64,000 nt of DNA, taken from positions 3,162,001-3,226,000 of the forward strand of contig NZ_CP090145.1 of the NCBI RefSeq assembly GCF_023008245.1, written 5' to 3'. The position numbers were made by a program, and so were the translations under genes. Below are positions 1-64,000 of this stretch, in pieces; positions within the stretch are counted from its first letter, which is position 1, and each line of letters begins with the position of its first letter. Below the pieces are notes generated by a model, which made no database searches, had not been told where the DNA came from, and saw only the letters and a list, made by a program, of their open reading frames with translations. Origin of the DNA: Flavobacterium sediminilitoris. GTDB taxonomy: Bacteria > Bacteroidota > Bacteroidia > Flavobacteriales > Flavobacteriaceae.

Positions 1-198
1 ATTTCTGCAAAGATAAGAAAATTAGATACAATACTTCTTTAATTTTTATCAAAATGCAGAAATGCTATTTTTAAATAGAAAAGTTGTATTTCATAAGCTA
101 CTACCTTTCTTGTTCATTCGGTTGAAAAACTGTTTTTCCTCATAGTCCTCTGTGTAATCTTACTATAAACAGTACTTGGTATTAAATTCAGACTTGTT
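1..198. other. intergenic edge region
   Basis: No gene is supported between the window edge and the end of hisIE. On the minus strand a TATCTTTG box (8-15) matches the Bacteroidota -7 consensus TAnnTTTG and would drive transcription leftward out of the window. I see no well-spaced -33 TTG for it, so it is only a weak promoter candidate. No clear terminator for the his operon is visible here. Confidence 0.3.
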
Positions 199-786
199 TT
201 ACTTCTCTCTGCTTTTTAAAATATTTACTACATCATTTAATTGATAGCCTTTTGCCTGTAATAGAATCAAATAATGAAATAATAAATCAGCGCTTTCGGA
301 CAGAAATAAATCATCATTAGTGTCTTTTGCTTCTATAACAACTTCTACAGCTTCCTCTCCTACTTTTTGGGCTATTTTATTGATTCCTTTGACAAATAAA
401 CTAGCTACATAACTTTTATTTGAATCAGCGTTTTCTTTTCTATTTTTAATAGTCTCTTCTAATTTTGTAATAAAACCAAACTCCTGATTGTTAATCTCTT
501 GCCAACATGTATCTAAACCTGTATGACAAGTTGGACCAACAGGATTTACTTTAATTAAAAGTGTATCATTATCGCAATCATTTTTAATAGAAACTAAATT
601 TAAAAAATAACCACTCTCCTCTCCTTTTGTCCATAATCTATTCTTAGAACGACTAAAGAAAGTAACTTTATTTAATTCTAATGTTTTATCTAATGCTTCT
701 TGATTCATATAACCTAGCATTAGCACATTTTTGGTTTCATTATCTTGTATTATGGCTGGAATTAGTCCTTTAATATTCAATTTCAT
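199..786 (-). CDS. hisIE: Bifunctional phosphoribosyl-AMP cyclohydrolase / phosphoribosyl-ATP pyrophosphatase
   Basis: Cytoplasmic enzyme for steps 2 and 3 of histidine biosynthesis. The N-terminal HisI half (about 1-105) hydrolyses PR-ATP-derived PR-AMP to ProFAR and carries the signature VGPTCHTGLDTCW, whose cysteines bind zinc. The C-terminal HisE half (about 108-195) is the pyrophosphatase with QKVGEEAVEVVIEAK, the acidic Mg-binding helix of the MazG-like fold. The length of 195 aa is normal for the fused form. It is the last gene of hisGDCBHAF-IE, about 29 nt after hisF, and should share the attenuator control seen upstream of hisG. Confidence 0.96.
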   Translation of the reverse strand: MKLNIKGLIPAIIQDNETKNVLMLGYMNQEALDKTLELNKVTFFSRSKNRLWTKGEESGYFLNLVSIKNDCDNDTLLIKVNPVGPTCHTGLDTCWQEINNQEFGFITKLEETIKNRKENADSNKSYVASLFVKGINKIAQKVGEEAVEVVIEAKDTNDDLFLSESADLLFHYLILLQAKGYQLNDVVNILKSREK

Positions 787-815
787 TGTTTTGCAATTTA
801 ATTTTTGTTAACATT

Positions 816-1571
816 CTATAATCGTATTGGAATATGATTCTTTTTTAATTCTTCCTTTAATGCTATAATCTCAATTTCTTTGAAATGAAAAACACTAGCA
901 GCAAGTGCAGCATCTGCTTTTCCTTGAATAAATGCATCTGTAAAATGTTGTATTGAACCAGCTCCACCAGAGGCAATTATTGGAATATTTACTAAAGTTG
1001 ATAATTTAGATAAAGCTTCATTTGCAAATCCGTTTTTTGTACCATCATTATCCATTGAAGTAAATAGAATTTCTCCAGCACCTCTTTTTTCTACTTCTTT
1101 TGCCCAGTCAAATAAACAAATTTCTGTAGGAACTTTTCCACCTACTAAGTGAACGATCCATTTTCCATTAATTTGTTTTGCATCAATAGCTACAACGATG
1201 CATTGACTTCCAAATTTTAAGGTTAATTCATTTATTAATTCAGGTTGCTTTACAGCAGATGAATTAATTGAAATTTTATCTGCTCCGTTTTTTAATAATG
1301 TAGCTACATCCTCAATAGAAGCTATTCCTCCTCCTACTGTAAATGGAATATTAATAGTTTGTGCAACTTTTCGAACAAGTTCAATTAATGTTTTTCTTCT
1401 TTCTTCTGTAGCAGAAATATCTAAGAAAACCAATTCATCAGCTCCTTCTCTTGAATATTTTTGGGCTAATTCTACTGGATCACCAGCATCTTTTAAATCG
1501 ATAAAGTTTATCCCTTTTACTGTACGTCCATTTTTTATATCTAAACAAGGAATTATCCGTTTTGTAAGCAT
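816..1571 (-). CDS. hisF: Imidazole glycerol phosphate synthase, cyclase subunit HisF
   Basis: Synthase subunit of the HisF-HisH complex. It uses ammonia from HisH to convert PRFAR into imidazole glycerol phosphate and AICAR. The 251 aa protein is a (beta/alpha)8 barrel. The two catalytic aspartates sit in [13 protein letters not shown] near the N-terminus and in [12 protein letters not shown] about half way along. Phosphate-binding loops are visible as GGGI, and as ASGGAGS and LAASVFHF near the C-terminus. The gene lies about 42 nt after hisA in the his operon, one gene after its partner hisH. Confidence 0.96.
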
Positions 1572-1613
1572 TTTTTTAGTTATTTAAAGAAGTCTAAGTA
1601 ATAGTATCTCATT

Positions 1614-2357
1614 TTACGAGTTACTTATATAGTTTTCTATTTGTTTTAGAGCGATTCTACCTTCATAAATAGCTTTTCCTATAATGGTTCCTTCACATCC
1701 CATTTCAGCTAATTTCGGTAGTTCTTCAAAAGTTGAAATTCCTCCGGAAGCTATTAATTTTATTTTTCCAACTTCATTGGAAGTAGTACATTTTGATAAA
1801 ATATCTTGGTATAATTCAAAACTTGGTCCTTCAAGCATGCCATCTTTTGCAATATCTGTACAGATGATATAGGAAATACCTTCTTTTTGATAATTTTGAA
1901 TAAATGGAATTACTTCTTCCTCACTTTCTTCTAACCAACCAGAAATTGCTATTTTTTTATTAGTAACATCAGCGCCAAGAATAATTCTATCAGTTCCATA
2001 TTGATGGATCCAACTTTTAAAAAGTTCAGCATTTTTAATTGCAATACTTCCTCCTGTTACTTGATTAGCTCCATTTTCAAAAGCAATTCGTAAATCGTCA
2101 CTAGATTTTAAACCACCTCCAAAATCAATTTTTAAAGAAGTTTTAGTTGCAATCTGTTCTAAAATCTTATAATTTATAATTCTGTTAGATTTTGCACCAT
2201 CTAAATCTACTAGGTGTAAATACTGAATACCATGATTTTCAAATGATTTCGCAACTTCTAAAGGGTTTTCATTGTATATTTTTTTTGTATTATAATCTCC
2301 TTTGGAAAGACGTACACATTTTCCTTCTATAATATCTATTGCTGGAATAATTCGCAT
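1614..2357 (-). CDS. hisA: ProFAR isomerase HisA
   Basis: 1-(5-phosphoribosyl)-5-[(5-phosphoribosylamino)methylideneamino]imidazole-4-carboxamide isomerase, the Amadori rearrangement before HisF/HisH. It is a 247 aa (beta/alpha)8 barrel homologous to HisF. The catalytic Asp8 lies in [14 protein letters not shown], the second Asp in [10 protein letters not shown], and phosphate-binding glycine loops in FGGGLKSS and IASGGIST. It sits between hisH and hisF in the operon with 29-42 nt spacers. Length and motifs are normal. Confidence 0.96.
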
Positions 2358-2386
2358 TGTTTTTATATTTTAAAAAATTGAGAGAG

Positions 2387-2968
2387 TTATAGATTTAAAA
2401 AATTAAGTAAAATTTTTTCTCCAAAAACGCCACTTTTTTCAGGATGAAATTGTACTCCATAAAAATTATCTTTTTGTAATGCTGAAGAATACTCAGTATC
2501 ATAATCAGTATTAGCAATAGTATTTGAGCATTTTGAAGCGTAAAAACTATGAACTAAATACATATATTCTTTTTCTTTAATTCCTTGAAAAAGAGTTGTT
2601 TTTAGATTGTAAATTGTATTCCAACCCATTTGTGGTACTTTTACTTCTTTTGAAAATTTTATAATATCTACATCAAAAATTCCTAATCCTGTTGTATTTC
2701 CTTCTTCTGAAGTTCTACACATTAACTGCATGCCTAAACAAATTCCTAAAACAGGTTGTTTTAATGTAGGGATTAAGATATGAAGTCCGTTTTCTTTTAA
2801 TTTTTCCATAGCGCTACTTGCTTCTCCTACTCCTGGAAAAATTACTTTATCTGCTGTTTTTATTAAATTCCAATCTTTTGTTACAAATGCAGTAAATCCT
2901 ATCCTTTCTATTGCAAAAAGAATGCTTTGAAGGTTTCCAGCACCATAATCTATAATGGCTATTTTCAT
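2387..2968 (-). CDS. hisH: Imidazole glycerol phosphate synthase, glutaminase subunit HisH
   Basis: Glutamine amidotransferase that supplies ammonia to HisF. The class I triad is visible: the nucleophile Cys in PVLGICLGMQLMC and the His/Glu pair in VQFHPEKSG near the C-terminus. I start the protein at MKIAIIDYGAGN, the canonical HisH N-terminus, at 2968; the open frame extends ten more codons to 2998 but those residues match nothing in the family. This gives 193 aa. It lies between hisB and hisA in the his operon. Confidence 0.95.
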   Translation of the reverse strand: MKIAIIDYGAGNLQSILFAIERIGFTAFVTKDWNLIKTADKVIFPGVGEASSAMEKLKENGLHILIPTLKQPVLGICLGMQLMCRTSEEGNTTGLGIFDVDIIKFSKEVKVPQMGWNTIYNLKTTLFQGIKEKEYMYLVHSFYASKCSNTIANTDYDTEYSSALQKDNFYGVQFHPEKSGVFGEKILLNFLNL

Positions 2969-3026
2969 GATTTCTTTTTTTGTACTAGAAATAAGCAAAA
3001 ATTATCTACTTATTTCTAATATCATT

Positions 3027-4163
3027 TTATAACATTCCTTTGGTACTTGGTAATATCATTTTTTCAGTATCTTGTTTTACTGCTGCTTTTATTGCTTTTG
3101 CAAATGCTTTAAAAATAGCTTCAATCTTATGATGTTCATTTGTTCCTTCTGCTCTAATGTTTAAATTAGCTTTTGCACCATCTGTAAATGATTTGAAAAA
3201 ATGAAAAAACATTTCAGTAGGCATTTCTCCTATTTTTTCACGTTTAAATTCAGCATCCCAAACTATCCAGTTTCGCCCACCAAAATCAATTGCTACTTGT
3301 GCTAAACAATCATCCATTGGTAAACAGAATCCATATCTTTCAATACCTAATTTATTCCCTAGTGCTTTTGCAAAAACTTCTCCTAATACTATTGCTGTAT
3401 CTTCAATTGTATGATGTTCATCAACTTCTAAATCTCCTGTTACATTGATAGTTAAATCCATTTGGCCATGACGAGCAATTTGATCTAACATGTGATCAAA
3501 AAAGGGTAAACCCGTATTATTTTGACTCTTACCTGTTCCGTCTAAGTTTAAATAGATTAAAATATTAGTTTCATTTGTTTTACGTGTAATTGAAGCTGTT
3601 CTGTTTTCTAATTTTAAAAACTCATAAATTTTCTGCCAATCATTTGTTTCTAAAGCTATTACCTGATCTAATTCTTCTCTTTTTACAGAAATTTCTCCTA
3701 CGCCAAGATTTGTATTATCATTTATAAAGATTGCTTTAGATCCTAAATTTTTAGCTAATTCTACATCTGTTAGGCGATCTCCAATTACGAATGAGTTTAC
3801 TAAATCATATTCTTTTGAAAAATAGTCTGTTAACAATCCTATTCCTGGTTTTCGAGTATTTGCATTTTCATAAGGAAATGTTTTATCTAAAAACACCTTT
3901 TTAAATATAACACCTTCATTTTCATAGGTTTTCATAATAAAATTATGAACAGGCCAAAATGTATCTTCTGGAAATGTGGAAGTTCCTAATCCATCTTGAT
4001 TTGTAATCATGACTAATTCATAATCTAATTCTTTTGCTATTTTACTTAAATAAGGAATACATTTAGGATAAAAAATCATTTTTTCAAAAGAATCAATTTG
4101 TTCATCTATTGTTTCTTTTATAATTGTTCCATCTCTATCAATAAATAATACTTTTTTAGACAT
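3027..4163 (-). CDS. hisB: Bifunctional histidinol-phosphatase / imidazoleglycerol-phosphate dehydratase
   Basis: Fused enzyme catalysing the dehydration of IGP and the dephosphorylation of histidinol phosphate. The N-terminal HAD phosphatase (about 1-165) has the nucleophile motif FIDRDGT and a later [10 protein letters not shown] motif. The C-terminal dehydratase (about 185-378) has the paired metal-binding motifs [14 protein letters not shown] and [14 protein letters not shown]. At 378 aa it is the length of the enterobacterial-type fusion. Its start overlaps the end of hisC by 8 nt, a sign of translational coupling. Confidence 0.96.
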
Positions 4164-5196
4164 TTTTTAGATTTTTTAATAACTCTATTACTTTTTTATT
4201 TTCTTTTTCTGTTCCAATGGTAATTCTTAAACAGTTTCTACATAATGATTCACTAGATCTGTTTCTGACAACAATTCCATTCTCTAAAAATTGATTGTAT
4301 TGAAAAGCTGCATTATCAACTTTGAACAAAATGAAGTTGGTTTCTGATGGTAATATTTCAGTAACAATTTTGCAGCGAACAAGCGCTTTCATTATTTTTT
4401 CTCTTTCTGATTTTATAATGGATAGTCTTTCTTCAAATTTTGGACTTAATAAGGTTTCAATGGCTAAATTTTGTGAAGCGATATTTATATTATAAGGTGG
4501 TTTTATTTTTTCTAAAACAGCAATAATTTCTGTAGAAGCATATAATAATCCTAGCCTTAAACCTGCCATTCCATAGGCTTTAGACAACGTTTGAACAATA
4601 ACTAAGTTTGGAAATTTAGAGAGACGATTTAACCAACTTTCTTTTTCTGAAAATTCAATATAAGCTTCATCAATTACTACCAATCCTTTAAATTCTTTGA
4701 GTAATGTGTAGATGCTTTCATCTGAAAAAGTATTACCTGTTGGGTTATTTGGTGAACAAAGAAAAATTATCTTTGAGTTTTTATTTACTCTATTTAAAAT
4801 GGAACTTACATTGGGTTGAAAACAGTCATCTAGTATTATTTTTTTATTTTCAATTGCATTTAAATTGGCTAAAACACCATACATTCCATACGTTGGTGGT
4901 AATGTAATTACATTATCTATATTAGGTTCACAAAAAGCTCTAAATAATAAGTCTAACACTTCATCGCTACCATTTCCTATAAGAATGTTTTTTGAATCGA
5001 TATTTTTAATTTTGGATAATATTTTTTTTAAAACACTCTGATTAGGATCTGGATAACGATTCATTCCATTCTCAAAAGGGTTTTCATTTGCGTCTAAAAA
5101 GATTAAATTGTCTTTTACATCATTAAATTCATGTCTGGCAGATGAATATGGTTTCATACTCTTAATGTTATTTCTAACAAGATTTTCTAAATTCAT
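4156..5196 (-). CDS. hisC: Histidinol-phosphate aminotransferase
   Basis: PLP enzyme that transaminates imidazole acetol phosphate to histidinol phosphate. It is a fold-type I aminotransferase of 346 aa. Visible motifs are the substrate and cofactor loop [11 protein letters not shown], the SPNNPTGN segment, the DEAYIEF strand, and the PLP lysine in [15 protein letters not shown] at about residue 209. It follows hisD by 11 nt and overlaps hisB. Confidence 0.95.
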
Positions 5197-5207
5197 TTAA
5201 TTGAAAT

Positions 5208-6509
5208 TTAAGGTTGATATTTGTTTGTTTTTTGTTTGTTCAATCTTAGATTTACAGCCATTTTATGTGCTAGTAGTCCTTCTGCTTCTGCCATTATTTC
5301 TATACTTTTCCCTATATTACTTATCCCTTTTTCAGTAATTTTTTGAAAAGTCATTGCTTTTAAGAAACTATCCAAATTTACACCACTATAACTTTTTGAA
5401 TATCCATTAGTAGGTAACGTATGATTCGTTCCTGAAGCATAATCTCCTGCACTTTCTGGTGTATAATTGCCTATAAAAATAGATCCCGCATTTTCTATAC
5501 CATTTATAAAGTAATCTTCATTATTTGAGCAAATGATAAAATGTTCTGGACTATATTCATTTATTAAATCTAAGGCATTTTTATCAGAACCTAAAAAAAT
5601 TAGTACAGAATTATTTATTGCAATTTCTGCAATTTCTTTTCTAGGTAATTTTTTTAATTGTTTATATATTTCTTTTTCTACTTCATTTAAAATATTTTGT
5701 GATGTTGTAACTAAAATAACTTGACTGTCTTTTCCATGTTCGGCCTGACTTAATAAATCTGATGCCACAAAACTTGGCACTGCTGAATCATCTGCAAAGA
5801 CTAACAATTCACTTGGTCCGGCTGGCATATCTATAGCAACGCCAAGTTGTGTAGCATATTGTTTTGCAATAGTTACAAATTGATTTCCTGGTCCAAAAAT
5901 TTTATAGACTTTGTCTACAGATTCGGTTCCAAAAGTCATTGCTGCAATGGCTTGTATGCCTCCTATTTTATATATTTTAGTAACACCACATAATTGAGCA
6001 GCAAATAAAATAGCTGGATTAATTTTTCCTTGTTTGTCAGGAGGAGTGCATAAGATAATTTCTTTGCAACCTGCTATTTTTGCAGGAATTGCTAACATTA
6101 ATACAGTTGAAAACAATGGTGCTGAACCACCAGGAATGTATAATCCTACTTTTTGTATAGGTCTTTTTTCTTGCCAACAAATTACTCCTTCTGTTGTTTC
6201 TATTTCGATTTTACTTGATATTTGAGCTGTATGAAATTTTTCAATATTAGATTTTGCTAACTTAATAGCTTCTTTTAAGTCTTCTGAAACTAGATTTAAA
6301 CTATTTTCTATTTCTTCATTAGTTACAATATTGTTTTCTAAAACAATACCATCAAAAAGCGATGTATATTTTAGAACGGCTTGATCTCCTTTTTGTTGAA
6401 CTTCTTTAAAAATTCCTTTGACAGTTGTTTCAATATCATCAAATGTTTGAGTTGGTCTTTTTAATATTGATGACCAAGTTTCAGGTTGTGGATTGTATAT
6501 TTTATTCAT
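5208..6509 (-). CDS. hisD: Histidinol dehydrogenase
   Basis: Catalyses the last two steps, the NAD-dependent oxidation of L-histidinol to L-histidine through the aldehyde. At 433 aa the length is typical. Family motifs include the nucleotide-contact stretch IFGPGNQFVTIAKQ, PAGPSELLVFAD, the zinc/active-site segment LLSQAEHGKDSQV, SPEHF, and the C-terminal GDYASGTNHTLPT with its catalytic His. The gene is second in the operon, 22 nt after hisG. Confidence 0.96.
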   Translation of the reverse strand: MNKIYNPQPETWSSILKRPTQTFDDIETTVKGIFKEVQQKGDQAVLKYTSLFDGIVLENNIVTNEEIENSLNLVSEDLKEAIKLAKSNIEKFHTAQISSKIEIETTEGVICWQEKRPIQKVGLYIPGGSAPLFSTVLMLAIPAKIAGCKEIILCTPPDKQGKINPAILFAAQLCGVTKIYKIGGIQAIAAMTFGTESVDKVYKIFGPGNQFVTIAKQYATQLGVAIDMPAGPSELLVFADDSAVPSFVASDLLSQAEHGKDSQVILVTTSQNILNEVEKEIYKQLKKLPRKEIAEIAINNSVLIFLGSDKNALDLINEYSPEHFIICSNNEDYFINGIENAGSIFIGNYTPESAGDYASGTNHTLPTNGYSKSYSGVNLDSFLKAMTFQKITEKGISNIGKSIEIMAEAEGLLAHKMAVNLRLNKQKTNKYQP

Positions 6510-6531
6510 GATTTTTAAGTTTTTAATATTT

Positions 6532-7389
6532 TTAAAGTACCATTTTTTCTATTGGACAAACTAGTATTCCTTCTGCCCCAGCTTCTTTTAATTGATCGAT
6601 TACTTTCCAAAAAGTATCTTCTTCAATAACGGAATGAAGACTACTCCAACCTTCTTCACTTAAAGGCATAATTGTTGGACTTTTTAAAACAGGTAAAATA
6701 GAACTTACTTTTTCTATTCTATTATTTGGCACATTCATCAAAATATATTTTGATTTTCTTGATCTTAATACAGCTTGAATTCTAAATTGTAGTTTATTTA
6801 ATAATTGTGACGCTTCAAATGATATTTCTGGTGAAATGGCTAAAACAGCCTCACTTTTAAGAATAATTTCTACTTCTTTTAATCCATTTTTAAATAAAGT
6901 ACTTCCACTTGAAACAATGTCTACAATTGCATCAGACAAACCAATGTTTGGAGCAATTTCGACAGAACCAGAGATTTGGTGTATATCTACATTTAATCCT
7001 TTATCATTAAAGTAATCGATTACTGTATTTGGATATGAAGTTGCAACTCTTAATCCGTTTAAATCATTAATTGATTGATAATTAAACGATTTAGGAACTG
7101 CAACAGAAACTTTGCATTTTGAAAATCCTAATCTTTCAGCTACTTTAATGTTTTTTGCTTTTTCAACTAATAAATTATCACCTACAATAGCAACATCTAC
7201 TACTCCATCTATTAAATATTGTGGAATATCAGAATTTCGTAGAAAATAAACTTCAAGAGGAAAGTTTGAAGCCGTTACTTTTAGTTGGTCATTGCCATTG
7301 TAAATAGAGATTCCTGAATCTCTTAAGAGTTGGATACTTTCTTCGTAAAGTCTACCTGATTTTTGAATTGCAATTTTTAAGATACTCAT
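6532..7389 (-). CDS. hisG: ATP phosphoribosyltransferase (long form)
   Basis: First committed enzyme of histidine biosynthesis: ATP plus PRPP gives PR-ATP. The 285 aa length, with a C-terminal domain of about 75 residues after the catalytic lobes, marks the long HisG(L) form, whose ACT-like domain normally mediates histidine feedback. Visible motifs are AIQKSGRL at the N-terminus, DVAIVGDNLL, and the PRPP loop with VSSGSTLFKNGL. It is the first structural gene after the attenuator, with about 45 nt between the terminator hairpin and the ATG, so its transcription depends on readthrough. Confidence 0.96.
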   Translation of the reverse strand: MSILKIAIQKSGRLYEESIQLLRDSGISIYNGNDQLKVTASNFPLEVYFLRNSDIPQYLIDGVVDVAIVGDNLLVEKAKNIKVAERLGFSKCKVSVAVPKSFNYQSINDLNGLRVATSYPNTVIDYFNDKGLNVDIHQISGSVEIAPNIGLSDAIVDIVSSGSTLFKNGLKEVEIILKSEAVLAISPEISFEASQLLNKLQFRIQAVLRSRKSKYILMNVPNNRIEKVSSILPVLKSPTIMPLSEEGWSSLHSVIEEDTFWKVIDQLKEAGAEGILVCPIEKMVL

Positions 7390-7433
7390 GGTTTGTTTTT
7401 AAATAATTTGAGTATATCGTACTATTGCTTTTT

Positions 7434-7470
7434 GAAATAAAAAACCCGTTTGATATACTCAAACGGGTTT
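7434..7470 (-). terminator. his attenuator terminator
   Basis: Read on the minus strand, a perfect 12-bp stem (7441-7470 region) with GTATA loop ends in CGGGTTTTTT followed by ATTT, a classic intrinsic terminator. It sits between the His-rich leader peptide and hisG, where attenuation requires it. Loop and 5-prime arm bases (7452-7463) are also perfectly complementary to 7407-7418 just upstream of hisG, a possible alternative pairing. Confidence 0.88.
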
Positions 7471-7476
7471 ATAATT

Positions 7477-7533
7477 ATTTTGAATTATTACAAAATCATC
7501 ATTGCCTCGCTCGAGCGTGGTTTAAATGATGAT
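7477..7533 (-). promoter_or_regulatory. hisL: his attenuator alternative hairpins
   Basis: Two mutually overlapping hairpins can be drawn on the minus-strand RNA. In the first, the His codon run (around 7524-7532) pairs over 9 bp with AATGATGAT at 7494-7503, with an inner CC-CGC/GCG-GG stem closed by TCGA. In the second, ATTTTG and CAAAAT (7477-7496) pair across an 8-nt loop and compete for three bases of the first. Ribosome stalling on the His codons would block the first hairpin. The exact antiterminator is my inference. Confidence 0.55.
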
Positions 7534-7558
7534 GATGATGTAATTTATTTGTAAACAT
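7499..7558 (-). CDS. hisL: his operon leader peptide
   Basis: A 19-residue open frame reads MFTNKLHHHHHLNHARARQ and stops with TGA. Five consecutive CAT codons plus one more CAC are the hallmark of histidine attenuators: when charged tRNA-His is scarce the ribosome stalls here and the downstream terminator fails to form. The start lies about 22 nt downstream of a good TAnnTTTG promoter and the stop about 30 nt before the terminator hairpin. It is too short for ordinary gene finders. Confidence 0.9.
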   Translation of the reverse strand: MFTNKLHHHHHLNHARARQ

Positions 7559-7579
7559 TTTTGTTGTTTTATAACAGTG

Positions 7580-7611
7580 CAAATATAAAGACATTAATTT
7601 ATTAAAAACAA
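7580..7611 (-). promoter_or_regulatory. his operon promoter
   Basis: On the minus strand TTG (7609-7611) and TATATTTG (7580-7587) are separated by 21 bp, matching the Bacteroidota -33/-7 consensus. Transcription would start about 7573, giving a short leader before the hisL ATG at 7558. Confidence 0.7.
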
Positions 7612-7658
7612 GCGTTTTATAAAATTTTTATTTTAATTGGTATAATTTAAAATGAGCT

Positions 7659-8366
7659 TTATGCTAAATTTACACCAAATAAATATCCAACCATTGCTGT
7701 TAATCCCATTGCAATTGTTCCCCAAAAAGTGACTCTTAAAACGGCTTTAGTAATACTTGATCCACCTGTTTTTGCTGACAAAGCTCCTAAAATAATTAAG
7801 AAAAATATTGCAAAACCATAGAGATAATATTCCATACCTTTTAAAGGGAGAAAAAGTGTTACTAAGAAGGGTAAAATACCTCCTAAAGTGAAAGCTGCAC
7901 CAGAAGCTAATGCTGCTTGTAATGGATTTGCCTGATTAATTTCATTAATACCTAATTCATCTCTAACATGAGTCCCTAATGCATCATACTCTGTTAATTC
8001 TTTAGCTACAAGTAATGCTGTTTCTTTTTTTAATCCTCTATTTTGATAAATTTCTGCAAGTCTTTGTAATTCTTCTTCAGGCATTTCTTTTAACTCTAAT
8101 TTTTCTCTTTCAATATCTGCTTTTTCAACGTCTGTTTGAGAACAAACAGATACATATTCACCTGCGGACATTGACAAAGCTCCAGCTACTAAACCTGCTA
8201 AAGTTGCTAAAATAATAGACTCTCTTGTTGTACTAGCTGCTGCGATACCTATTGCTATACTTGAAGTTGATAAAATACCATCATTGGCTCCTAAAACAGC
8301 AGCTCTAAGCCAATTACTTCTATGAATGTAATGATTATCTAGGTAATCGTCTTTAGATTTATTCAT
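7659..8366 (-). CDS. VIT1/CCC1 family iron/manganese transporter
   Basis: Membrane transporter of the vacuolar iron transporter family (Fe2+ or Mn2+). The signature NWLRAAVLGANDGILSTSS opens the first helix and is followed by GALSMSAGEYVSVCSQ in the second, both diagnostic. A hydrophilic metal-binding-type loop rich in Glu (EREKLELKEMPEEELQRLAE) follows, then three more membrane segments. I start at MNKSKDDYLD (8366), giving 235 aa; an upstream extension to 8453 runs through the preceding gene. The ATG overlaps the stop region of the DUF2231-like gene by 8 nt, so the two are coupled. It ends the run of eight co-directional genes beginning at 13896. Confidence 0.88.
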   Translation of the reverse strand: MNKSKDDYLDNHYIHRSNWLRAAVLGANDGILSTSSIAIGIAAASTTRESIILATLAGLVAGALSMSAGEYVSVCSQTDVEKADIEREKLELKEMPEEELQRLAEIYQNRGLKKETALLVAKELTEYDALGTHVRDELGINEINQANPLQAALASGAAFTLGGILPFLVTLFLPLKGMEYYLYGFAIFFLIILGALSAKTGGSSITKAVLRVTFWGTIAMGLTAMVGYLFGVNLA

Positions 8367-8820
8367 TGTTATCATTAGTATTATTTTCACGAATTTCGGT
8401 ATGACGAATTTCTCCTCCAAAAGTTCCAACAGATTTTGACAAAAAAGCTGCAATTATTGATAGAACAAGTACTATATATGTAATATAAATTGTTTTTGGA
8501 TGTTTTCTTTTATTTAAAACTAAACCTACAATTGAAAATAATCCTAATCCATAAAGTACTTTCATAAATCCTTCAGCTAGTTCTTCATGTTCATGGATAA
8601 TTTTATGTGAAATACCTAATTCTTCTACAATATCTTCAGCTCCTTCACCTGTCATCATTGTTGCTTTTCCCATTATCATACAAATAATAAAAATGACATA
8701 AGCAGTATTAATCAGTATAGTTTGTTTTTTAATAATTCCATAAGTTAAAATTCCAATTCCAAAGAATAATCCAATTATAGGAAAATGATTGAATAACATG
8801 TGTAAATGTGCTTGATTCAT
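8359..8820 (-). CDS. DUF2231-like membrane protein
   Basis: A 153 aa protein with four predicted membrane helices (about 10-26, 35-53, 85-102, 108-127). The N-terminal HLHMLFNHFPIIG resembles the His-Phe-Pro motif of DUF2231 membrane proteins, whose function is unknown. A loop TGEGAEDIVEELG and a histidine cluster HKIIHEHEEL lie between helices 2 and 3, and GTFGGEIRHTEIR follows helix 4; the several His residues could bind metal or haem. It starts 4 nt after the kinase gene and overlaps the VIT gene, so it belongs to the operon. Family assignment is tentative. Confidence 0.7.
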   Translation of the reverse strand: MNQAHLHMLFNHFPIIGLFFGIGILTYGIIKKQTILINTAYVIFIICMIMGKATMMTGEGAEDIVEELGISHKIIHEHEELAEGFMKVLYGLGLFSIVGLVLNKRKHPKTIYITYIVLVLSIIAAFLSKSVGTFGGEIRHTEIRENNTNDNNE

Positions 8821-8824
8821 ATTT

Positions 8825-10213
8825 TTATTTTATAAATGTTAATATAATTGATGTTCCAATATTTTTTTTACTGCTAATTGCAATTTTAATATTTAATAAA
8901 TCGCATAGTCTTTTTACAATTGAAAGACCAATACCAGTTCCTTTTATTTCAGGATGTGATGTTGTATTAGCTCTATAGAATGAGTTATAAATTTTATCTA
9001 AATCTGTTTCATCTATTCCTATTCCAGAATCATTAATAACACAATTTATAGTGTTGTTTTCTTTTAATAAAAGAATCTCCAAATTAGACTTTTTTGTTGA
9101 ATATTTGATTGCATTTGAGATTAAATTACTAAAAATAATATCTAATGAATAACTATCTGATTTTGTATAGAAATTTTCTTTAAATTTTGTCTTAATTGAG
9201 ATATCTTTTTCTTTGATATCGTGTGAAAATCGTGATAAAATATCTAAAACCAGCGCATTAAGGTAGATTTTTTCTACTTTTAAATTTTGTTTTTGATTTT
9301 CAAATCGGGCTAAAAGTAATAATTGATCTACCATGTGATTTAATCGATCAACTTCTGAAATGCAAAAATTAATTTTTGATTCATATTCACTTTGATTTCT
9401 AGGTTTTCGAATTAAAACTTCCATGGTTCCTTTTATAACAGCTAAAGGTGTTCTCAATTCATGAGATGCATCTGAAGTAAATTGTTTTTCTCGTTCAACT
9501 GCATTTTCAATTCGATCTAATAGGTTATTAATGTCTTCAGAAAGTATGTATAATTCATCTTTATTTTGAGGTAATGGTATTCTTGTTTTTAAATTATCTT
9601 TTGTTATTTCTTTTGAAGTTTTAATGATTGCGCTTACTGGTTTTATACTTTTTCCTGCAAAAAATCGTGCAATTAAGAACAGAACTATAAGAATTATAGG
9701 AAATGAAATGAGTAAAATATCTTTAAGGATTTCAACAATTTCAAAGTCTTCTAAAGACATTGCAATAACAATATATCCTACTTTTTCATTTTTGTTTAAT
9801 ATTTCTTTTTGTGTTTGTCTTAAAGGAACTCCATTTAAAGAAGAGTTTATAAATTGGTCATTAAATGATTCGTTTAAAAGTTTAAGGTTTGAATTATTGA
9901 GATTTGGTGATTTATCAATTACTTGTTTATTATTATCATAGAATTCAACAAAAACGGGATTAACTTTAATAGAGTTATGTTCGCGAGCTCTCCATTGATC
10001 AACTTGTATTAAGTAAGTATTATTAATATCTATTTTAACGTCATCTAAATGTTTATAGAGTTCGTCCTTAATTTCATCATTTATATGTTGGTTTACACTA
10101 TATCTTACTATAGAATAAATAAACAGAAAAACAATTGCAATTAAAAAAGAGCCACTTACTAAATAATTAAAGGCTATTCTATTTTTAAAAGAAAAAGGAA
10201 AAATATTATTCAT
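8825..10213 (-). CDS. Two-component sensor histidine kinase
   Basis: Inner-membrane sensor kinase of 462 aa. It has TM1 at about 14-35, an extracytoplasmic sensor domain of about 125 residues, TM2 at about 164-185, then a HAMP linker. The H-box is SDASHELRTPL (phospho-acceptor His about 251), the N-box NLISNAIKYS, and the G-boxes DSGIGID and GTGIGLSIVKRL. Its start overlaps the response regulator by 8 nt, so the two form a cognate pair. Its place in a metal/flavin-type operon suggests it senses a metal or redox signal outside the cytoplasm; that is inference. Confidence 0.95.
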   Translation of the reverse strand: MNNIFPFSFKNRIAFNYLVSGSFLIAIVFLFIYSIVRYSVNQHINDEIKDELYKHLDDVKIDINNTYLIQVDQWRAREHNSIKVNPVFVEFYDNNKQVIDKSPNLNNSNLKLLNESFNDQFINSSLNGVPLRQTQKEILNKNEKVGYIVIAMSLEDFEIVEILKDILLISFPIILIVLFLIARFFAGKSIKPVSAIIKTSKEITKDNLKTRIPLPQNKDELYILSEDINNLLDRIENAVEREKQFTSDASHELRTPLAVIKGTMEVLIRKPRNQSEYESKINFCISEVDRLNHMVDQLLLLARFENQKQNLKVEKIYLNALVLDILSRFSHDIKEKDISIKTKFKENFYTKSDSYSLDIIFSNLISNAIKYSTKKSNLEILLLKENNTINCVINDSGIGIDETDLDKIYNSFYRANTTSHPEIKGTGIGLSIVKRLCDLLNIKIAISSKKNIGTSIILTFIK

Positions 10214-10868
10214 TTGCTATATATCCAACACCTCTAATTGTTTTTATAAGTTCTTGATCTTTAGTAAGGTTTAGTTTTTTACGAATAGCATTCATAAAAA
10301 CATCTATAACTCCAGTATCATATTCAAAATGGATGTTCCAAACATCTTCTATAATTTTATTTCTAGCACAAACAGTTCCTTTATTTTTAATTAAATATTC
10401 TAATAATTCAAATTCTCTTTGGGTTAAATACACTTCTGTATTATCAACAAAAACCTGAAACTTATTCTTATTCAATGTAATATTTCCGAGAGTAAGATTT
10501 TTAAGTTCTTTTTTATCTCTAAAATGGATTTTAATTCTTTCTAATAGTTCTTCAAAACTAAATGGTTTTTTAATATAATCATTAGCTCCTGATTTTAAAC
10601 CTTCTATTGTTTCTTGAACTGTATCTTTTGCTGTTAAAAAAATAATTGGTACTGTTGAATTTTCAATACGTATTGCTTTGCAAACATCAATTCCGTTCAT
10701 CATTGGCAACATCCAATCTAAAAGAATTAGATCAACTGGTAAAGAAAGTGCTTTTTCAAGTCCTTCTTTCCCATTCATTGCGTAAGAAACAGTATAATCT
10801 TCTTCTTCTAAACCTTGCTTTAGAAAATTAACAATTCCTTTTTCGTCTTCAATGATTAAAATATGCAT
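10206..10868 (-). CDS. OmpR/PhoB-family response regulator
   Basis: DNA-binding response regulator. The receiver domain (about 1-115) has the acidic pair in IIEDE, the phospho-acceptor Asp51 in LILLDWMLP and the conserved Lys in YIKKPF. The winged-helix C-terminal domain (about 128-220) has LTQREFELLEYL and IRGVGYI. I start at MHILIIEDE (10868); seven further upstream codons to 10889 run into the end of the DUF3570 gene. It is cotranscribed with its kinase. OmpR-type regulators bind tandem repeats spaced about one helical turn, which is what lies upstream of this operon (13964-14001). Confidence 0.95.
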   Translation of the reverse strand: MHILIIEDEKGIVNFLKQGLEEEDYTVSYAMNGKEGLEKALSLPVDLILLDWMLPMMNGIDVCKAIRIENSTVPIIFLTAKDTVQETIEGLKSGANDYIKKPFSFEELLERIKIHFRDKKELKNLTLGNITLNKNKFQVFVDNTEVYLTQREFELLEYLIKNKGTVCARNKIIEDVWNIHFEYDTGVIDVFMNAIRKKLNLTKDQELIKTIRGVGYIANE

Positions 10869-10878
10869 ATAAAAGTTA

Positions 10879-12192
10879 TTATTGAACAAATTTTATCCCA
10901 AAAAAAATAATATTAGCATCTAAACCATCACTTCTTTTATAATAATTATATCTCAAATCGATATTTTTAATTCCAAATTTCCAAATTTTAGCGCTTGTAA
11001 AAATGTCTGTATAGTTTACTCCAAATCCATATTGATTAGCATCAAAAGTAGATAAATCATAATCAGAAGTATAGTATTTTTCTGTTGATAAATGTGCTTC
11101 ATGAGGTGCAAAATATTTCGATTGATTTTGTGTATAATAGCGATACATTGGAAACACTGTAAATCTATCTGACAATTTAACTGGTAATTCTATAGATGCG
11201 GTATGTGATTTTATATCCCAATTGTCTGTATAATAACGATAATATGTTCGGATAACCAAGCGCTCATTAATATAATAATTTAACCTTGTTCCTATTGGTA
11301 GTTTAAAACGAGTGTCTGGTAAGCGTTCAATGTCATCGGCTAATTGAAATTCATTTATAAAAGAATCGTCAATATCTGAAAAATAAATTCTTTGATATGG
11401 TGTTGATAATAATCCTTGCTGCTGTAATACATCCAAAAATAATGAAAATTGGAGTTTTCTGGTTAATATTTGAGAGAAACTTAGTGAAACTGCATAAGAA
11501 TTTCTGTTTTTCTTTTCATGAAATGAGAATTTTTCTGGATTATAAATAGTGTTCCCTGTAATAGTAAAATTATTAAAAATCCCGCCATTTAAATTATTTC
11601 CGTTTGATACAAAATCTTGTAGTTCTTTTGGATAAATTGGACTCCATGTATCTAAATAAACATTTGCAGATAGATTTACTTCTGTATTTTTATCATTAAA
11701 AAGTTTAGTTAATCCACCTCCAAAACCTATTGATGAATAATCATATTCAATAGAGCCTGAAATATGTCCATTCCAAATAGTATTCCTATCATCTGAGCTA
11801 TGGCTATAATTAAGAACCAATGTAGTTAGAGCGTCTTGCGCAGATGCTCCTGAGGAAGCTTGCCATGGACTAGGTGTATTACTATCAAAAGGGTTAATAT
11901 TTCCTGAAGATGCTGATGAATAAGCAGAGATTCCTACATCTACAGTTAAGACATCATCATCATTTAATGGAACAGCTACTACAATTGTAGGAGTAATATC
12001 TGTTAAATCTTCCATACCTTTTCCTCCAGAAACTGCCGAATGTATTCCATCTTGCTTATAATAGCTAGCTAAAAAATCAACTTCAATACTTTCTAATACT
12101 CGTTTTTTATAAGTTATTTTAGTAGAGTCTTTTTCTTGCGAAAAAGAAAATAAGCTGATTAAGCACAAAAATAATACAATTTTATTTTTCAT
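10879..12192 (-). CDS. DUF3570 outer-membrane beta-barrel-like protein
   Basis: A 437 aa exported protein: signal peptide to about residue 19 (LISLFSFSQ), then repeated amphipathic strands such as NLSANVYLDTWSP and RLVIRTYYRYYTDNWDI ending in an aromatic-rich tail (IIFFGIKFVQ), as expected of an outer-membrane barrel. The segment VEVDFLASYYKQDG-like N-terminus and the SAVSGGKGMEDLTDITP stretch fit DUF3570. It is 8 nt after the DUF4266 gene and 10 nt before the response regulator. Genes of this family are known to neighbour DUF4266 and ApbE; function is unknown. Confidence 0.85.
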   Translation of the reverse strand: MKNKIVLFLCLISLFSFSQEKDSTKITYKKRVLESIEVDFLASYYKQDGIHSAVSGGKGMEDLTDITPTIVVAVPLNDDDVLTVDVGISAYSSASSGNINPFDSNTPSPWQASSGASAQDALTTLVLNYSHSSDDRNTIWNGHISGSIEYDYSSIGFGGGLTKLFNDKNTEVNLSANVYLDTWSPIYPKELQDFVSNGNNLNGGIFNNFTITGNTIYNPEKFSFHEKKNRNSYAVSLSFSQILTRKLQFSLFLDVLQQQGLLSTPYQRIYFSDIDDSFINEFQLADDIERLPDTRFKLPIGTRLNYYINERLVIRTYYRYYTDNWDIKSHTASIELPVKLSDRFTVFPMYRYYTQNQSKYFAPHEAHLSTEKYYTSDYDLSTFDANQYGFGVNYTDIFTSAKIWKFGIKNIDLRYNYYKRSDGLDANIIFFGIKFVQ

Positions 12193-12200
12193 ACGTGTTA

Positions 12201-12410
12201 TTAATTACATCCACAACCTCCACCTGTTTTTCCTCCATTGGCTCCAGCCGCAGCTTCACGATATACTTGAAAATTAGTTTCAAATCTTTCGGTTATTTTT
12301 GCTGACAGTTTCATATCTGGGTCATTGATATATTGTTTATCATATTCTTTGACTGTGTTACATGAATAACTAGATATTCCAAAAATTATAATGATTATTA
12401 TCTTTTTCAT
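12201..12410 (-). CDS. DUF4266 small lipoprotein
   Basis: A 69 aa lipoprotein: signal peptide MKKIIIIIIFGISSYSC with lipobox Cys17, then about 35 polar residues and a glycine-rich tail GANGGKTGGGCGCN. The paired cysteines in the last residues (CGC) are exposed on a flexible Gly-rich tail and could bind a metal, form a disulfide, or be modified. It sits 2 nt after apbE and 8 nt before DUF3570, so the products probably act together in the periplasm or outer membrane. DUF4266 function is not known to me. Confidence 0.87.
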   Translation of the reverse strand: MKKIIIIIIFGISSYSCNTVKEYDKQYINDPDMKLSAKITERFETNFQVYREAAAGANGGKTGGGCGCN

Positions 12411-12412
12411 TT

Positions 12413-13417
12413 TTATTGTTGTTTTAGATCAATGTTTTTTGAATAATGTATGTTTCCTTGATCGTCTATAATGATACATTCAATTCCATTAATTTGATTA
12501 ATTAGGTTTAAGCCTACTTCTACTCCTAGAACAAAAACTCCTGTTGCAATTGCATCAGCTATTTCAGTTTGCTTTGCAAAAACGGATACGCTTATAATTC
12601 CTGAAGCTGGATAACCTGTTCTTGGATCTATAATATGTGAGTATCTTTTCTTATTAAAAGTAACATATTTTTCATAATTTCCAGAGGTCTCTACTGCGCT
12701 ATCAATGAGAGGAAAAGTAGCAAAAACTTTATTTTTGTTTAAAGGATTCACAATAGCTACAGTCCATGGTTTCCCATCTAATTGATAACCCCAAGTATTA
12801 ATGTCTCCAGAAACATTTACAATTCCAGATGTACATCCCTTTTCTTGTAGTAAAAACTTAATTTTATCAGCTATGTAACCTTGACCTATTCCTCCAAGAC
12901 CTAATTTCATCCCTTTATCCTTTAAAAAGATAGTTTTATGGTTATTATCTAGAATGATTTTATGATATCCTACTCGTTCAACTGATTTCTTTATTTCGTC
13001 ACTTGTAGGCATTACTTTCATTGTTCCATCAAATTTCCAAATTTTATCCATTGAGGCATAACTTATGTCAAAGGCACCGTTTGTTAGTTTAGAAACTTTC
13101 ACTGCTCTTTCAACTAAATCATAGACTTCATTGTCAACTTTAATAGGTTGTATTCCTGCATTTTGATTTACTCTTGATATTTGAGATGATGGAATCCAAT
13201 CTGAAATTAAATTTTCAATTCTTTTAACTTCGTTAATAGCTAAATCACAGTATTGATTTCCTTCAACGGAGTCCATTGCAACTACAATAATTTCAAAAGG
13301 ACTTCCTAATAGAGAAGCTTTCTTTTTATGCACTATTTGTCCACTCAAGTAGTTAGAAATGAGAATTAAGAATAAAAAAATAGTTTTACTTTTAAGGTTG
13401 CCTCGTATTGTATCCAT
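12413..13417 (-). CDS. apbE: FAD:protein FMN transferase (ApbE family)
   Basis: Extracytoplasmic enzyme that transfers FMN from FAD to a Thr/Ser of target proteins, or acts as an FAD pyrophosphatase. It has 334 aa with an N-terminal membrane/signal segment (about 11-27). Family motifs are visible: the Asp-containing MDKIWKFDG region, LGLGGIGQGYIADK, VNVSGDINTWG (FAD binding), SHIIDPRTGYPA and the metal-site ADAIATGVFVLG near the C-terminus. I find no protein in this window with the usual Ser/Thr-Gly-Ala-Thr acceptor motif, so its substrate is unknown. It lies between the thioredoxin-like and DUF4266 genes. Confidence 0.92.
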   Translation of the reverse strand: MDTIRGNLKSKTIFLFLILISNYLSGQIVHKKKASLLGSPFEIIVVAMDSVEGNQYCDLAINEVKRIENLISDWIPSSQISRVNQNAGIQPIKVDNEVYDLVERAVKVSKLTNGAFDISYASMDKIWKFDGTMKVMPTSDEIKKSVERVGYHKIILDNNHKTIFLKDKGMKLGLGGIGQGYIADKIKFLLQEKGCTSGIVNVSGDINTWGYQLDGKPWTVAIVNPLNKNKVFATFPLIDSAVETSGNYEKYVTFNKKRYSHIIDPRTGYPASGIISVSVFAKQTEIADAIATGVFVLGVEVGLNLINQINGIECIIIDDQGNIHYSKNIDLKQQ

Positions 13418-13464
13418 ATTTTGTGTAAAGCATTAAAAATGATAAAAAGAAATCAATACTATAT

Positions 13465-13896
13465 TTATTTTAAGGATTCAATTATTTTAATATATTCATT
13501 TGGACTCACATTTTTATATCCTACCTTTCCTAGCGCTTTCCCTTTTGAGTTTAATAAAATTACTAGTGGGAAACTTCCTTCGTTATTATATTTTTCAGCT
13601 AATTCTCTATTATGATTCATTTGTTCTTCAGATAGTTTATTTGCTGTTTTTCTTGGGAAATTTACTTTTACTAAAATCCATTTTTCAGAAGATTCTTTTT
13701 TAAATTCTTCAGATTGCCATATTTGCTTATCTAGTTTTATACAAGGAGCACACCAGTCTGATCCTGAAAATACCATTACAATATCCTTACCTTCAGTTTC
13801 AGCAATTTTTTTTGCTTCTTCAAAATTATACTTCCAATCTTGAGAAAAACTAAAATTTGAAATAAGCATGATTAAAATTAATACTATCTTTTTCAT
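13465..13896 (-). CDS. Thioredoxin-like periplasmic protein
   Basis: A 143 aa protein with a signal peptide (about 1-18, ending NFSFSQ) and a thioredoxin fold. The redox motif is WCAPC in FSGSDWCAPCIKLDKQIW at about 47-55, and a cis-Pro-type strand GSFPLVILLNSKGKALGKVGY follows. It resembles the DUF255/thioredoxin_7 group. It opens the eight-gene operon, 47 nt before apbE, and could keep the C-terminal CGC of the DUF4266 lipoprotein reduced; that link is inference. Confidence 0.88.
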   Translation of the reverse strand: MKKIVLILIMLISNFSFSQDWKYNFEEAKKIAETEGKDIVMVFSGSDWCAPCIKLDKQIWQSEEFKKESSEKWILVKVNFPRKTANKLSEEQMNHNRELAEKYNNEGSFPLVILLNSKGKALGKVGYKNVSPNEYIKIIESLK

Positions 13897-13916
13897 ATAC
13901 TATAAATTTATTTACA

Positions 13917-14001
13917 CAAATTAAACTCTTTTTTTAAGACTTTGTTGCTTTGGAAAACATAAATTAAGCGAAACTTAAGAATGTATTAAGTGATTTTTAA
14001 G
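13917..14001 (-). promoter_or_regulatory. Predicted response-regulator binding repeats and promoter
   Basis: Four copies of TTAAG (plus strand; CTTAA on the transcribed strand) start at 13964, 13975, 13986 and 13997, exactly 11 bp apart. This fits the one-turn spacing of OmpR/PhoB-type operators. A further TTAAG lies out of phase at 13934. A near-consensus -7 box (TTAATTTG, minus strand, 13917-13924) stands about 40 bp closer to the gene, putting the repeats in a typical activator position. The operon encodes its own OmpR-type regulator, so autoregulation is likely. Confidence 0.65.
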
Positions 14002-14048
14002 ATAGTGATAAAATACAATAATAAATTTGAATTTATATTTAAATCACT

Positions 14049-14583
14049 ATGCATAAACATCTTACACCATTTCAAAATCTTCTTATATTTTATTTAATAA
14101 TTAATTTTATCTTGAGGATTTTTCTATGGTTGTACTTATTATTTTTATCAAATTTTAAATTCAATAACTATTTGTTTTAATAATGATTCAAAATATGGTT
14201 AGTTAATTTTTCTTTTGGAATGAATTTGGTGTGCGTTATAATTTTATTGCAGTAGATTATTCAATTTATGCTAATACTGTAATTGGAAATATAATGGAAT
14301 CTTATCAAGTTGTTCCATTAGTATTGGTTTAATTACTTTTATTGCAACTTGTCAGGATTTAGGTTATATAAAGAATGATGTTTTAACTATTATTTCTCCT
14401 GTAAAAGAATCTAAATAATTTAGCTTAAAACAACTTGAGAATTCTAAAGTTTCTTCAAGTTTTAATATATATTATGAAGAGAAATTAATGAAGGTTAGCA
14501 ATAATGATTTAACTAAAGAATGTACTTCTTTTTATCAAACTGCAACTTATTCATTAAAAAACAAACTGTATCAAAAATTATAA
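14049..14583 (+). pseudogene. Decayed LTA synthase-type sulfatase gene
   Basis: Remnants of one plus-strand gene remain in broken frames. The first is MHKHLTPFQNLLIFYLII plus a membrane segment, stopping after about 44 codons. The second is WNEFGVRYNFIAVDYSIYAN followed by TVIGNIMESYQV, characteristic of the membrane domain of flavobacterial LTA synthase/alkaline phosphatase superfamily proteins. The third is a C-terminal piece resembling CTSFYQTATYSLKNKLYQ. The intact family is about 640 aa, so most of the catalytic domain is deleted. It ends overlapping the convergent VWA-like gene. Recognition is from family memory. Confidence 0.65.
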
Positions 14584-16605
14584 CAATCCGTTATATTTTC
14601 GCGTAAACCATTCTATTGAAAGTAAAGCAACAATAAAAATTAATAACCATTTCCAATCAATTAATGGTGTTTTTTTAATTATTTCTTTTTCAATAGGTAG
14701 ATATTTATCAGTATCTTTTAATGATTTAATTAGCATATCTAATTGATTTGGATAATAGACTTTTCCTGCTGTATTTATAGCCAATTGTTCTAGTCTTGTT
14801 CTATCAGGGTTTACAAATTGCTTTTCAAAATCAAATTCTAATATTTCGAAACTACCTGAAAAAGAGCTGTTTGATTCTTTTTCTTTAACAGTGAAATTAT
14901 AAGTTCCTTTTTCTAAATTATCAAATGCTACTTTGTAATCTAAGTTTGATTTTAAAAAATTATATGATTTTGTAGCTTTCGTTTCTTTATTAGTGAGTTG
15001 TATTGTTAATTGAGCATTTTCATCTAACTCATAATTTTTATTGAAATATTGAGCTGTTATTTCTATTAATTCACCTGAATTATAAAAACTTTCATAGTCA
15101 ACAACTAAGGATTTTTTGGATGAATTTGAGTTTAAATATTGAATTAATTTATCTATAAATAAATCAAAATCATTAAAAGATTTTTTCTTCAGATATGTTT
15201 CCATTCTCCATTTCCAAATATTTTCACCAAACAAATATGCTTTTCTTTGTTTTCCGTTTTCAACAAAAGCTAATAATGGGTTTCCTGTTTCAATATTTCG
15301 AATAGTTGCATCTAAAAAAGTTGTAATTGTTGTTTTTGGAGTAATCGTTCCAAAACTATTTTCTAGTGGTGAAAAAGAGCTAAAACCAATATTATCTTGT
15401 GAAAAAAGATTAAATCCAGAATTGTATTTGGCAAAATAATTTTCTTTTTTCCTTAACATTTTATAAGTAAAATCAGATTGATTTTGGTTTAAAAAATTAA
15501 AATCTGTATTTGTTCCTGTTATAATAAATGTACTTAATTGAACGGATTTATTTTGCTCAATAATTCCTTTAAAAGTAGAATTGGGTTGGTATAAAATCAA
15601 AATATTATAATCTAGTAAGTTTTTGATTTCGTTTGGTTTAAATATATTTACCTTACGTTGTTCATTAACTTCTATACTTCTTTTTAAAGTTCCTAAATCA
15701 GGATGATTATTATCTGATATAATAGCGATTTCAGTTCTTTGATCAATGATTTCTACAGCAAAATTTTTACTGTTATTAATTTTGTTTTTTTCTTGTATTG
15801 ATGAAGTTATTGATGCTTTATATTTTTGAACTCCAATACTTGAAGCATCTAATAATACTTGAATTGATTTTGCTTTTTCTTTAGCTGAAAAGGAAACATT
15901 TTGTTTATGAATAATTTGGTTTCCATTTTGAATTGAAAAAGTTGTTGTTAAGGATTCATTTCCATTATATTGTAGAAATACTTCTACAGGAAATTTATTT
16001 TTTAGAAAAGCATACTTATTTACATTGATTTGATTGATTTTTAAGTCAAAAACAGAAGTTGTATCTCCTAAAACAACAGGGAAAACAGATGAATTATCTT
16101 GAAAACTATATACATAATCATTCCCTTTTGTTTGATTTCCATCGGTGAATAAAATTACTGGATAATTTGTGTTTCTGTAAAGTTGTTTTAGATTTTTAGC
16201 CACATTATCAATGTAAGTTTGCTTTCCTAAAAAATCTAATTTTTCTAAGTTTTTAAATTCTTCATCAAAAGAATATAATTGAATATCATATTTTTGATTT
16301 AAGGCTTTATCTTCACTTATCTTAGTATAAAAATCAGTTTTAAGATTAGAATCATTCAATTCTTTTATTGATTCAGAATTATCAATAACAATGGGTAATG
16401 GTGTTTTTTTAATTTCAAATGATTTTCTAGTTATAATTGGATTTATCAATAGTAAAAGAACTCCAAATAAGGCTAAAAAACGTAAAAAAGCTAGAAATAA
16501 ACTTAATTTTGATTTATTTCTAGCTTTATAATAATATTGGAAATAAGACAAACCAGCAGCTATAAATACTGATAAAATAAGAAGTAAAATAGTGCTTGTG
16601 GTCAT
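14578..16605 (-). CDS. VWA-like membrane protein
   Basis: A 675 aa protein anchored at both ends: two N-terminal helices (about 4-24 and 37-55) and one near the C-terminus (WKWLLIFIVALLSIEW). After the second helix LPIVIDNSESI and later PVILFTDGNQTKG form the sequence pattern of a von Willebrand A-like domain with partial MIDAS residues (DNSES). The rest is predicted extracytoplasmic, with beta-rich segments. Such genes are found after fabG in Flavobacteriaceae; function is unknown. It begins 31 nt after fabG and is probably cotranscribed. Confidence 0.75.
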   Translation of the reverse strand: MTTSTILLLILSVFIAAGLSYFQYYYKARNKSKLSLFLAFLRFLALFGVLLLLINPIITRKSFEIKKTPLPIVIDNSESIKELNDSNLKTDFYTKISEDKALNQKYDIQLYSFDEEFKNLEKLDFLGKQTYIDNVAKNLKQLYRNTNYPVILFTDGNQTKGNDYVYSFQDNSSVFPVVLGDTTSVFDLKINQINVNKYAFLKNKFPVEVFLQYNGNESLTTTFSIQNGNQIIHKQNVSFSAKEKAKSIQVLLDASSIGVQKYKASITSSIQEKNKINNSKNFAVEIIDQRTEIAIISDNNHPDLGTLKRSIEVNEQRKVNIFKPNEIKNLLDYNILILYQPNSTFKGIIEQNKSVQLSTFIITGTNTDFNFLNQNQSDFTYKMLRKKENYFAKYNSGFNLFSQDNIGFSSFSPLENSFGTITPKTTITTFLDATIRNIETGNPLLAFVENGKQRKAYLFGENIWKWRMETYLKKKSFNDFDLFIDKLIQYLNSNSSKKSLVVDYESFYNSGELIEITAQYFNKNYELDENAQLTIQLTNKETKATKSYNFLKSNLDYKVAFDNLEKGTYNFTVKEKESNSSFSGSFEILEFDFEKQFVNPDRTRLEQLAINTAGKVYYPNQLDMLIKSLKDTDKYLPIEKEIIKKTPLIDWKWLLIFIVALLSIEWFTRKYNGLL

Positions 16606-16636
16606 ATAATGTTTCTATTATTGTAGAGTCTAACTT

Positions 16637-17383
16637 TTATGTTAACATTCCTCCATCTACATTAATAACTTGCCCTGTTACATATGCACTCATGTCTGAA
16701 GCAAGGAATACACATACATTTGCAACATCTTCAGGCGAACCACCTCTTTTTAATGGAATTGATTCTCTCCAACCTTTAACAACATCTTCGTTTAATTTAG
16801 CTGTCATTTCTGTTTCAATAAATCCAGGAGCAATTGCATTACAACGAATATTACGAGAGCCTAATTCTAGAGCAATAGATTTAGTAAAACCAATCATACC
16901 TGCTTTTGAAGCAGCATAGTTTGCTTGACCTGCATTTCCTTTTACTCCTACAACACTACTCATATTTATGATAGAACCTGCTCTATTTTTTAACATTGTT
17001 TTTTGAACAGCTTTTGTCATATTAAAAACAGATTTTAAGTTGATTTCAACTACTTTATCGAAATCTTCTTCGCTCATTCTCATTAACAGGTTATCTTTTG
17101 TGATACCTGCATTATTAATCAAAATATCGATTGTTCCAAAATCTGTTAGAACATCTTCAACTAATTTTTGTGATTCATCAAAATTTGCAGCATTTGATTG
17201 ATACCCTTTTGCTTTAACACCTAAAGAGGTTAATTCATTTTCTAGTTCTTGCGCTGATGAAGCTGAAGAACTATATGTAAAAGCTACATTTGCACCATTC
17301 TTAGCAAAAATTTCTGCTATTCCTTTACCAATACCACGACTAGCACCAGTAATTATAACTACTTTTCCTTCTAATAGTCTCAT
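16637..17383 (-). CDS. fabG: 3-oxoacyl-[ACP] reductase FabG
   Basis: NADPH-dependent ketoacyl-ACP reductase of type II fatty acid synthesis, cytoplasmic. It is a classical SDR of 248 aa with the Rossmann motif ITGASRGIGKGIAEIF, NNAGIT, catalytic Ser in NMSSVVGVKGN, and the YxxxK pair in YAASKAGMIGFTKS. It ends VTGQVINVDGGM as FabG proteins do. It is separated from sucD by a strong terminator, so it has its own promoter. Confidence 0.95.
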   Translation of the reverse strand: MRLLEGKVVIITGASRGIGKGIAEIFAKNGANVAFTYSSSASSAQELENELTSLGVKAKGYQSNAANFDESQKLVEDVLTDFGTIDILINNAGITKDNLLMRMSEEDFDKVVEINLKSVFNMTKAVQKTMLKNRAGSIINMSSVVGVKGNAGQANYAASKAGMIGFTKSIALELGSRNIRCNAIAPGFIETEMTAKLNEDVVKGWRESIPLKRGGSPEDVANVCVFLASDMSAYVTGQVINVDGGMLT

Positions 17384-17540
17384 TTTAGTTTGTTATTAAT
17401 GAAAGCCAAATATATTAATAATTTAAAGTTTATAAAACAGAATAATGAAATAGTTAACACTTAATCTTTTTATGTTATGATAATGATATATTTAATTTGC
17501 TTTTTAGTTCTTAAAACATATAAGGGATAAAATTAGACAT

Positions 17541-17571
17541 AAAAAAAACCTGTTTATAAACAGGTTTTTTT
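17541..17571 (-). terminator. Terminator after sucD
   Basis: AACCTGTTTATAAACAGGTT with flanking A- and T-runs on both sides forms a near-perfect bidirectional intrinsic terminator. It lies 22 bp past the sucD stop codon. Confidence 0.9.
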
Positions 17572-17593
17572 ATATTTAAAATCAGTTTTATAA

Positions 17594-18466
17594 TTATCCT
17601 AAAACTTCTTTCACTTTTTTACCAATTTCAGCAGGAGAATCTACAACGTGAATTCCATTTTCTCTCATGATACGTTTTTTAGCTTCCGCAGTATCATCAG
17701 CACCACCTACAATTGCACCAGCATGTCCCATTGTTCTTCCTTTAGGCGCTGTTTCTCCAGCGATAAAACCAACAACTGGCTTACGGTTACCATCAGCTTT
17801 TACCCAACGAGCAGCATCTGCTTCTAATTGTCCACCGATTTCACCAATCATGATGATACATTCTGTTTCTGGATCATTCATTAATAATTCAACTGCTTCT
17901 TTTGTAGTTGTTCCAATAATTGGATCTCCACCAATTCCGATGGCTGTAGTAATACCTAAACCTTGTTTTACGACTTGGTCAGCTGCTTCATAAGTTAATG
18001 TTCCTGATTTAGAAACAATTCCAACTTTTCCTTTTTTGAATACAAAACCTGGCATAATTCCAACTTTTGCTTCTTCTGGTGTAATAACTCCTGGACAGTT
18101 TGGTCCTACTAAACGACAATCTCTTGATTTGATATAATCATAAGCTTTAATCATATCTGCAACAGGAATTCCTTCTGTAATACAAATAATTACTTTTATT
18201 CCTGCATCAGCAGCTTCCATAATTGCATCTGCAGCAAATGCAGGTGGTACAAAAATAATTGAAGTATTTGCTTCTGCTTTAACTACAGCTTCTTCTACTG
18301 TATTAAAAACAGGTCTGTCTAAATGAGTAGTTCCTCCTTTACCTGGTGTAACACCTCCAACAACATTTGTACCGTATTCAATCATTTGAGAAGCATGAAA
18401 AGTTCCTTCGCTTCCTGTAAATCCTTGAACTATTATTTTTGAATCTTTATTTACTAAAACACTCAT
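17594..18466 (-). CDS. sucD: Succinyl-CoA synthetase alpha subunit
   Basis: Alpha subunit of succinate-CoA ligase in the TCA cycle. The 290 aa protein has the CoA-binding N-domain ([25 protein letters not shown]) and the phosphohistidine loop [12 protein letters not shown] near residue 246. SucC is not in the neighbourhood, which is common in Bacteroidota. A TACTTTTG -7 box lies upstream on the minus strand (18502-18509), suggesting it starts its own transcript; the NTF2-like gene ends about 90 nt upstream. Confidence 0.96.
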
Positions 18467-18557
18467 GATATGATTATTATATTATTTTTTAAATTGTGTT
18501 GCAAAAGTAAGTTTTTTGTAAAAAAAACAGGAACTTTTTTGATTTTATTTTTCAACT

Positions 18558-18920
18558 TTATACAGGTTGACTTATTTGAGAGCCTTTAAAAAGTTTATTC
18601 TCTTTAAATTCCCAAATAACAAAGAACTTAGCGATTAACATTATTTCGTCAGGATTTTCAATAGTTGATACTTTATGGTCGTATTTTATGGCTATTTGAT
18701 TTCCTTCTTCAACTTGATGAGTTATTTCTATAATTGATTTTTTATAATTTGCTTTTAACTCATTTGCTAGCGTAATAATATCATCCTTTTTAAAAATTAA
18801 AATACCATCAGAACTAATCCATTCTAAAACAACTTCATCATTAAGTAGTTCTTTTAGAATTTCAGCATCTCTAATACCGTCTTGAAGGTATAATATATTT
18901 ATAAGTTCTTTATTTTTCAT
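18558..18920 (-). CDS. NTF2-like / SnoaL-like small protein
   Basis: A 120 aa soluble protein with the alpha+beta layout of the NTF2-like superfamily: an N-terminal helix, the acidic [12 protein letters not shown] strand and three C-terminal strands ([41 protein letters not shown]). Such folds serve as enzymes or small-ligand binders, so no function can be assigned. Its start overlaps the end of the LpxD-like gene by 11 nt, indicating translational coupling. Confidence 0.7.
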
Positions 18921-19851
18921 TACCTTTTAATTTATCTAAAATTTGAGGTATCTTTTTTATATTAGCTAATTGCTTCAGTTTTTCACGTGACTCTTCAATA
19001 GGTGTTCCAAAATAGGTTTTCCCTCCATCAATTGATTTAGTAACTCCAGTTTGTCCCATTACAACAGCTTTAGATCCAATAGTTATTCCACTAGTTGTTC
19101 CTACTTGTCCCCATAATGTAACTTCGTCTTCAATAATTACACAACCTGCAATACCTGTTTGAGCTGCAATTAAGCATTTTTTACCAATAATTGTATCATG
19201 TCCTACATGTACTTGATTATCAATTTTTGTGCCTTCTCCTATGGTTGTATCGCCTGTTACTCCTTTATCAATTGTACATAATGCTCCAATTCCTACATTA
19301 TCTTCCACTACTACTCTTCCAGATGATAATAATTGATCAAATCCTTCAGGACGCTTTTTATAATAAAAAGCATCAGCGCCTAATATAGTTCCTGCACTAA
19401 TTATAACATTATTTCCTATAATTGTATTGTCATAAATAGATACATTTGAATGTATAATACAATCGTTACCTATTTGAACGTTATTTCCAATAAAACAATT
19501 CGGTTGAATTATAGTATTTTTTCCAATTATAGCAGAATCAGATATTGAAGTATTTGTATGTTTAAAAGGTCTAAAATGCCTTGTTAATTTATTAAAATCG
19601 CGAAAAGGGTCATCTGATATTAATAATGCTTTTCCTTTTGGACATTCAACTTCTTTATTTATCAAAATAATAGTTGCAGCCGATTCTAATGCTTTATCAT
19701 AATATTTAGGGTGATCTACAAATACAATATCTCCAGATTCAACTACGTGAATTTCATTCATCCCTAGAACGGAAAAATTTTCATCACCAACAAATTTAGC
19801 ATCTATTAATGTCGCAATTTCTTTTAGGTTATATTCCCTGTTAAACTTCAT
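18910..19851 (-). CDS. Second LpxD-like acyltransferase
   Basis: A 313 aa left-handed beta-helix protein of the LpxD family (UDP-3-O-acyl-glucosamine N-acyltransferase). The N-terminal uridine-binding-type domain (about 1-95) is followed by hexapeptide repeats such as [20 protein letters not shown] and a C-terminal helix. LpxD motifs [13 protein letters not shown] and QTGIAG are present, including the likely catalytic His. A full-length canonical lpxD lies 3 kb away, so this paralogue may acylate another UDP-sugar or a different chain. It follows efp by about 70 nt. Confidence 0.85.
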
Positions 19852-19922
19852 AAAGAGTGATTAGTGATTAGTAAAAAGTGATCAACTATATACAAATTAA
19901 TCACTTTTACTATTATATTTTT

Positions 19923-20483
19923 TTATACACGTTCCATGTATTTACCTGAAGCAGTATCAATTTTAATTTTGTCTCCTTCATTTATAAATAATGGTACATT
20001 TACAGAAGCTCCTGTTTCAACTGTAGCAGGTTTAGTTGCATTTGTTGCTGTATTTCCTTTAACACCTGGCTCAGTATATGTAACTTCTAAAATAACTGAA
20101 GCAGCCATATCTACTGATAATGGTAAATCAGTTTCTGTATTGATTTGAATCATTACGTTTTCACCTTCTTTTAATAAATCTGGAGCGTCTAATACATCTC
20201 TATTTAAAGTAATTTGTTCAAAACTTTCAGTATTCATAAAATGAAAATCCTGACCTTCAGCATATAAATATTGAAAAGTATGTGTTTCTACACGAACAAT
20301 ATCAATTTTATGTCCAGCAGAAAAGGTATTATCTAATACTTTACCGTTTGTTAATGATTTCAACTTTGTTCTCACAAAAGCAGGTCCTTTTCCTGGTTTA
20401 ACATGTAAAAATTCAATAATTTTATAAATGTCGTGATTGTGTTTGATACAAAGTCCGTTTCTGATATCTGATGTACTTGCCAT
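19923..20483 (-). CDS. efp: Elongation factor P
   Basis: Translation factor that rescues ribosomes stalled at polyproline stretches. It has 186 aa in three beta-barrel domains: KOW-like domain 1 with the modification-site loop HVKPGKGPAFVRTKL (Lys about 32), then two OB domains. The lysine is retained, so a modifying enzyme may exist, but none is in this window. It is embedded in the lpx cluster, 29 nt after lpxA, an arrangement common in Bacteroidota. Confidence 0.96.
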   Translation of the reverse strand: MASTSDIRNGLCIKHNHDIYKIIEFLHVKPGKGPAFVRTKLKSLTNGKVLDNTFSAGHKIDIVRVETHTFQYLYAEGQDFHFMNTESFEQITLNRDVLDAPDLLKEGENVMIQINTETDLPLSVDMAASVILEVTYTEPGVKGNTATNATKPATVETGASVNVPLFINEGDKIKIDTASGKYMERV

Positions 20484-20512
20484 TTTATTTTTTTATGTTT
20501 ATTTTTTTAATT

Positions 20513-21301
20513 TTAAATTGTGCTACCAGTATAACCCTTCATTACTCCTCGAGATGAGTTTCTGATAAATTGAATAATATCATCTCTTTCTGGTGTTGCT
20601 TCCATTTCTGCTTCAATAATACTTAAAGCTTGTGTTGTATTAAAATTCTTTTGATATAAAATTCTATAAATATCTTGAATTTCTCTAATTTTTTCAGTTG
20701 AAAACCCTCTTCTTCTTAATCCTACAGAATTAATACCTACATAAGATAACGGTTCTTTTGCTGCTTTTGTGAATGGTGGTACATCTTTTCTTACTAAAGA
20801 ACCTCCAGAAACCATTGCATGTTCACCTACTGATATAAATTGATGAATAGCAGCTAATCCACCTATAATTGCATAATTACCAACAGTTACGTGTCCTGCT
20901 AATGCTACACCATTTACAATAATTGCGTTATTTCCTATTTGACAATCATGAGCAATATGTGCTGTTGCCATAATTAAACAATTATCTCCTATTTTTGTTT
21001 GACCAGATGCAATTGTACCTCTATTAATAGTAACACATTCTCTAATAGTTGTATTATCACCAATAATAGCTAGTGAATCTTCTCCTCCAAATTTTAAATC
21101 TTGTGGTACAGCAGAAATTACAGCTCCAGGAAAAATATTACAGTTTTTACCAATTCTTGCACCTTCCATGATAGTTACATTTGATCCTATCCATGTTCCT
21201 TCTCCAATTACTACATTATTATGAATAGTTGTAAATGGATCTATAACTACATTTCTTGCAATTTTTGCTCCAGGATGAACGTATGCTAGTGGTTGATTCA
21301 T
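20513..21301 (-). CDS. lpxA: UDP-N-acetylglucosamine O-acyltransferase LpxA
   Basis: First enzyme of lipid A biosynthesis, transferring 3-hydroxyacyl from ACP to UDP-GlcNAc. It is 262 aa, with hexapeptide repeats from the N-terminus (VHPGAKIARNVVIDPFTTI). LpxA markers are PQDLKFGGEDS, IRECVTINRGT, and the catalytic-His segment NCLIMATAHIAHDCQIGN. The C-terminal helical domain starts near GLRRRGFSTEKIREIQ. It follows lpxC-fabZ by 4 nt. Confidence 0.96.
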   Translation of the reverse strand: MNQPLAYVHPGAKIARNVVIDPFTTIHNNVVIGEGTWIGSNVTIMEGARIGKNCNIFPGAVISAVPQDLKFGGEDSLAIIGDNTTIRECVTINRGTIASGQTKIGDNCLIMATAHIAHDCQIGNNAIIVNGVALAGHVTVGNYAIIGGLAAIHQFISVGEHAMVSGGSLVRKDVPPFTKAAKEPLSYVGINSVGLRRRGFSTEKIREIQDIYRILYQKNFNTTQALSIIEAEMEATPERDDIIQFIRNSSRGVMKGYTGSTI

Positions 21302-21305
21302 AATC

Positions 21306-22697
21306 TTATTGTTGTTTTTTAACTATTTGTGCCATTAATTCTGCTTCTGCAACCAATTTTCCGTTTGCATAAGCATTTGCTTGCATGTGACAAATTCCCC
21401 TTCTTATAGAAGTAATTAAATCACATTTAAAAATTAAAGTATCTCCAGGTAATACTTTTTGTTTAAATTTAACATTATCAATTTTCATGAAATATGTTAA
21501 ATAATTCTCTGGATCTGGAACTGTACTTAAAACTAAAATTCCTCCTGTTTGAGCCATAGCTTCAACTATTAAAACACCTGGCATCACTGGTGCATCTGGA
21601 AAGTGTCCTACAAAGAATGGCTCATTCATTGTAACATTTTTTAAACCAACTACTCCATTATCTGTCAATTCTAAAATTTTATCAATTAATAAAAATGGTG
21701 GTCTATGTGGCAACATTTTCATTATTTGATGAATATCCATCAAAGGTTCTTTGTTTAAATCATAAACTGGAACTTGATTTCTTTCTTCGATTTTAATAAT
21801 TTTAGATAATTTTTTCGCAAATTGAGTATTTACAAAATGACCTGGTTTATTAGCAATAACCTTTCCTTGTATTCTTGTACCAATTAATGCTAAATCACCT
21901 ATTACATCTAAAAGTTTATGCCTTGCAGCTTCATTAGGATGATGTAATGTTAGATTGTCTAAAATTCCATTTTGTTTTACAGATATTGATTCTTTATTAA
22001 AAGCTTTTTTTAGATTTTCCATTGTTTCTGTAGAGATGTCTTTATCTACATACACAATTGCATTATTTAAATCTCCTCCTTTTATTAAACCATTATTTAA
22101 TAACATTTCTAATTCATGTAGAAAACTAAATGTTCTACTATTAGAAATTTCAGATTTGAATTCACTAATATTTTTAATACTAGCGTTTTGAGTTCCTAAT
22201 ACTTTTGTTCCAAAGTCTACCATAGCAGTAACGCTGTAGTTATCACTTGGAATAATTGTAATCTCACTACCTGTAACTTCATCTGTATAAGAAATAACAT
22301 CTTTTATAACAAATACTTTACGTTCGGCATCTTGCTCAACTATACCTGCTTTTTCAATTGCTTCTACAAAGTATTTAGATGAACCATCCATAATTGGTGG
22401 TTCAGATGCATTTAATTCAATGATTACATTGTCTACATCACATCCTACAAAAGCAGCTAATACATGCTCAGATGTTTGAATTTTAACACCTCTTTTTTCT
22501 AGGTTTGTTCCTCTTTGTGTATTCACTACATAATTGGCATCTGCTTCAATAATAGGTTGACCTTCTAGATCAACTCTTACAAAAGTATAGCCGTTATTAA
22601 TAGGTGCTGGTTTAAATGTCATTGTTACTTCTTGACCAGTGTGAAGACCTACTCCAGTTAATGAAATTTCGCTAGCGATGGTTTTTTGTTTAACCAT
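21306..22697 (-). CDS. lpxC/fabZ: Fused LpxC deacetylase / FabZ dehydratase
   Basis: Bifunctional protein typical of Bacteroidota, 463 aa. Residues about 1-300 are the Zn-dependent UDP-3-O-acyl-GlcNAc deacetylase LpxC, with TSEHVLAAFVGCDVDN, DGSSKYFVEAI and the zinc/active-site helix LHHPNEAARHKLLDVIGDLAL. Residues about 315-463 are the hotdog-fold 3-hydroxyacyl-ACP dehydratase FabZ, with LPHRPPFLLIDKI and the catalytic GHFPDAPVMPGVLIVEAMAQ. It couples lipid A and fatty acid synthesis. It lies between lpxD and lpxA. Confidence 0.97.
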   Translation of the reverse strand: MVKQKTIASEISLTGVGLHTGQEVTMTFKPAPINNGYTFVRVDLEGQPIIEADANYVVNTQRGTNLEKRGVKIQTSEHVLAAFVGCDVDNVIIELNASEPPIMDGSSKYFVEAIEKAGIVEQDAERKVFVIKDVISYTDEVTGSEITIIPSDNYSVTAMVDFGTKVLGTQNASIKNISEFKSEISNSRTFSFLHELEMLLNNGLIKGGDLNNAIVYVDKDISTETMENLKKAFNKESISVKQNGILDNLTLHHPNEAARHKLLDVIGDLALIGTRIQGKVIANKPGHFVNTQFAKKLSKIIKIEERNQVPVYDLNKEPLMDIHQIMKMLPHRPPFLLIDKILELTDNGVVGLKNVTMNEPFFVGHFPDAPVMPGVLIVEAMAQTGGILVLSTVPDPENYLTYFMKIDNVKFKQKVLPGDTLIFKCDLITSIRRGICHMQANAYANGKLVAEAELMAQIVKKQQ

Positions 22698-22711
22698 GAT
22701 TATTGTAAAAT

Positions 22712-23728
22712 TTAGTTATTCTTTTTTATTTTTTCTAAATCAGAGACTATTTTTGGAAGATTTCTAAAATGCACGTATGATTTAGAGAAATCAGCATAAT
22801 TAAAAGCAGGACTTCCTTGAACTACTTCTCCATCTTGTAAACTTTTTCCTATTCCAGATTGGGCTTGAATTTTAACATTATCTCCTATAGTAATATGACC
22901 TACAATTCCCACTTGACCGCCAATCATACAATTTTTACCAATTTTAGTTGACCCAGCAACACCTGTTTGAGAGGCAATTACTGTATTTTCTCCAATTTCA
23001 ACATTGTGTGCAATTTGAATCTGATTATCTAATTTTACTCCTTTTCTAATAATTGTTGATCCTAAAGTGGCTCTGTCAATCGTAGTACAAGCCCCAATCT
23101 CAACATTATCTTCAATAATAACATTACCTATTTGTGGTACTTTTTGATAAGTTCCATCTTCTTGTGGAGCAAAACCAAATCCATCAGAACCAACTATTGA
23201 TCCTGAATGCACTGTACAATTGTTTCCAATAATTGTTTCCGAATAAATACGAACTCCTGCAAAAAATACACAATCATCACCTATTACGACATTATCACCT
23301 ATAAAGCTATTGGGGTAAATTTTTGCGTTTTTTCCAATAGAAACATTTTTTCCAATATAACAAAAACTTCCAAGATATAATCCTTCTCCATACGTCACAT
23401 TATCTGAAATCATTGAAGGTTGTTCAATTCCTGATTTCATTAATTTAACTTGGTTATAATATTCTAATAATTTTGAAAATGACTTATAAGCATCTTCTAC
23501 CTTAATTAATGTTGTATTTATTTCTTGTTCTGGTTGAAACGTTTTATTAACAATAGTAATCGTAGCCTTTGTTGTATATATATGGCTTATATATTTTGGA
23601 TTTGCTAAAAAAGTTAAAGAACCTTCTGTTCCTTCTTCTATTTTGGCTAATTTATAAACTTCTGCATTAGTATTACCAACAACCTCTCCTTCTAAAATAC
23701 CTGCTATTTGTTCTGCTGTAAATTTCAT
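22712..23728 (-). CDS. lpxD: UDP-3-O-acylglucosamine N-acyltransferase LpxD
   Basis: Third enzyme of the lipid A pathway, adding the N-linked hydroxyacyl chain. It has 338 aa: an N-terminal uridine-binding domain (about 1-100) with GSLTFLANPKY, then hexapeptide repeats, with the LpxD active-site segment LDNQIQIAHNVEIGENTVIASQ split around its His and IGGQVGIVGH. A C-terminal helix ends in ISDLEKIKK-type sequence. It heads the lpx operon, 14 nt before lpxC-fabZ, about 110 nt after the HD-domain gene. Confidence 0.95.
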   Translation of the reverse strand: MKFTAEQIAGILEGEVVGNTNAEVYKLAKIEEGTEGSLTFLANPKYISHIYTTKATITIVNKTFQPEQEINTTLIKVEDAYKSFSKLLEYYNQVKLMKSGIEQPSMISDNVTYGEGLYLGSFCYIGKNVSIGKNAKIYPNSFIGDNVVIGDDCVFFAGVRIYSETIIGNNCTVHSGSIVGSDGFGFAPQEDGTYQKVPQIGNVIIEDNVEIGACTTIDRATLGSTIIRKGVKLDNQIQIAHNVEIGENTVIASQTGVAGSTKIGKNCMIGGQVGIVGHITIGDNVKIQAQSGIGKSLQDGEVVQGSPAFNYADFSKSYVHFRNLPKIVSDLEKIKKNN

Positions 23729-23841
23729 TCACTTTATTTAAAATTATCCTTTTTTAGAGGGAAAAATATTTTCTATTTTTTCCTAAAAAATAGAGCTGAC
23801 TCTAATTCATTCTGACAAAAATATAAAATTTAATTAAATAC

Positions 23842-25077
23842 TTATACTTCTAAAACTACTTTTGGAAAACATATAAAATATTTTGTCACTGGTTTTGATA
23901 ATGCTTTTAAATTTAATTGGTCAGATGCTTGAACAACATCTTCAATAGTTTTATCCTTTTTCAATATTCTAATAGGCTCACTTTCTTTACTATATGCCTG
24001 ATTTTTGACTTTTCCTTTAAATACAAAATAGTCAATTTCTTTTTCTGTTAATGGATGCGATTTTAATAAAATATTCTTATAAGAATTTAAAATTTCTTTA
24101 TTCGGTTTTTCATCTAGCATCCTAATTTTTAATAAATCACGATTAATAATCATTTTACATAAAGTAGATAAAACATAATCGTCATGAAATTGCCAAGCTT
24201 TTATAGCACTTAGTACATCGTAATCATCTAATTGAGAAAATGTGTTTAAAATAGCTCTATTAAAATCAGTTAAAGATACTTTATTATTCATAAAATATTG
24301 TAAAGGTTTACTAGCTTCTAAAGGAATACTTTTTTGAGCTAATTCTTTTGCTCTTTTCAATATTTTAGTCAAAGTAAGTTCTGCTACAACGCTAGTTTTG
24401 TGTAAATAAGCTTGCCAATACATCAATCTACGAGCTACTAAAAATTTCTCAACAGAATAAATTCCTTTTTCTTCAATAACTAATATATCATCTTGAACAT
24501 TCATCATCTGAATTAAACGTTCACTATTAATATTTCCTTCTGCAACACCACTATAAAAACTATCTCTACGTAAATAATCCATTCTATCCATATCTAATTG
24601 GCTAGAAATTAATTGTAACATAAACTTTCTATGATATTCTCCTTTAAAGACTTGTATAGCTAAAGATAATTTTCCTTCAAACTCATTATTTAATTGTTCC
24701 ATAAATAATAAAGACAACTCTTCATGATGAACATCTTCAACAATACTATGTTCCATTGCATGACTAAATGGTCCATGTCCAATATCATGTAAAAGAATAG
24801 CAATATATAAAGCGTTTTCTTCTTCTTCAGAAATTTTTACGGCTTTAAATTTTAATGTTTGAATGGCTTTTTGCATAATATGCAAACATCCTAATGCATG
24901 ATGAAAGCGTGTATGATGTGCTCCTGGATAAACTAAATACGACATTCCCATTTGAGAAATTCGCCTTAACCTTTGAAAATAAGGATGCTGTATTAAATCA
25001 TATATTAAGGTATTCGGGATGGTTATAAAACCATATATAGGATCATTAAAAATTTTTAATTTGTTGGTTTCAATCAC
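23842..25077 (-). CDS. HD-domain phosphohydrolase
   Basis: A 411 aa cytosolic metal-dependent phosphohydrolase of the dGTPase/SAMHD1-like HD superfamily. The HD signature residues are seen as HTRFHHALGCLHI, ILLHDIGHGPFSH (HD pair) and DMDRMDYLRRDSFY. N-terminal NDPIYGFI and LRRISQMG match the widespread group annotated only as HD-domain protein, so the substrate is unknown. It is divergent from porX across about 190 bp and precedes lpxD. Confidence 0.88.
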   Translation of the reverse strand: MIETNKLKIFNDPIYGFITIPNTLIYDLIQHPYFQRLRRISQMGMSYLVYPGAHHTRFHHALGCLHIMQKAIQTLKFKAVKISEEEENALYIAILLHDIGHGPFSHAMEHSIVEDVHHEELSLLFMEQLNNEFEGKLSLAIQVFKGEYHRKFMLQLISSQLDMDRMDYLRRDSFYSGVAEGNINSERLIQMMNVQDDILVIEEKGIYSVEKFLVARRLMYWQAYLHKTSVVAELTLTKILKRAKELAQKSIPLEASKPLQYFMNNKVSLTDFNRAILNTFSQLDDYDVLSAIKAWQFHDDYVLSTLCKMIINRDLLKIRMLDEKPNKEILNSYKNILLKSHPLTEKEIDYFVFKGKVKNQAYSKESEPIRILKKDKTIEDVVQASDQLNLKALSKPVTKYFICFPKVVLEV

Positions 25078-25269
25078 AAGTTTAAATTTTAGGATAACAA
25101 ATGTAGGAATTAAATATTACATAGTAAGTCATAGTTCTTTTAATATGAAACAATTAGTAAGTTAGTCATTAACCTTGTAATTACAAATAAGATAAAAAAA
25201 TAAAACTTTATACTATTTTTAATACATTCTCGTTGAAGATATATTAACTTGCATAGAAATAGAATAACA

Positions 25270-26823
25270 ATGAATAAAATTAAAATCTTATGGGTTGATG
25301 ATGAAATCGACTTATTAAAACCACATATATTATTTTTAGAGAAGAAAAACTATGAAGTAACAACATGCAATAATGGTCAAGATGCAATTGATATGTTTGA
25401 AGAAAACAATTTTGACATTGTATTTTTAGATGAAAACATGCCTGGTTTAAGTGGTTTAGAAACCCTTTCTGAAATAAAGGAAAAAAAATCTTCTGTACCT
25501 GTAATTATGATTACTAAAAGTGAAGAAGAATATATTATGGAAGAAGCTATTGGTTCTAAAATAGCTGATTACCTTATAAAGCCAGTCAATCCAAATCAAA
25601 TACTGTTAAGTTTAAAGAAAAATTTAGATCATTCTCGCTTAATTTCTGAAAAAACAACATTAGATTATCAAAAAGAATTCAGAAAAATTGCAATGGATAT
25701 GGCAATGGTAAATTCATTTGAAGATTGGATTGAACTATACAAAAGATTAGTATATTGGGAAATGGAACTTGAAAATATTGAAGACCAAAGTATGGTTGAA
25801 ATATTAGAAAGTCAAAAAGTTGAGGCTAACACCCAATTTGGAAAATTTATAGAACGAAATTATGAAAATTGGTTTGATAATACTGATGATAAACCCGTTT
25901 TATCACATAAAATATTTGGAGAATTAGTTGCGCCTGAAATTAGAAAAAAAGACAAGCCAATACTTTTTATTGTTATTGACAATTTGCGCTACGACCAATG
26001 GAAAGCTTTTGAAGGCATTGTAAATAATCATTATAAGTTAGAAAAAGAAGTAAGCTACTACTCTATTCTGCCAACAGCAACACAATATGCTAGAAATGCT
26101 ATTTTCTCAGGATTAACACCTTTAGAAATGGAAAAAAAGTTTCCACAATATTGGAAAAACGATATTGATGATGGAGGGAAAAATTTATATGAAGGTGAAT
26201 TTTTAACAGAACAATTAAAACGTTTAGGGTTAGATATTAAACAAGAATATTATAAAATTACTAACTTTAAAGATGGTAAAAAATTAGCAGAAAACTTCAA
26301 AGGATTAAAAGGAAATGATTTAACTACAATTGTGTATAACTTTGTAGATATGCTATCTCATGCAAAAACCGAAATGGAAGTTGTAAAAGAATTAGCCTCA
26401 GACGATAAAGCATATCGTTCATTAACTGTAAGTTGGTTTAAAAATTCTCCATTACTAGATATTATCCAACAAGCACAAAAACAAGGTTTTAAACTAATTA
26501 TAACTACAGATCATGGAACTATAAACTGTAAAAACCCTTCAAAAGTGATTGGAGATAAAAATACAAGTTTAAATCTAAGATATAAAACAGGAAGAAGCTT
26601 AACCTATGAAGATAAAGATGTTTATGCAGTGAAAGATCCTAAAAAAATAGGATTGCCAGCATTAAATATGAGTAGTTCTTTTATTTTTGCAAAAAATGAT
26701 TTATTTCTAGCTTATGTAAACAACTATAATCATTATGTAAGTTACTATAGAAATACCTATCAACATGGAGGAATTTCCTTAGAAGAAATGATTATTCCGT
26801 TTTTAGTTTTTGAACCTAAATAA
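25270..26823 (+). CDS. porX: Type IX secretion system response regulator PorX
   Basis: Regulator of the Bacteroidota type IX secretion system. The receiver domain (about 1-120) has IKILWVDDE and the phospho-acceptor Asp54 in IVFLDENMPG. Instead of a DNA-binding domain, an alkaline-phosphatase-like PglZ domain fills the rest, with VIDNLRYDQW, LPTATQYARNAIFSG and ITTDHGT as metal-site motifs. I begin at MNKIKILWVDDE (25270), 517 aa; the upstream frame adds seven unlikely residues. It is followed by a long terminator hairpin. Presence of porX implies gliding/T9SS genes elsewhere in the genome. Confidence 0.94.
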   Translation: MNKIKILWVDDEIDLLKPHILFLEKKNYEVTTCNNGQDAIDMFEENNFDIVFLDENMPGLSGLETLSEIKEKKSSVPVIMITKSEEEYIMEEAIGSKIADYLIKPVNPNQILLSLKKNLDHSRLISEKTTLDYQKEFRKIAMDMAMVNSFEDWIELYKRLVYWEMELENIEDQSMVEILESQKVEANTQFGKFIERNYENWFDNTDDKPVLSHKIFGELVAPEIRKKDKPILFIVIDNLRYDQWKAFEGIVNNHYKLEKEVSYYSILPTATQYARNAIFSGLTPLEMEKKFPQYWKNDIDDGGKNLYEGEFLTEQLKRLGLDIKQEYYKITNFKDGKKLAENFKGLKGNDLTTIVYNFVDMLSHAKTEMEVVKELASDDKAYRSLTVSWFKNSPLLDIIQQAQKQGFKLIITTDHGTINCKNPSKVIGDKNTSLNLRYKTGRSLTYEDKDVYAVKDPKKIGLPALNMSSSFIFAKNDLFLAYVNNYNHYVSYYRNTYQHGGISLEEMIIPFLVFEPK

Positions 26824-26834
26824 CAATATTTAGT

Positions 26835-26890
26835 AAATAAAAAGGTAAATTGTCTCTTATTTAATAATTTTGACAATAACCTTTTTATTT
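26835..26890 (+). terminator. Terminator after porX
   Basis: A 12-bp outer stem (AAATAAAAAGGT with ACCTTTTTATTT) and a 6-bp inner stem (ATTGTC with GACAAT) form a long hairpin just after the porX stop, ending in a T-rich tract. Confidence 0.7.
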
Positions 26891-26909
26891 ATTTAAAACC
26901 AAGCTACAA

Positions 26910-27323
26910 ATGAATATAAACTTTACTCTTGAAGAAATACAGAATGTTGCAAAACAAATACTAGAAACACCTTTATTAAAAAAAGTAATTACTTTTCATG
27001 CCGAAATGGGCGTTGGAAAAACTACTCTAATTAAGGCTTTAGTTAATGAATTAGGAGTGCAATCTAATTCGAGTAGCCCTACATTTTCATTAGTAAACGA
27101 ATATGAAACTAAAAATGGTGAAATAGTTTATCATTTTGATTTATATAGATTAAATAGTGAAGTAGAAGCTTATGATATGGGAATTGATGAATATTTTTAT
27201 TCAGGAAATTGGTGTTTTATAGAATGGCCAGAAAAAACCCCAAATCTTATTCCTATAGATCATGCTGCGATTTATCTAAAGTTAAACAATGATAAATCTA
27301 GAACATTAGTTTTAAAGAATTAA
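26910..27323 (+). CDS. tsaE: tRNA threonylcarbamoyladenosine biosynthesis ATPase TsaE
   Basis: ATPase of the TsaB-TsaD-TsaE complex that makes the t6A37 modification of ANN-decoding tRNAs. It has 137 aa, with Walker A HAEMGVGKTTLIKAL, the switch-like SSSPTFSLVNEY and the DLYRL motif, and IEWPEK near the end. The start is only 19 nt after the porX terminator, so it has its own start signal overlapping that region. Confidence 0.95.
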   Translation: MNINFTLEEIQNVAKQILETPLLKKVITFHAEMGVGKTTLIKALVNELGVQSNSSSPTFSLVNEYETKNGEIVYHFDLYRLNSEVEAYDMGIDEYFYSGNWCFIEWPEKTPNLIPIDHAAIYLKLNNDKSRTLVLKN

Positions 27324-27427
27324 ATAGAAATATAAAGAGTTGATAAAAATATTGATTCTTTTCTTAATCATCTATTTTCTCTTATCAAAAAAATCCCTAA
27401 ATTGGCTCAACTTTACATTAACCTATC

Positions 27428-28624
27428 ATGTCAATATACAGTCCGTTTTCAAAAATGCAGTTGCTACCTCAGGAAGAGAAATTGGAAATTATTACCCATA
27501 AAAGTGATTTATTTATTGGAATTCCCAAAGAGACAGCTTATCAAGAAAGACGCATTTGCTTAACACCAGATGCTGTTAGTTCTATGACTTCTCATGGACA
27601 TAGAGTTATGATTGAAGCTGGAGCAGGAGAAAGTTCTAGTTATAGTGATAAAGATTATTCTGAAGCTGGAGCAGAAGTTACAAACGATACTAAAAAAGTT
27701 TTCAGTTGTCCTATGATTTTAAAAGTAGAACCTGCTACTCTACCTGAAATCGAAATGATGAACCCACAAACAATTATCATTTCTGCAATACAATTAAAGA
27801 CTCAAAGGAAAGCTTATTTTGAAGCATTAGCTACAAAAAGAATAACAGCATTAGCATTTGAATTCATTAAAGATGAAGATGGGTCTTATCCAGCAGTAAA
27901 ATCATTATCAGAAATTGCAGGAATTGCATCAATACATATTGCTGCTGAATTAATGATTAATCAAAATATAGGAAAAGGACTTTTATTTGGAAATATTACA
28001 GGTGTTCCACCTACAGAAGTTGTAATTCTTGGAGCAGGAACCGTAGCAGAATATGCTGCTAGAACAGCAATCGGATTAGGTGCAAGTGTAAAAGTTTTTG
28101 ACAATTCTATTACAAAACTTAGACGACTTCAGAATGCATTACACCAACGTATTTTTACATCAACCATTCAAGAAAAAGCACTTTTAAAAGCATTAAGACG
28201 ATGTGATGTAGCTATTGGAGCAATGAGAGGTAAAAATAGAACTCCTATTGTTGTTACTGAAACTATGGTTGAACACATGAAAAAAGGAGCTGTTATAGTT
28301 GATGTAAGTATTGATACTGGTGGCTGTTTTGAAACATCTGAAATTACAACTCATGAAAAACCTACATTTATAAAGAATAATATTATTCACTATTGTGTTC
28401 CAAATATTCCTTCTCGCTATTCTAAAACAGCATCAATGTCAATAAGTAATATTATTACACCTTTTTTACTTCAAATAGCAGAAGATGGAGGAATTGAAAG
28501 TGCTATTCGATGCAATAGAGGGCTCAAAAATGGAATTTATTTCTATCATGGTCTTTTAACTAATAAATCTATTGCAGATTGGTTTAATCTTGAATATCGA
28601 GATATTAATCTTATTGTATTCTAA
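27428..28624 (+). CDS. ald: Alanine dehydrogenase family protein
   Basis: NAD-dependent amino acid dehydrogenase of the alanine dehydrogenase/PntA superfamily, 398 aa. The N-terminal substrate domain has IGIPKETAYQERRICLTP and a central Rossmann segment EVVILGAGTVAEYAARTA followed by an acidic residue in VKVFDNSI. CVPNIPSRYSKTAS matches the family NLPG-type loop. The usual KVKEP is replaced by LKVEPAT, as in the flavobacterial subfamily, so alanine specificity is not certain. It stands alone, about 100 nt after tsaE. Confidence 0.85.
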   Translation: MSIYSPFSKMQLLPQEEKLEIITHKSDLFIGIPKETAYQERRICLTPDAVSSMTSHGHRVMIEAGAGESSSYSDKDYSEAGAEVTNDTKKVFSCPMILKVEPATLPEIEMMNPQTIIISAIQLKTQRKAYFEALATKRITALAFEFIKDEDGSYPAVKSLSEIAGIASIHIAAELMINQNIGKGLLFGNITGVPPTEVVILGAGTVAEYAARTAIGLGASVKVFDNSITKLRRLQNALHQRIFTSTIQEKALLKALRRCDVAIGAMRGKNRTPIVVTETMVEHMKKGAVIVDVSIDTGGCFETSEITTHEKPTFIKNNIIHYCVPNIPSRYSKTASMSISNIITPFLLQIAEDGGIESAIRCNRGLKNGIYFYHGLLTNKSIADWFNLEYRDINLIVF

Positions 28625-28737
28625 AAGTATTTCATAATATTTTGTTAATTAGTAAATCCTGTATAAAAAGGACAATATTCCTATAGTCAATGCCGATTCA
28701 AAAAATACTATATTTGCAAAAAATAAAATAAAATAAA

Positions 28738-29124
28738 ATGAAATTAAAATTTCGCCTAGCCTATTATTTATTTGGATTATTATTAGGAATATTTTTTGTT
28801 ATTAAGTTTTTAGGAGCAAAAGCCGATGCTAAAGGAGTTGAATTTTGTTACTTACCAAACTGTCGTGTTTTAAAAGAACTAAGAAATAAACCATTAGATT
28901 ATTCATCAGAAGTAAAAACAATTTTAAATGAAAATTGGATAAGCTTGGAAGATATAAAGAAAACATTGCAATATGGAGATGTAGATTTTTCAAAAAGTAA
29001 TAAGCCTTATAAAAATGGAAAAATATACCTTATTGAAGGAAAAACAACTAAGGATGAAAACATTAGCGTTACTGTAATAAATTACAGTTCAAAAGTACTT
29101 TTAGAAAAAATAGAAAAAAAATAA
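28738..29124 (+). CDS. DUF4258 domain protein
   Basis: A 128 aa protein with an N-terminal membrane anchor (about 8-24) followed by a small extracytoplasmic domain. CYLPNCRVLKELRNKPLDYS and the C-terminal VTVINYSSKVLLEKIEK fit DUF4258, a small family of unknown role. A TATATTTG -7 box at 28709-28716 suggests a short 5-prime leader. The tRNA-Val gene follows by about 80 nt. Confidence 0.7.
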   Translation: MKLKFRLAYYLFGLLLGIFFVIKFLGAKADAKGVEFCYLPNCRVLKELRNKPLDYSSEVKTILNENWISLEDIKKTLQYGDVDFSKSNKPYKNGKIYLIEGKTTKDENISVTVINYSSKVLLEKIEKK

Positions 29125-29141
29125 TTTTTTCATTAAAAAGC

Positions 29142-29171
29142 TTGCAGATATAAATAAAGCTTGTATATTTG
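29142..29171 (+). promoter_or_regulatory. Promoter of tRNA-Val
   Basis: TTG (29142-29144), a 19-bp spacer and TATATTTG (29164-29171) match the Bacteroidota -33/-7 consensus exactly, about 36 bp before the tRNA. Confidence 0.75.
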
Positions 29172-29207
29172 CACTCGCAATACGGAATTAAACATTGCAA
29201 TTTATTA

Positions 29208-29282
29208 GGGCGATTAGCTCAGCTGGTTCAGAGCACCTCGTTTACACCGAGGGGGTCGGGGGTTCGAACCCCTCATCGCCCA
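29208..29282 (+). tRNA. tRNA-Val (anticodon TAC)
   Basis: A full cloverleaf can be drawn: acceptor stem GGGCGAT with ATCGCCC, D-arm AGCTCAGCTGGTTCAGAGC, anticodon stem CCTCG/CGAGG around loop TTTACAC (anticodon TAC, valine), and T-arm GGGGGTTCGAACCCCT. The discriminator base is A and CCA is not encoded, so it is added after transcription. It is a single tRNA with its own promoter and terminator. Confidence 0.96.
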
Positions 29283-29289
29283 CAAAAAG

Positions 29290-29314
29290 CACTCCAAATG
29301 GAGTGTTTTTTTTT
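29290..29314 (+). terminator. Terminator after tRNA-Val
   Basis: CACTCC-AAAT-GGAGTG stem-loop followed by nine T residues, starting 8 bp after the tRNA; an intrinsic terminator. Confidence 0.9.
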
Positions 29315-29315
29315 A

Positions 29316-29833
29316 CCTTTAACTTAAAGTTTTTTAGTAACATTATATTAAAATTAATATAATAAACTATATTAATTTTAAAAATAGAAAAATCCTAATT
29401 ATTGAAATAAAAATAAAGATTTTTATGTTTTAAATACTTCAAAAAATATAATGACTAAAAATGATTCTATAAAAAACCAAAGTTTACATTTTTAAGATTC
29501 TAAAGTTCATAATAATAAAAAAATGCCAAATTACAAATCATTATGGTGCATAATTGTAAATATCTAAATATAATAATCATCCAGTAAGGCCTAAAGTAGT
29601 CATAGACCATATGAATGAAATATTAATAGATGAAAGACAAATTTTATTCAAATTAGAAACTAATATACAAGATCAAAACACTTCTCACACAAGAATATAA
29701 ATTACTTTAGCAAATACTCAAAATAAGGAAGTTTAAAAAGTTAATCTCCTAGAAAGGAAAATAAGACATTTTTGAAAATATTTTTTTTATTAAAAAAAAG
29801 ATGTAAATTGAAAAGATTTAAAGATAAAATAAA
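29316..29833 (+). other. AT-rich gap with a possible gene remnant
   Basis: No intact gene. On the plus strand, about 29569-29700 reads as an open stretch (HPVRPKVVIDHMNEILIDER and a following RQILFKLETNIQDQ-type segment), then stops. The same frame resumes after stop codons as ITLANTQNKEV and VNLLERK. This spaced persistence looks like a decayed coding sequence, but I do not recognise the family. The remaining sequence is A/T-rich with no repeat or RNA structure that I can see. Confidence 0.35.
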
Positions 29834-30469
29834 ATGAAGATAGGTATTTTAGAGGACCATGCTTTAATTGCTGAATTGTTAAAAGAAAATTTAAATTTGA
29901 AATTAGGATATGATAAAATTTATATTTTTAATAATTCAGAAAAATTGTTTTCACTTTTGCAAAATGAGAAATTAGATTTCTTATTTTTAGATATGTATAT
30001 TAACGATGAAAATGGAATTAATGTATTAAAGGAATGTAGAAAAAGATACAATAAAGAAGAATTAAAAATAATTATTTTAAGTTCATCTGTTGAACCAAAA
30101 ATAATTTCAGATTCTTTTAAATATGAAGCAAATGGATATGTTACAAAACATGAAAGCATGGATGAAATCATTGAAGTTTTTCAAAATTTAATAGAGTTTC
30201 CTTTAAAGAATAGAGTTAGTAGTAGTGTTTCTGATATTTTATTAGAATACAATATATCGGGAGATAAAATAAAGTTATCACCACGAGAAGAACAGTTACT
30301 AACTTTAATTTGTAATGCTAAATCAGCAAAAGAAATTGCATACGAATTAGGTTTAAGCTTAAATACAATTCATTATTACACAAAAAGATTGATGATAAAA
30401 ATGGGTGTAAATAGAACACCTGATTTAATATTAAAAGCAATAGAAAAAGGGTATCATTTTATAAATTAA
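29834..30469 (+). CDS. LuxR/NarL-family response regulator
   Basis: A 211 aa response regulator: receiver domain (about 1-125) with ILEDH, phospho-acceptor Asp in FLFLDMYINDENG (about residue 55) and ILSSS; C-terminal GerE-type helix-turn-helix (about 148-208) with LSPREEQLLTLICNAKSAKE and ELGLSLNTIHYYTKRLM. No intact sensor kinase is adjacent; a fragment resembling a kinase C-terminus lies convergent just downstream. Flanking sequence appears decayed, so this may be an orphan. Confidence 0.9.
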   Translation: MKIGILEDHALIAELLKENLNLKLGYDKIYIFNNSEKLFSLLQNEKLDFLFLDMYINDENGINVLKECRKRYNKEELKIIILSSSVEPKIISDSFKYEANGYVTKHESMDEIIEVFQNLIEFPLKNRVSSSVSDILLEYNISGDKIKLSPREEQLLTLICNAKSAKEIAYELGLSLNTIHYYTKRLMIKMGVNRTPDLILKAIEKGYHFIN

Positions 30470-30580
30470 GCTAAAGGAATTTCCACATTAATAATAAAGC
30501 CTTTTGAAATATTTTTAGTTTCAAATATGCCTTTTATCAACTCCATTTAACAGGACAGCCTACACCATACAAACATTGTA
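30466..30580 (-). pseudogene. Possible remnant of a histidine kinase 3-prime end
   Basis: Read on the minus strand, the segment ends MELIKGIFETKNISKGFI followed by INVEIPLA and a stop that overlaps the stop of the LuxR-type gene. The Gly-rich turn followed by a hydrophobic strand and IPL is how NarX/DesK-type sensor kinases end. Upstream frames are broken: NVCMV, a stop, then AVLLNGV resembles the preceding N-I-x-x-R-V-x-x-L-N-G helix. No ATP-binding boxes survive. Confidence 0.35.
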
Positions 30581-30645
30581 ATATCCAAATGGAATTGACA
30601 TTAAACTTAAAGAGTTTTAAAAACTATTATAAATTTTTATGATAA

Positions 30646-30676
30646 ACTAAAAAATCCCTCAAAATGAGGGATTTTT
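30646..30676 (-). terminator. Terminator after proline dehydrogenase
   Basis: AAAAAATCCCTC-AAAA-TGAGGGATTTTTT is a strong bidirectional stem-loop 6 bp past the proline dehydrogenase stop codon. Confidence 0.9.
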
Positions 30677-30681
30677 TAGTT

Positions 30682-31848
30682 TTATAACTTTCTTCTAGCT
30701 CTTTCTTTTTTAATCAAATCAAGTTCTCTACTTGTTTGTCCTGCAACAGAAGTGTTTTCTTCTGCTCTTCTTATTAAATATGGCATAACATCTCTTACAG
30801 GACCAAAAGGAAGGTATTTTGCTACATTATAACCACTCTCTGCTAAATTGTAACTAATATTATCACTCATTCCAAATAATTGTCCAAAAAAGATACGAGC
30901 ATCATTTTTAGCAATACCTTTCTCGGCCATCAATTCCATCAAACGATATGAACTATTTTCATTATGTGTTCCTGCAAAAATAGCCATCTTCTCTATATTT
31001 TCTAACATATAAACAACTGCTGCATCATAATTTTCATCTGTAGCTTGTTTACTAGCACAAATAGGTGTTGGATAGCCTTTTTCTTCTGCACGTTTATTTT
31101 CTTTCTCCATGTAAGCACCACGAACTAACTTCATTCCTATGTAAAAACCATCAACTTTAGCCAAAGTGTATAGTTTTTTAAGATAATCAAGTCTATCCCA
31201 TCGATACATTTGTAAAGTATTAAAAACAATAGCCTTCTCTTTATTATACTTTCTCATCATTTCAGCTACTAAATCATCAGCAGCATCTTGCATCCAACTT
31301 TCTTCTCCATCAATTAACAGGGCTACATCTTTTTCATGTGCAACACTACAAACTTTATCAAATCGAGCTACTACTCTATCCCATTCAATCTGCTCCTCTG
31401 GAGATAATGATTTACCTTCTCCTAATTTTTCATATAATGCAAAACGACCAAAACCTGTTGGCTTAAAAACAGCAAAAGGAATAGCTAAACGTTCTTTAGC
31501 AAATTCAATTGTCTTTAATGTCATATCTAAAGCAGCATCAAACTGAGCTTCTTCTTCTTTACCTTCTACTGAATAATCCAAAACTGAAGAAACTCCTTTT
31601 GTAAACATCTTATCAACAACAGAAAGACAATCGTTCTCATTTATTCCACCACAAAAGTGATCAAAAACGGTACTTCTTATTAAACCTTCAACTGGTAAAT
31701 GTGCTTTTAAAGCAAAATTTGTAACAGCAGTTCCTATTCTAACTAGTGGCTGACTCTCAATCAATTTAAATAAAAAATAAGCTCTTTCTAGTTCAGTATC
31801 ACTTTTTAATGAAAAAGCAACCTCAGTATTATTAAATATTTTTTCCAT
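30682..31848 (-). CDS. Proline dehydrogenase
   Basis: Monofunctional FAD-dependent proline dehydrogenase (PRODH), oxidising proline to pyrroline-5-carboxylate at the membrane. The 388 aa protein is a TIM-barrel with the PRODH motifs KLVRGAYMEKENKRAEEKGY, TLQMYRWDRLDYL, GTHNENS, and the C-terminal substrate-binding LIRRAEENTSV. The partner P5C dehydrogenase is not fused and not present here. A TATATTTG box at 31871-31878 (minus strand) may be its promoter. It is divergent from aroB. Confidence 0.93.
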   Translation of the reverse strand: MEKIFNNTEVAFSLKSDTELERAYFLFKLIESQPLVRIGTAVTNFALKAHLPVEGLIRSTVFDHFCGGINENDCLSVVDKMFTKGVSSVLDYSVEGKEEEAQFDAALDMTLKTIEFAKERLAIPFAVFKPTGFGRFALYEKLGEGKSLSPEEQIEWDRVVARFDKVCSVAHEKDVALLIDGEESWMQDAADDLVAEMMRKYNKEKAIVFNTLQMYRWDRLDYLKKLYTLAKVDGFYIGMKLVRGAYMEKENKRAEEKGYPTPICASKQATDENYDAAVVYMLENIEKMAIFAGTHNENSSYRLMELMAEKGIAKNDARIFFGQLFGMSDNISYNLAESGYNVAKYLPFGPVRDVMPYLIRRAEENTSVAGQTSRELDLIKKERARRKL

Positions 31849-31942
31849 CTTTTAGTACTAATTTGGAATGCAAATATACTTTAGAGCATTGTAATTTTAA
31901 ATAAAAAATGCCTTATTTTGCAATAAATTGAAAATAAAAACA

Positions 31943-33010
31943 ATGCAGACTATTATAGCTAATAATTATCACGTTTTTTTTAACGAAAAAGGATATCAAT
32001 ATTTATCTGAAATTCTAGTTCCAAAAGACTATTCGAAAATATTTATTCTAGTTGATGAGAATACTTCAAATCATTGTCTACCAAAATTTTTATCAATGTT
32101 ATCTACAGAAGTAGAAATCGAAATAATAGAGCTAGAAGCAGGAGAAGAAAATAAAAACATAGAAACGTGTTTACAAATTTGGCATTCATTAACTGAATTA
32201 GGAGGAGATAGAAAAAGTATCATTCTTAATTTAGGTGGAGGCGTTATTACAGATATTGGTGGATTTATTGCTTGTACTTTCAAAAGAGGGATTGATTTTA
32301 TAAACATACCCACTACTCTATTATCAATGGTAGATGCATCAATAGGTGGAAAAAATGGAGTCGATTTAGGAAATCTAAAAAATCAAATAGGAATTATTAG
32401 AGAACCCAAAGCCGTAATTATTGATACATTATTTTTAGAAACATTACCTGGAAACCAAATGCGTTCTGGATTTGCAGAAATGTTAAAACATGGATTAATA
32501 TTTGACAGAGAATATTGGAATAAATTAAAAAATGTATCTTCCTTAAATACAAATGATTTAAATAGTTTAATTCATGAATCAGTTGAGATAAAAAACAAAA
32601 TAGTTTCTGAAGATATAACTGAAAATGGAATTCGAAAATCACTAAATTTTGGACATACATTAGGGCATGCAATTGAAAGTTATTTTCTTGAAAACACAGA
32701 AAAACAAAGCTTACTACATGGAGAAGCTATTGCAATAGGAATGATTTTAGAAGGTTTTATATCTAAAGAGAAAGGACTGTTAACTGATGAAGAATATCAA
32801 GAATTAAAATATGTAATTAGTGATATCTACGATCCTATAGAATTTAATGAAGTTGATATCAAAAATTGTATAGATTTATTGATTTATGACAAAAAAAATG
32901 AATTTGGAACCATTCAGTTTGCCTTATTAAATGGTATTGGAAAAATAAAAATTAACGAACAAAGTTCTAATGAATTGATTTTTAAAGCTTTTGAAAATTA
33001 TAAATCATAA
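31943..33010 (+). CDS. aroB: 3-dehydroquinate synthase
   Basis: Second enzyme of the shikimate pathway, converting DAHP to dehydroquinate using NAD and a divalent metal. I start at ATG 31943 (MQTIIANNYHVFF, 355 aa); the frame extends to a TTG at 31928. NAD-binding GGGVITDIGGFIACTFKRGI, PTTLLSMVDASIGGKNGVD and the metal-ligand segments GFAEMLKHG, LNFGHTLGHAIES and LLHGEAIAIGM are all present. No other aro gene is adjacent. Confidence 0.95.
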   Translation: MQTIIANNYHVFFNEKGYQYLSEILVPKDYSKIFILVDENTSNHCLPKFLSMLSTEVEIEIIELEAGEENKNIETCLQIWHSLTELGGDRKSIILNLGGGVITDIGGFIACTFKRGIDFINIPTTLLSMVDASIGGKNGVDLGNLKNQIGIIREPKAVIIDTLFLETLPGNQMRSGFAEMLKHGLIFDREYWNKLKNVSSLNTNDLNSLIHESVEIKNKIVSEDITENGIRKSLNFGHTLGHAIESYFLENTEKQSLLHGEAIAIGMILEGFISKEKGLLTDEEYQELKYVISDIYDPIEFNEVDIKNCIDLLIYDKKNEFGTIQFALLNGIGKIKINEQSSNELIFKAFENYKS

Positions 33011-33029
33011 TATTTTTTTAATAATATAG

Positions 33030-33062
33030 TTTGAAAATAGCATAAAAATATTTTTACCTTTG
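33030..33062 (+). promoter_or_regulatory. Promoter upstream of the arginine decarboxylase region
   Basis: TTTG (33030-33033), 21-bp spacer, TACCTTTG (33055-33062): a good Bacteroidota promoter about 250 bp before the arginine decarboxylase, producing a long leader that contains the small frame at 33070. Confidence 0.6.
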
Positions 33063-33069
33063 TACTATA

Positions 33070-33249
33070 ATGAAAGAAAGAAAAACAAAGAGATCTTTAA
33101 ATATAATTACAAAACAAAGAGGTGTTTATTCAGCATCTCTATCTTATAGCAAATTAAATTCTAAAGCAAGTTCTTTTATTCATTTATTTGAATTATTAAA
33201 AGCATTTAATGAAAAGTTACTTATCATTTTTGCAAATATTAGGGTTTGA
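33070..33249 (+). CDS. Possible 59-aa leader or small protein
   Basis: An open frame beginning MKERKTKRSLNIITKQRG and ending with a hydrophobic stretch LLKAFNEKLLIIFANIRV. It is basic at the N-terminus and matches no family I know. Its ATG is only 7 nt after the -7 box at 33055-33062, so a transcript from that promoter would be nearly leaderless. It stops 64 nt before the arginine decarboxylase ATG. It could be a regulatory leader ORF, or the frame may be chance in a long 5-prime UTR. Confidence 0.35.
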   Translation: MKERKTKRSLNIITKQRGVYSASLSYSKLNSKASSFIHLFELLKAFNEKLLIIFANIRV

Positions 33250-33313
33250 AGAGCAGATATAATTACAGATCAATTATTCTAATTTTCAAAACACTTAAAA
33301 CATTATTATTCAA

Positions 33314-34717
33314 ATGAATACAAAATATTATGATTTAATAAATCAAACATTTTATTTTCCACAAGAAGAATTTACATTACAGAAAGATACACTTCAATTT
33401 CACGGAATCGACTTAATGAAATTAGTTGAAGAATATGGTACACCGTTGAAATTTACTTATTTACCAAAAATTTCTAAAAACATAAAAAGAGCTAAAACTT
33501 GGTTTAGAAATGCAATGGAAAAGCATGACTATGATGCTAAATATTTCTATTGCTATTGTACAAAAAGTTCTCATTTTGAATTTGTTTTAAACGAAGCTCT
33601 AAAAAATAACATTCACATAGAAACTTCATCTGCTTTTGATATAAATATTGTAGAAAAACTGATTGAAGAAGGAAAAATAAACAAGAACACCTTTGTTATA
33701 TGTAACGGATTTAAACGTGATCAATACATTGAAAACATTGCACGATTAATTAATAATGGTCATAAAAATACTATTCCTATTATTGATAATTACGAAGAAT
33801 TAGATCTTTTACAAGAACAAATTAAAAGTAAAATTAAGATTGGAATCCGTATTGCTGCTGAAGAAGAACCTAAATTTGAATTCTATACTTCAAGATTAGG
33901 TATTGGATATAAGAATATAGTTCCATTCTACAGAAAACAAATTCAAGAAAATAAAAAAGTAGAACTAAAAATGCTTCACTTTTTTATTAATACAGGAATA
34001 CGAGATACTGCTTATTACTGGAATGAACTTTTAAAATGTATGAAAGTATACATTTCATTAAAAAAAGAATGTCCTTCATTAGACAGTTTAAATATTGGTG
34101 GTGGTTTTCCAATCAAAAACTCATTAGCTTTTGAATATGATTATCAATATATGATTGATGAAATACTGAATCAAATAAAAATTGCTTGTGATGAAGCTGA
34201 AGTTCCTGTACCAAATATTTATACAGAATTTGGTTCATTTACGGTTGGTGAATCTGGAGGTGCTATCTATGAAGTTTTATATCAAAAGCAACAAAATGAT
34301 AGAGAAAATTGGAATATGATTGACTCTTCTTTCATTACTACATTACCAGATACTTGGGCTATCAACAAACGATTTGTAATGTTAGCTGTAAATCGCTGGA
34401 ATGACACTTACGAAAGAGTACTTCTAGGTGGAATGACTTGTGATAGTGATGATTATTACAATTCAGAACAACATATGAATGCAGTTTATTTACCAAAATA
34501 TAACAAAGAAAAGCCATTATATATTGGATTCTTCAATACAGGTGCTTATCAAGAAACAATTGGAGGATTTGGAGGATTACATCACTGTTTAATTCCACAA
34601 CCAAAACACATTCTAATTGATCGTGATAAAAATGGAATTTTAGCAACTGAAATTTTTTCAGAGCAACAAAATGCAAATGATGTTTTAAACATTTTAGGTT
34701 ATAATAAAAACAAATAA
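33314..34717 (+). CDS. speA: Arginine decarboxylase (PLP fold-type III)
   Basis: PLP-dependent decarboxylase of the alanine-racemase/ODC fold, converting arginine to agmatine for polyamine synthesis. It has 467 aa; the PLP lysine is in YFYCYCTKSSHFEFVL near residue 79, and LNIGGGFPIKN and FGSFTVGESGG are cofactor and dimer-site segments. CDSDDYYN contains the conserved Cys-Asp substrate pair. It is shorter than E. coli SpeA and belongs to the Bacteroidota type. It is followed 12 nt later by a deoxyhypusine-synthase-like gene; the agmatinase often found near it is absent. Confidence 0.87.
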   Translation: MNTKYYDLINQTFYFPQEEFTLQKDTLQFHGIDLMKLVEEYGTPLKFTYLPKISKNIKRAKTWFRNAMEKHDYDAKYFYCYCTKSSHFEFVLNEALKNNIHIETSSAFDINIVEKLIEEGKINKNTFVICNGFKRDQYIENIARLINNGHKNTIPIIDNYEELDLLQEQIKSKIKIGIRIAAEEEPKFEFYTSRLGIGYKNIVPFYRKQIQENKKVELKMLHFFINTGIRDTAYYWNELLKCMKVYISLKKECPSLDSLNIGGGFPIKNSLAFEYDYQYMIDEILNQIKIACDEAEVPVPNIYTEFGSFTVGESGGAIYEVLYQKQQNDRENWNMIDSSFITTLPDTWAINKRFVMLAVNRWNDTYERVLLGGMTCDSDDYYNSEQHMNAVYLPKYNKEKPLYIGFFNTGAYQETIGGFGGLHHCLIPQPKHILIDRDKNGILATEIFSEQQNANDVLNILGYNKNK

Positions 34718-34729
34718 TATCAAAAAGAG

Positions 34730-35704
34730 ATGAATAAAGGACCAATTAGTCAATTTGTAGAAAAGCATTATCTACACTTTAATGCTGCTGCATTAGTTGA
34801 TGCTGCAAAAGGATATGAAGAACATTTATTAGATAATGGAAAAATGATGGTTACTCTTGCAGGTGCTATGAGTACAGCAGAACTTGGAAAATCATTAGCA
34901 GAAATGATTCGTCAAGACAAAATTCATATTATTTCATGTACAGGAGCTAATCTTGAAGAAGACATTATGAACTTAGTAGCGCATAATTCTTATAAAAGAG
35001 TACCTAATTATAGAGATTTAAGCCCACAAGAAGAATGGGATTTATTAGAAAACCACTATAACAGAGTTACAGATACTTGTATTCCAGAAGAAGAAGCATT
35101 TAGACGCTTACAATCTCACTTATTTGATATTTGGAACAAAGCAGACAAATCAGGAGAAAGATATTTCCCTCATGAATTTATGTATCAAATGATAAATTCA
35201 GGTGTTTTAGAGCAATATTATGAAATTGACCCTAAAGATTCTTGGATGGTTGCGGCAGCAGAAAAAAACTTACCAATTGTAGTTCCTGGATGGGAAGATA
35301 GTACAATGGGAAATATTTTTGCTTCTTATTGTATAAAAGGAGAATTTAAAGCATCTACAACCAAAAGTGGAATTGAATACATGGCATGGTTAGCAGATTG
35401 GTATCCTAAAAACTGTGCAGGAAAAGGAATTGGATTCTTCCAAGTTGGTGGTGGAATTGCAGGTGACTTCCCTATTTGTGTTGTACCAATGCTTTATCAA
35501 GATATGGAAATGCATGATATCCCATTCTGGAGTTATTTTTGTCAAATTTCCGATTCTACGACAAGTTATGGCTCATATTCAGGTGCAGTACCTAATGAAA
35601 AAATTACTTGGGGAAAACTAGATATAACGACTCCTAAATTCATAGTTGAATCTGATGCAACAATTGTTGTTCCTTTGATTTTTGCTTACATTTTAGGATG
35701 GTAA
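34730..35704 (+). CDS. Deoxyhypusine synthase family protein
   Basis: A 324 aa NAD- and spermidine-binding enzyme of the deoxyhypusine/homospermidine synthase family. LAGAMSTAELGKSLAEMIR and the catalytic lysine segment KITWGKLD (equivalent to the Lys in SWGKI of eukaryotic enzymes) are present. Bacteria have no eIF5A, so the natural reaction is probably a polyamine aminobutyl transfer, for example homospermidine formation. Its close coupling to arginine decarboxylase (12 nt) supports a polyamine role. Confidence 0.87.
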   Translation: MNKGPISQFVEKHYLHFNAAALVDAAKGYEEHLLDNGKMMVTLAGAMSTAELGKSLAEMIRQDKIHIISCTGANLEEDIMNLVAHNSYKRVPNYRDLSPQEEWDLLENHYNRVTDTCIPEEEAFRRLQSHLFDIWNKADKSGERYFPHEFMYQMINSGVLEQYYEIDPKDSWMVAAAEKNLPIVVPGWEDSTMGNIFASYCIKGEFKASTTKSGIEYMAWLADWYPKNCAGKGIGFFQVGGGIAGDFPICVVPMLYQDMEMHDIPFWSYFCQISDSTTSYGSYSGAVPNEKITWGKLDITTPKFIVESDATIVVPLIFAYILGW

Positions 35705-35792
35705 TTTTTTTGAAAAAAAAATTAAAAAACTATTTGATTATTACAATAGGGATATTACATTTGACAAAAATACCTGATTAAAAAGAACCCAA

Positions 35793-36098
35793 ATGAAAAG
35801 AGTAATTGTTGATTACGCAAAATTAACAAACGAAATTTTGACCTTATTAGTCGATAAATTTCCAGAAGGTTATGATGAATCTGACATCATTCGTTTTAAA
35901 AACGCTAAAAATGAATCAGTTGAAGCTGTAGAAGTACGCACGGAAGACACTATTTTCCTTGTAAAGGTAAGTACTAAGCTAGCTGACAGAATTGAAAACT
36001 ATGATGAAGACGATGAAGATGATGTAGTAGATGAATCATTAGAATCATTAAATGATTTAGAAATCGCTGATGAAACAGATGATTCTGACGAAAATTAA
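35793..36098 (+). CDS. Conserved acidic small protein
   Basis: A 101 aa protein: a compact N-terminal half (MKRVIVDYAKLTNEILTLLV, about 1-65) followed by an Asp/Glu-rich tail (NYDEDDEDDVVDESLE). It resembles proteins conserved across Flavobacteriaceae without assigned function; database labels such as DNA primase are not supported by any motif. A terminator follows immediately, so it is transcribed alone or with the upstream polyamine genes, about 90 nt away. Confidence 0.8.
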   Translation: MKRVIVDYAKLTNEILTLLVDKFPEGYDESDIIRFKNAKNESVEAVEVRTEDTIFLVKVSTKLADRIENYDEDDEDDVVDESLESLNDLEIADETDDSDEN

Positions 36099-36100
36099 AT

Positions 36101-36131
36101 AAAAAAGACATGTAATACATGTCTTTTTTAT
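36101..36131 (+). terminator. Bidirectional terminator
   Basis: AAAAAAGACATGTA with its complement TACATGTCTTTTTT forms a near-perfect stem between the convergent acidic-protein and DinB genes. Confidence 0.88.
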
Positions 36132-36132
36132 T

Positions 36133-36642
36133 TTACAAATACCTTTCCTTTATTACTGATACATGATGCAATTCATGACCTAAAATGATATAACCTAATG
36201 CTCTCACTGAAACTGTAGAATTTGAAGCTGTACCTATTCTCATTTTTTGTTCCTCAGTAAAACTAGTAAACAATGAAATTGTTGCGCTTCTTACCGATTT
36301 ATATTCTAATAATAAGTTTTCTATAGTTCTGTTGTTTGCACTTGCATTTAATACATAATCATTTTCTTCAAAACCTGGCATTTCAGTTTTATCATTTCTA
36401 GAAATTCTAAGCGCTCTATAAGAAAACACCCTTTCAGCATCAATTAAATGCAATAAAATGTCTTTAATAGTCCATTTCCCTACTTCATATCTAAATTCAT
36501 GCTTCTCAACAGGAATATTACTAAAAAAAGCATCTAATTCTTCTTCTTGCTCTTTTAAACTTTTAACAATGTCTTTGAAAAAGATTGATTTTGATATATA
36601 AGTTGCATAATAGGGAGCAAATTCGTTTTTATTTAATTCCAT
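36133..36642 (-). CDS. DinB-like metal-binding protein
   Basis: A 169 aa four-helix bundle of the DinB/YfiT-like superfamily. The three metal-ligand histidines are seen in WTIKDILLHLIDAERVFSYR and near the C-terminus in LGHELHHVSVIKERYL. These proteins are often thiol-dependent transferases or of unknown role. The coding frame ends inside the shared terminator with the acidic protein and precedes the Lrp gene's terminator. Confidence 0.87.
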   Translation of the reverse strand: MELNKNEFAPYYATYISKSIFFKDIVKSLKEQEEELDAFFSNIPVEKHEFRYEVGKWTIKDILLHLIDAERVFSYRALRISRNDKTEMPGFEENDYVLNASANNRTIENLLLEYKSVRSATISLFTSFTEEQKMRIGTASNSTVSVRALGYIILGHELHHVSVIKERYL

Positions 36643-36651
36643 ATTCTAAGT

Positions 36652-36683
36652 ATAAAAAAATCCCGATAAACATATCGGGATTA
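36652..36683 (-). terminator. Terminator after Lrp-family gene
   Basis: On the minus strand ATCCCGATA-TGTT-TATCGGGAT followed by TTTTTTTA, 5 bp past the Lrp-type stop codon. Confidence 0.9.
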
Positions 36684-36687
36684 AATA

Positions 36688-37167
36688 TTAAAGCTCTTTA
36701 AAAATTGTGTGCATCAATCGTTTCTTATCATTAATGCTCTCTTCAAGTGAAATCATGGTTTCAGTTCTATATACACCATCAATATCATCAATCATGAAAA
36801 TAACTTCTTTTGCATGCTTTGTATCTCTTGCTCTAATTTTACAAAAAATATTAAACTTACCAGTTGTAATATGAGCTACAGTAACATAAGGTATTTGATT
36901 TATTCTTTCTAAAACAAATTTAGTTTGCGATGTATTATGAAGAAAAACCCCTACATAAGCAATAAAAGAATACCCTAATTTCTCATAATCTAAAGTCAAA
37001 GATGAACCCTGTATAATCCCTGCATCTTCCATTTTTTTTACCCTAACATGAACTGTTCCCGCAGATATTAATAGCTTTTTTGCTATATCTGTAAAAGGAA
37101 CTCTTGTGTTGTCAATCAACATGTCTAAAATTTGATGATCAACTTCATCTAAACGAAACTTACTCAT
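36688..37167 (-). CDS. Lrp/AsnC family transcriptional regulator
   Basis: A 159 aa feast/famine regulator. The N-terminal helix-turn-helix (about 8-60) has LDEVDHQILDMLIDNTRVPF and AKKLLISAGTVHVRVKKMEDAG; the C-terminal RAM domain (about 65-155) is an alpha/beta effector fold with YVTVAHITTGKFNIFCKI. Effectors are usually amino acids. It is monocistronic, bounded by its own terminator and an 85-bp gap upstream. Confidence 0.93.
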   Translation of the reverse strand: MSKFRLDEVDHQILDMLIDNTRVPFTDIAKKLLISAGTVHVRVKKMEDAGIIQGSSLTLDYEKLGYSFIAYVGVFLHNTSQTKFVLERINQIPYVTVAHITTGKFNIFCKIRARDTKHAKEVIFMIDDIDGVYRTETMISLEESINDKKRLMHTIFKEL

Positions 37168-37252
37168 AAAAAGTATATAATAAAAATTTATTTAATACAA
37201 CGTAATGCTAATGCTGTTATTACTTTCTAATACTAAATTTAACTTATTTTTA

Positions 37253-38365
37253 TCAAAAAACAGGCAATTTATCCCCTATTTCTGGGATTTTAACCTCATT
37301 TGTATTAAAAATAGTATCTTTAAAATCAAATTCAAGATGCCCATTATGATTTTCTAAATCATTTATTTGAATAACTTGTGCTTCGAAATGTATGGTATTG
37401 GATTGCAAAGTCTCAACATATTGCGCTGCAAAGTTAATGGTTTTTTCTTCAGAATTGTCAATAAACCTAACATTTTTATAAAGAAAATCATAAAAACACT
37501 TTGAATTTTGAGGAATCTGCAAATAATTGTCTAATTCCCTGTTTACTACAAGGCTTTCGTGTGATAAATTAAATGAAGACAAAAGAGAACAAAATATATA
37601 TTTTCTTACTTCATCACGCTGATAATCATCTTTATAGTGACCTGCTTCAAAAAGCACTGTAGGTATATTCCTATAAGTAAAATAATCTCCAATACAATTA
37701 ATATTAAATGAATCATCAAATCGACCTACTTGATTTGGTATAAATTTTTGCAAATTCTCATTCATTTTATTAATAACCTGAATAGCCTTGTATCTTACAT
37801 CATTAAAATCTCTGGTTTCATTATATGCTGGTGCTAAAAAAGAGACTGTAGCGGGTAAATTAAAGCCTTCTGTTCCAAAAATTGTTCTTTGGTCGTGTAG
37901 GTTATAACAAAAATCAGGTTTAAAATTTTCAAAAATTGTTCTTAATAAAACACTTTCTGGTTGAGTATTCTCAAAAGCATCTCTATTTAAGTCTACTTTA
38001 TTAGCATTTACTCTTGTATAAGCTTCTGCTCCATCAGGATTTAATATTGGAATACTATATAGTGTATAATTTTTATAAATTAATTCAGCATTTTCATGAT
38101 TTGATGATAAATAATTAAAAAAATCAAATAAACCTTTGGTTGTTGTAGATTCATTTCCATGCATCTGCGACCAAATTAAAACCTTTGTTTTTCCAATACC
38201 AAATTTGACACTAAAAATATCTTTATCTAAAACAGATTTACCTATTGTTTCTATCTTAAATTTATTAGATAATGATTTCAATAAAGGAGCTATATGCTCA
38301 TTTGTGATATATCTTCCACTTATTTTTTTCTCTAAATATTCTGTTGCTAATTGTAAATTATTCAT
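37253..38365 (-). CDS. M14-family zinc carboxypeptidase
   Basis: A 370 aa metallocarboxypeptidase. Zinc ligands are HxxE in SQMHGNESTTTKG (His69, Glu72) and the His of YNLHDQRTIFG; substrate-binding NPDGAEAYTRVNANKVDLNRDAF and the catalytic Glu in TVLFEAGHY are present. There is no signal peptide, so it appears cytoplasmic and may act on peptides or amides. It is divergent from the XRE repressor, with three palindromic operator-like sites just before its start, suggesting shared control. Confidence 0.9.
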   Translation of the reverse strand: MNNLQLATEYLEKKISGRYITNEHIAPLLKSLSNKFKIETIGKSVLDKDIFSVKFGIGKTKVLIWSQMHGNESTTTKGLFDFFNYLSSNHENAELIYKNYTLYSIPILNPDGAEAYTRVNANKVDLNRDAFENTQPESVLLRTIFENFKPDFCYNLHDQRTIFGTEGFNLPATVSFLAPAYNETRDFNDVRYKAIQVINKMNENLQKFIPNQVGRFDDSFNINCIGDYFTYRNIPTVLFEAGHYKDDYQRDEVRKYIFCSLLSSFNLSHESLVVNRELDNYLQIPQNSKCFYDFLYKNVRFIDNSEEKTINFAAQYVETLQSNTIHFEAQVIQINDLENHNGHLEFDFKDTIFNTNEVKIPEIGDKLPVF

Positions 38366-38377
38366 TGCTTTATATTA

Positions 38378-38451
38378 TGTTACAAATGTAAACAAGATAT
38401 TATTTACATTTGTAAACAATGTTTAATTTGAATTAGTTCACAAATGTTAAC
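38378..38451. promoter_or_regulatory. Three palindromic operators before the M14 peptidase gene
   Basis: Three 16-bp sites of consensus GTTTACA-WW-TGTAAAC: TGTTACAAATGTAAAC (38378-38393), ATTTACATTTGTAAAC (38402-38417) and GTTCACAAATGTTAAC (38436-38451). The first contains a minus-strand TACATTTG -7 box, so a bound protein would block transcription of the M14 gene. The likely ligand is the adjacent XRE protein. Confidence 0.7.
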
Positions 38452-38604
38452 ATCTAATTAAGCTTTTTGTTTATAACTACCAATTCCTTATACTTAATAT
38501 TGATAGATAATTACTTAATTATATCAATTTACTGTTTTTCAGTTAATTAAATACTATTATATGAAGTATACATTTATGTTTTTAATTAAAATATTGTACT
38601 ATTT

Positions 38605-38675
38605 TTGGTGTTTTGAATTCATTTCGTTACATTTGTAAACAATAATCTATTTAAAATTGGTTTACAATGGTAAAC
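38605..38675 (+). promoter_or_regulatory. xre promoter and two overlapping operators
   Basis: TTG (38605-38607), 20-bp spacer and TACATTTG (38628-38635) form the promoter. The operator CGTTACATTTGTAAAC (38625-38640) covers the -7 box, and GTTTACAATGGTAAAC (38660-38675) covers the start codon at 38667. This is a strong autorepression layout matching the three sites in front of the divergent M14 gene. Confidence 0.7.
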
Positions 38676-39146
38676 ATTGAAGATTTCATTAAACGACTTG
38701 AATTATTACTTGAATATTATAATTTATCAGCTTCCGCTTTTGCAGATAAGATAGATGTACAACGTTCTAGTATATCACACCTACTCTCTGGAAGGAATAA
38801 ACCAAGTCTTGATTTTATATTAAAAGTCATTGAGGTTTTTCCTGATGTAGATTTATATTGGATATTAAATGGTAAGGGAACTTTTCCTAAATCAGAAAAA
38901 AATAATGAAGAAGAAGAAAAGATATCACCTACTCTTCAAAATGAAAATTTTCAAAATGATACCAGTCTAAAAAATAATGTTGACCTATTTAGTGAAATTG
39001 AAACAGTTGAAAAAAAAACCATAAATGAAAAATCTTCAGAAATTTTTTCAAATATGCAAAATTTTGAAGCTGCAAATAATTTGATAGAATACATAGTCGT
39101 TTTCTATAAAGATGGAACTTTTAAGAAATATAACTCTAGACAATAA
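38667..39146 (+). CDS. XRE-family transcriptional repressor
   Basis: A 159 aa regulator with a Cro/CI-type helix-turn-helix at about 16-65 (NLSASAFADKIDVQRSSISH and SGRNKPSLDFILKVIEVFP). Then comes a flexible acidic linker and a C-terminal piece ending IEYIVVFYKDGTFKKY, probably for dimerisation. WILNGKGTF after the HTH is typical of small Bacteroidota phage-repressor-like proteins. Its own start codon lies inside an operator. It is divergent from the M14 peptidase gene. Confidence 0.92.
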   Translation: MVNIEDFIKRLELLLEYYNLSASAFADKIDVQRSSISHLLSGRNKPSLDFILKVIEVFPDVDLYWILNGKGTFPKSEKNNEEEEKISPTLQNENFQNDTSLKNNVDLFSEIETVEKKTINEKSSEIFSNMQNFEAANNLIEYIVVFYKDGTFKKYNSRQ

Positions 39147-39184
39147 AAAAAGCGCCATTCTAAATTAAGAATGAACGCTTTTAA
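39147..39184 (+). terminator. Terminator between XRE and lipoprotein genes
   Basis: AAAAGCG-CATTCT and AGAATG-CGCTTTT with a small bulge form a bidirectional stem-loop between two convergent genes. Confidence 0.8.
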
Positions 39185-39201
39185 AATTAACTCAAATATT
39201 T

Positions 39202-40209
39202 TTATTTTTTAACTAAATATACTGCTGCAACTCCTGGTTCTGCTCTTGTAGATATAGGTGCTATATTTCCTGAACTTGAAGGAAAATTAAATGTTAGAAC
39301 ATTTCCACCTCCATTTGCTCTTTCTGCAACATAAATTCTATTTGTATCATAATCATAGGCTACATCAACGGGATTTCCTAAGGTTGTATTAGAACCATAT
39401 AATCTAATTTGATTAGTTGTTGAAATTGTTCCCATATTGGCTGTTGAATTCAAAATAGTAGAAAAATTATTAATAATAACTAAACCACCATCTGTTGCAT
39501 CCGCAGCACTAGCAACATCTGTTAGAATCATTACATTATCCATTGCTGAATATGTGATTCCATGTGTTCTTATTAAATTTTCAATTGTAACTCTTTTCGA
39601 AGGCATTATACTTCCTGAAGCTAAAGAAAAGAAATTATTAAAAACTACAATATCACTGGTTAAATCAGCTACAGCATATAAATCGTTTCCATTTACATGA
39701 ATTCCCCAAACTTTAAAGTTTAAAGTATATTGATTTAGTAAGGTATAACCTGTAGCGCTTTTTTGATATACAAATAATTTATTAGTATCTCCATTACTTG
39801 CTGCTTGATCTTGTGTTACTACAATTTTATCTCCTGATACTGCAATTTCTCTAGCATTATTAAAATCTGTACTAGCACTAAAATTAGCTAACATCAAATT
39901 ATCCATATTAGATGAAACAGCATTTTTTAATCCTGAATAGGTTTCCAAACGATTATTTGTCCTTGATGCTAAAATAATTTCATCCGTATCTGTATTATAA
40001 AAAATTCCATCATTATCTGTTCCATTCACAGAAAATGAAATAGCAGTAGGATTTACTGAAAGTAAGTTAGTATAAGAAATTTTACCTGTAGTATTACTTG
40101 AAGTAACTAATTTTAGTTCAGATGTTAAAATTTCGGAAATAATATCATCATCAGAACATGATGTTAATGACAATGAGGCAAAAATGCCTAAAAAAATTAA
40201 GTTTCTCAT
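39202..40209 (-). CDS. Beta-propeller-like lipoprotein
   Basis: A 335 aa lipoprotein: signal MRNLIFLGIFASLSLTSC with lipobox Cys18, then repeats of about 45 residues with strand patterns such as DGIFYNTDTDEIILASR and VDVAYDYDTNRIYVAERANG that fit an NHL/YncE-type beta-propeller. Surface-exposed Bacteroidota lipoproteins often have SDDD after the lipid Cys, as here (CSDDD), a feature of the flavobacterial lipoprotein export signal. Function is unknown. Confidence 0.75.
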   Translation of the reverse strand: MRNLIFLGIFASLSLTSCSDDDIISEILTSELKLVTSSNTTGKISYTNLLSVNPTAISFSVNGTDNDGIFYNTDTDEIILASRTNNRLETYSGLKNAVSSNMDNLMLANFSASTDFNNAREIAVSGDKIVVTQDQAASNGDTNKLFVYQKSATGYTLLNQYTLNFKVWGIHVNGNDLYAVADLTSDIVVFNNFFSLASGSIMPSKRVTIENLIRTHGITYSAMDNVMILTDVASAADATDGGLVIINNFSTILNSTANMGTISTTNQIRLYGSNTTLGNPVDVAYDYDTNRIYVAERANGGGNVLTFNFPSSSGNIAPISTRAEPGVAAVYLVKK

Positions 40210-40279
40210 AATATTTATGTTTTAATAGTTGATTAAAAACATATTTACGTTTAAAACTTAATTTTGGTTTTAATTTTTT

Positions 40280-40831
40280 TTAAGGTGTAAAACTATATTC
40301 AGGAATTTTACCAATTACTCCTTTATAATAAGCTTGTAATTTTTTCAGATCTTCATCAATATTTCCTGTTGGATAAAATGGTTCATTATAAACTACTTCT
40401 TTTTTCCCATAATCAAATGCAACTGGAATTATTGGAATATTAGCTTTCAATGCCATATAATAAAAACCCGTTTTCCATTGTGTTACTTTTTTTCGTGTAC
40501 CTTCTGGAGCAAGTGCTAATCTAAATAGTTCTTTTTCTTTAAAAATTTTAGCTATAGCATCTACTTTATTCTCTTTTTTACCTCTATTTAATGGAGCTCC
40601 TCCTACCCATTTAAAGAAATAGCTAAACGGAAAAATAAATAATTCTTTTTTTGCTAAAAAATTAATTTCTATATTTAAAATACCTCTGGAAAAAATGCCT
40701 AAGAAAAAATCCCACCAACTAGTATGAGGAACTGCAATTAGGATACATTTTTTTATTTCTCGATCAATATCACCTACTACTTTCCATCCAAAAAGAGTAC
40801 AAAATATAAATCTATATATTTTTTGCTTCAT
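40280..40831 (-). CDS. PlsC-type acyltransferase
   Basis: A 183 aa acyltransferase of the 1-acylglycerol-3-phosphate family. The catalytic HxxxxD is HTSWWD in AVPHTSWWDFFLG (about residues 36-41) and the phosphate-binding motif PEGTRKK follows. It is a short soluble form with membrane-associated N-terminal helix. Candidate acyl acceptors are lysophosphatidate or a related lipid. It is divergent from the spermidine-synthase-like gene. Confidence 0.87.
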   Translation of the reverse strand: MKQKIYRFIFCTLFGWKVVGDIDREIKKCILIAVPHTSWWDFFLGIFSRGILNIEINFLAKKELFIFPFSYFFKWVGGAPLNRGKKENKVDAIAKIFKEKELFRLALAPEGTRKKVTQWKTGFYYMALKANIPIIPVAFDYGKKEVVYNEPFYPTGNIDEDLKKLQAYYKGVIGKIPEYSFTP

Positions 40832-40886
40832 TAGTTATGATTTGGTGTAAAATTAAAATTATATTTACAAATAGAAAGTATTTTAC

Positions 40887-41552
40887 ATGATTAAACAAAT
40901 ATTGAGCTTCTTATTTCCTATTACCATTTTTGAAAAAAGATCGGCTATCAGTGACAATATTGAAGTGACTTGGAATAATGGAAAACTAGTTTTAGACTCT
41001 AAAAATACTAATTATTCTTATGGCAGTCTACAAAAAGTATTAAGAAAAGGATTAATTACTATTGGATTTAAAAAGGTTCAATCCATGTCTGATATTCTAA
41101 TTTTAGGTGTTGCTGGTGGAAGCGTAATAAAAACATTAGTTGATGAGATAAAATTTAAAGGAGAAATTACAGGAGTAGAAATTGATGAGAATATTATTGA
41201 TATTGCAAATAAATATTTTGGATTAAATAAAATTAAAAACTATAAGACTATCATTGCTGATGCTTCTAAATTTGTTACAGAAAGTTCCAAAAAATATGAT
41301 TTAATTATTATTGATATTTTTGAAGATATTGTAATGCCTAATTTTTTATTTGAAAAAGATTTTATTTATAATATTAAAAGATTACTTAATAATAATGGAT
41401 TCATTTTATTCAATACAATGATACTTGATGAAAAGGTAATTAATAGAAATACTATTTTTATGCAACATTTTAAAAATGGAGAATATTACTGTAAAACTTT
41501 TTCAAATGTTGAACATTTTAATCAATTAATTTTAATTGAAAAAAGAAATTAA
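40887..41552 (+). CDS. Spermidine synthase-like methyltransferase-fold protein
   Basis: A 221 aa Rossmann-fold protein resembling aminopropyltransferases (SpeE). The SAM-type motif ILGVAGGSVIKTL and the acidic GVEIDENIIDIANKYFG are followed by DASKFV and YDLIIIDIFED, the position of the SpeE catalytic Asp. It lacks the usual N-terminal tetramerisation domain of true SpeE, so it may be an aminopropyltransferase or another SAM-dependent enzyme. It ends overlapping the convergent membrane-protein gene by 4 nt. Confidence 0.75.
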   Translation: MIKQILSFLFPITIFEKRSAISDNIEVTWNNGKLVLDSKNTNYSYGSLQKVLRKGLITIGFKKVQSMSDILILGVAGGSVIKTLVDEIKFKGEITGVEIDENIIDIANKYFGLNKIKNYKTIIADASKFVTESSKKYDLIIIDIFEDIVMPNFLFEKDFIYNIKRLLNNNGFILFNTMILDEKVINRNTIFMQHFKNGEYYCKTFSNVEHFNQLILIEKRN

Positions 41553-42016
41553 TCTTGATTTTTATAAAATTGATAGAATACAATTGCAATGCAAATATAT
41601 CTAAGTAATTCTCCAATTATAGGCACGTAAATACTTAAAAATAAATTACTTTTAGAATCATAAAAAGATTTCCAATTTTCATTGTAATTTTCATAAATAT
41701 AATCTCCAACATAAAATGCATAAAGAAATTGTAAAACTTGGATAAGAACAAAGCTAACAATCAAATATTTTATTACTTTTTTATAGTTTAAATATCGTAT
41801 ATCTTTTAAAGATTTTAAAAAGATATAATATAAAACAACAATTATGAAATTGTATAAAAAATGCTGAATTACATTTGCATAATCATAATCTATATTATTT
41901 ATAATAAAAAGATCTATAGATATAATTTGTAAAGTATATGCCAAACTCACTATAGCAATCCAAGAGCAGATTCCTAATCCTATTAAACTAAAATCTTTTT
42001 TCAACATATCTGGCAT
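41549..42016 (-). CDS. Hypothetical four-helix membrane protein
   Basis: A 155 aa integral membrane protein with four predicted helices (about 12-30, 48-66, 83-104, 127-150), no recognised family and no charged motif within the membrane. It begins 3 nt after kdsB and is therefore probably cotranscribed with it. Confidence 0.6.
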   Translation of the reverse strand: MPDMLKKDFSLIGLGICSWIAIVSLAYTLQIISIDLFIINNIDYDYANVIQHFLYNFIIVVLYYIFLKSLKDIRYLNYKKVIKYLIVSFVLIQVLQFLYAFYVGDYIYENYNENWKSFYDSKSNLFLSIYVPIIGELLRYICIAIVFYQFYKNQD

Positions 42017-42019
42017 ATT

Positions 42020-42745
42020 CTATAGCATTTGCCTTGCTTTTTCCAAATCTTCTGGAGTGTCAATTCCAATACTTGCATGCGTTGTTTCTACCATTTTTAT
42101 ACGCTTTCCATATTCTAAATAGCGAAGTTGTTCTAATTTTTCTGATGCTTCTAAAGATAACATTGGTAAACTATAAAAATCTAGCAAGGCTTGTTTTCTA
42201 AAAGCATAAATACCAATATGTTTCATATAACGAACACCTACGTTCTCTTCTCTAGGATATGGAATTACAGAACGTGAAAAATAAAGTGCAAAATTTTGTT
42301 GATCTACAATTACTTTTACATTATTTGGATTCTCAATATCTGTTCTATCTTTTATTTCAAACATTAATGAAGCTAAATCTACTCTGCTTTCAGTGTCTTT
42401 TTTAAAAACTTCTATTACTTTTTGAAGCGGTTCTGCATTAATAAAAGGTTCATCACCTTGAACATTAATAACAATATCAACATTCATATTTTCAACCGCT
42501 TCTGCAATTCTATCACTTCCACTTTCATGCTCTTTAATACTCATAATGGCTTTTCCATTATTTTTAACTATTTCATTATAAATAAGTTCCGAATCAGTTA
42601 CTACGAAAACATCATCAAACAAATTTGTATTAATAGCGGCTTCATAAGTTCTTAGAATTACTGTTTTCCCACCTAAATCTTGCATTAATTTAGCTGGGAA
42701 ACGTGTAGATGCATATCGAGCAGGAATGACTGCAATTATTTTCAT
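42020..42745 (-). CDS. kdsB: CMP-Kdo synthetase (3-deoxy-manno-octulosonate cytidylyltransferase)
   Basis: Activates Kdo with CTP for the lipopolysaccharide inner core. It is 241 aa with the nucleotide-binding N-terminus [35 protein letters not shown], the metal-site strand [12 protein letters not shown] and the [15 protein letters not shown] stretch. Length and motifs are normal for KdsB. It supports a Gram-negative LPS producer along with the lpx genes at 18.9-23.7 kb. Confidence 0.96.
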
Positions 42746-42799
42746 TGGTTCTTTTTTATATAAATCAAAAATACGTTTAATTTTAAAAATGCAGCTTTA

Positions 42800-43363
42800 T
42801 TATTTATTCTTATTAAAAAATTTTCTAAATACTTTAATTCCAATAAAAACAATTAAAATAACAAGTAATAAAGCCAATACTGGTAAAAATATAGCTGTCA
42901 CCGAGACAAAAGAAGCTGTAGCTGTTTCTGTTGTAGAAACAACGGAATTTCCTATTCCTCCTGTAGTTACAGTTGATGTAGCTCGTGTAGCAGTTGTAGC
43001 ACTAGAAATAGCAGCAGCAGAACCACCACCAGCAATAATAGCTAATCCCCAAGTTAACATTGGATCAATATCTATCATTGTAGAAGCCATAGCAATTGTT
43101 CCTGCAATTGTAGCTAACGGAATTGCTATAGTATCCAATAAATTGTCAATATACGGAATATAATAAGCAATGATTTCTACAATCGTTGCAATTCCTAAAC
43201 ATATCATTGCAGTTGTACTTCCTATCCATAAAAAAGAATCTCCAACAGGTACATATCCATAATGTGTAGCAATACTTAATACAAATAAAGGTACAAAAAC
43301 TCTAAATCCTGCTGAAGCAGCAAGACCAATTCCTAAACAAATACTAACAATTGTTTCAATCAT
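42800..43363 (-). CDS. DUF4126 membrane protein
   Basis: A 187 aa protein with about five membrane helices. The motif LGIGLAASAGFRVFVPLFVLS at the N-terminus and IPYIDNLLDTIAIPLATIAGT are the conserved parts of DUF4126, and the middle is rich in Ala/Gly (AIIAGGGSAAAISS). Function is unknown. An open frame on the opposite strand is only a mirror of this Ala/Val-rich code. Confidence 0.85.
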   Translation of the reverse strand: MIETIVSICLGIGLAASAGFRVFVPLFVLSIATHYGYVPVGDSFLWIGSTTAMICLGIATIVEIIAYYIPYIDNLLDTIAIPLATIAGTIAMASTMIDIDPMLTWGLAIIAGGGSAAAISSATTATRATSTVTTGGIGNSVVSTTETATASFVSVTAIFLPVLALLLVILIVFIGIKVFRKFFNKNK

Positions 43364-43369
43364 AAACAG

Positions 43370-44794
43370 TTAATTTTCAAAAGATTCATCTTTAAAACCT
43401 ATTAAATATAATTTTTCTTTTGCTCTGGTTACAGCTGTATACAACCAACGAAGATAATCTTGATCTACTCCATTTGGTAAGTACGGTTGTTCTATAAAAA
43501 CTGTATTCCATTGTCCACCTTGTGATTTATGACAAGTTATAGCATAAGAAAACTTCACTTGTAAAGCGTTAAAGTGAGGATTATTTTTTACTTTTAAAAA
43601 CTTTTTATACTGTTGTTTTTCTTCTTCATAATCTTTCATTACTTCTTGATATAATTTATTAGATTCATCATAAGTTAATGAAGGCGACTCGCTATTCACA
43701 GTATCTAAAAGTAAAACCGTTTCAAATGCAGGTTGATCTGGATAATCAATCATTCTAATTTTTACATTAGCGAATTTAAATCCATATAATTCTTGAATAT
43801 TAATAATTTTTAAAATTTCAATAATATCGCCATTCGCAATAAAACCAGCATCTGAGCTTTCTTTTAGCCAAAAATAATTATTTTTTACGACCATCATTAA
43901 ATCTCCAGTGGAAAGCTCTCCTTCTCTACCTAAAATTTTAGATCTTATTTGCTGATTATATTGATTTGCTCTTTTATTTGAGCGAACGATAAAAGCTGTT
44001 TCTTCTTCTCCATTTTCTTCAAAAGATTGATAAATAGCGTCTTGTATTTCATACCCATCTTGCAATCTAACAATATCTTTAAAAGAAAGTAGTTGAAATT
44101 TAAATGTATCTATAAAATGAGATTTTAATAACTCTCTCATTTCAGTTGCGTTAAATAAAATTCCTGAAGATTCAGATTGACGCATTACTTCGTCTAATTC
44201 AATTTGTTGTACTTCTTTATTAAAATGTAATGATAATAAATCACCATTCAGAGCTGGACTTACATCCAAATTAACTGGTGGCAACTGAGCAGTATCTCCT
44301 ATGAATATTAATTTACAATTAACTCCAGAATCTACATAAAATATTAAATCATCCAAAAGAGATCCATTTTCATATAATTTAGATTCTTGAGAAGTATCTG
44401 AAATCATTGAAGACTCATCAACAATAAAAATTGTGTTTTTAAACTTATTTTGTTGTAAAGTGAAAGAGACAGCTCCAGAACTATTTTTTTTGGGGAAATA
44501 AATCCTTTTATGTATTGTGAATGCTGGTTTTTGAGCATAGTTACTTATCACTTTTGCAGCTCTTCCTGTTGGTGCAAGTAAAACATACTTTTTATCTGCA
44601 TTTTTAAGATAGTTAACTAAAGTGGAAATAATTGTAGTTTTTCCTGTTCCAGCATATCCTTTTAAAATAAATATTTCATCATTTTCTTTTTTTAAGACAA
44701 AATCAGCAATTTTTTGAAAAAAAATGTCTTGTTTAAGAGTTGGATCAAATGGAAAATTATCGCGTAACGTTTTGTAAAACAGTGCAGAAGTCAT
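43370..44794 (-). CDS. RecD-like ATP-dependent DNA helicase
   Basis: Superfamily 1 helicase of the RecD2/UvrD_C_2 group, 474 aa. I start at MTSALFYKTLRDNF (44794); the frame runs to 44893 without family match. Walker A is GYAGTGKTTIISTL, Walker B VDESSMIS, then IGDTAQLPPV, and the C-terminal helicase signature ITCHKSQGGQWNTVFIEQPY and RWLYTAVTRAKEKLYLIG. It probably works in replication or repair alongside other helicases. Confidence 0.92.
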   Translation of the reverse strand: MTSALFYKTLRDNFPFDPTLKQDIFFQKIADFVLKKENDEIFILKGYAGTGKTTIISTLVNYLKNADKKYVLLAPTGRAAKVISNYAQKPAFTIHKRIYFPKKNSSGAVSFTLQQNKFKNTIFIVDESSMISDTSQESKLYENGSLLDDLIFYVDSGVNCKLIFIGDTAQLPPVNLDVSPALNGDLLSLHFNKEVQQIELDEVMRQSESSGILFNATEMRELLKSHFIDTFKFQLLSFKDIVRLQDGYEIQDAIYQSFEENGEEETAFIVRSNKRANQYNQQIRSKILGREGELSTGDLMMVVKNNYFWLKESSDAGFIANGDIIEILKIINIQELYGFKFANVKIRMIDYPDQPAFETVLLLDTVNSESPSLTYDESNKLYQEVMKDYEEEKQQYKKFLKVKNNPHFNALQVKFSYAITCHKSQGGQWNTVFIEQPYLPNGVDQDYLRWLYTAVTRAKEKLYLIGFKDESFEN

Positions 44795-44915
44795 TATTTT
44801 TTTAAATTGGCTTGTAGAATTTTTCAAATATACAGATGATTTTTTAAAGATTTTCTTTTGAGTAGAAAAAAAAATTGTAGATTTGCGTACCATTTTAACT
44901 AAAAAACTAATATAA

Positions 44916-45677
44916 ATGTTACTATTAATCCTTTATGTAATTATAACTGGCCTTGTTGCTGTAGGCTTAGTTAAACTTATTGATAAATTTTTACCTAGTG
45001 GTGCTAGAATTGTAGTTTCTATACTTTTATGGGCTGCCACATTTTTCTTAGGTTATCTTATCTACAATTCAATAATGAAACCTATTGAATTTGATAAAGC
45101 TAAAAATGATCGTTATAAAGTAGCTGTGCAAAAAATGATTGATATCAAAAAAGCACAGTTAGGTTACAAAACGGTTTATGGTGAATATGCAGATTCTTTT
45201 GATAAGCTTGTCAAATTTATTGAAACTGATAAATTTGCAATTGTAACTAGAAAAGATACTGCAGTTATTGATGTAGTTAAAAATAAGGCTTTTGGTATTA
45301 TTACTGATGCTACTGGTAAAGGTGGTTTCTATAAAGATATCATTATTAAAGACACTTTAGGATATGTAACTGTAAAAGATTCTTTATTTAAAGATAATGA
45401 TAGATACAAACATTTAGGTCTTGTTAAATTTAAAGAAATAGAAGTTCCTGTAGAAATGAAAACAAGTTTTGTAATTAGAAATGAGACTAAATTACCTGTT
45501 TTTCAAGCTACAATCGATAAAAATGCTTTACTTGAAGGTTTAGATGAAGATTTATTAGCTCAAGAAAATAAAGTAGAAGATATCAATGAAATTAATGGAG
45601 ATAAAATAACACTAGGTTCTTTAGTAGAAATTACACTAACTGGAAACTGGCCAAAAAGATATGGTAATAACGACTAA
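44916..45677 (+). CDS. Conserved membrane-anchored protein
   Basis: A 253 aa protein with two N-terminal helices (about 4-23, 31-52) and a soluble domain of about 200 residues. The pattern of short strands (VAVQKMIDIKKAQLGYKTVYG) is a typical Bacteroidota conserved family without a role I recognise. It overlaps the next gene (DUF3822) by 17 nt, indicating operon structure with DUF3822 and rsmD. Confidence 0.75.
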   Translation: MLLLILYVIITGLVAVGLVKLIDKFLPSGARIVVSILLWAATFFLGYLIYNSIMKPIEFDKAKNDRYKVAVQKMIDIKKAQLGYKTVYGEYADSFDKLVKFIETDKFAIVTRKDTAVIDVVKNKAFGIITDATGKGGFYKDIIIKDTLGYVTVKDSLFKDNDRYKHLGLVKFKEIEVPVEMKTSFVIRNETKLPVFQATIDKNALLEGLDEDLLAQENKVEDINEINGDKITLGSLVEITLTGNWPKRYGNND

Positions 45678-46473
45678 CGATATTACACAAAAAAATTATA
45701 AAAAATTGTCCATTCAGGTATCTCTGAGTGGACTTTCTTTTTGTGTTTTCGATTTAATTACAAAAAAAGTCATTACTCACAATAATATTGAGTTTGAAAA
45801 AAATAAAGTTATAGAAGAGCAACTTTGGAAAGTTTTTATTGATAATCCCATTTTGATTAATTCTTATGATGAAATTATTGTTTTACACGATAATAATTTA
45901 AACACCTTTGTTCCTGATGCTCTTTTTGATGTGAATCAAATAGGAAGTTATCTTCAGTATAATGTAAAAGTTTTTGAAACAGATTTATTCAATTATGATA
46001 GTATTGAAAATTACAATATTAATAATGTTTATGTTCCATACGTAAATATCAATAATTTTTTACTTGATCAATTTAGTAGTTTTGATTACAAAAATGTAAA
46101 CACTATCTTAGTAAAAAAGATTTTAGATCTTTCAATTGGAAATAATGATAAACAAGTTTTTGTTCATTTTCAACCTGATAGTTTTCAAATAATTGTTGTA
46201 AAAAATCAGTTATTATTTTTATTTAATTCTTTTGAATATTCAACTCCTGAAGATTTTATTTATTATTTATTATTTACCTATGAACAATTACAGTTGAGTC
46301 CGGAAACAATTTCAACACAATTACTAGGAAACATAGAAAAATCTAGTGATTATTTCAAAATCGCATATAAATTTATTAGACATTGTGATTTATTAAATAC
46401 AGAAAAATTAATAAATGTAATTGGTAAGACAGATATTGAAATTCGTAATAACTTCATATTATTTCATTCATGA
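45661..46473 (+). CDS. DUF3822 family protein
   Basis: A 270 aa soluble protein; the N-terminal LSIQVSLSGLSFCVFDL and ILVKKILDLSIGN fit DUF3822, which resembles the actin/hexokinase-type ATPase fold. Role unknown. Start overlaps the preceding gene, and its stop overlaps the rsmD ATG (ATGA), so the three genes are translationally coupled. Confidence 0.82.
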   Translation: MVITTNDITQKNYKKLSIQVSLSGLSFCVFDLITKKVITHNNIEFEKNKVIEEQLWKVFIDNPILINSYDEIIVLHDNNLNTFVPDALFDVNQIGSYLQYNVKVFETDLFNYDSIENYNINNVYVPYVNINNFLLDQFSSFDYKNVNTILVKKILDLSIGNNDKQVFVHFQPDSFQIIVVKNQLLFLFNSFEYSTPEDFIYYLLFTYEQLQLSPETISTQLLGNIEKSSDYFKIAYKFIRHCDLLNTEKLINVIGKTDIEIRNNFILFHS

Positions 46474-47054
46474 GAATCATTTCAGGAAAACACAAAGGAA
46501 GAAGAATAGTTGCTCCAAAAAAATTGCCCGTTAGACCAACTACAGATATGGCTAAAGAAGCTCTATTTAATATTATTAATAACTATTTCAATTTTAGCGA
46601 TTTAAAAGTATTAGAATTGTTTGCAGGAACAGGGAATATAGGCTATGAATTTGGCTCAAGAGGAAATATAAGTGTAATTGCTGTTGATGCTGATTTTGGT
46701 TGTGTAAATTTTATAAAAAAAACAGCTACAGAATTAGAATTAGACATTACGGCCATAAAATCTGATGTCTTTTCATATTTAGATCGTTGTAATTCGTCTT
46801 TTGATATTATTTTTGCTGATCCTCCTTATGATTTATCACAAGATAATTTTGAAAAAATAGCTATTCAAATATTTGACAAAGGGATAATTGAAGAAGAAGG
46901 TATGTTAATTATTGAACATTCAAAACACACTAAACTTAACCATTTGAGTAATTTTTCATTCGCCAAGCATTATGGTGGAACAGTATTTTCTTTTTTTGAA
47001 TTTGAATCAAATGATGAAGAAGTAGGCGATGAAGAAAATGAAAATGATTTATAA
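46470..47054 (+). CDS. rsmD: 16S rRNA (guanine966-N2)-methyltransferase
   Basis: RsmD methylates G966 of 16S rRNA. It has 194 aa with N-terminal MRIISGKHKGRRI and PTTDMAKEALFNII, SAM motif LELFAGTGNIGYEFGSRG and the catalytic DPPYDL. A short acidic tail follows (NDEEVGDEENEND). It is coupled to DUF3822 by an ATGA overlap. Confidence 0.95.
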   Translation: MRIISGKHKGRRIVAPKKLPVRPTTDMAKEALFNIINNYFNFSDLKVLELFAGTGNIGYEFGSRGNISVIAVDADFGCVNFIKKTATELELDITAIKSDVFSYLDRCNSSFDIIFADPPYDLSQDNFEKIAIQIFDKGIIEEEGMLIIEHSKHTKLNHLSNFSFAKHYGGTVFSFFEFESNDEEVGDEENENDL

Positions 47055-47078
47055 TCCCCATGATATTACACAATAATA

Positions 47079-47121
47079 ATTTAAATAAACAGTATTTATT
47101 ATTACTACTGTTTATTTAAAT
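47079..47121 (+). terminator. Terminator after rsmD
   Basis: A 16-bp stem ATTTAAATAAACAGTA / TACTGTTTATTTAAAT with an 11-nt loop, followed by a T-rich tract, between rsmD and a convergent small gene. Confidence 0.75.
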
Positions 47122-47141
47122 CTATTTCTTTTTTGAAAGAC

Positions 47142-47345
47142 TTATTTAAACTCATTAACCATTTTTAGAATTGTTTCAATTCCTTTTTGAGTTTCTTCAT
47201 CTTCATTATTAATAAAATTTTTGTTGTAACCTGAATCAAGCTCAATTTCATCATTAACAAAAGAAGTAATACTTTCAATTATTTCAACGCTATCAATTGT
47301 TAAAATTTTTTTTATTAATTCTATTTTTAACTCCTTAATTTCCAT
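47142..47345 (-). CDS. Small hypothetical protein
   Basis: A 67 aa soluble protein with an N-terminal amphipathic helix (IKELKIELIKKILTIDSVEI) and an acidic C-terminal half. This resembles stand-alone antitoxin-like helices seen in flavobacteria, but no toxin gene is adjacent. It lies between rsmD and the RNase P RNA gene. Confidence 0.5.
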   Translation of the reverse strand: MEIKELKIELIKKILTIDSVEIIESITSFVNDEIELDSGYNKNFINNEDEETQKGIETILKMVNEFK

Positions 47346-47447
47346 AAATATTGTTTTTTACTAAAGTTAATAAATTTTATTTTTAAAACAATATTTATTT
47401 ATTTTTTAACCAATAAATAACATTTTGGAGATCTAATATAAAAAAAT

Positions 47448-47766
47448 GCAGACCTATAAGCCGGATTCTGTATTATGCAAGAGCATAACCCTTATCATTT
47501 ATCTAGATTTTACATTACTGCAAAATTCAAGCTGTCTACCCTTCAACATCGAACGAGTAGTTCTTATTTAGCCTAAACTAAAATTGTTGATATACTTGAC
47601 ATTTCACCGCATAGAGTTTACCTGGTTTCACTACAGCATTATCTGTACATACTTTCTGTTGCACTTGTCCTCACTTTTCAGCGGATGGGCGTTACCCATT
47701 ATGCTACTCTTTGGTGTCCGGACTTTCCTCCTTCTTGTTACCAAGACGACGATAAGGCGGTCTGCG
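47448..47766 (-). ncRNA. rnpB: RNase P RNA (bacterial type A)
   Basis: Catalytic RNA of RNase P. On the minus strand the 5-prime part has the conserved GAGGAAAGTCCGGAC (47716-47730, helix P4 strand) and the 3-prime part ACAGAATCCGGCTTA (47457-47471) that pairs with it. The start at about 47766 fits the promoter TTG-N20-TATATTTG at 47770-47800, and a T-run follows the 3-prime end. Length of about 320 nt is normal. Confidence 0.93.
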
Positions 47767-47769
47767 AGG

Positions 47770-47800
47770 CAAATATAGGTATTAAACCTTCCTTATGCAA
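47770..47800 (-). promoter_or_regulatory. rnpB promoter
   Basis: Minus strand TTG (47798-47800), 20-bp spacer, TATATTTG (47770-47777), directly next to the RNase P RNA 5-prime end, as expected for a stable RNA. Confidence 0.75.
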
Positions 47801-48170
47801 TAGAATCTCTAATGATACAATCTCATTTTTTAAGAATAGAGGGTTTTCATTAACTTATTTTAAGTTTATCAATCCTGTAGAAGTAAAAAAACATCCATAA
47901 GCATCTGAAATAATTCCTAAGTCGAATTGTAAGTTATTAAATGTGCTTTTATTTACATCTGAATAAATCTGTCTATGCCCAATTTATAGCATCTCTAAAA
48001 GTACCTAATTCTTCAACAAATAATGAGCTTATTTACAAATAACTTAAAAAAATGATATTCACTACTGTAAAATTAAAAACTGACTTTTAAAGACTACTTT
48101 AACATTACTTTCTATAGAAAGCTTTATAAAAATCGTAACTTTATAGAAATGAACATTTAAACTTAAAACC
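47801..48170 (-). other. Gap with a possible coding remnant
   Basis: No intact gene. On the minus strand a 42-codon open stretch (QIYSDVNKSTFNNLQFDLGI, then ISDAYGCFFTSTGLINLK) ends at a stop. In another frame just upstream VEELGTFRDAINWA appears. The protein-like composition suggests a decayed gene, but I cannot name it. Confidence 0.3.
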
Positions 48171-48467
48171 ATGTCAAAAATATATCATTATGCGTCTGTT
48201 TCTGAAGCTTTAACTTTATTGAAAGAAAAAGGCTTTGTTTATGATTATAATATCCATGAAAATGAAATAATGGAGAACCCTAAAGATTTTGAAATTGTTC
48301 ATATTTATAGATATGAAGGAGATTCTAATCCTGATGATGAAGCTTTTGTTTATGGAATAAAATCAAAATCTGGAGAGAAAGGTGTATTTGTTACAGGTTC
48401 GTCTGCTAATTCTATTTCTGAAGCTAGTAAAGTTTTAATAGATTTATCTATTAAAAAACATTCATGA
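48171..48467 (+). CDS. Conserved small protein (flavobacterial)
   Basis: A 98 aa protein with the conserved N-terminal [18 protein letters not shown] and the central [23 protein letters not shown]. Proteins of this kind are widespread in Bacteroidota and sometimes labelled phosphoribosylpyrophosphate synthetase; no PRPP-binding loop is seen, so that label is not justified. Confidence 0.78.
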
Positions 48468-48501
48468 TTTTTTAGTATTTTTAGCAAAATAAAAAAAATA
48501 A

Positions 48502-49008
48502 ATGAAGAAATTTTTCTATTTCGTACTTATTTTGATTGCTTTACTATATATATCAGTTAAAGTATTTCAGAATTATAAAGAGAATAATTTACTAAAAAAT
48601 GAAGCAGTTGTAAATATCTATTTTAATTTGCCTGAAGAAGAAATTGATAGTTACTTTGGCTTAGAAAAAGGAACATTTGATAAAACAAAACACACTATTT
48701 TGTGTAGCTTTCAAAAACAAAATAATTATTTATTAGATTACTATTATAATCTCTCTATTTATAACGGAACAGATTTAATTAATTGCGATGAAAAGTTTTC
48801 AATTGAAAAACATCGTCGTTTTAAAAAATATGATATTAATTCTTCAACAATGATTGTTAGACTAGTAAATATTCGTTCTAGTAATAACTATTCTGCTAAT
48901 ATTTCAAATTCAATTATTGCTAAAAAAGAGGAATATATTAATATTGGTTTTGGAAAAATAAACAATATTATACTAGATAAAAATGGTGCTTCTCATTATT
49001 GTCATTAA
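48502..49008 (+). CDS. Hypothetical membrane-anchored protein
   Basis: A 168 aa protein with an N-terminal signal anchor (FFYFVLILIALLYISVKVF, about 4-22) and an extracytoplasmic domain of mostly short strands. No family is recognised. It is 34 nt after the previous gene on the same strand. Confidence 0.6.
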   Translation: MKKFFYFVLILIALLYISVKVFQNYKENNLLKNEAVVNIYFNLPEEEIDSYFGLEKGTFDKTKHTILCSFQKQNNYLLDYYYNLSIYNGTDLINCDEKFSIEKHRRFKKYDINSSTMIVRLVNIRSSNNYSANISNSIIAKKEEYINIGFGKINNIILDKNGASHYCH

Positions 49009-49079
49009 ACTAATGCTTTTTAAGGTTCACACTTGCCAATTGTAATATTTACAACTATATTTGTGATTCAATTTTTCGT

Positions 49080-50165
49080 ATGGAACAGTTTATTGTATCA
49101 GCCCGTAAATATCGTCCACAAACTTTCAAAGATGTTGTAGGACAAAAAGCGATTACCAGTACTTTGTTGAATGCTATTGAAAACAATCATTTAGCACAAG
49201 CTTTGCTTTTTACTGGTCCTAGAGGCGTTGGTAAAACAACTTGTGCTCGTATTTTAGCTCGAAAAATTAATCAAGAAGATTATGATGATCCTAATGAAGA
49301 TTTTTCTTTTAATGTTTTTGAATTAGATGCTGCTTCAAATAATGGTGTTGATGATATTAGAAGTATTATTGATCAAGTAAGAATACCTCCACAAACCGGG
49401 AAATACAAAGTTTATATTATAGATGAGGTGCACATGCTATCTCAAGCCGCTTTTAATGCTTTTCTTAAAACATTGGAAGAACCACCTAAACATGCTATTT
49501 TTATTCTTGCAACTACTGAGAAGCATAAAATTATACCTACCATTCTCTCTCGTTGTCAAATATTTGATTTCAAAAGAATTACAGTTAATGATGCGAAAGA
49601 ACATTTAGCTGAAATAGCAAAAGAACAAGGCGTTACTTTTGAAGATGATGCATTACATATTATTGCTCAAAAAGCAGATGGAGCTATGCGAGATGCTTTA
49701 TCTATCTTTGACAGAGTGGTTTCATATTGTGGAAATAACCTTACAAGACAAGCTGTTACAGAAAACTTAAACGTTTTAGATTTTGAATATTATATTAAAA
49801 TAACCTATTTAATTTTAGAAAATAAGATTCCAGATTTATTAATTGCTTACAATGACATTTTAGCGAAAGGGTTTGATGGACATCACTTTATTTCTGGTTT
49901 AGCTTCTCATTTTAGAGATATATTAGTTTGTAAAAATCCTGCTACATTATCACTTTTAGAAGCTGGTGAAAAAGCACAGGCTTTATATGCTGAACAATCG
50001 CAAAAAGCAACACAGGATTTTTTATTAAAAGGTATTGAATTAGCAAACGAAACAGATTTAAAGTATAAAAACAGTCAAAATCAGCGTCTTTTAGTAGAAC
50101 TTTGCTTAATGCAATTAGCCTCTATCACTTTTGATGGAGAAAAAAAAAAGTTAAGTCCTTTATAA
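49080..50165 (+). CDS. dnaX: DNA polymerase III gamma subunit (zero-frame product of dnaX)
   Basis: Clamp-loader ATPase, 361 aa. Walker A is FTGPRGVGKTTCARI, the DExx box VYIIDEVHML, and the sensor-type LATTEKHKIIPTILSRCQ; the three-domain collar follows (about 235-355). In the family the protein continues for over 200 more residues (tau), but here the frame ends at TAA 50163-50165 shortly after ten consecutive A (50140-50149). The expected continuation is in the -1 frame from that site, so the gene makes both a short gamma and, by slippage, a full-length tau. Confidence 0.92.
   Translation: MEQFIVSARKYRPQTFKDVVGQKAITSTLLNAIENNHLAQALLFTGPRGVGKTTCARILARKINQEDYDDPNEDFSFNVFELDAASNNGVDDIRSIIDQVRIPPQTGKYKVYIIDEVHMLSQAAFNAFLKTLEEPPKHAIFILATTEKHKIIPTILSRCQIFDFKRITVNDAKEHLAEIAKEQGVTFEDDALHIIAQKADGAMRDALSIFDRVVSYCGNNLTRQAVTENLNVLDFEYYIKITYLILENKIPDLLIAYNDILAKGFDGHHFISGLASHFRDILVCKNPATLSLLEAGEKAQALYAEQSQKATQDFLLKGIELANETDLKYKNSQNQRLLVELCLMQLASITFDGEKKKLSPL
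50140..50150 (+). promoter_or_regulatory. dnaX: dnaX slippery site (A10 run)
   Basis: Ten A residues followed by G contain the heptamer A-AAA-AAG in the zero frame, the same slippery heptamer used by E. coli dnaX. The zero-frame stop is 13 nt further on, and the -1 frame stays open to 50815. A transcriptional slippage mechanism, as known for Thermus dnaX with its A-run, is equally possible. Confidence 0.6.
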
Positions 50166-50815
50166 TTCCAGCAACTTATTTTAGAAATGCAGATTATTCT
50201 ATTACTGAAGTAAAGCAAAATAATCCTAAAACAGAAGTAAAACCTACAGAAAACAAAGAAACTATTGCTGAGAACAAACCTAATACTATTCTTCCACCAG
50301 TAGAAATTAAACCTGAACCTATTATTCAGAATTTAAAAACTGAAATTGGTTCTAAAAACACTATTTCCGCTCTTTCATTATCAAGTATTAGGGCTAAAAA
50401 AGAATTAGAAGCTAAACAAATGAATCATGTGAAACATCGTGATGAATTACCAACAGAAGCTTTTACAGAAACCGATATGCGTTTAATTTGGGATAAATTT
50501 GCACAGCGTTTAACTAATCAGGGAAAAAGGTTAATGGCAACTTATATGCAAATGAATGATCCAAAACTTGAAGGAACAATTATTAAATTAGAATTACCAA
50601 ACCAAAGCACTAGAGAAGAATTTTTATCAGGTAACAATGAACTTTTAGGTTATTTAAGAGGTAAATTACACAATCATGATATTACTATTGAAGTAATTGT
50701 AAATGAAACTACAGAAACAAAATATGCCTTTACTCCTATTGAAAAATATGAAAAATTGAAAAGTATTAATCCTAATCTTGAATTATTAAAAAAATTGTTT
50801 GATTTGGATGTTTAA
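50151..50815 (+). CDS. dnaX: DnaX tau-specific C-terminal region (-1 frame)
   Basis: Read one frame back from the zero frame, the sequence FIIPATYFRNADYSITEV runs without a stop into a Pro/Lys/Glu-rich linker. It continues into the C-terminal domain MRLIWDKFAQRLTNQGKRL, ending with KKLFDLDV. That C-terminal domain (about 130 aa) is the tau part that contacts DnaB and the polymerase. The apparent start Met at 50420 is internal, so this is not an independent gene but the second half of tau. It may also reflect a sequencing error in the homopolymer. Confidence 0.8.
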
Positions 50816-51113
50816 AATATTTATCATTCTTCATATTATAAAATTTAATTACAACAACCTTTCAGTACATTCATAATTTTAAACACGTAAAATTGAAATT
50901 ATAATATCATTTATCCAAGACAATTTGGGAAATCTTTTTGTTTTCTATTACCTTTTGGAATACTCAAAGAATTTGATAAACTAAATGATGGAATTACTAG
51001 ATTTTTATAAGGCAGTAATCTTACAATAAAAAGTAGAAAAAACATGATAGATTATTTTTAATTATAGAAATTAACTAAAAAATGATTAATATTGATTATA
51101 AAAGAAGAATATA
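50816..51113. other. Gap with a possible short remnant
   Basis: No intact gene. On the plus strand (about 50918-51015) the frame FPRQFGKSFCFLLPFGILKE is coding-like before stops; not identifiable. No terminator is obvious after dnaX. Confidence 0.25.
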
Positions 51114-52199
51114 ATGAAATTAAAATATATACTATACTTGTTTTTTATCACAACTATTAGTCACTCACAAAATCTGCTAAAAAATTTATATGATATAGAT
51201 ACTAATTTTCCTCCTAAAATGGAAAAATCAAAAGCATTTATTGAACAAATATGTTCAGATTTACTTATCTATAATTTAATTCCAGGAGGTAATAACTCAC
51301 ACCATTCTAGTTACCAGTTTGAAATAAAGTCAAAAAAATATTTAAAATTCAATCTTCCATTTACAGATTCTTTTTCAATTGAATTTTTCGATTATAAAAC
51401 GAAACAACCTGTAAAAGAACATCTATTTTATGTCAATTACTATTTTCAATATCTTTCATATAATCATGAGTTTGATTTAAATAAAGAAACCTTTTCACCT
51501 TATACATATTTTACTCTTGCTACTGAAATAAATAACTATACCGAAACAGATATAGTAAGAGAAATTTTATATAATTTATACAAAGATCCTTTTGATAATA
51601 GATATTCATTAGTTATTAACGAAATAAACAAGCAAGTAAACTCAAACTTAAAACTATCGTTAGATGAGGTTTTAAATGAAGATGAGTCATTAACAATGAA
51701 TGAAAAAATAGAAAATTTAACAAATGCACTATATGATCATTTTGATGAAGATTTAATGCCTATTCTATTTAAAACATTCTTTAAAGATAAATCAGATGAG
51801 AAATCACTTGAAAACATAAAGAAATTTTTTAATGATAATATTATTGAACAAGTTGATAATGTTTTACAACCAAAAATTGAAATCAATACAAATCAAAGCG
51901 CTTTTTTAAATATTCCAAATAAATACATAAGTGTAGCAAGTGAAGAGCTACATTATCTTGTAAATAATATAGAGACCATTCTTGATTTTAAAAATAAATG
52001 CCTAATTCTAAACCTTAAAAACAATTCATTAACAAAATTAATACTAAAACAAGCCACATTAGTTGAGAATGACAAAACAGTAAACAATATAGAAATAACG
52101 TCGAAAAACATCCAAATAAAAATTACTGAAACCAATACTAAATTATATATTGAGGACACTTTTAGCAAGAAAAAATATGAAATAATACTAAAAAAATAA
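51114..52199 (+). CDS. Hypothetical exported protein
   Basis: A 361 aa protein with a signal peptide (about 1-18, ending ISHSQ). The rest is mixed charged and helical, for example NDNIIEQVDNVLQPKIEI, with no known domain. It is followed 15 nt later by another small exported protein, so the two may form a pair. Confidence 0.65.
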   Translation: MKLKYILYLFFITTISHSQNLLKNLYDIDTNFPPKMEKSKAFIEQICSDLLIYNLIPGGNNSHHSSYQFEIKSKKYLKFNLPFTDSFSIEFFDYKTKQPVKEHLFYVNYYFQYLSYNHEFDLNKETFSPYTYFTLATEINNYTETDIVREILYNLYKDPFDNRYSLVINEINKQVNSNLKLSLDEVLNEDESLTMNEKIENLTNALYDHFDEDLMPILFKTFFKDKSDEKSLENIKKFFNDNIIEQVDNVLQPKIEINTNQSAFLNIPNKYISVASEELHYLVNNIETILDFKNKCLILNLKNNSLTKLILKQATLVENDKTVNNIEITSKNIQIKITETNTKLYIEDTFSKKKYEIILKK

Positions 52200-52214
52200 T
52201 ATGAAAACAATAAT

Positions 52215-52622
52215 ATGAAAACAATAATACTCTTACTACCCTTTTTGCTAATCTCTATTGTATCTAAAGCACAAAAAAACAACTATATAGGCAATTATGA
52301 AAAGGAAATTAAAGCTATTACAGGAGAAATTTTTCAATACAAACTAGAAATTAATGCAGATAGTACATTTACCTTTCATTATTTTAGAAATATTGGTCAA
52401 CCTCAAAGTATTAATGAAAACAGCTGTGGAAAAGGTACTTGGAAAATAATTAAAAATATTATACACTTTTACACTGATGTAGAAAATGATATTAACACTA
52501 AATATCAATTAAATTTCACAAACTCAAAAGGAAGATTTGATCATAAAGACAAAAAATTATTTCGTTTTTATCATTCTGATATCCGATGGATAGAAAAATT
52601 AACTATTTTAAAAGTAGATTAA
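52215..52622 (+). CDS. Hypothetical exported protein
   Basis: A 135 aa protein with signal peptide MKTIILLLPFLLISIVSKAQ. The mature part has a lipocalin-like beta pattern (YKLEINADSTFTFHYF and CGKGTWKIIKNIIHFYTD), as in the small Bacteroidota lipid-binding-like families. The start is inside a 14-bp tandem duplication; the upstream copy gives only a 5-codon out-of-frame ORF. Confidence 0.65.
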   Translation: MKTIILLLPFLLISIVSKAQKNNYIGNYEKEIKAITGEIFQYKLEINADSTFTFHYFRNIGQPQSINENSCGKGTWKIIKNIIHFYTDVENDINTKYQLNFTNSKGRFDHKDKKLFRFYHSDIRWIEKLTILKVD

Positions 52623-52741
52623 AAAAACACTTTTATATTTTTAAAGTTTTATTTTTATTTTCAACTTTCTTAAAATTGAGTTAATAAATTTTAGAAATCA
52701 ATAAAAAATATCTTACATTTATCTAAATAAAATAACAAAAT

Positions 52742-53143
52742 ATGAATCAAAAACCGTCAAATGCATTTATTGCAGCATCATGGATTGCTTTAGGAGCAGG
52801 AATGGCAGGATACTTAATCGGGTTATTTAGAGCTGAAATGCTTTTAAATGAAAAAGGCTATTACTTTACTATTCTAATGTTTGGATTGTTTGCTGTAATA
52901 TCATTACAAAAAAGCGTAAGAGATCGATTAGAAAATATTCCAGTAACAGAATTATACTATGGTATTTGTTGGTTTGCTACAATATTATCAATTGCATTAT
53001 TAGTTATTGGCTTGTGGAATGCAACATTACTACCTAGTGAAAAAGGGTTTTATGCTTTTTCATTTCTTCTGGCCATATTTGGTGCTATTACAGTACAAAA
53101 GAACACTAGAGATAGTCAACAAATAAAAAATAAAGAAGAATAA
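52742..53143 (+). CDS. yiaA: YiaAB two-helix domain membrane protein
   Basis: A 133 aa inner-membrane protein with two repeats of the YiaAB two-helix domain: NAFIAASWIALGAGMAGYLIG with KGYYFTILMFGLFAVISLQ, and YGICWFATILSIALLVIGLW with KGFYAFSFLLAIFGAI. Role unknown. It is monocistronic. Confidence 0.85.
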   Translation: MNQKPSNAFIAASWIALGAGMAGYLIGLFRAEMLLNEKGYYFTILMFGLFAVISLQKSVRDRLENIPVTELYYGICWFATILSIALLVIGLWNATLLPSEKGFYAFSFLLAIFGAITVQKNTRDSQQIKNKEE

Positions 53144-53251
53144 CTATAATTTATAAAAGTATTTCAACTTCATTAATTTATATTTTGTTTAACTAATGTT
53201 AAGATAATACAGATTATAAAAAGCGGTATCTTTGAGATAAAATCAATTGAT

Positions 53252-53905
53252 ATGGCTAAAAAAATCAATTTCAACAAACAAAGTATTATTTCTGAATATT
53301 CAAAAATAATTTTAGAAAGTGGTAAAAGACCAAGTTCTATTTATCTTTTTTGTCAACACCTCAAAGTTGAAGAATCACAATTTTATCAATTCTTCACTAG
53401 TTTAGAACAAATTGAACAGTCTATTTTTACTACTTTTTTTGAAAGTACAATAAAGTTACTATCTGACAGTGAAGAATACAATAGTTATGATGCTAAAACA
53501 AAAGTATTAAGCTTCTATTTTACTTATTTTGAACAATTAACAGCAAATAGAAGTTTAATTACTTATTTACTACATGAAGATAAAAATCAACTTAAAAACT
53601 TAAAAAAACTAAGTGATTTACGCTCACATTTTAAGCATTTTATAGAAGAACTAGCACTCGAACCTATTAAAATTCCACAAGAATCTATTGAAAAAATCCA
53701 ACAAAAAAGCATTTCTGAAATGGCCTGGATTCAATTTCTCATGACTTTAAAGTTTTGGATAGATGACACTTCACCTTCTTTTGAAAAAACTGACATTTTT
53801 ATTGAAAAATCAGTGCATGCTAGCTTTGATTTAATGGATTTAACACCATTAAAAAACATCATTGATTTTGGAAAATTTCTTTGGAACGAAAAAGTAAAAG
53901 TATAG
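53252..53905 (+). CDS. TetR-family regulator
   Basis: A 217 aa protein. The N-terminal region is a TetR-type helix-turn-helix (ISEYSKIILESGKRPSSIYL, QHLKVEESQFYQFFTSLEQI), followed by an all-helical ligand domain. Its stop is 2 nt before the AarF-like gene, so it probably senses a lipid or quinone-related ligand and controls or accompanies that gene. Ligand unknown. Confidence 0.8.
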   Translation: MAKKINFNKQSIISEYSKIILESGKRPSSIYLFCQHLKVEESQFYQFFTSLEQIEQSIFTTFFESTIKLLSDSEEYNSYDAKTKVLSFYFTYFEQLTANRSLITYLLHEDKNQLKNLKKLSDLRSHFKHFIEELALEPIKIPQESIEKIQQKSISEMAWIQFLMTLKFWIDDTSPSFEKTDIFIEKSVHASFDLMDLTPLKNIIDFGKFLWNEKVKV

Positions 53906-53907
53906 TT

Positions 53908-55218
53908 ATGAAAACATTAGATAGCATTCCTACTTCAAAAATACAACGTGCCTCAAAATTAATTCAAACAGGAGCAAAAGTTGGTGTTAATTACTTAAAA
54001 TATTATGGTGATAAACTGACTAAAACAGAAGAAGAAGCCAAAGAAAACCTAAACCTTTCAAATGCCGAAGATATTTATGATGGTTTAAAACAAATGAAAG
54101 GAAGTGCTTTAAAAGTAGCGCAAATGCTAAGTATGGAAAAAAGTATTCTACCCAAAGCTTATGTAGAAAAATTTTCATTAGCTCAGTTTTCCGTTCCACC
54201 ATTATCAGCTCCATTAGTCATAAAAACCTTTAAAAATTATTTCGGAAAAAGTCCATATGAAATTTTTGACACATTTAATGCCACTTCTATAAATGCAGCT
54301 AGTATTGGTCAGGTACATGAAGCCGAATTAAATGGCAAAAAATTAGCAGTAAAAATTCAATATCCAGGTGTAGCAGATAGTATTTCTTCAGATCTAGCAT
54401 TAGTTAAACCAATAGCTATTAAAATGTTTAATATCAAAGGGAAAGACTCCGATAAATATTTTAAAGAAGTAGAAAATAAATTAATTGAAGAAACCGATTA
54501 TATAAACGAAGTAAAACAAAGTAAAGAAATAGCAACAGCTTGTAAACATTTGCCTAATTTATCTTTTCCAGAATATTATGAAGCATGGTCATCTGAACGA
54601 ATCATTACCATGGATTGGATGTCAGGAAAACATTTATCTGAATTTACAGCTATAAATACCAATCAAGAAACAGCAAATACTATAGGTCAAGCTCTTTGGG
54701 ATTTTTATATGTATCAAATGCACGTTATTAAAAAAGTACATGCCGATCCGCATCCTGGAAATTTCTTAGTATCTGATGAAGGAAAACTAATTATTCTCGA
54801 TTTTGGTTGTATGAAAACTGTACCTGATGATTTTTATACACCTTATTTTGAATTGGCTAAAAAAGAGAACATTAATAATCCTGTTTTTTTTGAAGAAAAA
54901 CTCTATGAGTTGGAAATTTTAAAACCAGAAGACACAAAAGAAGAAAAAGTTTTCTTTTCTACTTTATTTCATGAAATGTTAAGCCTATTTACTCAACCTT
55001 TTCATAATGAAATTTTTGACTTTTCAGATGAAACATTCTTTGGAAAAATTGCTAAATTAGGTGAACGTTATTCTAAAAGTACAGAAATTAGAAATATGAA
55101 TGGTAACAGAGGTTCTAAGCACTTTATTTACATTAACAGAACCTTCTTTGGGTTATATAATCTAATGCATGATATCAAAGCTAATACTGTAGTAATTAAT
55201 AATTTCTTGAAATATTAA
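53908..55218 (+). CDS. AarF/ABC1/UbiB-family kinase-like protein
   Basis: A 436 aa atypical kinase. I start at ATG 53908, 2 nt after the TetR stop. The KxGQ-type motif reads MKGSALKVAQMLS (Gly replaced by Ala), the lysine strand LAVKIQYPG, the QVHEAEL segment, the catalytic DPHPGNFLV and the metal loop IILDFG follow. UbiB members support ubiquinone or menaquinone synthesis and lipid trafficking. Cotranscribed with the TetR gene. Confidence 0.88.
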   Translation: MKTLDSIPTSKIQRASKLIQTGAKVGVNYLKYYGDKLTKTEEEAKENLNLSNAEDIYDGLKQMKGSALKVAQMLSMEKSILPKAYVEKFSLAQFSVPPLSAPLVIKTFKNYFGKSPYEIFDTFNATSINAASIGQVHEAELNGKKLAVKIQYPGVADSISSDLALVKPIAIKMFNIKGKDSDKYFKEVENKLIEETDYINEVKQSKEIATACKHLPNLSFPEYYEAWSSERIITMDWMSGKHLSEFTAINTNQETANTIGQALWDFYMYQMHVIKKVHADPHPGNFLVSDEGKLIILDFGCMKTVPDDFYTPYFELAKKENINNPVFFEEKLYELEILKPEDTKEEKVFFSTLFHEMLSLFTQPFHNEIFDFSDETFFGKIAKLGERYSKSTEIRNMNGNRGSKHFIYINRTFFGLYNLMHDIKANTVVINNFLKY

Positions 55219-55242
55219 TTATTGATTTCGATATTTAAAAAT

Positions 55243-55275
55243 AAAAAAAGCTATCTACATTAAATAGATAGCTTT
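55243..55275 (+). terminator. Terminator after the AarF-like gene
   Basis: AAAAGCTATCTA with TAGATAGCTTTT is a bidirectional stem-loop between the convergent AarF-like and guaB genes. Confidence 0.87.
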
Positions 55276-55305
55276 TCGCATTATAATCTAAAAACTAAAA
55301 AAGTA

Positions 55306-56778
55306 TTATCTTGAATAATTAGGAGCTTCTTTAGTAATGGTTACATTATGCGGATGACTTTCCCCTATTCCACTTGCCGTAATTCTTACAAAACGACCTG
55401 TTTCTTGAAGTGTAGGGATATCTTTTGAACCACAATACCCCATTCCTGCACGAAGTCCACCAATAAACTGTAACATACTTTCTGCTAATTCTCCTTTGTA
55501 TGGAACACGTCCTACAATTCCTTCTGGAACTAGTTTTTTAACATCGTCCTCTACATCTTGAAAATAACGATCTTTTGAACCTTCTTTCATCGCTTCAACA
55601 GATCCCATTCCTCTATATGATTTAAATTTTCTTCCTTCAAAAATAATAGTTTCTCCTGGCGATTCTTTTGTTCCTGCTAATAAAGATCCTAGCATTACAC
55701 AATCAGCTCCAGCTGCCATTGCTTTTGGAATATCTCCTGTATAACGAATTCCTCCATCTGCAATAACAGGAACTCCACTTCCTTTTATAGCAGCTGCAAC
55801 CTCTAAAACAGCGGAAAATTGAGGAAAACCTACTCCTGCTACTACACGAGTTGTACAAATTGAACCTGGTCCTATTCCTACCTTTACTCCATCAGCTCCA
55901 TTATCTACTAGATATTGTGCCGCTTCAGGTGTTGCAATGTTCCCAACAATTACATCAAGATTTGGGAAAGCTGTTTTTACAGCTTTTAATACATCTACCA
56001 CTCCTTTTGTATGTCCGTGTGCTGTATCTATAATCACAGCATCTACACCTGCATTTACCAGTGCACTTGCTCTTTCTACTGCATCTGCTGTTACTCCTAA
56101 AGCTGCTGCTACTCTTAAACGTCCATACGTATCTTTATTTGCAATAGGCTTCTGCGTTAATTTTGTAATATCTCTAAAAGTGATTAACCCTGCTAGTTTA
56201 TTTCCTTCTGAAACTACTAATAGCTTTTCAATTTTATGATCTTGTAGTATTTCTTCTGCTTGTTGTAATGTTGTACCTACTGTAGCTGTTACTAAATTCT
56301 TTGAAGTCATTACTTCTGTAATGGGTCTATCATTAATTTTTTCGAAACGTAAATCTCTATTCGTAACAATTCCTTTTAGTGTCATGTTATCATCTACTAC
56401 AGGAATTCCTCCTATACTATGCTCTTTCATAGCTCTTTTCGCATCACCTACTGTTGCAGTTAAAGGCAATGTTACAGGATCGATGATCATTCCTGATTCA
56501 GCACGTTTTACTTTGCGTACTTCTGCAGCTTGGCGTTCAATTGACATATTTTTATGTAACACTCCAATTCCTCCTTCTTGAGCCATTGCAATTGCCATAG
56601 CACTTTCTGTAACAGTATCCATTGCAGCAGATGCAATAGGAACATTTAAAGTAATATTTCTTGAAAATTTTGATTGAATGCTAACTTCTCTTGGAAGTAT
56701 TTGAGAGTAATTTGGAATTAGAAGAACATCATCATAAGTTAATCCTTCTCCAATAATTTTAGTAGTGTGTGCTTTCAT
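55306..56778 (-). CDS. guaB: IMP dehydrogenase
   Basis: Oxidises IMP to XMP, rate-limiting in GTP synthesis. It has 490 aa: N-terminal barrel part (LTYDDVLLIPNYSQ), a CBS pair about 95-210, then the catalytic barrel with the Cys loop GIGPGSICTTRVVAGVG and NGADGVKVG. C-terminal flap EGIVGRVPYKG and YCGSKDI are present. A TATATTTG box at 56805-56812 (minus) lies at the promoter position. Confidence 0.97.
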   Translation of the reverse strand: MKAHTTKIIGEGLTYDDVLLIPNYSQILPREVSIQSKFSRNITLNVPIASAAMDTVTESAMAIAMAQEGGIGVLHKNMSIERQAAEVRKVKRAESGMIIDPVTLPLTATVGDAKRAMKEHSIGGIPVVDDNMTLKGIVTNRDLRFEKINDRPITEVMTSKNLVTATVGTTLQQAEEILQDHKIEKLLVVSEGNKLAGLITFRDITKLTQKPIANKDTYGRLRVAAALGVTADAVERASALVNAGVDAVIIDTAHGHTKGVVDVLKAVKTAFPNLDVIVGNIATPEAAQYLVDNGADGVKVGIGPGSICTTRVVAGVGFPQFSAVLEVAAAIKGSGVPVIADGGIRYTGDIPKAMAAGADCVMLGSLLAGTKESPGETIIFEGRKFKSYRGMGSVEAMKEGSKDRYFQDVEDDVKKLVPEGIVGRVPYKGELAESMLQFIGGLRAGMGYCGSKDIPTLQETGRFVRITASGIGESHPHNVTITKEAPNYSR

Positions 56779-57088
56779 CTTGCAATTTGTAGTTAAATTG
56801 CATGCAAATATAGAAAAAAAATAGAAAATTTAGTTTAGAATTTTGAAGTTTTTTCTATTTTTAAAATAGAATTTAAATAGTCACTAAACTGACAATTATT
56901 AATCATTAAAACTTAATCAAAAACAAATCACTTTTCTACACTACCAAAAATTACGCAATAAATCATTAACTTAAAAAGGGGTTCAAGTACATGTAAATAC
57001 GTATTGCGAGTTTAAAAAGAATAGATTACGTTTGTAAATATAAAGAATATAATTTGTTATATACGCAAACAAGTTAAGCATAATTATA
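56779..57088. other. Intergenic region upstream of guaB
   Basis: Holds the guaB promoter candidate (TATATTTG, minus strand, 56805-56812). The rest of this AT-rich stretch holds no gene or repeat that I can support. Confidence 0.4.
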
Positions 57089-57232
57089 TTGAAAAACTTT
57101 ATCAATATATTCATTTTCTTAGTTTTAGGATGTAAATAAAATAATGGATTAAATATTATTCTTTCAAAAATTATTCTTGATGATTCTACTAAATTTAAAA
57201 TTACACAACTAATTAAAATCTATAATTCTTAG
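57089..57232 (+). pseudogene. Lipoprotein gene remnant with internal stop
   Basis: From a TTG codon the frame reads KNFINIFIFLVLGCK, a signal peptide with the lipobox GC motif, then a TAA at 57137-57139. It resumes in the same frame as NGLNIILSKIILDDSTKFKI to a stop at 57230-57232. This looks like a truncated and interrupted lipoprotein gene. Confidence 0.4.
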
Positions 57233-57256
57233 TTTTTAATCATATAAAAAACAAAA

Positions 57257-57835
57257 TTGAAGATCAAACAAGCATATCTAAAGGGAAAATCTATTTTTAT
57301 AATTTCACTATTTGTAATTGGTATTACTATTTTAACTGTTTACCTTACTGGAAAAAATTATAATCGAACAGTAACTTCTAATTTATATATTTCATTATCA
57401 ATAATTGGAACTATTCTTTTTTTCTTCATGACTTATGGACTCTACAAAGGAATTTGATTAACTAACAATTTTCCGAAATTTAAAAACGTTAAAACAAAAA
57501 ATTGGATTACGCAATCTAATATATTACCTAACTTACCCGATATTTCCATTGGAGATGAAATTGGAGGAATAATTATCTCAATACTACTCTGGATTGGAAT
57601 GACAATATTCGTTTTTATTCTTTTAATTGTATTAGAAATTATATTTTTGTCTTCTGTTTTTATACTTTTAGCAATGCTTTATTGGATATTCTTTCGAGGA
57701 TTAAAGTTTATATTATCAAAATCAAATAAAACAAAAGGAAACCTAACGCTTTCAGTAATTTACTCTCTACTTTATACTTTTCTATCAATAAGTTGGATAT
57801 TTGGAATTGTGTACTTAAATGAAATTTTTTCATAA
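57257..57835 (+). pseudogene. Membrane protein gene interrupted by an in-frame TGA
   Basis: Two open pieces (57257-57457 and 57599-57835) lie in the same frame. The first has two membrane helices ending ATG-less with GLYKGI and then TGA (57455-57457). The frame continues through TNNFPKFKNVKTKNWITQ and PDISIGDEIGGIIISILLW into a further membrane segment. The combined 192-codon frame looks like a single flavobacterial membrane protein in which GGA (Gly) at 57455 has mutated to TGA. The start is TTG, 57257. Confidence 0.6.
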
Positions 57836-57838
57836 AAA

Positions 57839-58417
57839 ATGATTGAAGAAATATTTTTTACACTACAAGTAATACAAATAGATTTTTTTATAAGTTTTGG
57901 GCTATTTACAATCTTATATCTGTTTTTCTCTATTTTTATAAAAAATTCAATTATTAAGAAAATTGACGAAGAATCAAGTCAATTTATTTCTTTTATAGGA
58001 ATTATCTATTTAATAGTTTGGATAACAGGAATATTCATTCAATTAAATATTCTAAATGAAGAAGATAAAACATCACTATTAAATAGAATGTTTGGAAAAT
58101 ATTGGTTTGGCTATTGGGTTCAACCACTACTTTGGATTTCAATTACACAACTGCTAAGAATTAAAGCTATTAGAAAAAATATCATACTAAGAATATTATT
58201 TAGTATTTTACTTATCCTTTCAATAGAGCGAATCATTATAATTATTACATCATTTCATAGAGACTATCTGCCTAGTTCTTGGACAATATATAGTGACTTC
58301 CAATTATATCCTTCTAATATTATGCTTTCTTTACTTCTAAAAATAATTTTATTTTTAACTTTTGTTGGAATATTTCATCTAATCAATAAGAAAATAAAAA
58401 GTTTTAAAAATAAATAG
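57839..58417 (+). CDS. Hypothetical multi-pass membrane protein
   Basis: A 192 aa protein with about five predicted membrane helices and FGKYWFGYWVQPLLWISITQ as the most protein-like segment. No family is known to me. It starts 3 nt after the interrupted gene, and the two appear to have been an operon. Confidence 0.65.
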   Translation: MIEEIFFTLQVIQIDFFISFGLFTILYLFFSIFIKNSIIKKIDEESSQFISFIGIIYLIVWITGIFIQLNILNEEDKTSLLNRMFGKYWFGYWVQPLLWISITQLLRIKAIRKNIILRILFSILLILSIERIIIIITSFHRDYLPSSWTIYSDFQLYPSNIMLSLLLKIILFLTFVGIFHLINKKIKSFKNK

Positions 58418-58632
58418 CATGAAAAAATACATCCAATCTGAAGACAACAAATAGATATAAGAAATTTTATATTGTTAAAAATTTAAATAAAAATGGAATA
58501 TTCCACAATTAGAACGTTGTAACATAGAAAATCATCATATTTGTATCTACAAATGTTAAAAAAATTGTAACGAATTCGCTTTATATACTTTGAACTATTA
58601 GATTTGTCTTAAGGAAAACTTATACAAAAATA

Positions 58633-59691
58633 ATGAAAGTAAAAACAATACTCTTTACACTTTTAATTCTCTCATTTTTAGGACTAATTGGCTATAGAAT
58701 ACTAAGCAATTCTTCAACAAACAATAAAGCAAAAAATGAAAATACTAAAAAACCTCTTTCACAGGTTAAAGGAATTATTGTTAAAGAAGAAAAATTTTCT
58801 AATATTATTTCCGTTTCAGGATCAATAGAAGCAAATGAACAAGTAGAAATAAGAAGCGAAGTATCTGGAATTGTAGAAAAGATATCATTTTTAGAAGGAA
58901 CCAATGTAAACAAAGGACAAATTCTATTAAAGGTAAATGATAGTGAATTAAGAGCACAATTAGCCCAAGCCATTACAAAACAAAATTTAGCTCGTGAAAA
59001 TGAAAGAAGAGCTAAGCTTTTACTCGAAAAAGAAGCCATTAGCCAAGAAGAATATGATATTGCTAGTGCCGAATATAGAAGCCTCCAATCACAAACACAA
59101 TTAATTCAAGCTCAAATTGCCAAAACATCCATTAAGGCTCCTTTTTCTGGAAAAATAGGATTACGAAACATATCGCCAGGTACATACCTCACTCCTACTA
59201 CCATTGTTACCAATCTAGTAAATTTAAATCCATTAAAAATTACATTTTCTATACCAGAAAAATACTCCTCTGAAATAAAAACAAACACAGAAATAATCTT
59301 TACCGTTTCAGGATCAACACAAAACTTTAAAGCCGTTATTTATGCAATAGAACCTAGTGTAGATATCAATACCAGAACTCTTTTAGTACGAGCAAAAGCA
59401 GAGAACAATGAAGGAAAACTTTTTCCAGGCACATACACAAACGTAAAACTACCATTAAGTGAAATTGAAAATGCAATTTTGATTCCTACAGAAGCTATAA
59501 TTCCAATACAGAACGGTAAAAAAGTATTTATTTCAGAAAAAGGAAAAGCCAAAGAAATACTAGTAGAAACAGACACTAGAACAGAAAAATCAATACTAAT
59601 TTTAAATGGTCTAAAAGCAGGAGACACACTATTAACAAGTGGGATAATGGGATTAAAACCAGAGACTCCTTTAAATGTTACAATTCAATAA
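58633..59691 (+). CDS. RND efflux periplasmic adaptor (membrane fusion protein)
   Basis: HlyD/AcrA-type adaptor, 352 aa, anchored by an N-terminal helix (about 5-22). The biotinyl-lipoyl-like domain has IRSEVSGIVEKISFLEGTNV and KGQILLKVND; a coiled-coil hairpin (about 115-165) is followed by KTSIKAPFSGKIGLRNISPG. It is 39 nt before the RND pump gene. It links the pump in the inner membrane with the TolC-like outer-membrane protein. Confidence 0.94.
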   Translation: MKVKTILFTLLILSFLGLIGYRILSNSSTNNKAKNENTKKPLSQVKGIIVKEEKFSNIISVSGSIEANEQVEIRSEVSGIVEKISFLEGTNVNKGQILLKVNDSELRAQLAQAITKQNLARENERRAKLLLEKEAISQEEYDIASAEYRSLQSQTQLIQAQIAKTSIKAPFSGKIGLRNISPGTYLTPTTIVTNLVNLNPLKITFSIPEKYSSEIKTNTEIIFTVSGSTQNFKAVIYAIEPSVDINTRTLLVRAKAENNEGKLFPGTYTNVKLPLSEIENAILIPTEAIIPIQNGKKVFISEKGKAKEILVETDTRTEKSILILNGLKAGDTLLTSGIMGLKPETPLNVTIQ

Positions 59692-59730
59692 GTCAAACAA
59701 TTAAGAAGTTTACTTAAATAAAATATTCAC

Positions 59731-62700
59731 ATGAGCCTATCTACATTAAGTATAAAAAGACCTGTTTTAACAATAGTATTGAATCTTGCCATAATACTAT
59801 TTGGCTTCATTGGCTATAAATTTTTAGGAGTAAGAGAATATCCTTCTATAGATCCAGCCCAAATTTCAATTCGAACAAATTACACAGGTGCTAATGCAGA
59901 TATTATAGAATCTCAAATTACAGAACCATTAGAAAAAGCCATAAACTCCATTGACGGAATTCGAAACATAACTTCCTCAAGTAACCAAGGAAGTAGTTCT
60001 ATTACAATCGAATTTAATCTAGAAAAAGACTTAGAAGAAGCTGCTAATGATGTTAGAGATAAAGTATCTCAAGCTATACGAAATCTGCCTGAAGACATTG
60101 ATTCACAACCCATAGTTTCAAAAGCAGATGCTAATAGTGAAGCCATTATATCCATGACTGTTCAAAGTGAAACTCGAAATGCACTTGAACTAAGCGATTA
60201 TGCCGAAAATGTCATAGGACAACGTTTAGAAACAATTCCAGGAGTAAGTGGTATTCAAATTTGGGGGCAAAAACGCTATGCCATGCGATTGTGGATTGAT
60301 CCAAACAAACTATCATCTTATGGTATAACCGTTTCTGATGTTAGAAAAGCCTTAAACGAACAAAATGTAGAATTACCATCAGGTAAAATCACAGGAAACA
60401 ATACAGAATTAACCGTAAAAACCCTTGGAAACCTATCTTCAGCAGAAGAATTTAACAACATTATAATTCGTTCCGATGGAGAAAAAATAATAAGACTAAG
60501 CGATATAGGATACGCAACCCTAGGTCCTGAAAATATTGAAACTCAACTTACGCAATCTGGCAAACCACTTGTAGCAGTAGCAATAGTACCACTTCCAGGA
60601 GCAAACTATATAGATATTTCAGACGCTTTTTATGAAGAATTTGAAAAATTAAAAAAGGATTTACCAAAAGACATCCAATTAAACATAGCGATTGACACAA
60701 CTGTTTTCGTAAAACGATCAGTAACCGAAGTAGCAGAAACCCTATTAATATCCATTATATTAGTAATTCTAATCATTTATTTATTCTTTAGAAACTGGGC
60801 AATAGCATTTCGTCCATTAATTGATATACCTGTTTCCTTAATAGCTACTTTTTTTATAATGTGGTTATTTGGCTTCTCTATTAACGTATTAACACTATTA
60901 GCCATTGTTTTAGCAACAGGTTTAGTAGTTGATGATGGAATTGTAGTAACAGAAAATATTTTCAAAAAGGTAGAAGAAGGAATGAGTCCTATTGAAGCAG
61001 CTATAAAAGGTTCCAATGAAATCTTTTTTGCCGTAATTTCCATATCCATAACTCTAGCCGCAGTATTCTTACCTGTTATCTTTTTAGAAGGATTCGTGGG
61101 AAGATTATTTCGAGAATTTGGAGTCGTCATAGGAGCAGCAGTGCTTGTTTCTGCTTTTGTCTCATTAACATTAACACCTATGTTAAATGCCTATTTAATG
61201 AAAGGTGGTGAGCAAAAAAGAACTAAATTTTATGATATAACCGAGCCTTATTTTGAAAAATTAAACTCAGGCTATGCAACTTACTTAGAAAGATTTGTAA
61301 AGCACAAATGGATTAGTTTTGCAATCATAATATTTTGTTTTGGTCTAATATATCTATTCTTTAATATTATTCAAAAAGAAACAGCACCTTTAGATGATCG
61401 AAGCAGTTTCGTTATGAGAATGTCAACTCCAGAAGGGGCTACTTATGAATACACAGATAGATTTATGCAAGAAATATCGCAATTAGTAGACGATTCTATA
61501 CCCGAAAAAAAAGTAAGTCTTGTAATATCATCACCAGGTTTTGGAGGTTCATCATCAGTAAACAGTGGCTTCATTAGAATATCATTAAAAGATCCTAGCG
61601 AAAGAGAACGCTCACAAATGGATATTGCTGATGAATTATCAAAATGGACAAAAAAATATGTTGATGTTAAAACCTCTGTAATCCAGCAGCCTACTATATC
61701 TGTAAGCAGACGAGGTGGTTTACCTATACAATACATCATTCAAGCTCAAAACTTTGAAAAACTACAAGAAAAAATTCCAGTTTTTATGGAAGAAGCAGCT
61801 AAAGATGAAACATTTTCTATGGTAGATGTAAATCTAAAATTCAATAAACCCGAAATCAACGTTACTATTGACAGAGAAAAAGCCAAAAGTTTAGGAATTT
61901 CAGTTATTGATATTGCACAAAATCTACAATTATCACTTAGTGGTCAACGTTTTGGTTATTTCATGAAAAATGGAAAACAATATCAAGTAATTGGACAATT
62001 TTTACAAGAAGACAGAGCGAGTCCGCTAGATTTAACCTCAATTTTTGTTAAAAATGATAAAGGAGAATTAATCCAAATGGATAACGTGGTTTCAATTGAA
62101 GAACAAAGCAATCCTCCGCAACTCTATCACAATAACCGATACATGTCTGCCACAGTAAGTTCTGGTTTAGCGCCTGGAAAAAGTATAAATGATGGAATTG
62201 AAGCTATGAATGCAATAAAAGCCAAAGTGTTAGACGATACATTTACAACCGATTTAGGAGGAGAATCTAGAGATTTTATAGAAAGTAGCTCAAACACCTC
62301 TTTTGCATTTGGACTAGCTTTATTATTAATTTTTTTAATATTAGCTGCTCAATTTGAAAGCTTTATTGATCCATTTATCATCATATTAACAGTTCCAATG
62401 GCAGTTGCAGGGGCATTATTTTCACTATGGCTATTTGGGCAAACATGGAATATTTTTAGTCAAATCGGAACCATTATGCTAATTGGATTAGTAACAAAAA
62501 ATGGTATTTTAATTGTAGAATTTGCTAATCAACTTCGGGAACAAGGAAAATCAAAGTATGAAGCTATTATTGAAGCCTCAGAAGCTCGTTTACGACCTAT
62601 TCTAATGACAAGTTTGGCCATTGCATTAGGTGCTTTACCAATAGCCCTATCATTAGGAGCAGCTTCAGCTAGTAGAATGGGAATGGGTGTTGTAATCGTA

Positions 62701-62811
62701 GGAGGAACTTTATTTTCATTAGTACTTACCTTATTTGTTATTCCAACTATTTATTTATTATGGTCTAAACAAAGAAAACACCGCCCTGAATTTGATAATT
62801 TAGAAAAATAA
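59731..62811 (+). CDS. RND multidrug efflux pump, inner-membrane subunit
   Basis: HAE1-family proton-driven transporter, 1026 aa, twelve helices and two large periplasmic loops. The first helix (ILNLAIILFGFIGYKFLGVREYPS), the proton relay AIVLATGLVVDDGIVVTENIF (Asp-Asp in TM4) and the TM10-11 KNGILIVEF motif are intact. The downstream TolC gene starts 1 nt past its stop. Substrate cannot be deduced from sequence alone. Confidence 0.95.
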   Translation: MSLSTLSIKRPVLTIVLNLAIILFGFIGYKFLGVREYPSIDPAQISIRTNYTGANADIIESQITEPLEKAINSIDGIRNITSSSNQGSSSITIEFNLEKDLEEAANDVRDKVSQAIRNLPEDIDSQPIVSKADANSEAIISMTVQSETRNALELSDYAENVIGQRLETIPGVSGIQIWGQKRYAMRLWIDPNKLSSYGITVSDVRKALNEQNVELPSGKITGNNTELTVKTLGNLSSAEEFNNIIIRSDGEKIIRLSDIGYATLGPENIETQLTQSGKPLVAVAIVPLPGANYIDISDAFYEEFEKLKKDLPKDIQLNIAIDTTVFVKRSVTEVAETLLISIILVILIIYLFFRNWAIAFRPLIDIPVSLIATFFIMWLFGFSINVLTLLAIVLATGLVVDDGIVVTENIFKKVEEGMSPIEAAIKGSNEIFFAVISISITLAAVFLPVIFLEGFVGRLFREFGVVIGAAVLVSAFVSLTLTPMLNAYLMKGGEQKRTKFYDITEPYFEKLNSGYATYLERFVKHKWISFAIIIFCFGLIYLFFNIIQKETAPLDDRSSFVMRMSTPEGATYEYTDRFMQEISQLVDDSIPEKKVSLVISSPGFGGSSSVNSGFIRISLKDPSERERSQMDIADELSKWTKKYVDVKTSVIQQPTISVSRRGGLPIQYIIQAQNFEKLQEKIPVFMEEAAKDETFSMVDVNLKFNKPEINVTIDREKAKSLGISVIDIAQNLQLSLSGQRFGYFMKNGKQYQVIGQFLQEDRASPLDLTSIFVKNDKGELIQMDNVVSIEEQSNPPQLYHNNRYMSATVSSGLAPGKSINDGIEAMNAIKAKVLDDTFTTDLGGESRDFIESSSNTSFAFGLALLLIFLILAAQFESFIDPFIIILTVPMAVAGALFSLWLFGQTWNIFSQIGTIMLIGLVTKNGILIVEFANQLREQGKSKYEAIIEASEARLRPILMTSLAIALGALPIALSLGAASASRMGMGVVIVGGTLFSLVLTLFVIPTIYLLWSKQRKHRPEFDNLEK

Positions 62812-62812
62812 A

Positions 62813-64000
62813 ATGATGCCTAATATTTTAAAATACATACTCCTTTTTTCTTTTAGTTTTCAACTTCAAGCACAAGAAACATTAACTCTTGAAAGTGCTA
62901 TAAAAATAGCATTAGAAAACAATTATGAAATTAAAATTGCAACAAATAATTTAAAGATTGATGAAACCAATAATAATTTAGCTAATGCTGGTTTACTTCC
63001 ATCTATAAATGCAACCTTAACAAATAATAATAGTCAATTAAACACAAGTCAAACTCAAGCAGATGGTTCAGTAAGAACACTTAACAACGCTAAAAATTTC
63101 AATTTAAATTATGGAATAGGATTAGATTGGACAATTTTTGATGGATTAAGAATGTTCGTAAAAAAAGAACAACTTGAAGTGTTAGAACAACAAGGCAAAA
63201 CAGAACTTCAAGCTTCAATACTTTCAAAAATAAGTGATGTGTATCTTACTTATTATGATTTAGTACAACAGCAACAAGTAATGGCATCAATTGATAGTGC
63301 AATTGTTATTTCCAATCAAAGACTCACAACAGCCCGAAACCGATTTACCATTGGAAAAGCATCAAAATTAGAAGTCCTAAATGCTCAAGTAGATTTAAAT
63401 ACTGACAAAAGCCTTTTATTAAAACAAAAGGAAATTTATAAAACAACCAAAATCAAACTTAATGAACTATTAGCTAGAGAACTTCAAACTGATTTTAAAG
63501 TCATTCAAGATATACTTATAGAAGAAAATCTAAATTATGAAGAATTAAAAGAAATGGCTTTACAACAAAATCCACAATTACAAACCCAAATTTTATCAAA
63601 AAAACTGGTTGATTTAAATTTAAAAAACGTAAAAGGAAACCGTTATCCAACAGTCCGATTAACTTCTGGTTATAACTTTTCTCGCTCAGAAGCTTCGTTA
63701 GGTTTTATTACACAATCATCAGGACAAGGTTTTGTTTACGGTGTTTCGGCTAGTATTCCTGTTTTCAATGGCTTTTTACAAAATAAAAATGAAAAAGTAG
63801 CCAAATATGAAGTAGAAAATGCTACTTTTCTATTGGATCAACAAAAAGTAACATTAGAATCGCAAATTGCTTCCTTATTTGCAAGTTATGAAACCAACTT
63901 AGAATTAGTAAAAGTAGAAGAACAAAATACTGAAATTGCAAAACAAAATCTTGATATCACATTAGCAAAATTTAGAATTGGAACCATTACTACAATAGAA
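62813..64000 (+). CDS. TolC-family outer-membrane efflux protein (partial)
   Basis: The gene starts at ATG 62813 and runs off the window, so only 396 codons are seen. A signal peptide (MMPNILKYILLFSFSFQLQA) is followed by OEP-type repeats: LTLESAIKIALENNYEIKIA, RNRFTIGKASKLEVLNAQVD, and LDITLAKFRIGTITTIE at the window edge. It completes the tripartite RND efflux operon with the adaptor and pump. Confidence 0.92.
   Translation, partial: MMPNILKYILLFSFSFQLQAQETLTLESAIKIALENNYEIKIATNNLKIDETNNNLANAGLLPSINATLTNNNSQLNTSQTQADGSVRTLNNAKNFNLNYGIGLDWTIFDGLRMFVKKEQLEVLEQQGKTELQASILSKISDVYLTYYDLVQQQQVMASIDSAIVISNQRLTTARNRFTIGKASKLEVLNAQVDLNTDKSLLLKQKEIYKTTKIKLNELLARELQTDFKVIQDILIEENLNYEELKEMALQQNPQLQTQILSKKLVDLNLKNVKGNRYPTVRLTSGYNFSRSEASLGFITQSSGQGFVYGVSASIPVFNGFLQNKNEKVAKYEVENATFLLDQQKVTLESQIASLFASYETNLELVKVEEQNTEIAKQNLDITLAKFRIGTITTIE

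Follow-up and report, generated by a model that had tools for sequence, protein, structure and literature searches.

Organization of the Operon

The DNA analysed here, referred to below as the window, is a stretch of 64,000 nucleotides from Flavobacterium sediminilitoris (contig NZ_CP090145.1). Eight genes lie on its minus strand from position 13896 to position 7659, and no gap or overlap between neighbours exceeds 47 nt; from the Trx-like gene to VIT1, the junctions measure 47, 2, 8, and 7 nt, followed by an 8-nt overlap, 4 nt, and a further 8-nt overlap. The open reading frame (ORF) calls and spacings confirm the one-strand arrangement of eight genes, with gaps of 2–47 nt and two 8-nt overlaps, that a preliminary description of this DNA had given.

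The first gene (13465–13896) encodes a Trx-like protein of 143 aa with a WCAPC active site and an N-terminal signal-like stretch (PF13899, 1.3e-11). It is followed by genes for ApbE, an FAD:protein FMN transferase of 334 aa (12413–13417; PF02424, 4.5e-82; PDB 7esa, 1.7e-43), for a DUF4266 protein of 69 aa with a lipoprotein-like N-terminus and a C-terminal GGGCGCN (12201–12410; PF14086, 2.6e-20), and for a DUF3570 protein of 437 aa predicted to form a 16-strand outer-membrane barrel (10879–12192; PF12094, 1e-37). A two-component pair comes next, consisting of an OmpR/CzcR-like response regulator of 221 aa with Response_reg and Trans_reg_C domains (10206–10871 from its ATG) and a sensor histidine kinase of 462 aa with HAMP, HisKA, and HATPase_c domains (8825–10213). 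The last two genes encode a DUF2231-like four-helix membrane protein of 153 aa (8359–8820) and a VIT1/CCC1-family divalent-metal transporter of 235 aa (7659–8366 from its ATG; PF01988, 7.1e-65; PDB 6iu3). Curated Pfam cut-offs are passed by the Trx-like protein (PF13899 and PF13098), ApbE, DUF4266, DUF3570, the regulator, the kinase, and VIT1, in agreement with the labels first assigned to them, whereas the DUF2231 label falls short of its cut-off (PF09990, 17.8 bits against 26.4; E 0.0035).

The genome of the window contains one match each for DUF4266 and VIT1, and two for ApbE. Between the Trx-like gene and the ORF upstream of it (14578–16605) lie 681 nt, within which four CTTAA boxes in 11-bp steps (13964–14001, minus strand) mark a candidate response-regulator site and operon promoter region. 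Downstream of the operon lies hisG, with an apparent leader of its own.

A Published Flavinylation Core

According to Meheust et al. (2021; PMC8238504), ApbE flavinylates a DUF3570 protein of Chlorobium luteolum at two sites, and the clusters that they call DsbD systems contain ApbE, DUF3570, a Trx-like protein of family PF13899, and DUF4266 with a C-terminal CxC. Their counts give 227 DUF3570-bearing clusters with DsbD and 316 four-gene clusters without it; VIT1 is present in 25 clusters, for which they suggest a role in iron assimilation. DUF3570 is absent from the main text of a 2024 mSystems paper (PMC11334425). The preliminary description had held that DUF3570 lacks an assigned function, which is wrong, as it is an experimentally shown ApbE substrate; it had also found no described function for this combination of genes, although the core together with VIT1 already appears in PMC8238504. 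Because both the four-gene core and its VIT1-bearing clusters have been published, the operon is not new as a kind.

On gene content, the window operon can be assigned firmly to this published system: the Trx-like protein scores 44.9 bits for PF13899 against a cut-off of 27, ApbE is present, and DUF4266 carries the C-terminal CxC. It shares with the published clusters the four core families, the DUF4266 CxC tail, the VIT1 gene found in 25 of them, and the missing DsbD neighbour of 316 of them. Unlike those clusters, it includes the two-component pair and the DUF2231-like membrane protein, to which an RND efflux cassette is added in sister species; in addition, its acceptor motif is partly [S/T]SAS, and its flavins are placed by modelling at the outer end of the barrel. 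With the core known, it is the control system, the predicted surface-side flavins, and the ties to metal export that look new.

The Predicted Barrel and Its Proposed Thiol Partners

The AlphaFold2 model of DUF3570 has 16 strands, counted from its DSSP line, and shows the even strand number, the short turns on one side, and the long loops on the other that characterize a barrel; among the matches listed for it in the PDB, 50 of 50 are outer-membrane barrels. The flavinylation motif given in a review of ApbE (PMC12052999) is D-x-x-[S/T]-G-A-[S/T], its last residue being the acceptor. Where the published system has two flavinylation sites of the [S/T]GA[S/T] type, the window protein matches the motif strictly at S117 (SGAS) and has SSAS at S95, the latter missing the consensus Gly and Asp. 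Both places of predicted FMN attachment are conserved in DUF3570 relatives in an alignment of 69 rows (A1), made up of 62 of the 113 locus DUF3570 sequences, with the divergent L161 and L164 left out, and seven database proteins including the window's row. In the model, S95 and S117 lie at the extracellular end of the barrel, S95 facing the lumen and the second site falling in a low-confidence stretch (114–118, pLDDT below 50). A flavin at the surface, as this prediction implies, would have to be reached by DUF4266 or another carrier. Since the second ApbE of the genome adjoins an ORF that we take to be NqrF-like, the ApbE of the operon looks dedicated to DUF3570.

The C-x-C of DUF4266 lies no more than four residues from the end in all of the 105 relatives compared, and a crude search finds a lipobox-like pattern in 78 of these 105. 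Erv-family sulfhydryl oxidases are known to have shuttle disulfides, in motifs such as C-x-C, on a flexible loop or tail (PMC3509050), and a flexible C-x-C tail serving a flavin enzyme may be common to both systems; here, however, the tail is on a separate lipoprotein and the FMN would be covalently held by the barrel, and the likeness is one of working only. The Trx-like protein matches a DsbH-like NCBIfam model below its cut-off. There is no DsbD within the operon's own cluster, where it is an optional member (as in the 316 clusters of PMC8238504), and the only DsbD_TM match in the genome, at C1:3499196 in a DsbD-like ORF of 688 aa, is about 325 kb away.

Conservation of the Core and Its Metal-Gene Neighbours

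In a sample of the phylum, DUF4266 occurs in 113 of 395 genomes. Gene order was compared at 54 places outside one family, f18 (50 genomes, not counting the window's own), and at six places from six of the 62 genomes of f18, the other 56 not being taken in; judging from its gene content, f18 is probably Chlorobiaceae. At the 54 loci, ApbE and DUF3570 each occur 52 times within 10 kb of DUF4266 and a Trx-like gene 45 times, a grouping that is not chance. The same distance takes in VIT-family genes at 19 loci, RND genes at 15, RND adaptors at 13, Rieske genes at 12, cytochrome b561-like genes at six (four on the opposite strand), and DUF2231-like genes at at least three, a lower bound because several stretches stop before such a gene could show. 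These labels were given by similarity, to neighbours some of which are on the opposite strand, and Pfam confirmed the Rieske label in three examples, b561 in one, and Haem_bd in one. A DsbD-like gene is near at five of the six f18 loci.

A whole-genome search finds VIT1 in 34 of the 51 DUF4266-bearing genomes (46 rows, of which 43 were used, the second pieces of three split matches being dropped). In 21 of the 51, against 0.24 expected, VIT1 and DUF4266 are no more than 11.5 kb apart (1.6 to 10.5 kb), and these cases come from seven genera and five families; in the other 30, VIT1 is missing from this range, and 17 of them lack any VIT1 match. The match of one of the 21 (G021) is interrupted by a stop. 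RND pumps of the CzcA/CusA class give 139 matches in 49 of the 51 genomes (TIGR00914, E 1e-150 or better) and lie within 11.5 kb of DUF4266 in 14, against 0.78 expected; the looser RND label (15 of 54) takes in at least one pump (L148) that this stricter model does not place there. The corresponding Poisson values, 1e-33 for VIT1 and 2e-13 for RND, overstate the linkage because related genomes are counted as independent; a better argument is how widely the linkage is spread over families and gene orders.

The earlier proposal of an envelope redox system beside metal handling is supported by these VIT1 and RND counts, with iron or manganese as the presumed metal and the kinase as the presumed reader of the signal, and the expected co-occurrence holds for Trx-like, ApbE, DUF4266, and DUF3570; the eight genes, however, are not one conserved unit. 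In particular, the two-component pair directly follows DUF3570 at eight of 20 places in the same genus and at none of the 34 others. The DUF2231-like gene is near DUF4266 at no fewer than three of the 54 loci, while DUF3570 is within 10 kb at 34 of 79 DUF2231-like loci.

Alternatively, the core could work for the disulfides of the envelope or for respiratory electron flow in general, with no link to metals, and the metal genes would be fellow travellers. The 35 of 54 loci with no VIT-family gene within 10 kb are consistent with this, as are the nearby Rieske (12 of 54), b561-like (6 of 54), and f18 DsbD-like genes; however, VIT1 recurs in five families and both it and RND are linked in different gene orders, and we regard this explanation as somewhat unlikely.

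Metal Transporters and the Missing RND Pump

The VIT1 protein scores 219.2 bits for PF01988 against a cut-off of 28.1 and aligns with the VIT1 structure PDB 6iu3 at 6.4e-17. Transporters of the VIT1 family move Fe2+ or Mn2+ out of the cytosol. Some relatives carry a long VIT form in the same place, whose N-terminal half has no Pfam match, so that "MbfA-like" is only our reading of it. These features are shared with VIT1/MbfA exporters, from which the present case differs in that the transporter shares an operon with an envelope flavin chain. The neighbouring DUF2231-like protein is modelled with long helices (pLDDT 86.3) and has hydrophobic stretches at 13–31, 35–55, 84–104, and 112–132. Its loops 30–36 and 102–112 are basic, and the other side carries the conserved H5, H7, H12, E62, E66, H76, H78, E79, E80, E83, E137, H140, and E142; on the positive-inside rule, this His/Glu side is predicted to be periplasmic.

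A scan with the DUF2231-like protein gives 79 loci, at which the gene just upstream is an RND adaptor (26), the long VIT form by best likeness (19), a kinase (15), or VIT (7). In L009, L017, and L024, the order is DUF4266, DUF3570, regulator, kinase, a small protein, RND, adaptor, and DUF2231-like, the RND being a TolC fusion of 1445 aa; VIT follows in L009 and L024, and hisG closes the order. A tree of the kinase has 60 rows, 58 of them different; RND lies within 2.5 kb downstream in 40 of the 60, and the window kinase, on a long branch, groups with four RND-bearing rows in a set of five that is supported at 99/97. The window's genome has a single CzcA/CusA-class match (C1:2877697), which shares 47–48% identity with the pumps of L004, L009, and L024; these three share 73–94% with one another and with those of L010, L114, and L122. 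From these RND-bearing tree neighbours and the low identity of the remaining pump, the window operon appears to be a shortened form that has lost its RND pump and adaptor. The best score of the L009 pump is with ZneA, whose DFG-x3-DGA stretch it has in place of the CusA one. A P-type ATPase is found at four distinct places (L025, L029 = L118, L124, and L152), with PMR1-type as the best fit, below cut-off, in the three examples searched.

The Two-Component Pair and a Candidate Control Site

The best NCBIfam models are of the CzcR/SilR/CopR type for the regulator (TIGR01387, 202.8 bits, cut-off 279.2) and of the CzcS/SilS/CopS type for the kinase (TIGR01386, 200.3 bits, cut-off 292.55), both below cut-off; PmrA (141.9 against 330) and PmrB (147.8 against 314) also fall short. 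The sensor region of the kinase has conserved W-x2-REHN-x3-VNPVF and KSPNLK-like stretches. The pair resembles CzcRS/CusRS in its best models and PmrAB in its CTTAA direct repeats, the repeat half-site of Salmonella PmrA being YTTAAK (PMC10927774), but it scores below every curated cut-off looked at.

Zn, Co, Cd, or Cu as the metal, in place of Fe or Mn, would agree with these models and with the ZneA/CzcA-like pump of the sister species. VIT1, however, is commoner near the core than the pump (21 against 14 of 51 genomes), and the window has no RND pump, which makes this choice of metals improbable. Iron assimilation, as suggested in PMC8238504, would have the flavin-thiol chain reduce ferric iron outside the cell and VIT1 import Fe2+. 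VIT1 does stand beside the core, but the linked transporters belong to exporter families (VIT1, the CzcA/ZneA-like RND with its adaptor, and at some loci the PMR1-like P-type ATPase) and the best regulator and kinase models, though below cut-off, are of metal-efflux type, so that we consider this quite unlikely.

The four CTTAA boxes run from 14001 to 13964, at −105 to −68 from the Trx start. Repeats in 11-bp steps fit OmpR-type regulators. The genome has 18 matches to CTTAA-N6-CTTAA, against 48 to the reversed pattern; three of the 18 pairs form the array upstream of Trx, and the 18 include no other four-copy array. The count is weak on its own, as three pairs are reached in seven of 100 shuffles of the window. 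Among relatives, a pair occurs in the 400 bp upstream of Trx at 10 of the 17 loci that have the regulator gene downstream of it, against two of 41 others (Fisher 1.8e-5, the relatives not being independent), a comparison that leaves out the window's own copy (L001) and counts one Trx place twice in the 41 (L029 and L118, same contig). A further pair, in the opposite orientation, occurs at C1:2877196, some 60 bp upstream of the small ORF in front of the remaining CzcA-class pump gene. The array is likely to be a regulator site.

A related question is whether the transcript joins two functional units, the flavin core and a metal unit (regulator, kinase, DUF2231-like protein, and VIT1) that borrows the core promoter. 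In L025 and L029 (= L118 contig), a run from regulator and kinase to DUF2231-like adjoins the core on the opposite strand, and an RND adaptor or VIT-family gene is just upstream of DUF2231-like at 52 of 79 loci. A Trx-like gene nevertheless still heads the regulator-kinase unit in L025 and L029, and the CTTAA boxes of the window precede Trx, the first gene of the whole operon; a division into two units is in our view unlikely.

Proposed Mechanism and Perspectives

Our tentative proposal, to which we give a little less than an even chance, is that a known flavinylation system forms part of a metal-stress operon that has a two-component pair of its own and handles excess divalent metal, most likely Fe2+ or Mn2+, in the envelope. 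ApbE would fix FMN on DUF3570, as shown for the Chlorobium relative (PMC8238504). DsbD, encoded elsewhere in the genome, would reduce the periplasmic Trx, which in turn would reduce the CGC tail of the DUF4266 lipoprotein; this tail would work in trans, much like the flexible C-x-C shuttle of Erv-type enzymes, and may reduce the barrel flavins. From the flavins, electrons could then reach oxidised metal on or close to the cell surface, which would keep the exported metal in solution and let it leave the envelope. The kinase would sense the metal or its damage and the regulator would bind the CTTAA array, while in sister species the RND pump would complete the efflux route. The exporter-family neighbours speak against uptake, and in other lineages the presence of Rieske, b561, and DsbD-like genes nearby points to an electron source that can be exchanged. 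Against the proposal stand the 35 of 54 loci that lack a VIT-family gene within 10 kb and the restriction of a directly following two-component pair to one genus.

In a more specific and decidedly speculative form, which we think doubtful as a whole, DUF3570 would be a surface-opening thiol-to-flavin conduit. It would be a pore with one FMN in the lumen and one on an outer loop, fed in trans by the lipoprotein CGC tail, and it would keep exported Fe or Mn reduced during its removal by RND or VIT exporters, with control by a two-component system that recognizes a CTTAA array of PmrA-like type.

This operon brings a flavinylation system together with a regulator, a candidate site for its binding, and transporters from metal-exporter families. 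With the flavins placed by the barrel model at its outer end, the metal, the direction, and surface exposure of the flavin can be tested in culturable members of Flavobacterium that carry the operon, for example F. cheniae or Flavobacterium sp. J27 (loci L006 and L009). If true, an outer-membrane conduit that bears flavin and no haem would be an unusual route for electrons across the outer membrane.

Surroundings of the operon

Between the operon and hisG (window 7558-7442, minus strand), an ORF that reads MFTNKLHHHHHLNHARARQ by eye is followed on its 3' side by a strong stem with a T-run, where the fold z-score is -6.3 and a terminator-like site is found. No Rfam family fits this region ahead of hisG. 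The ORF and stem resemble the leader peptide and attenuator of a his operon. Elsewhere in the genome, a CTTAA-N6-CTTAA pair, the box pair at an 11-bp step that also precedes the Trx-like gene, lies in opposite orientation ahead of its sole CzcA-class pump gene (locus L184, 9198-13547), which is followed by adaptor-like and P-type ATPase-like ORFs.

Related loci

At both predicted FMN acceptor places, many DUF3570 relatives (loci L112-L160 of the searched genomes) carry [S/T]SAS instead of [S/T]GA[S/T], and searches with the strict motif therefore overlook them. In L160, L162, L163, and L165, a protein of 218-226 aa is encoded between DUF3570 and ApbE; the L160 copy matches NusG_II.

Three Flavobacterium-type loci (L052, L067, and L035) lie on contigs whose titles name Bifidobacterium breve, Limnohabitans, and Nitrotoga, and their MAG bins look contaminated or misnamed. 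On a low-coverage MAG contig (L040, 1-4944), a relative of the 675-aa gene is directly followed by the DUF2231-like and VIT1 genes, without the genes from Trx to the kinase, an order that reflects either deletion or misassembly.

A gene for a small Rieske-like protein lies directly 5' of the Trx gene in L116, L120, L133, L141, L143, L145, L148, L150, L153, L155, and L156, a label confirmed by Pfam for L116, L143, and L150 and given by similarity for the other eight. L143 and L145 also have cytochrome b561-like and VIT-family genes alongside it. This gene context suggests that quinol is a further electron source.
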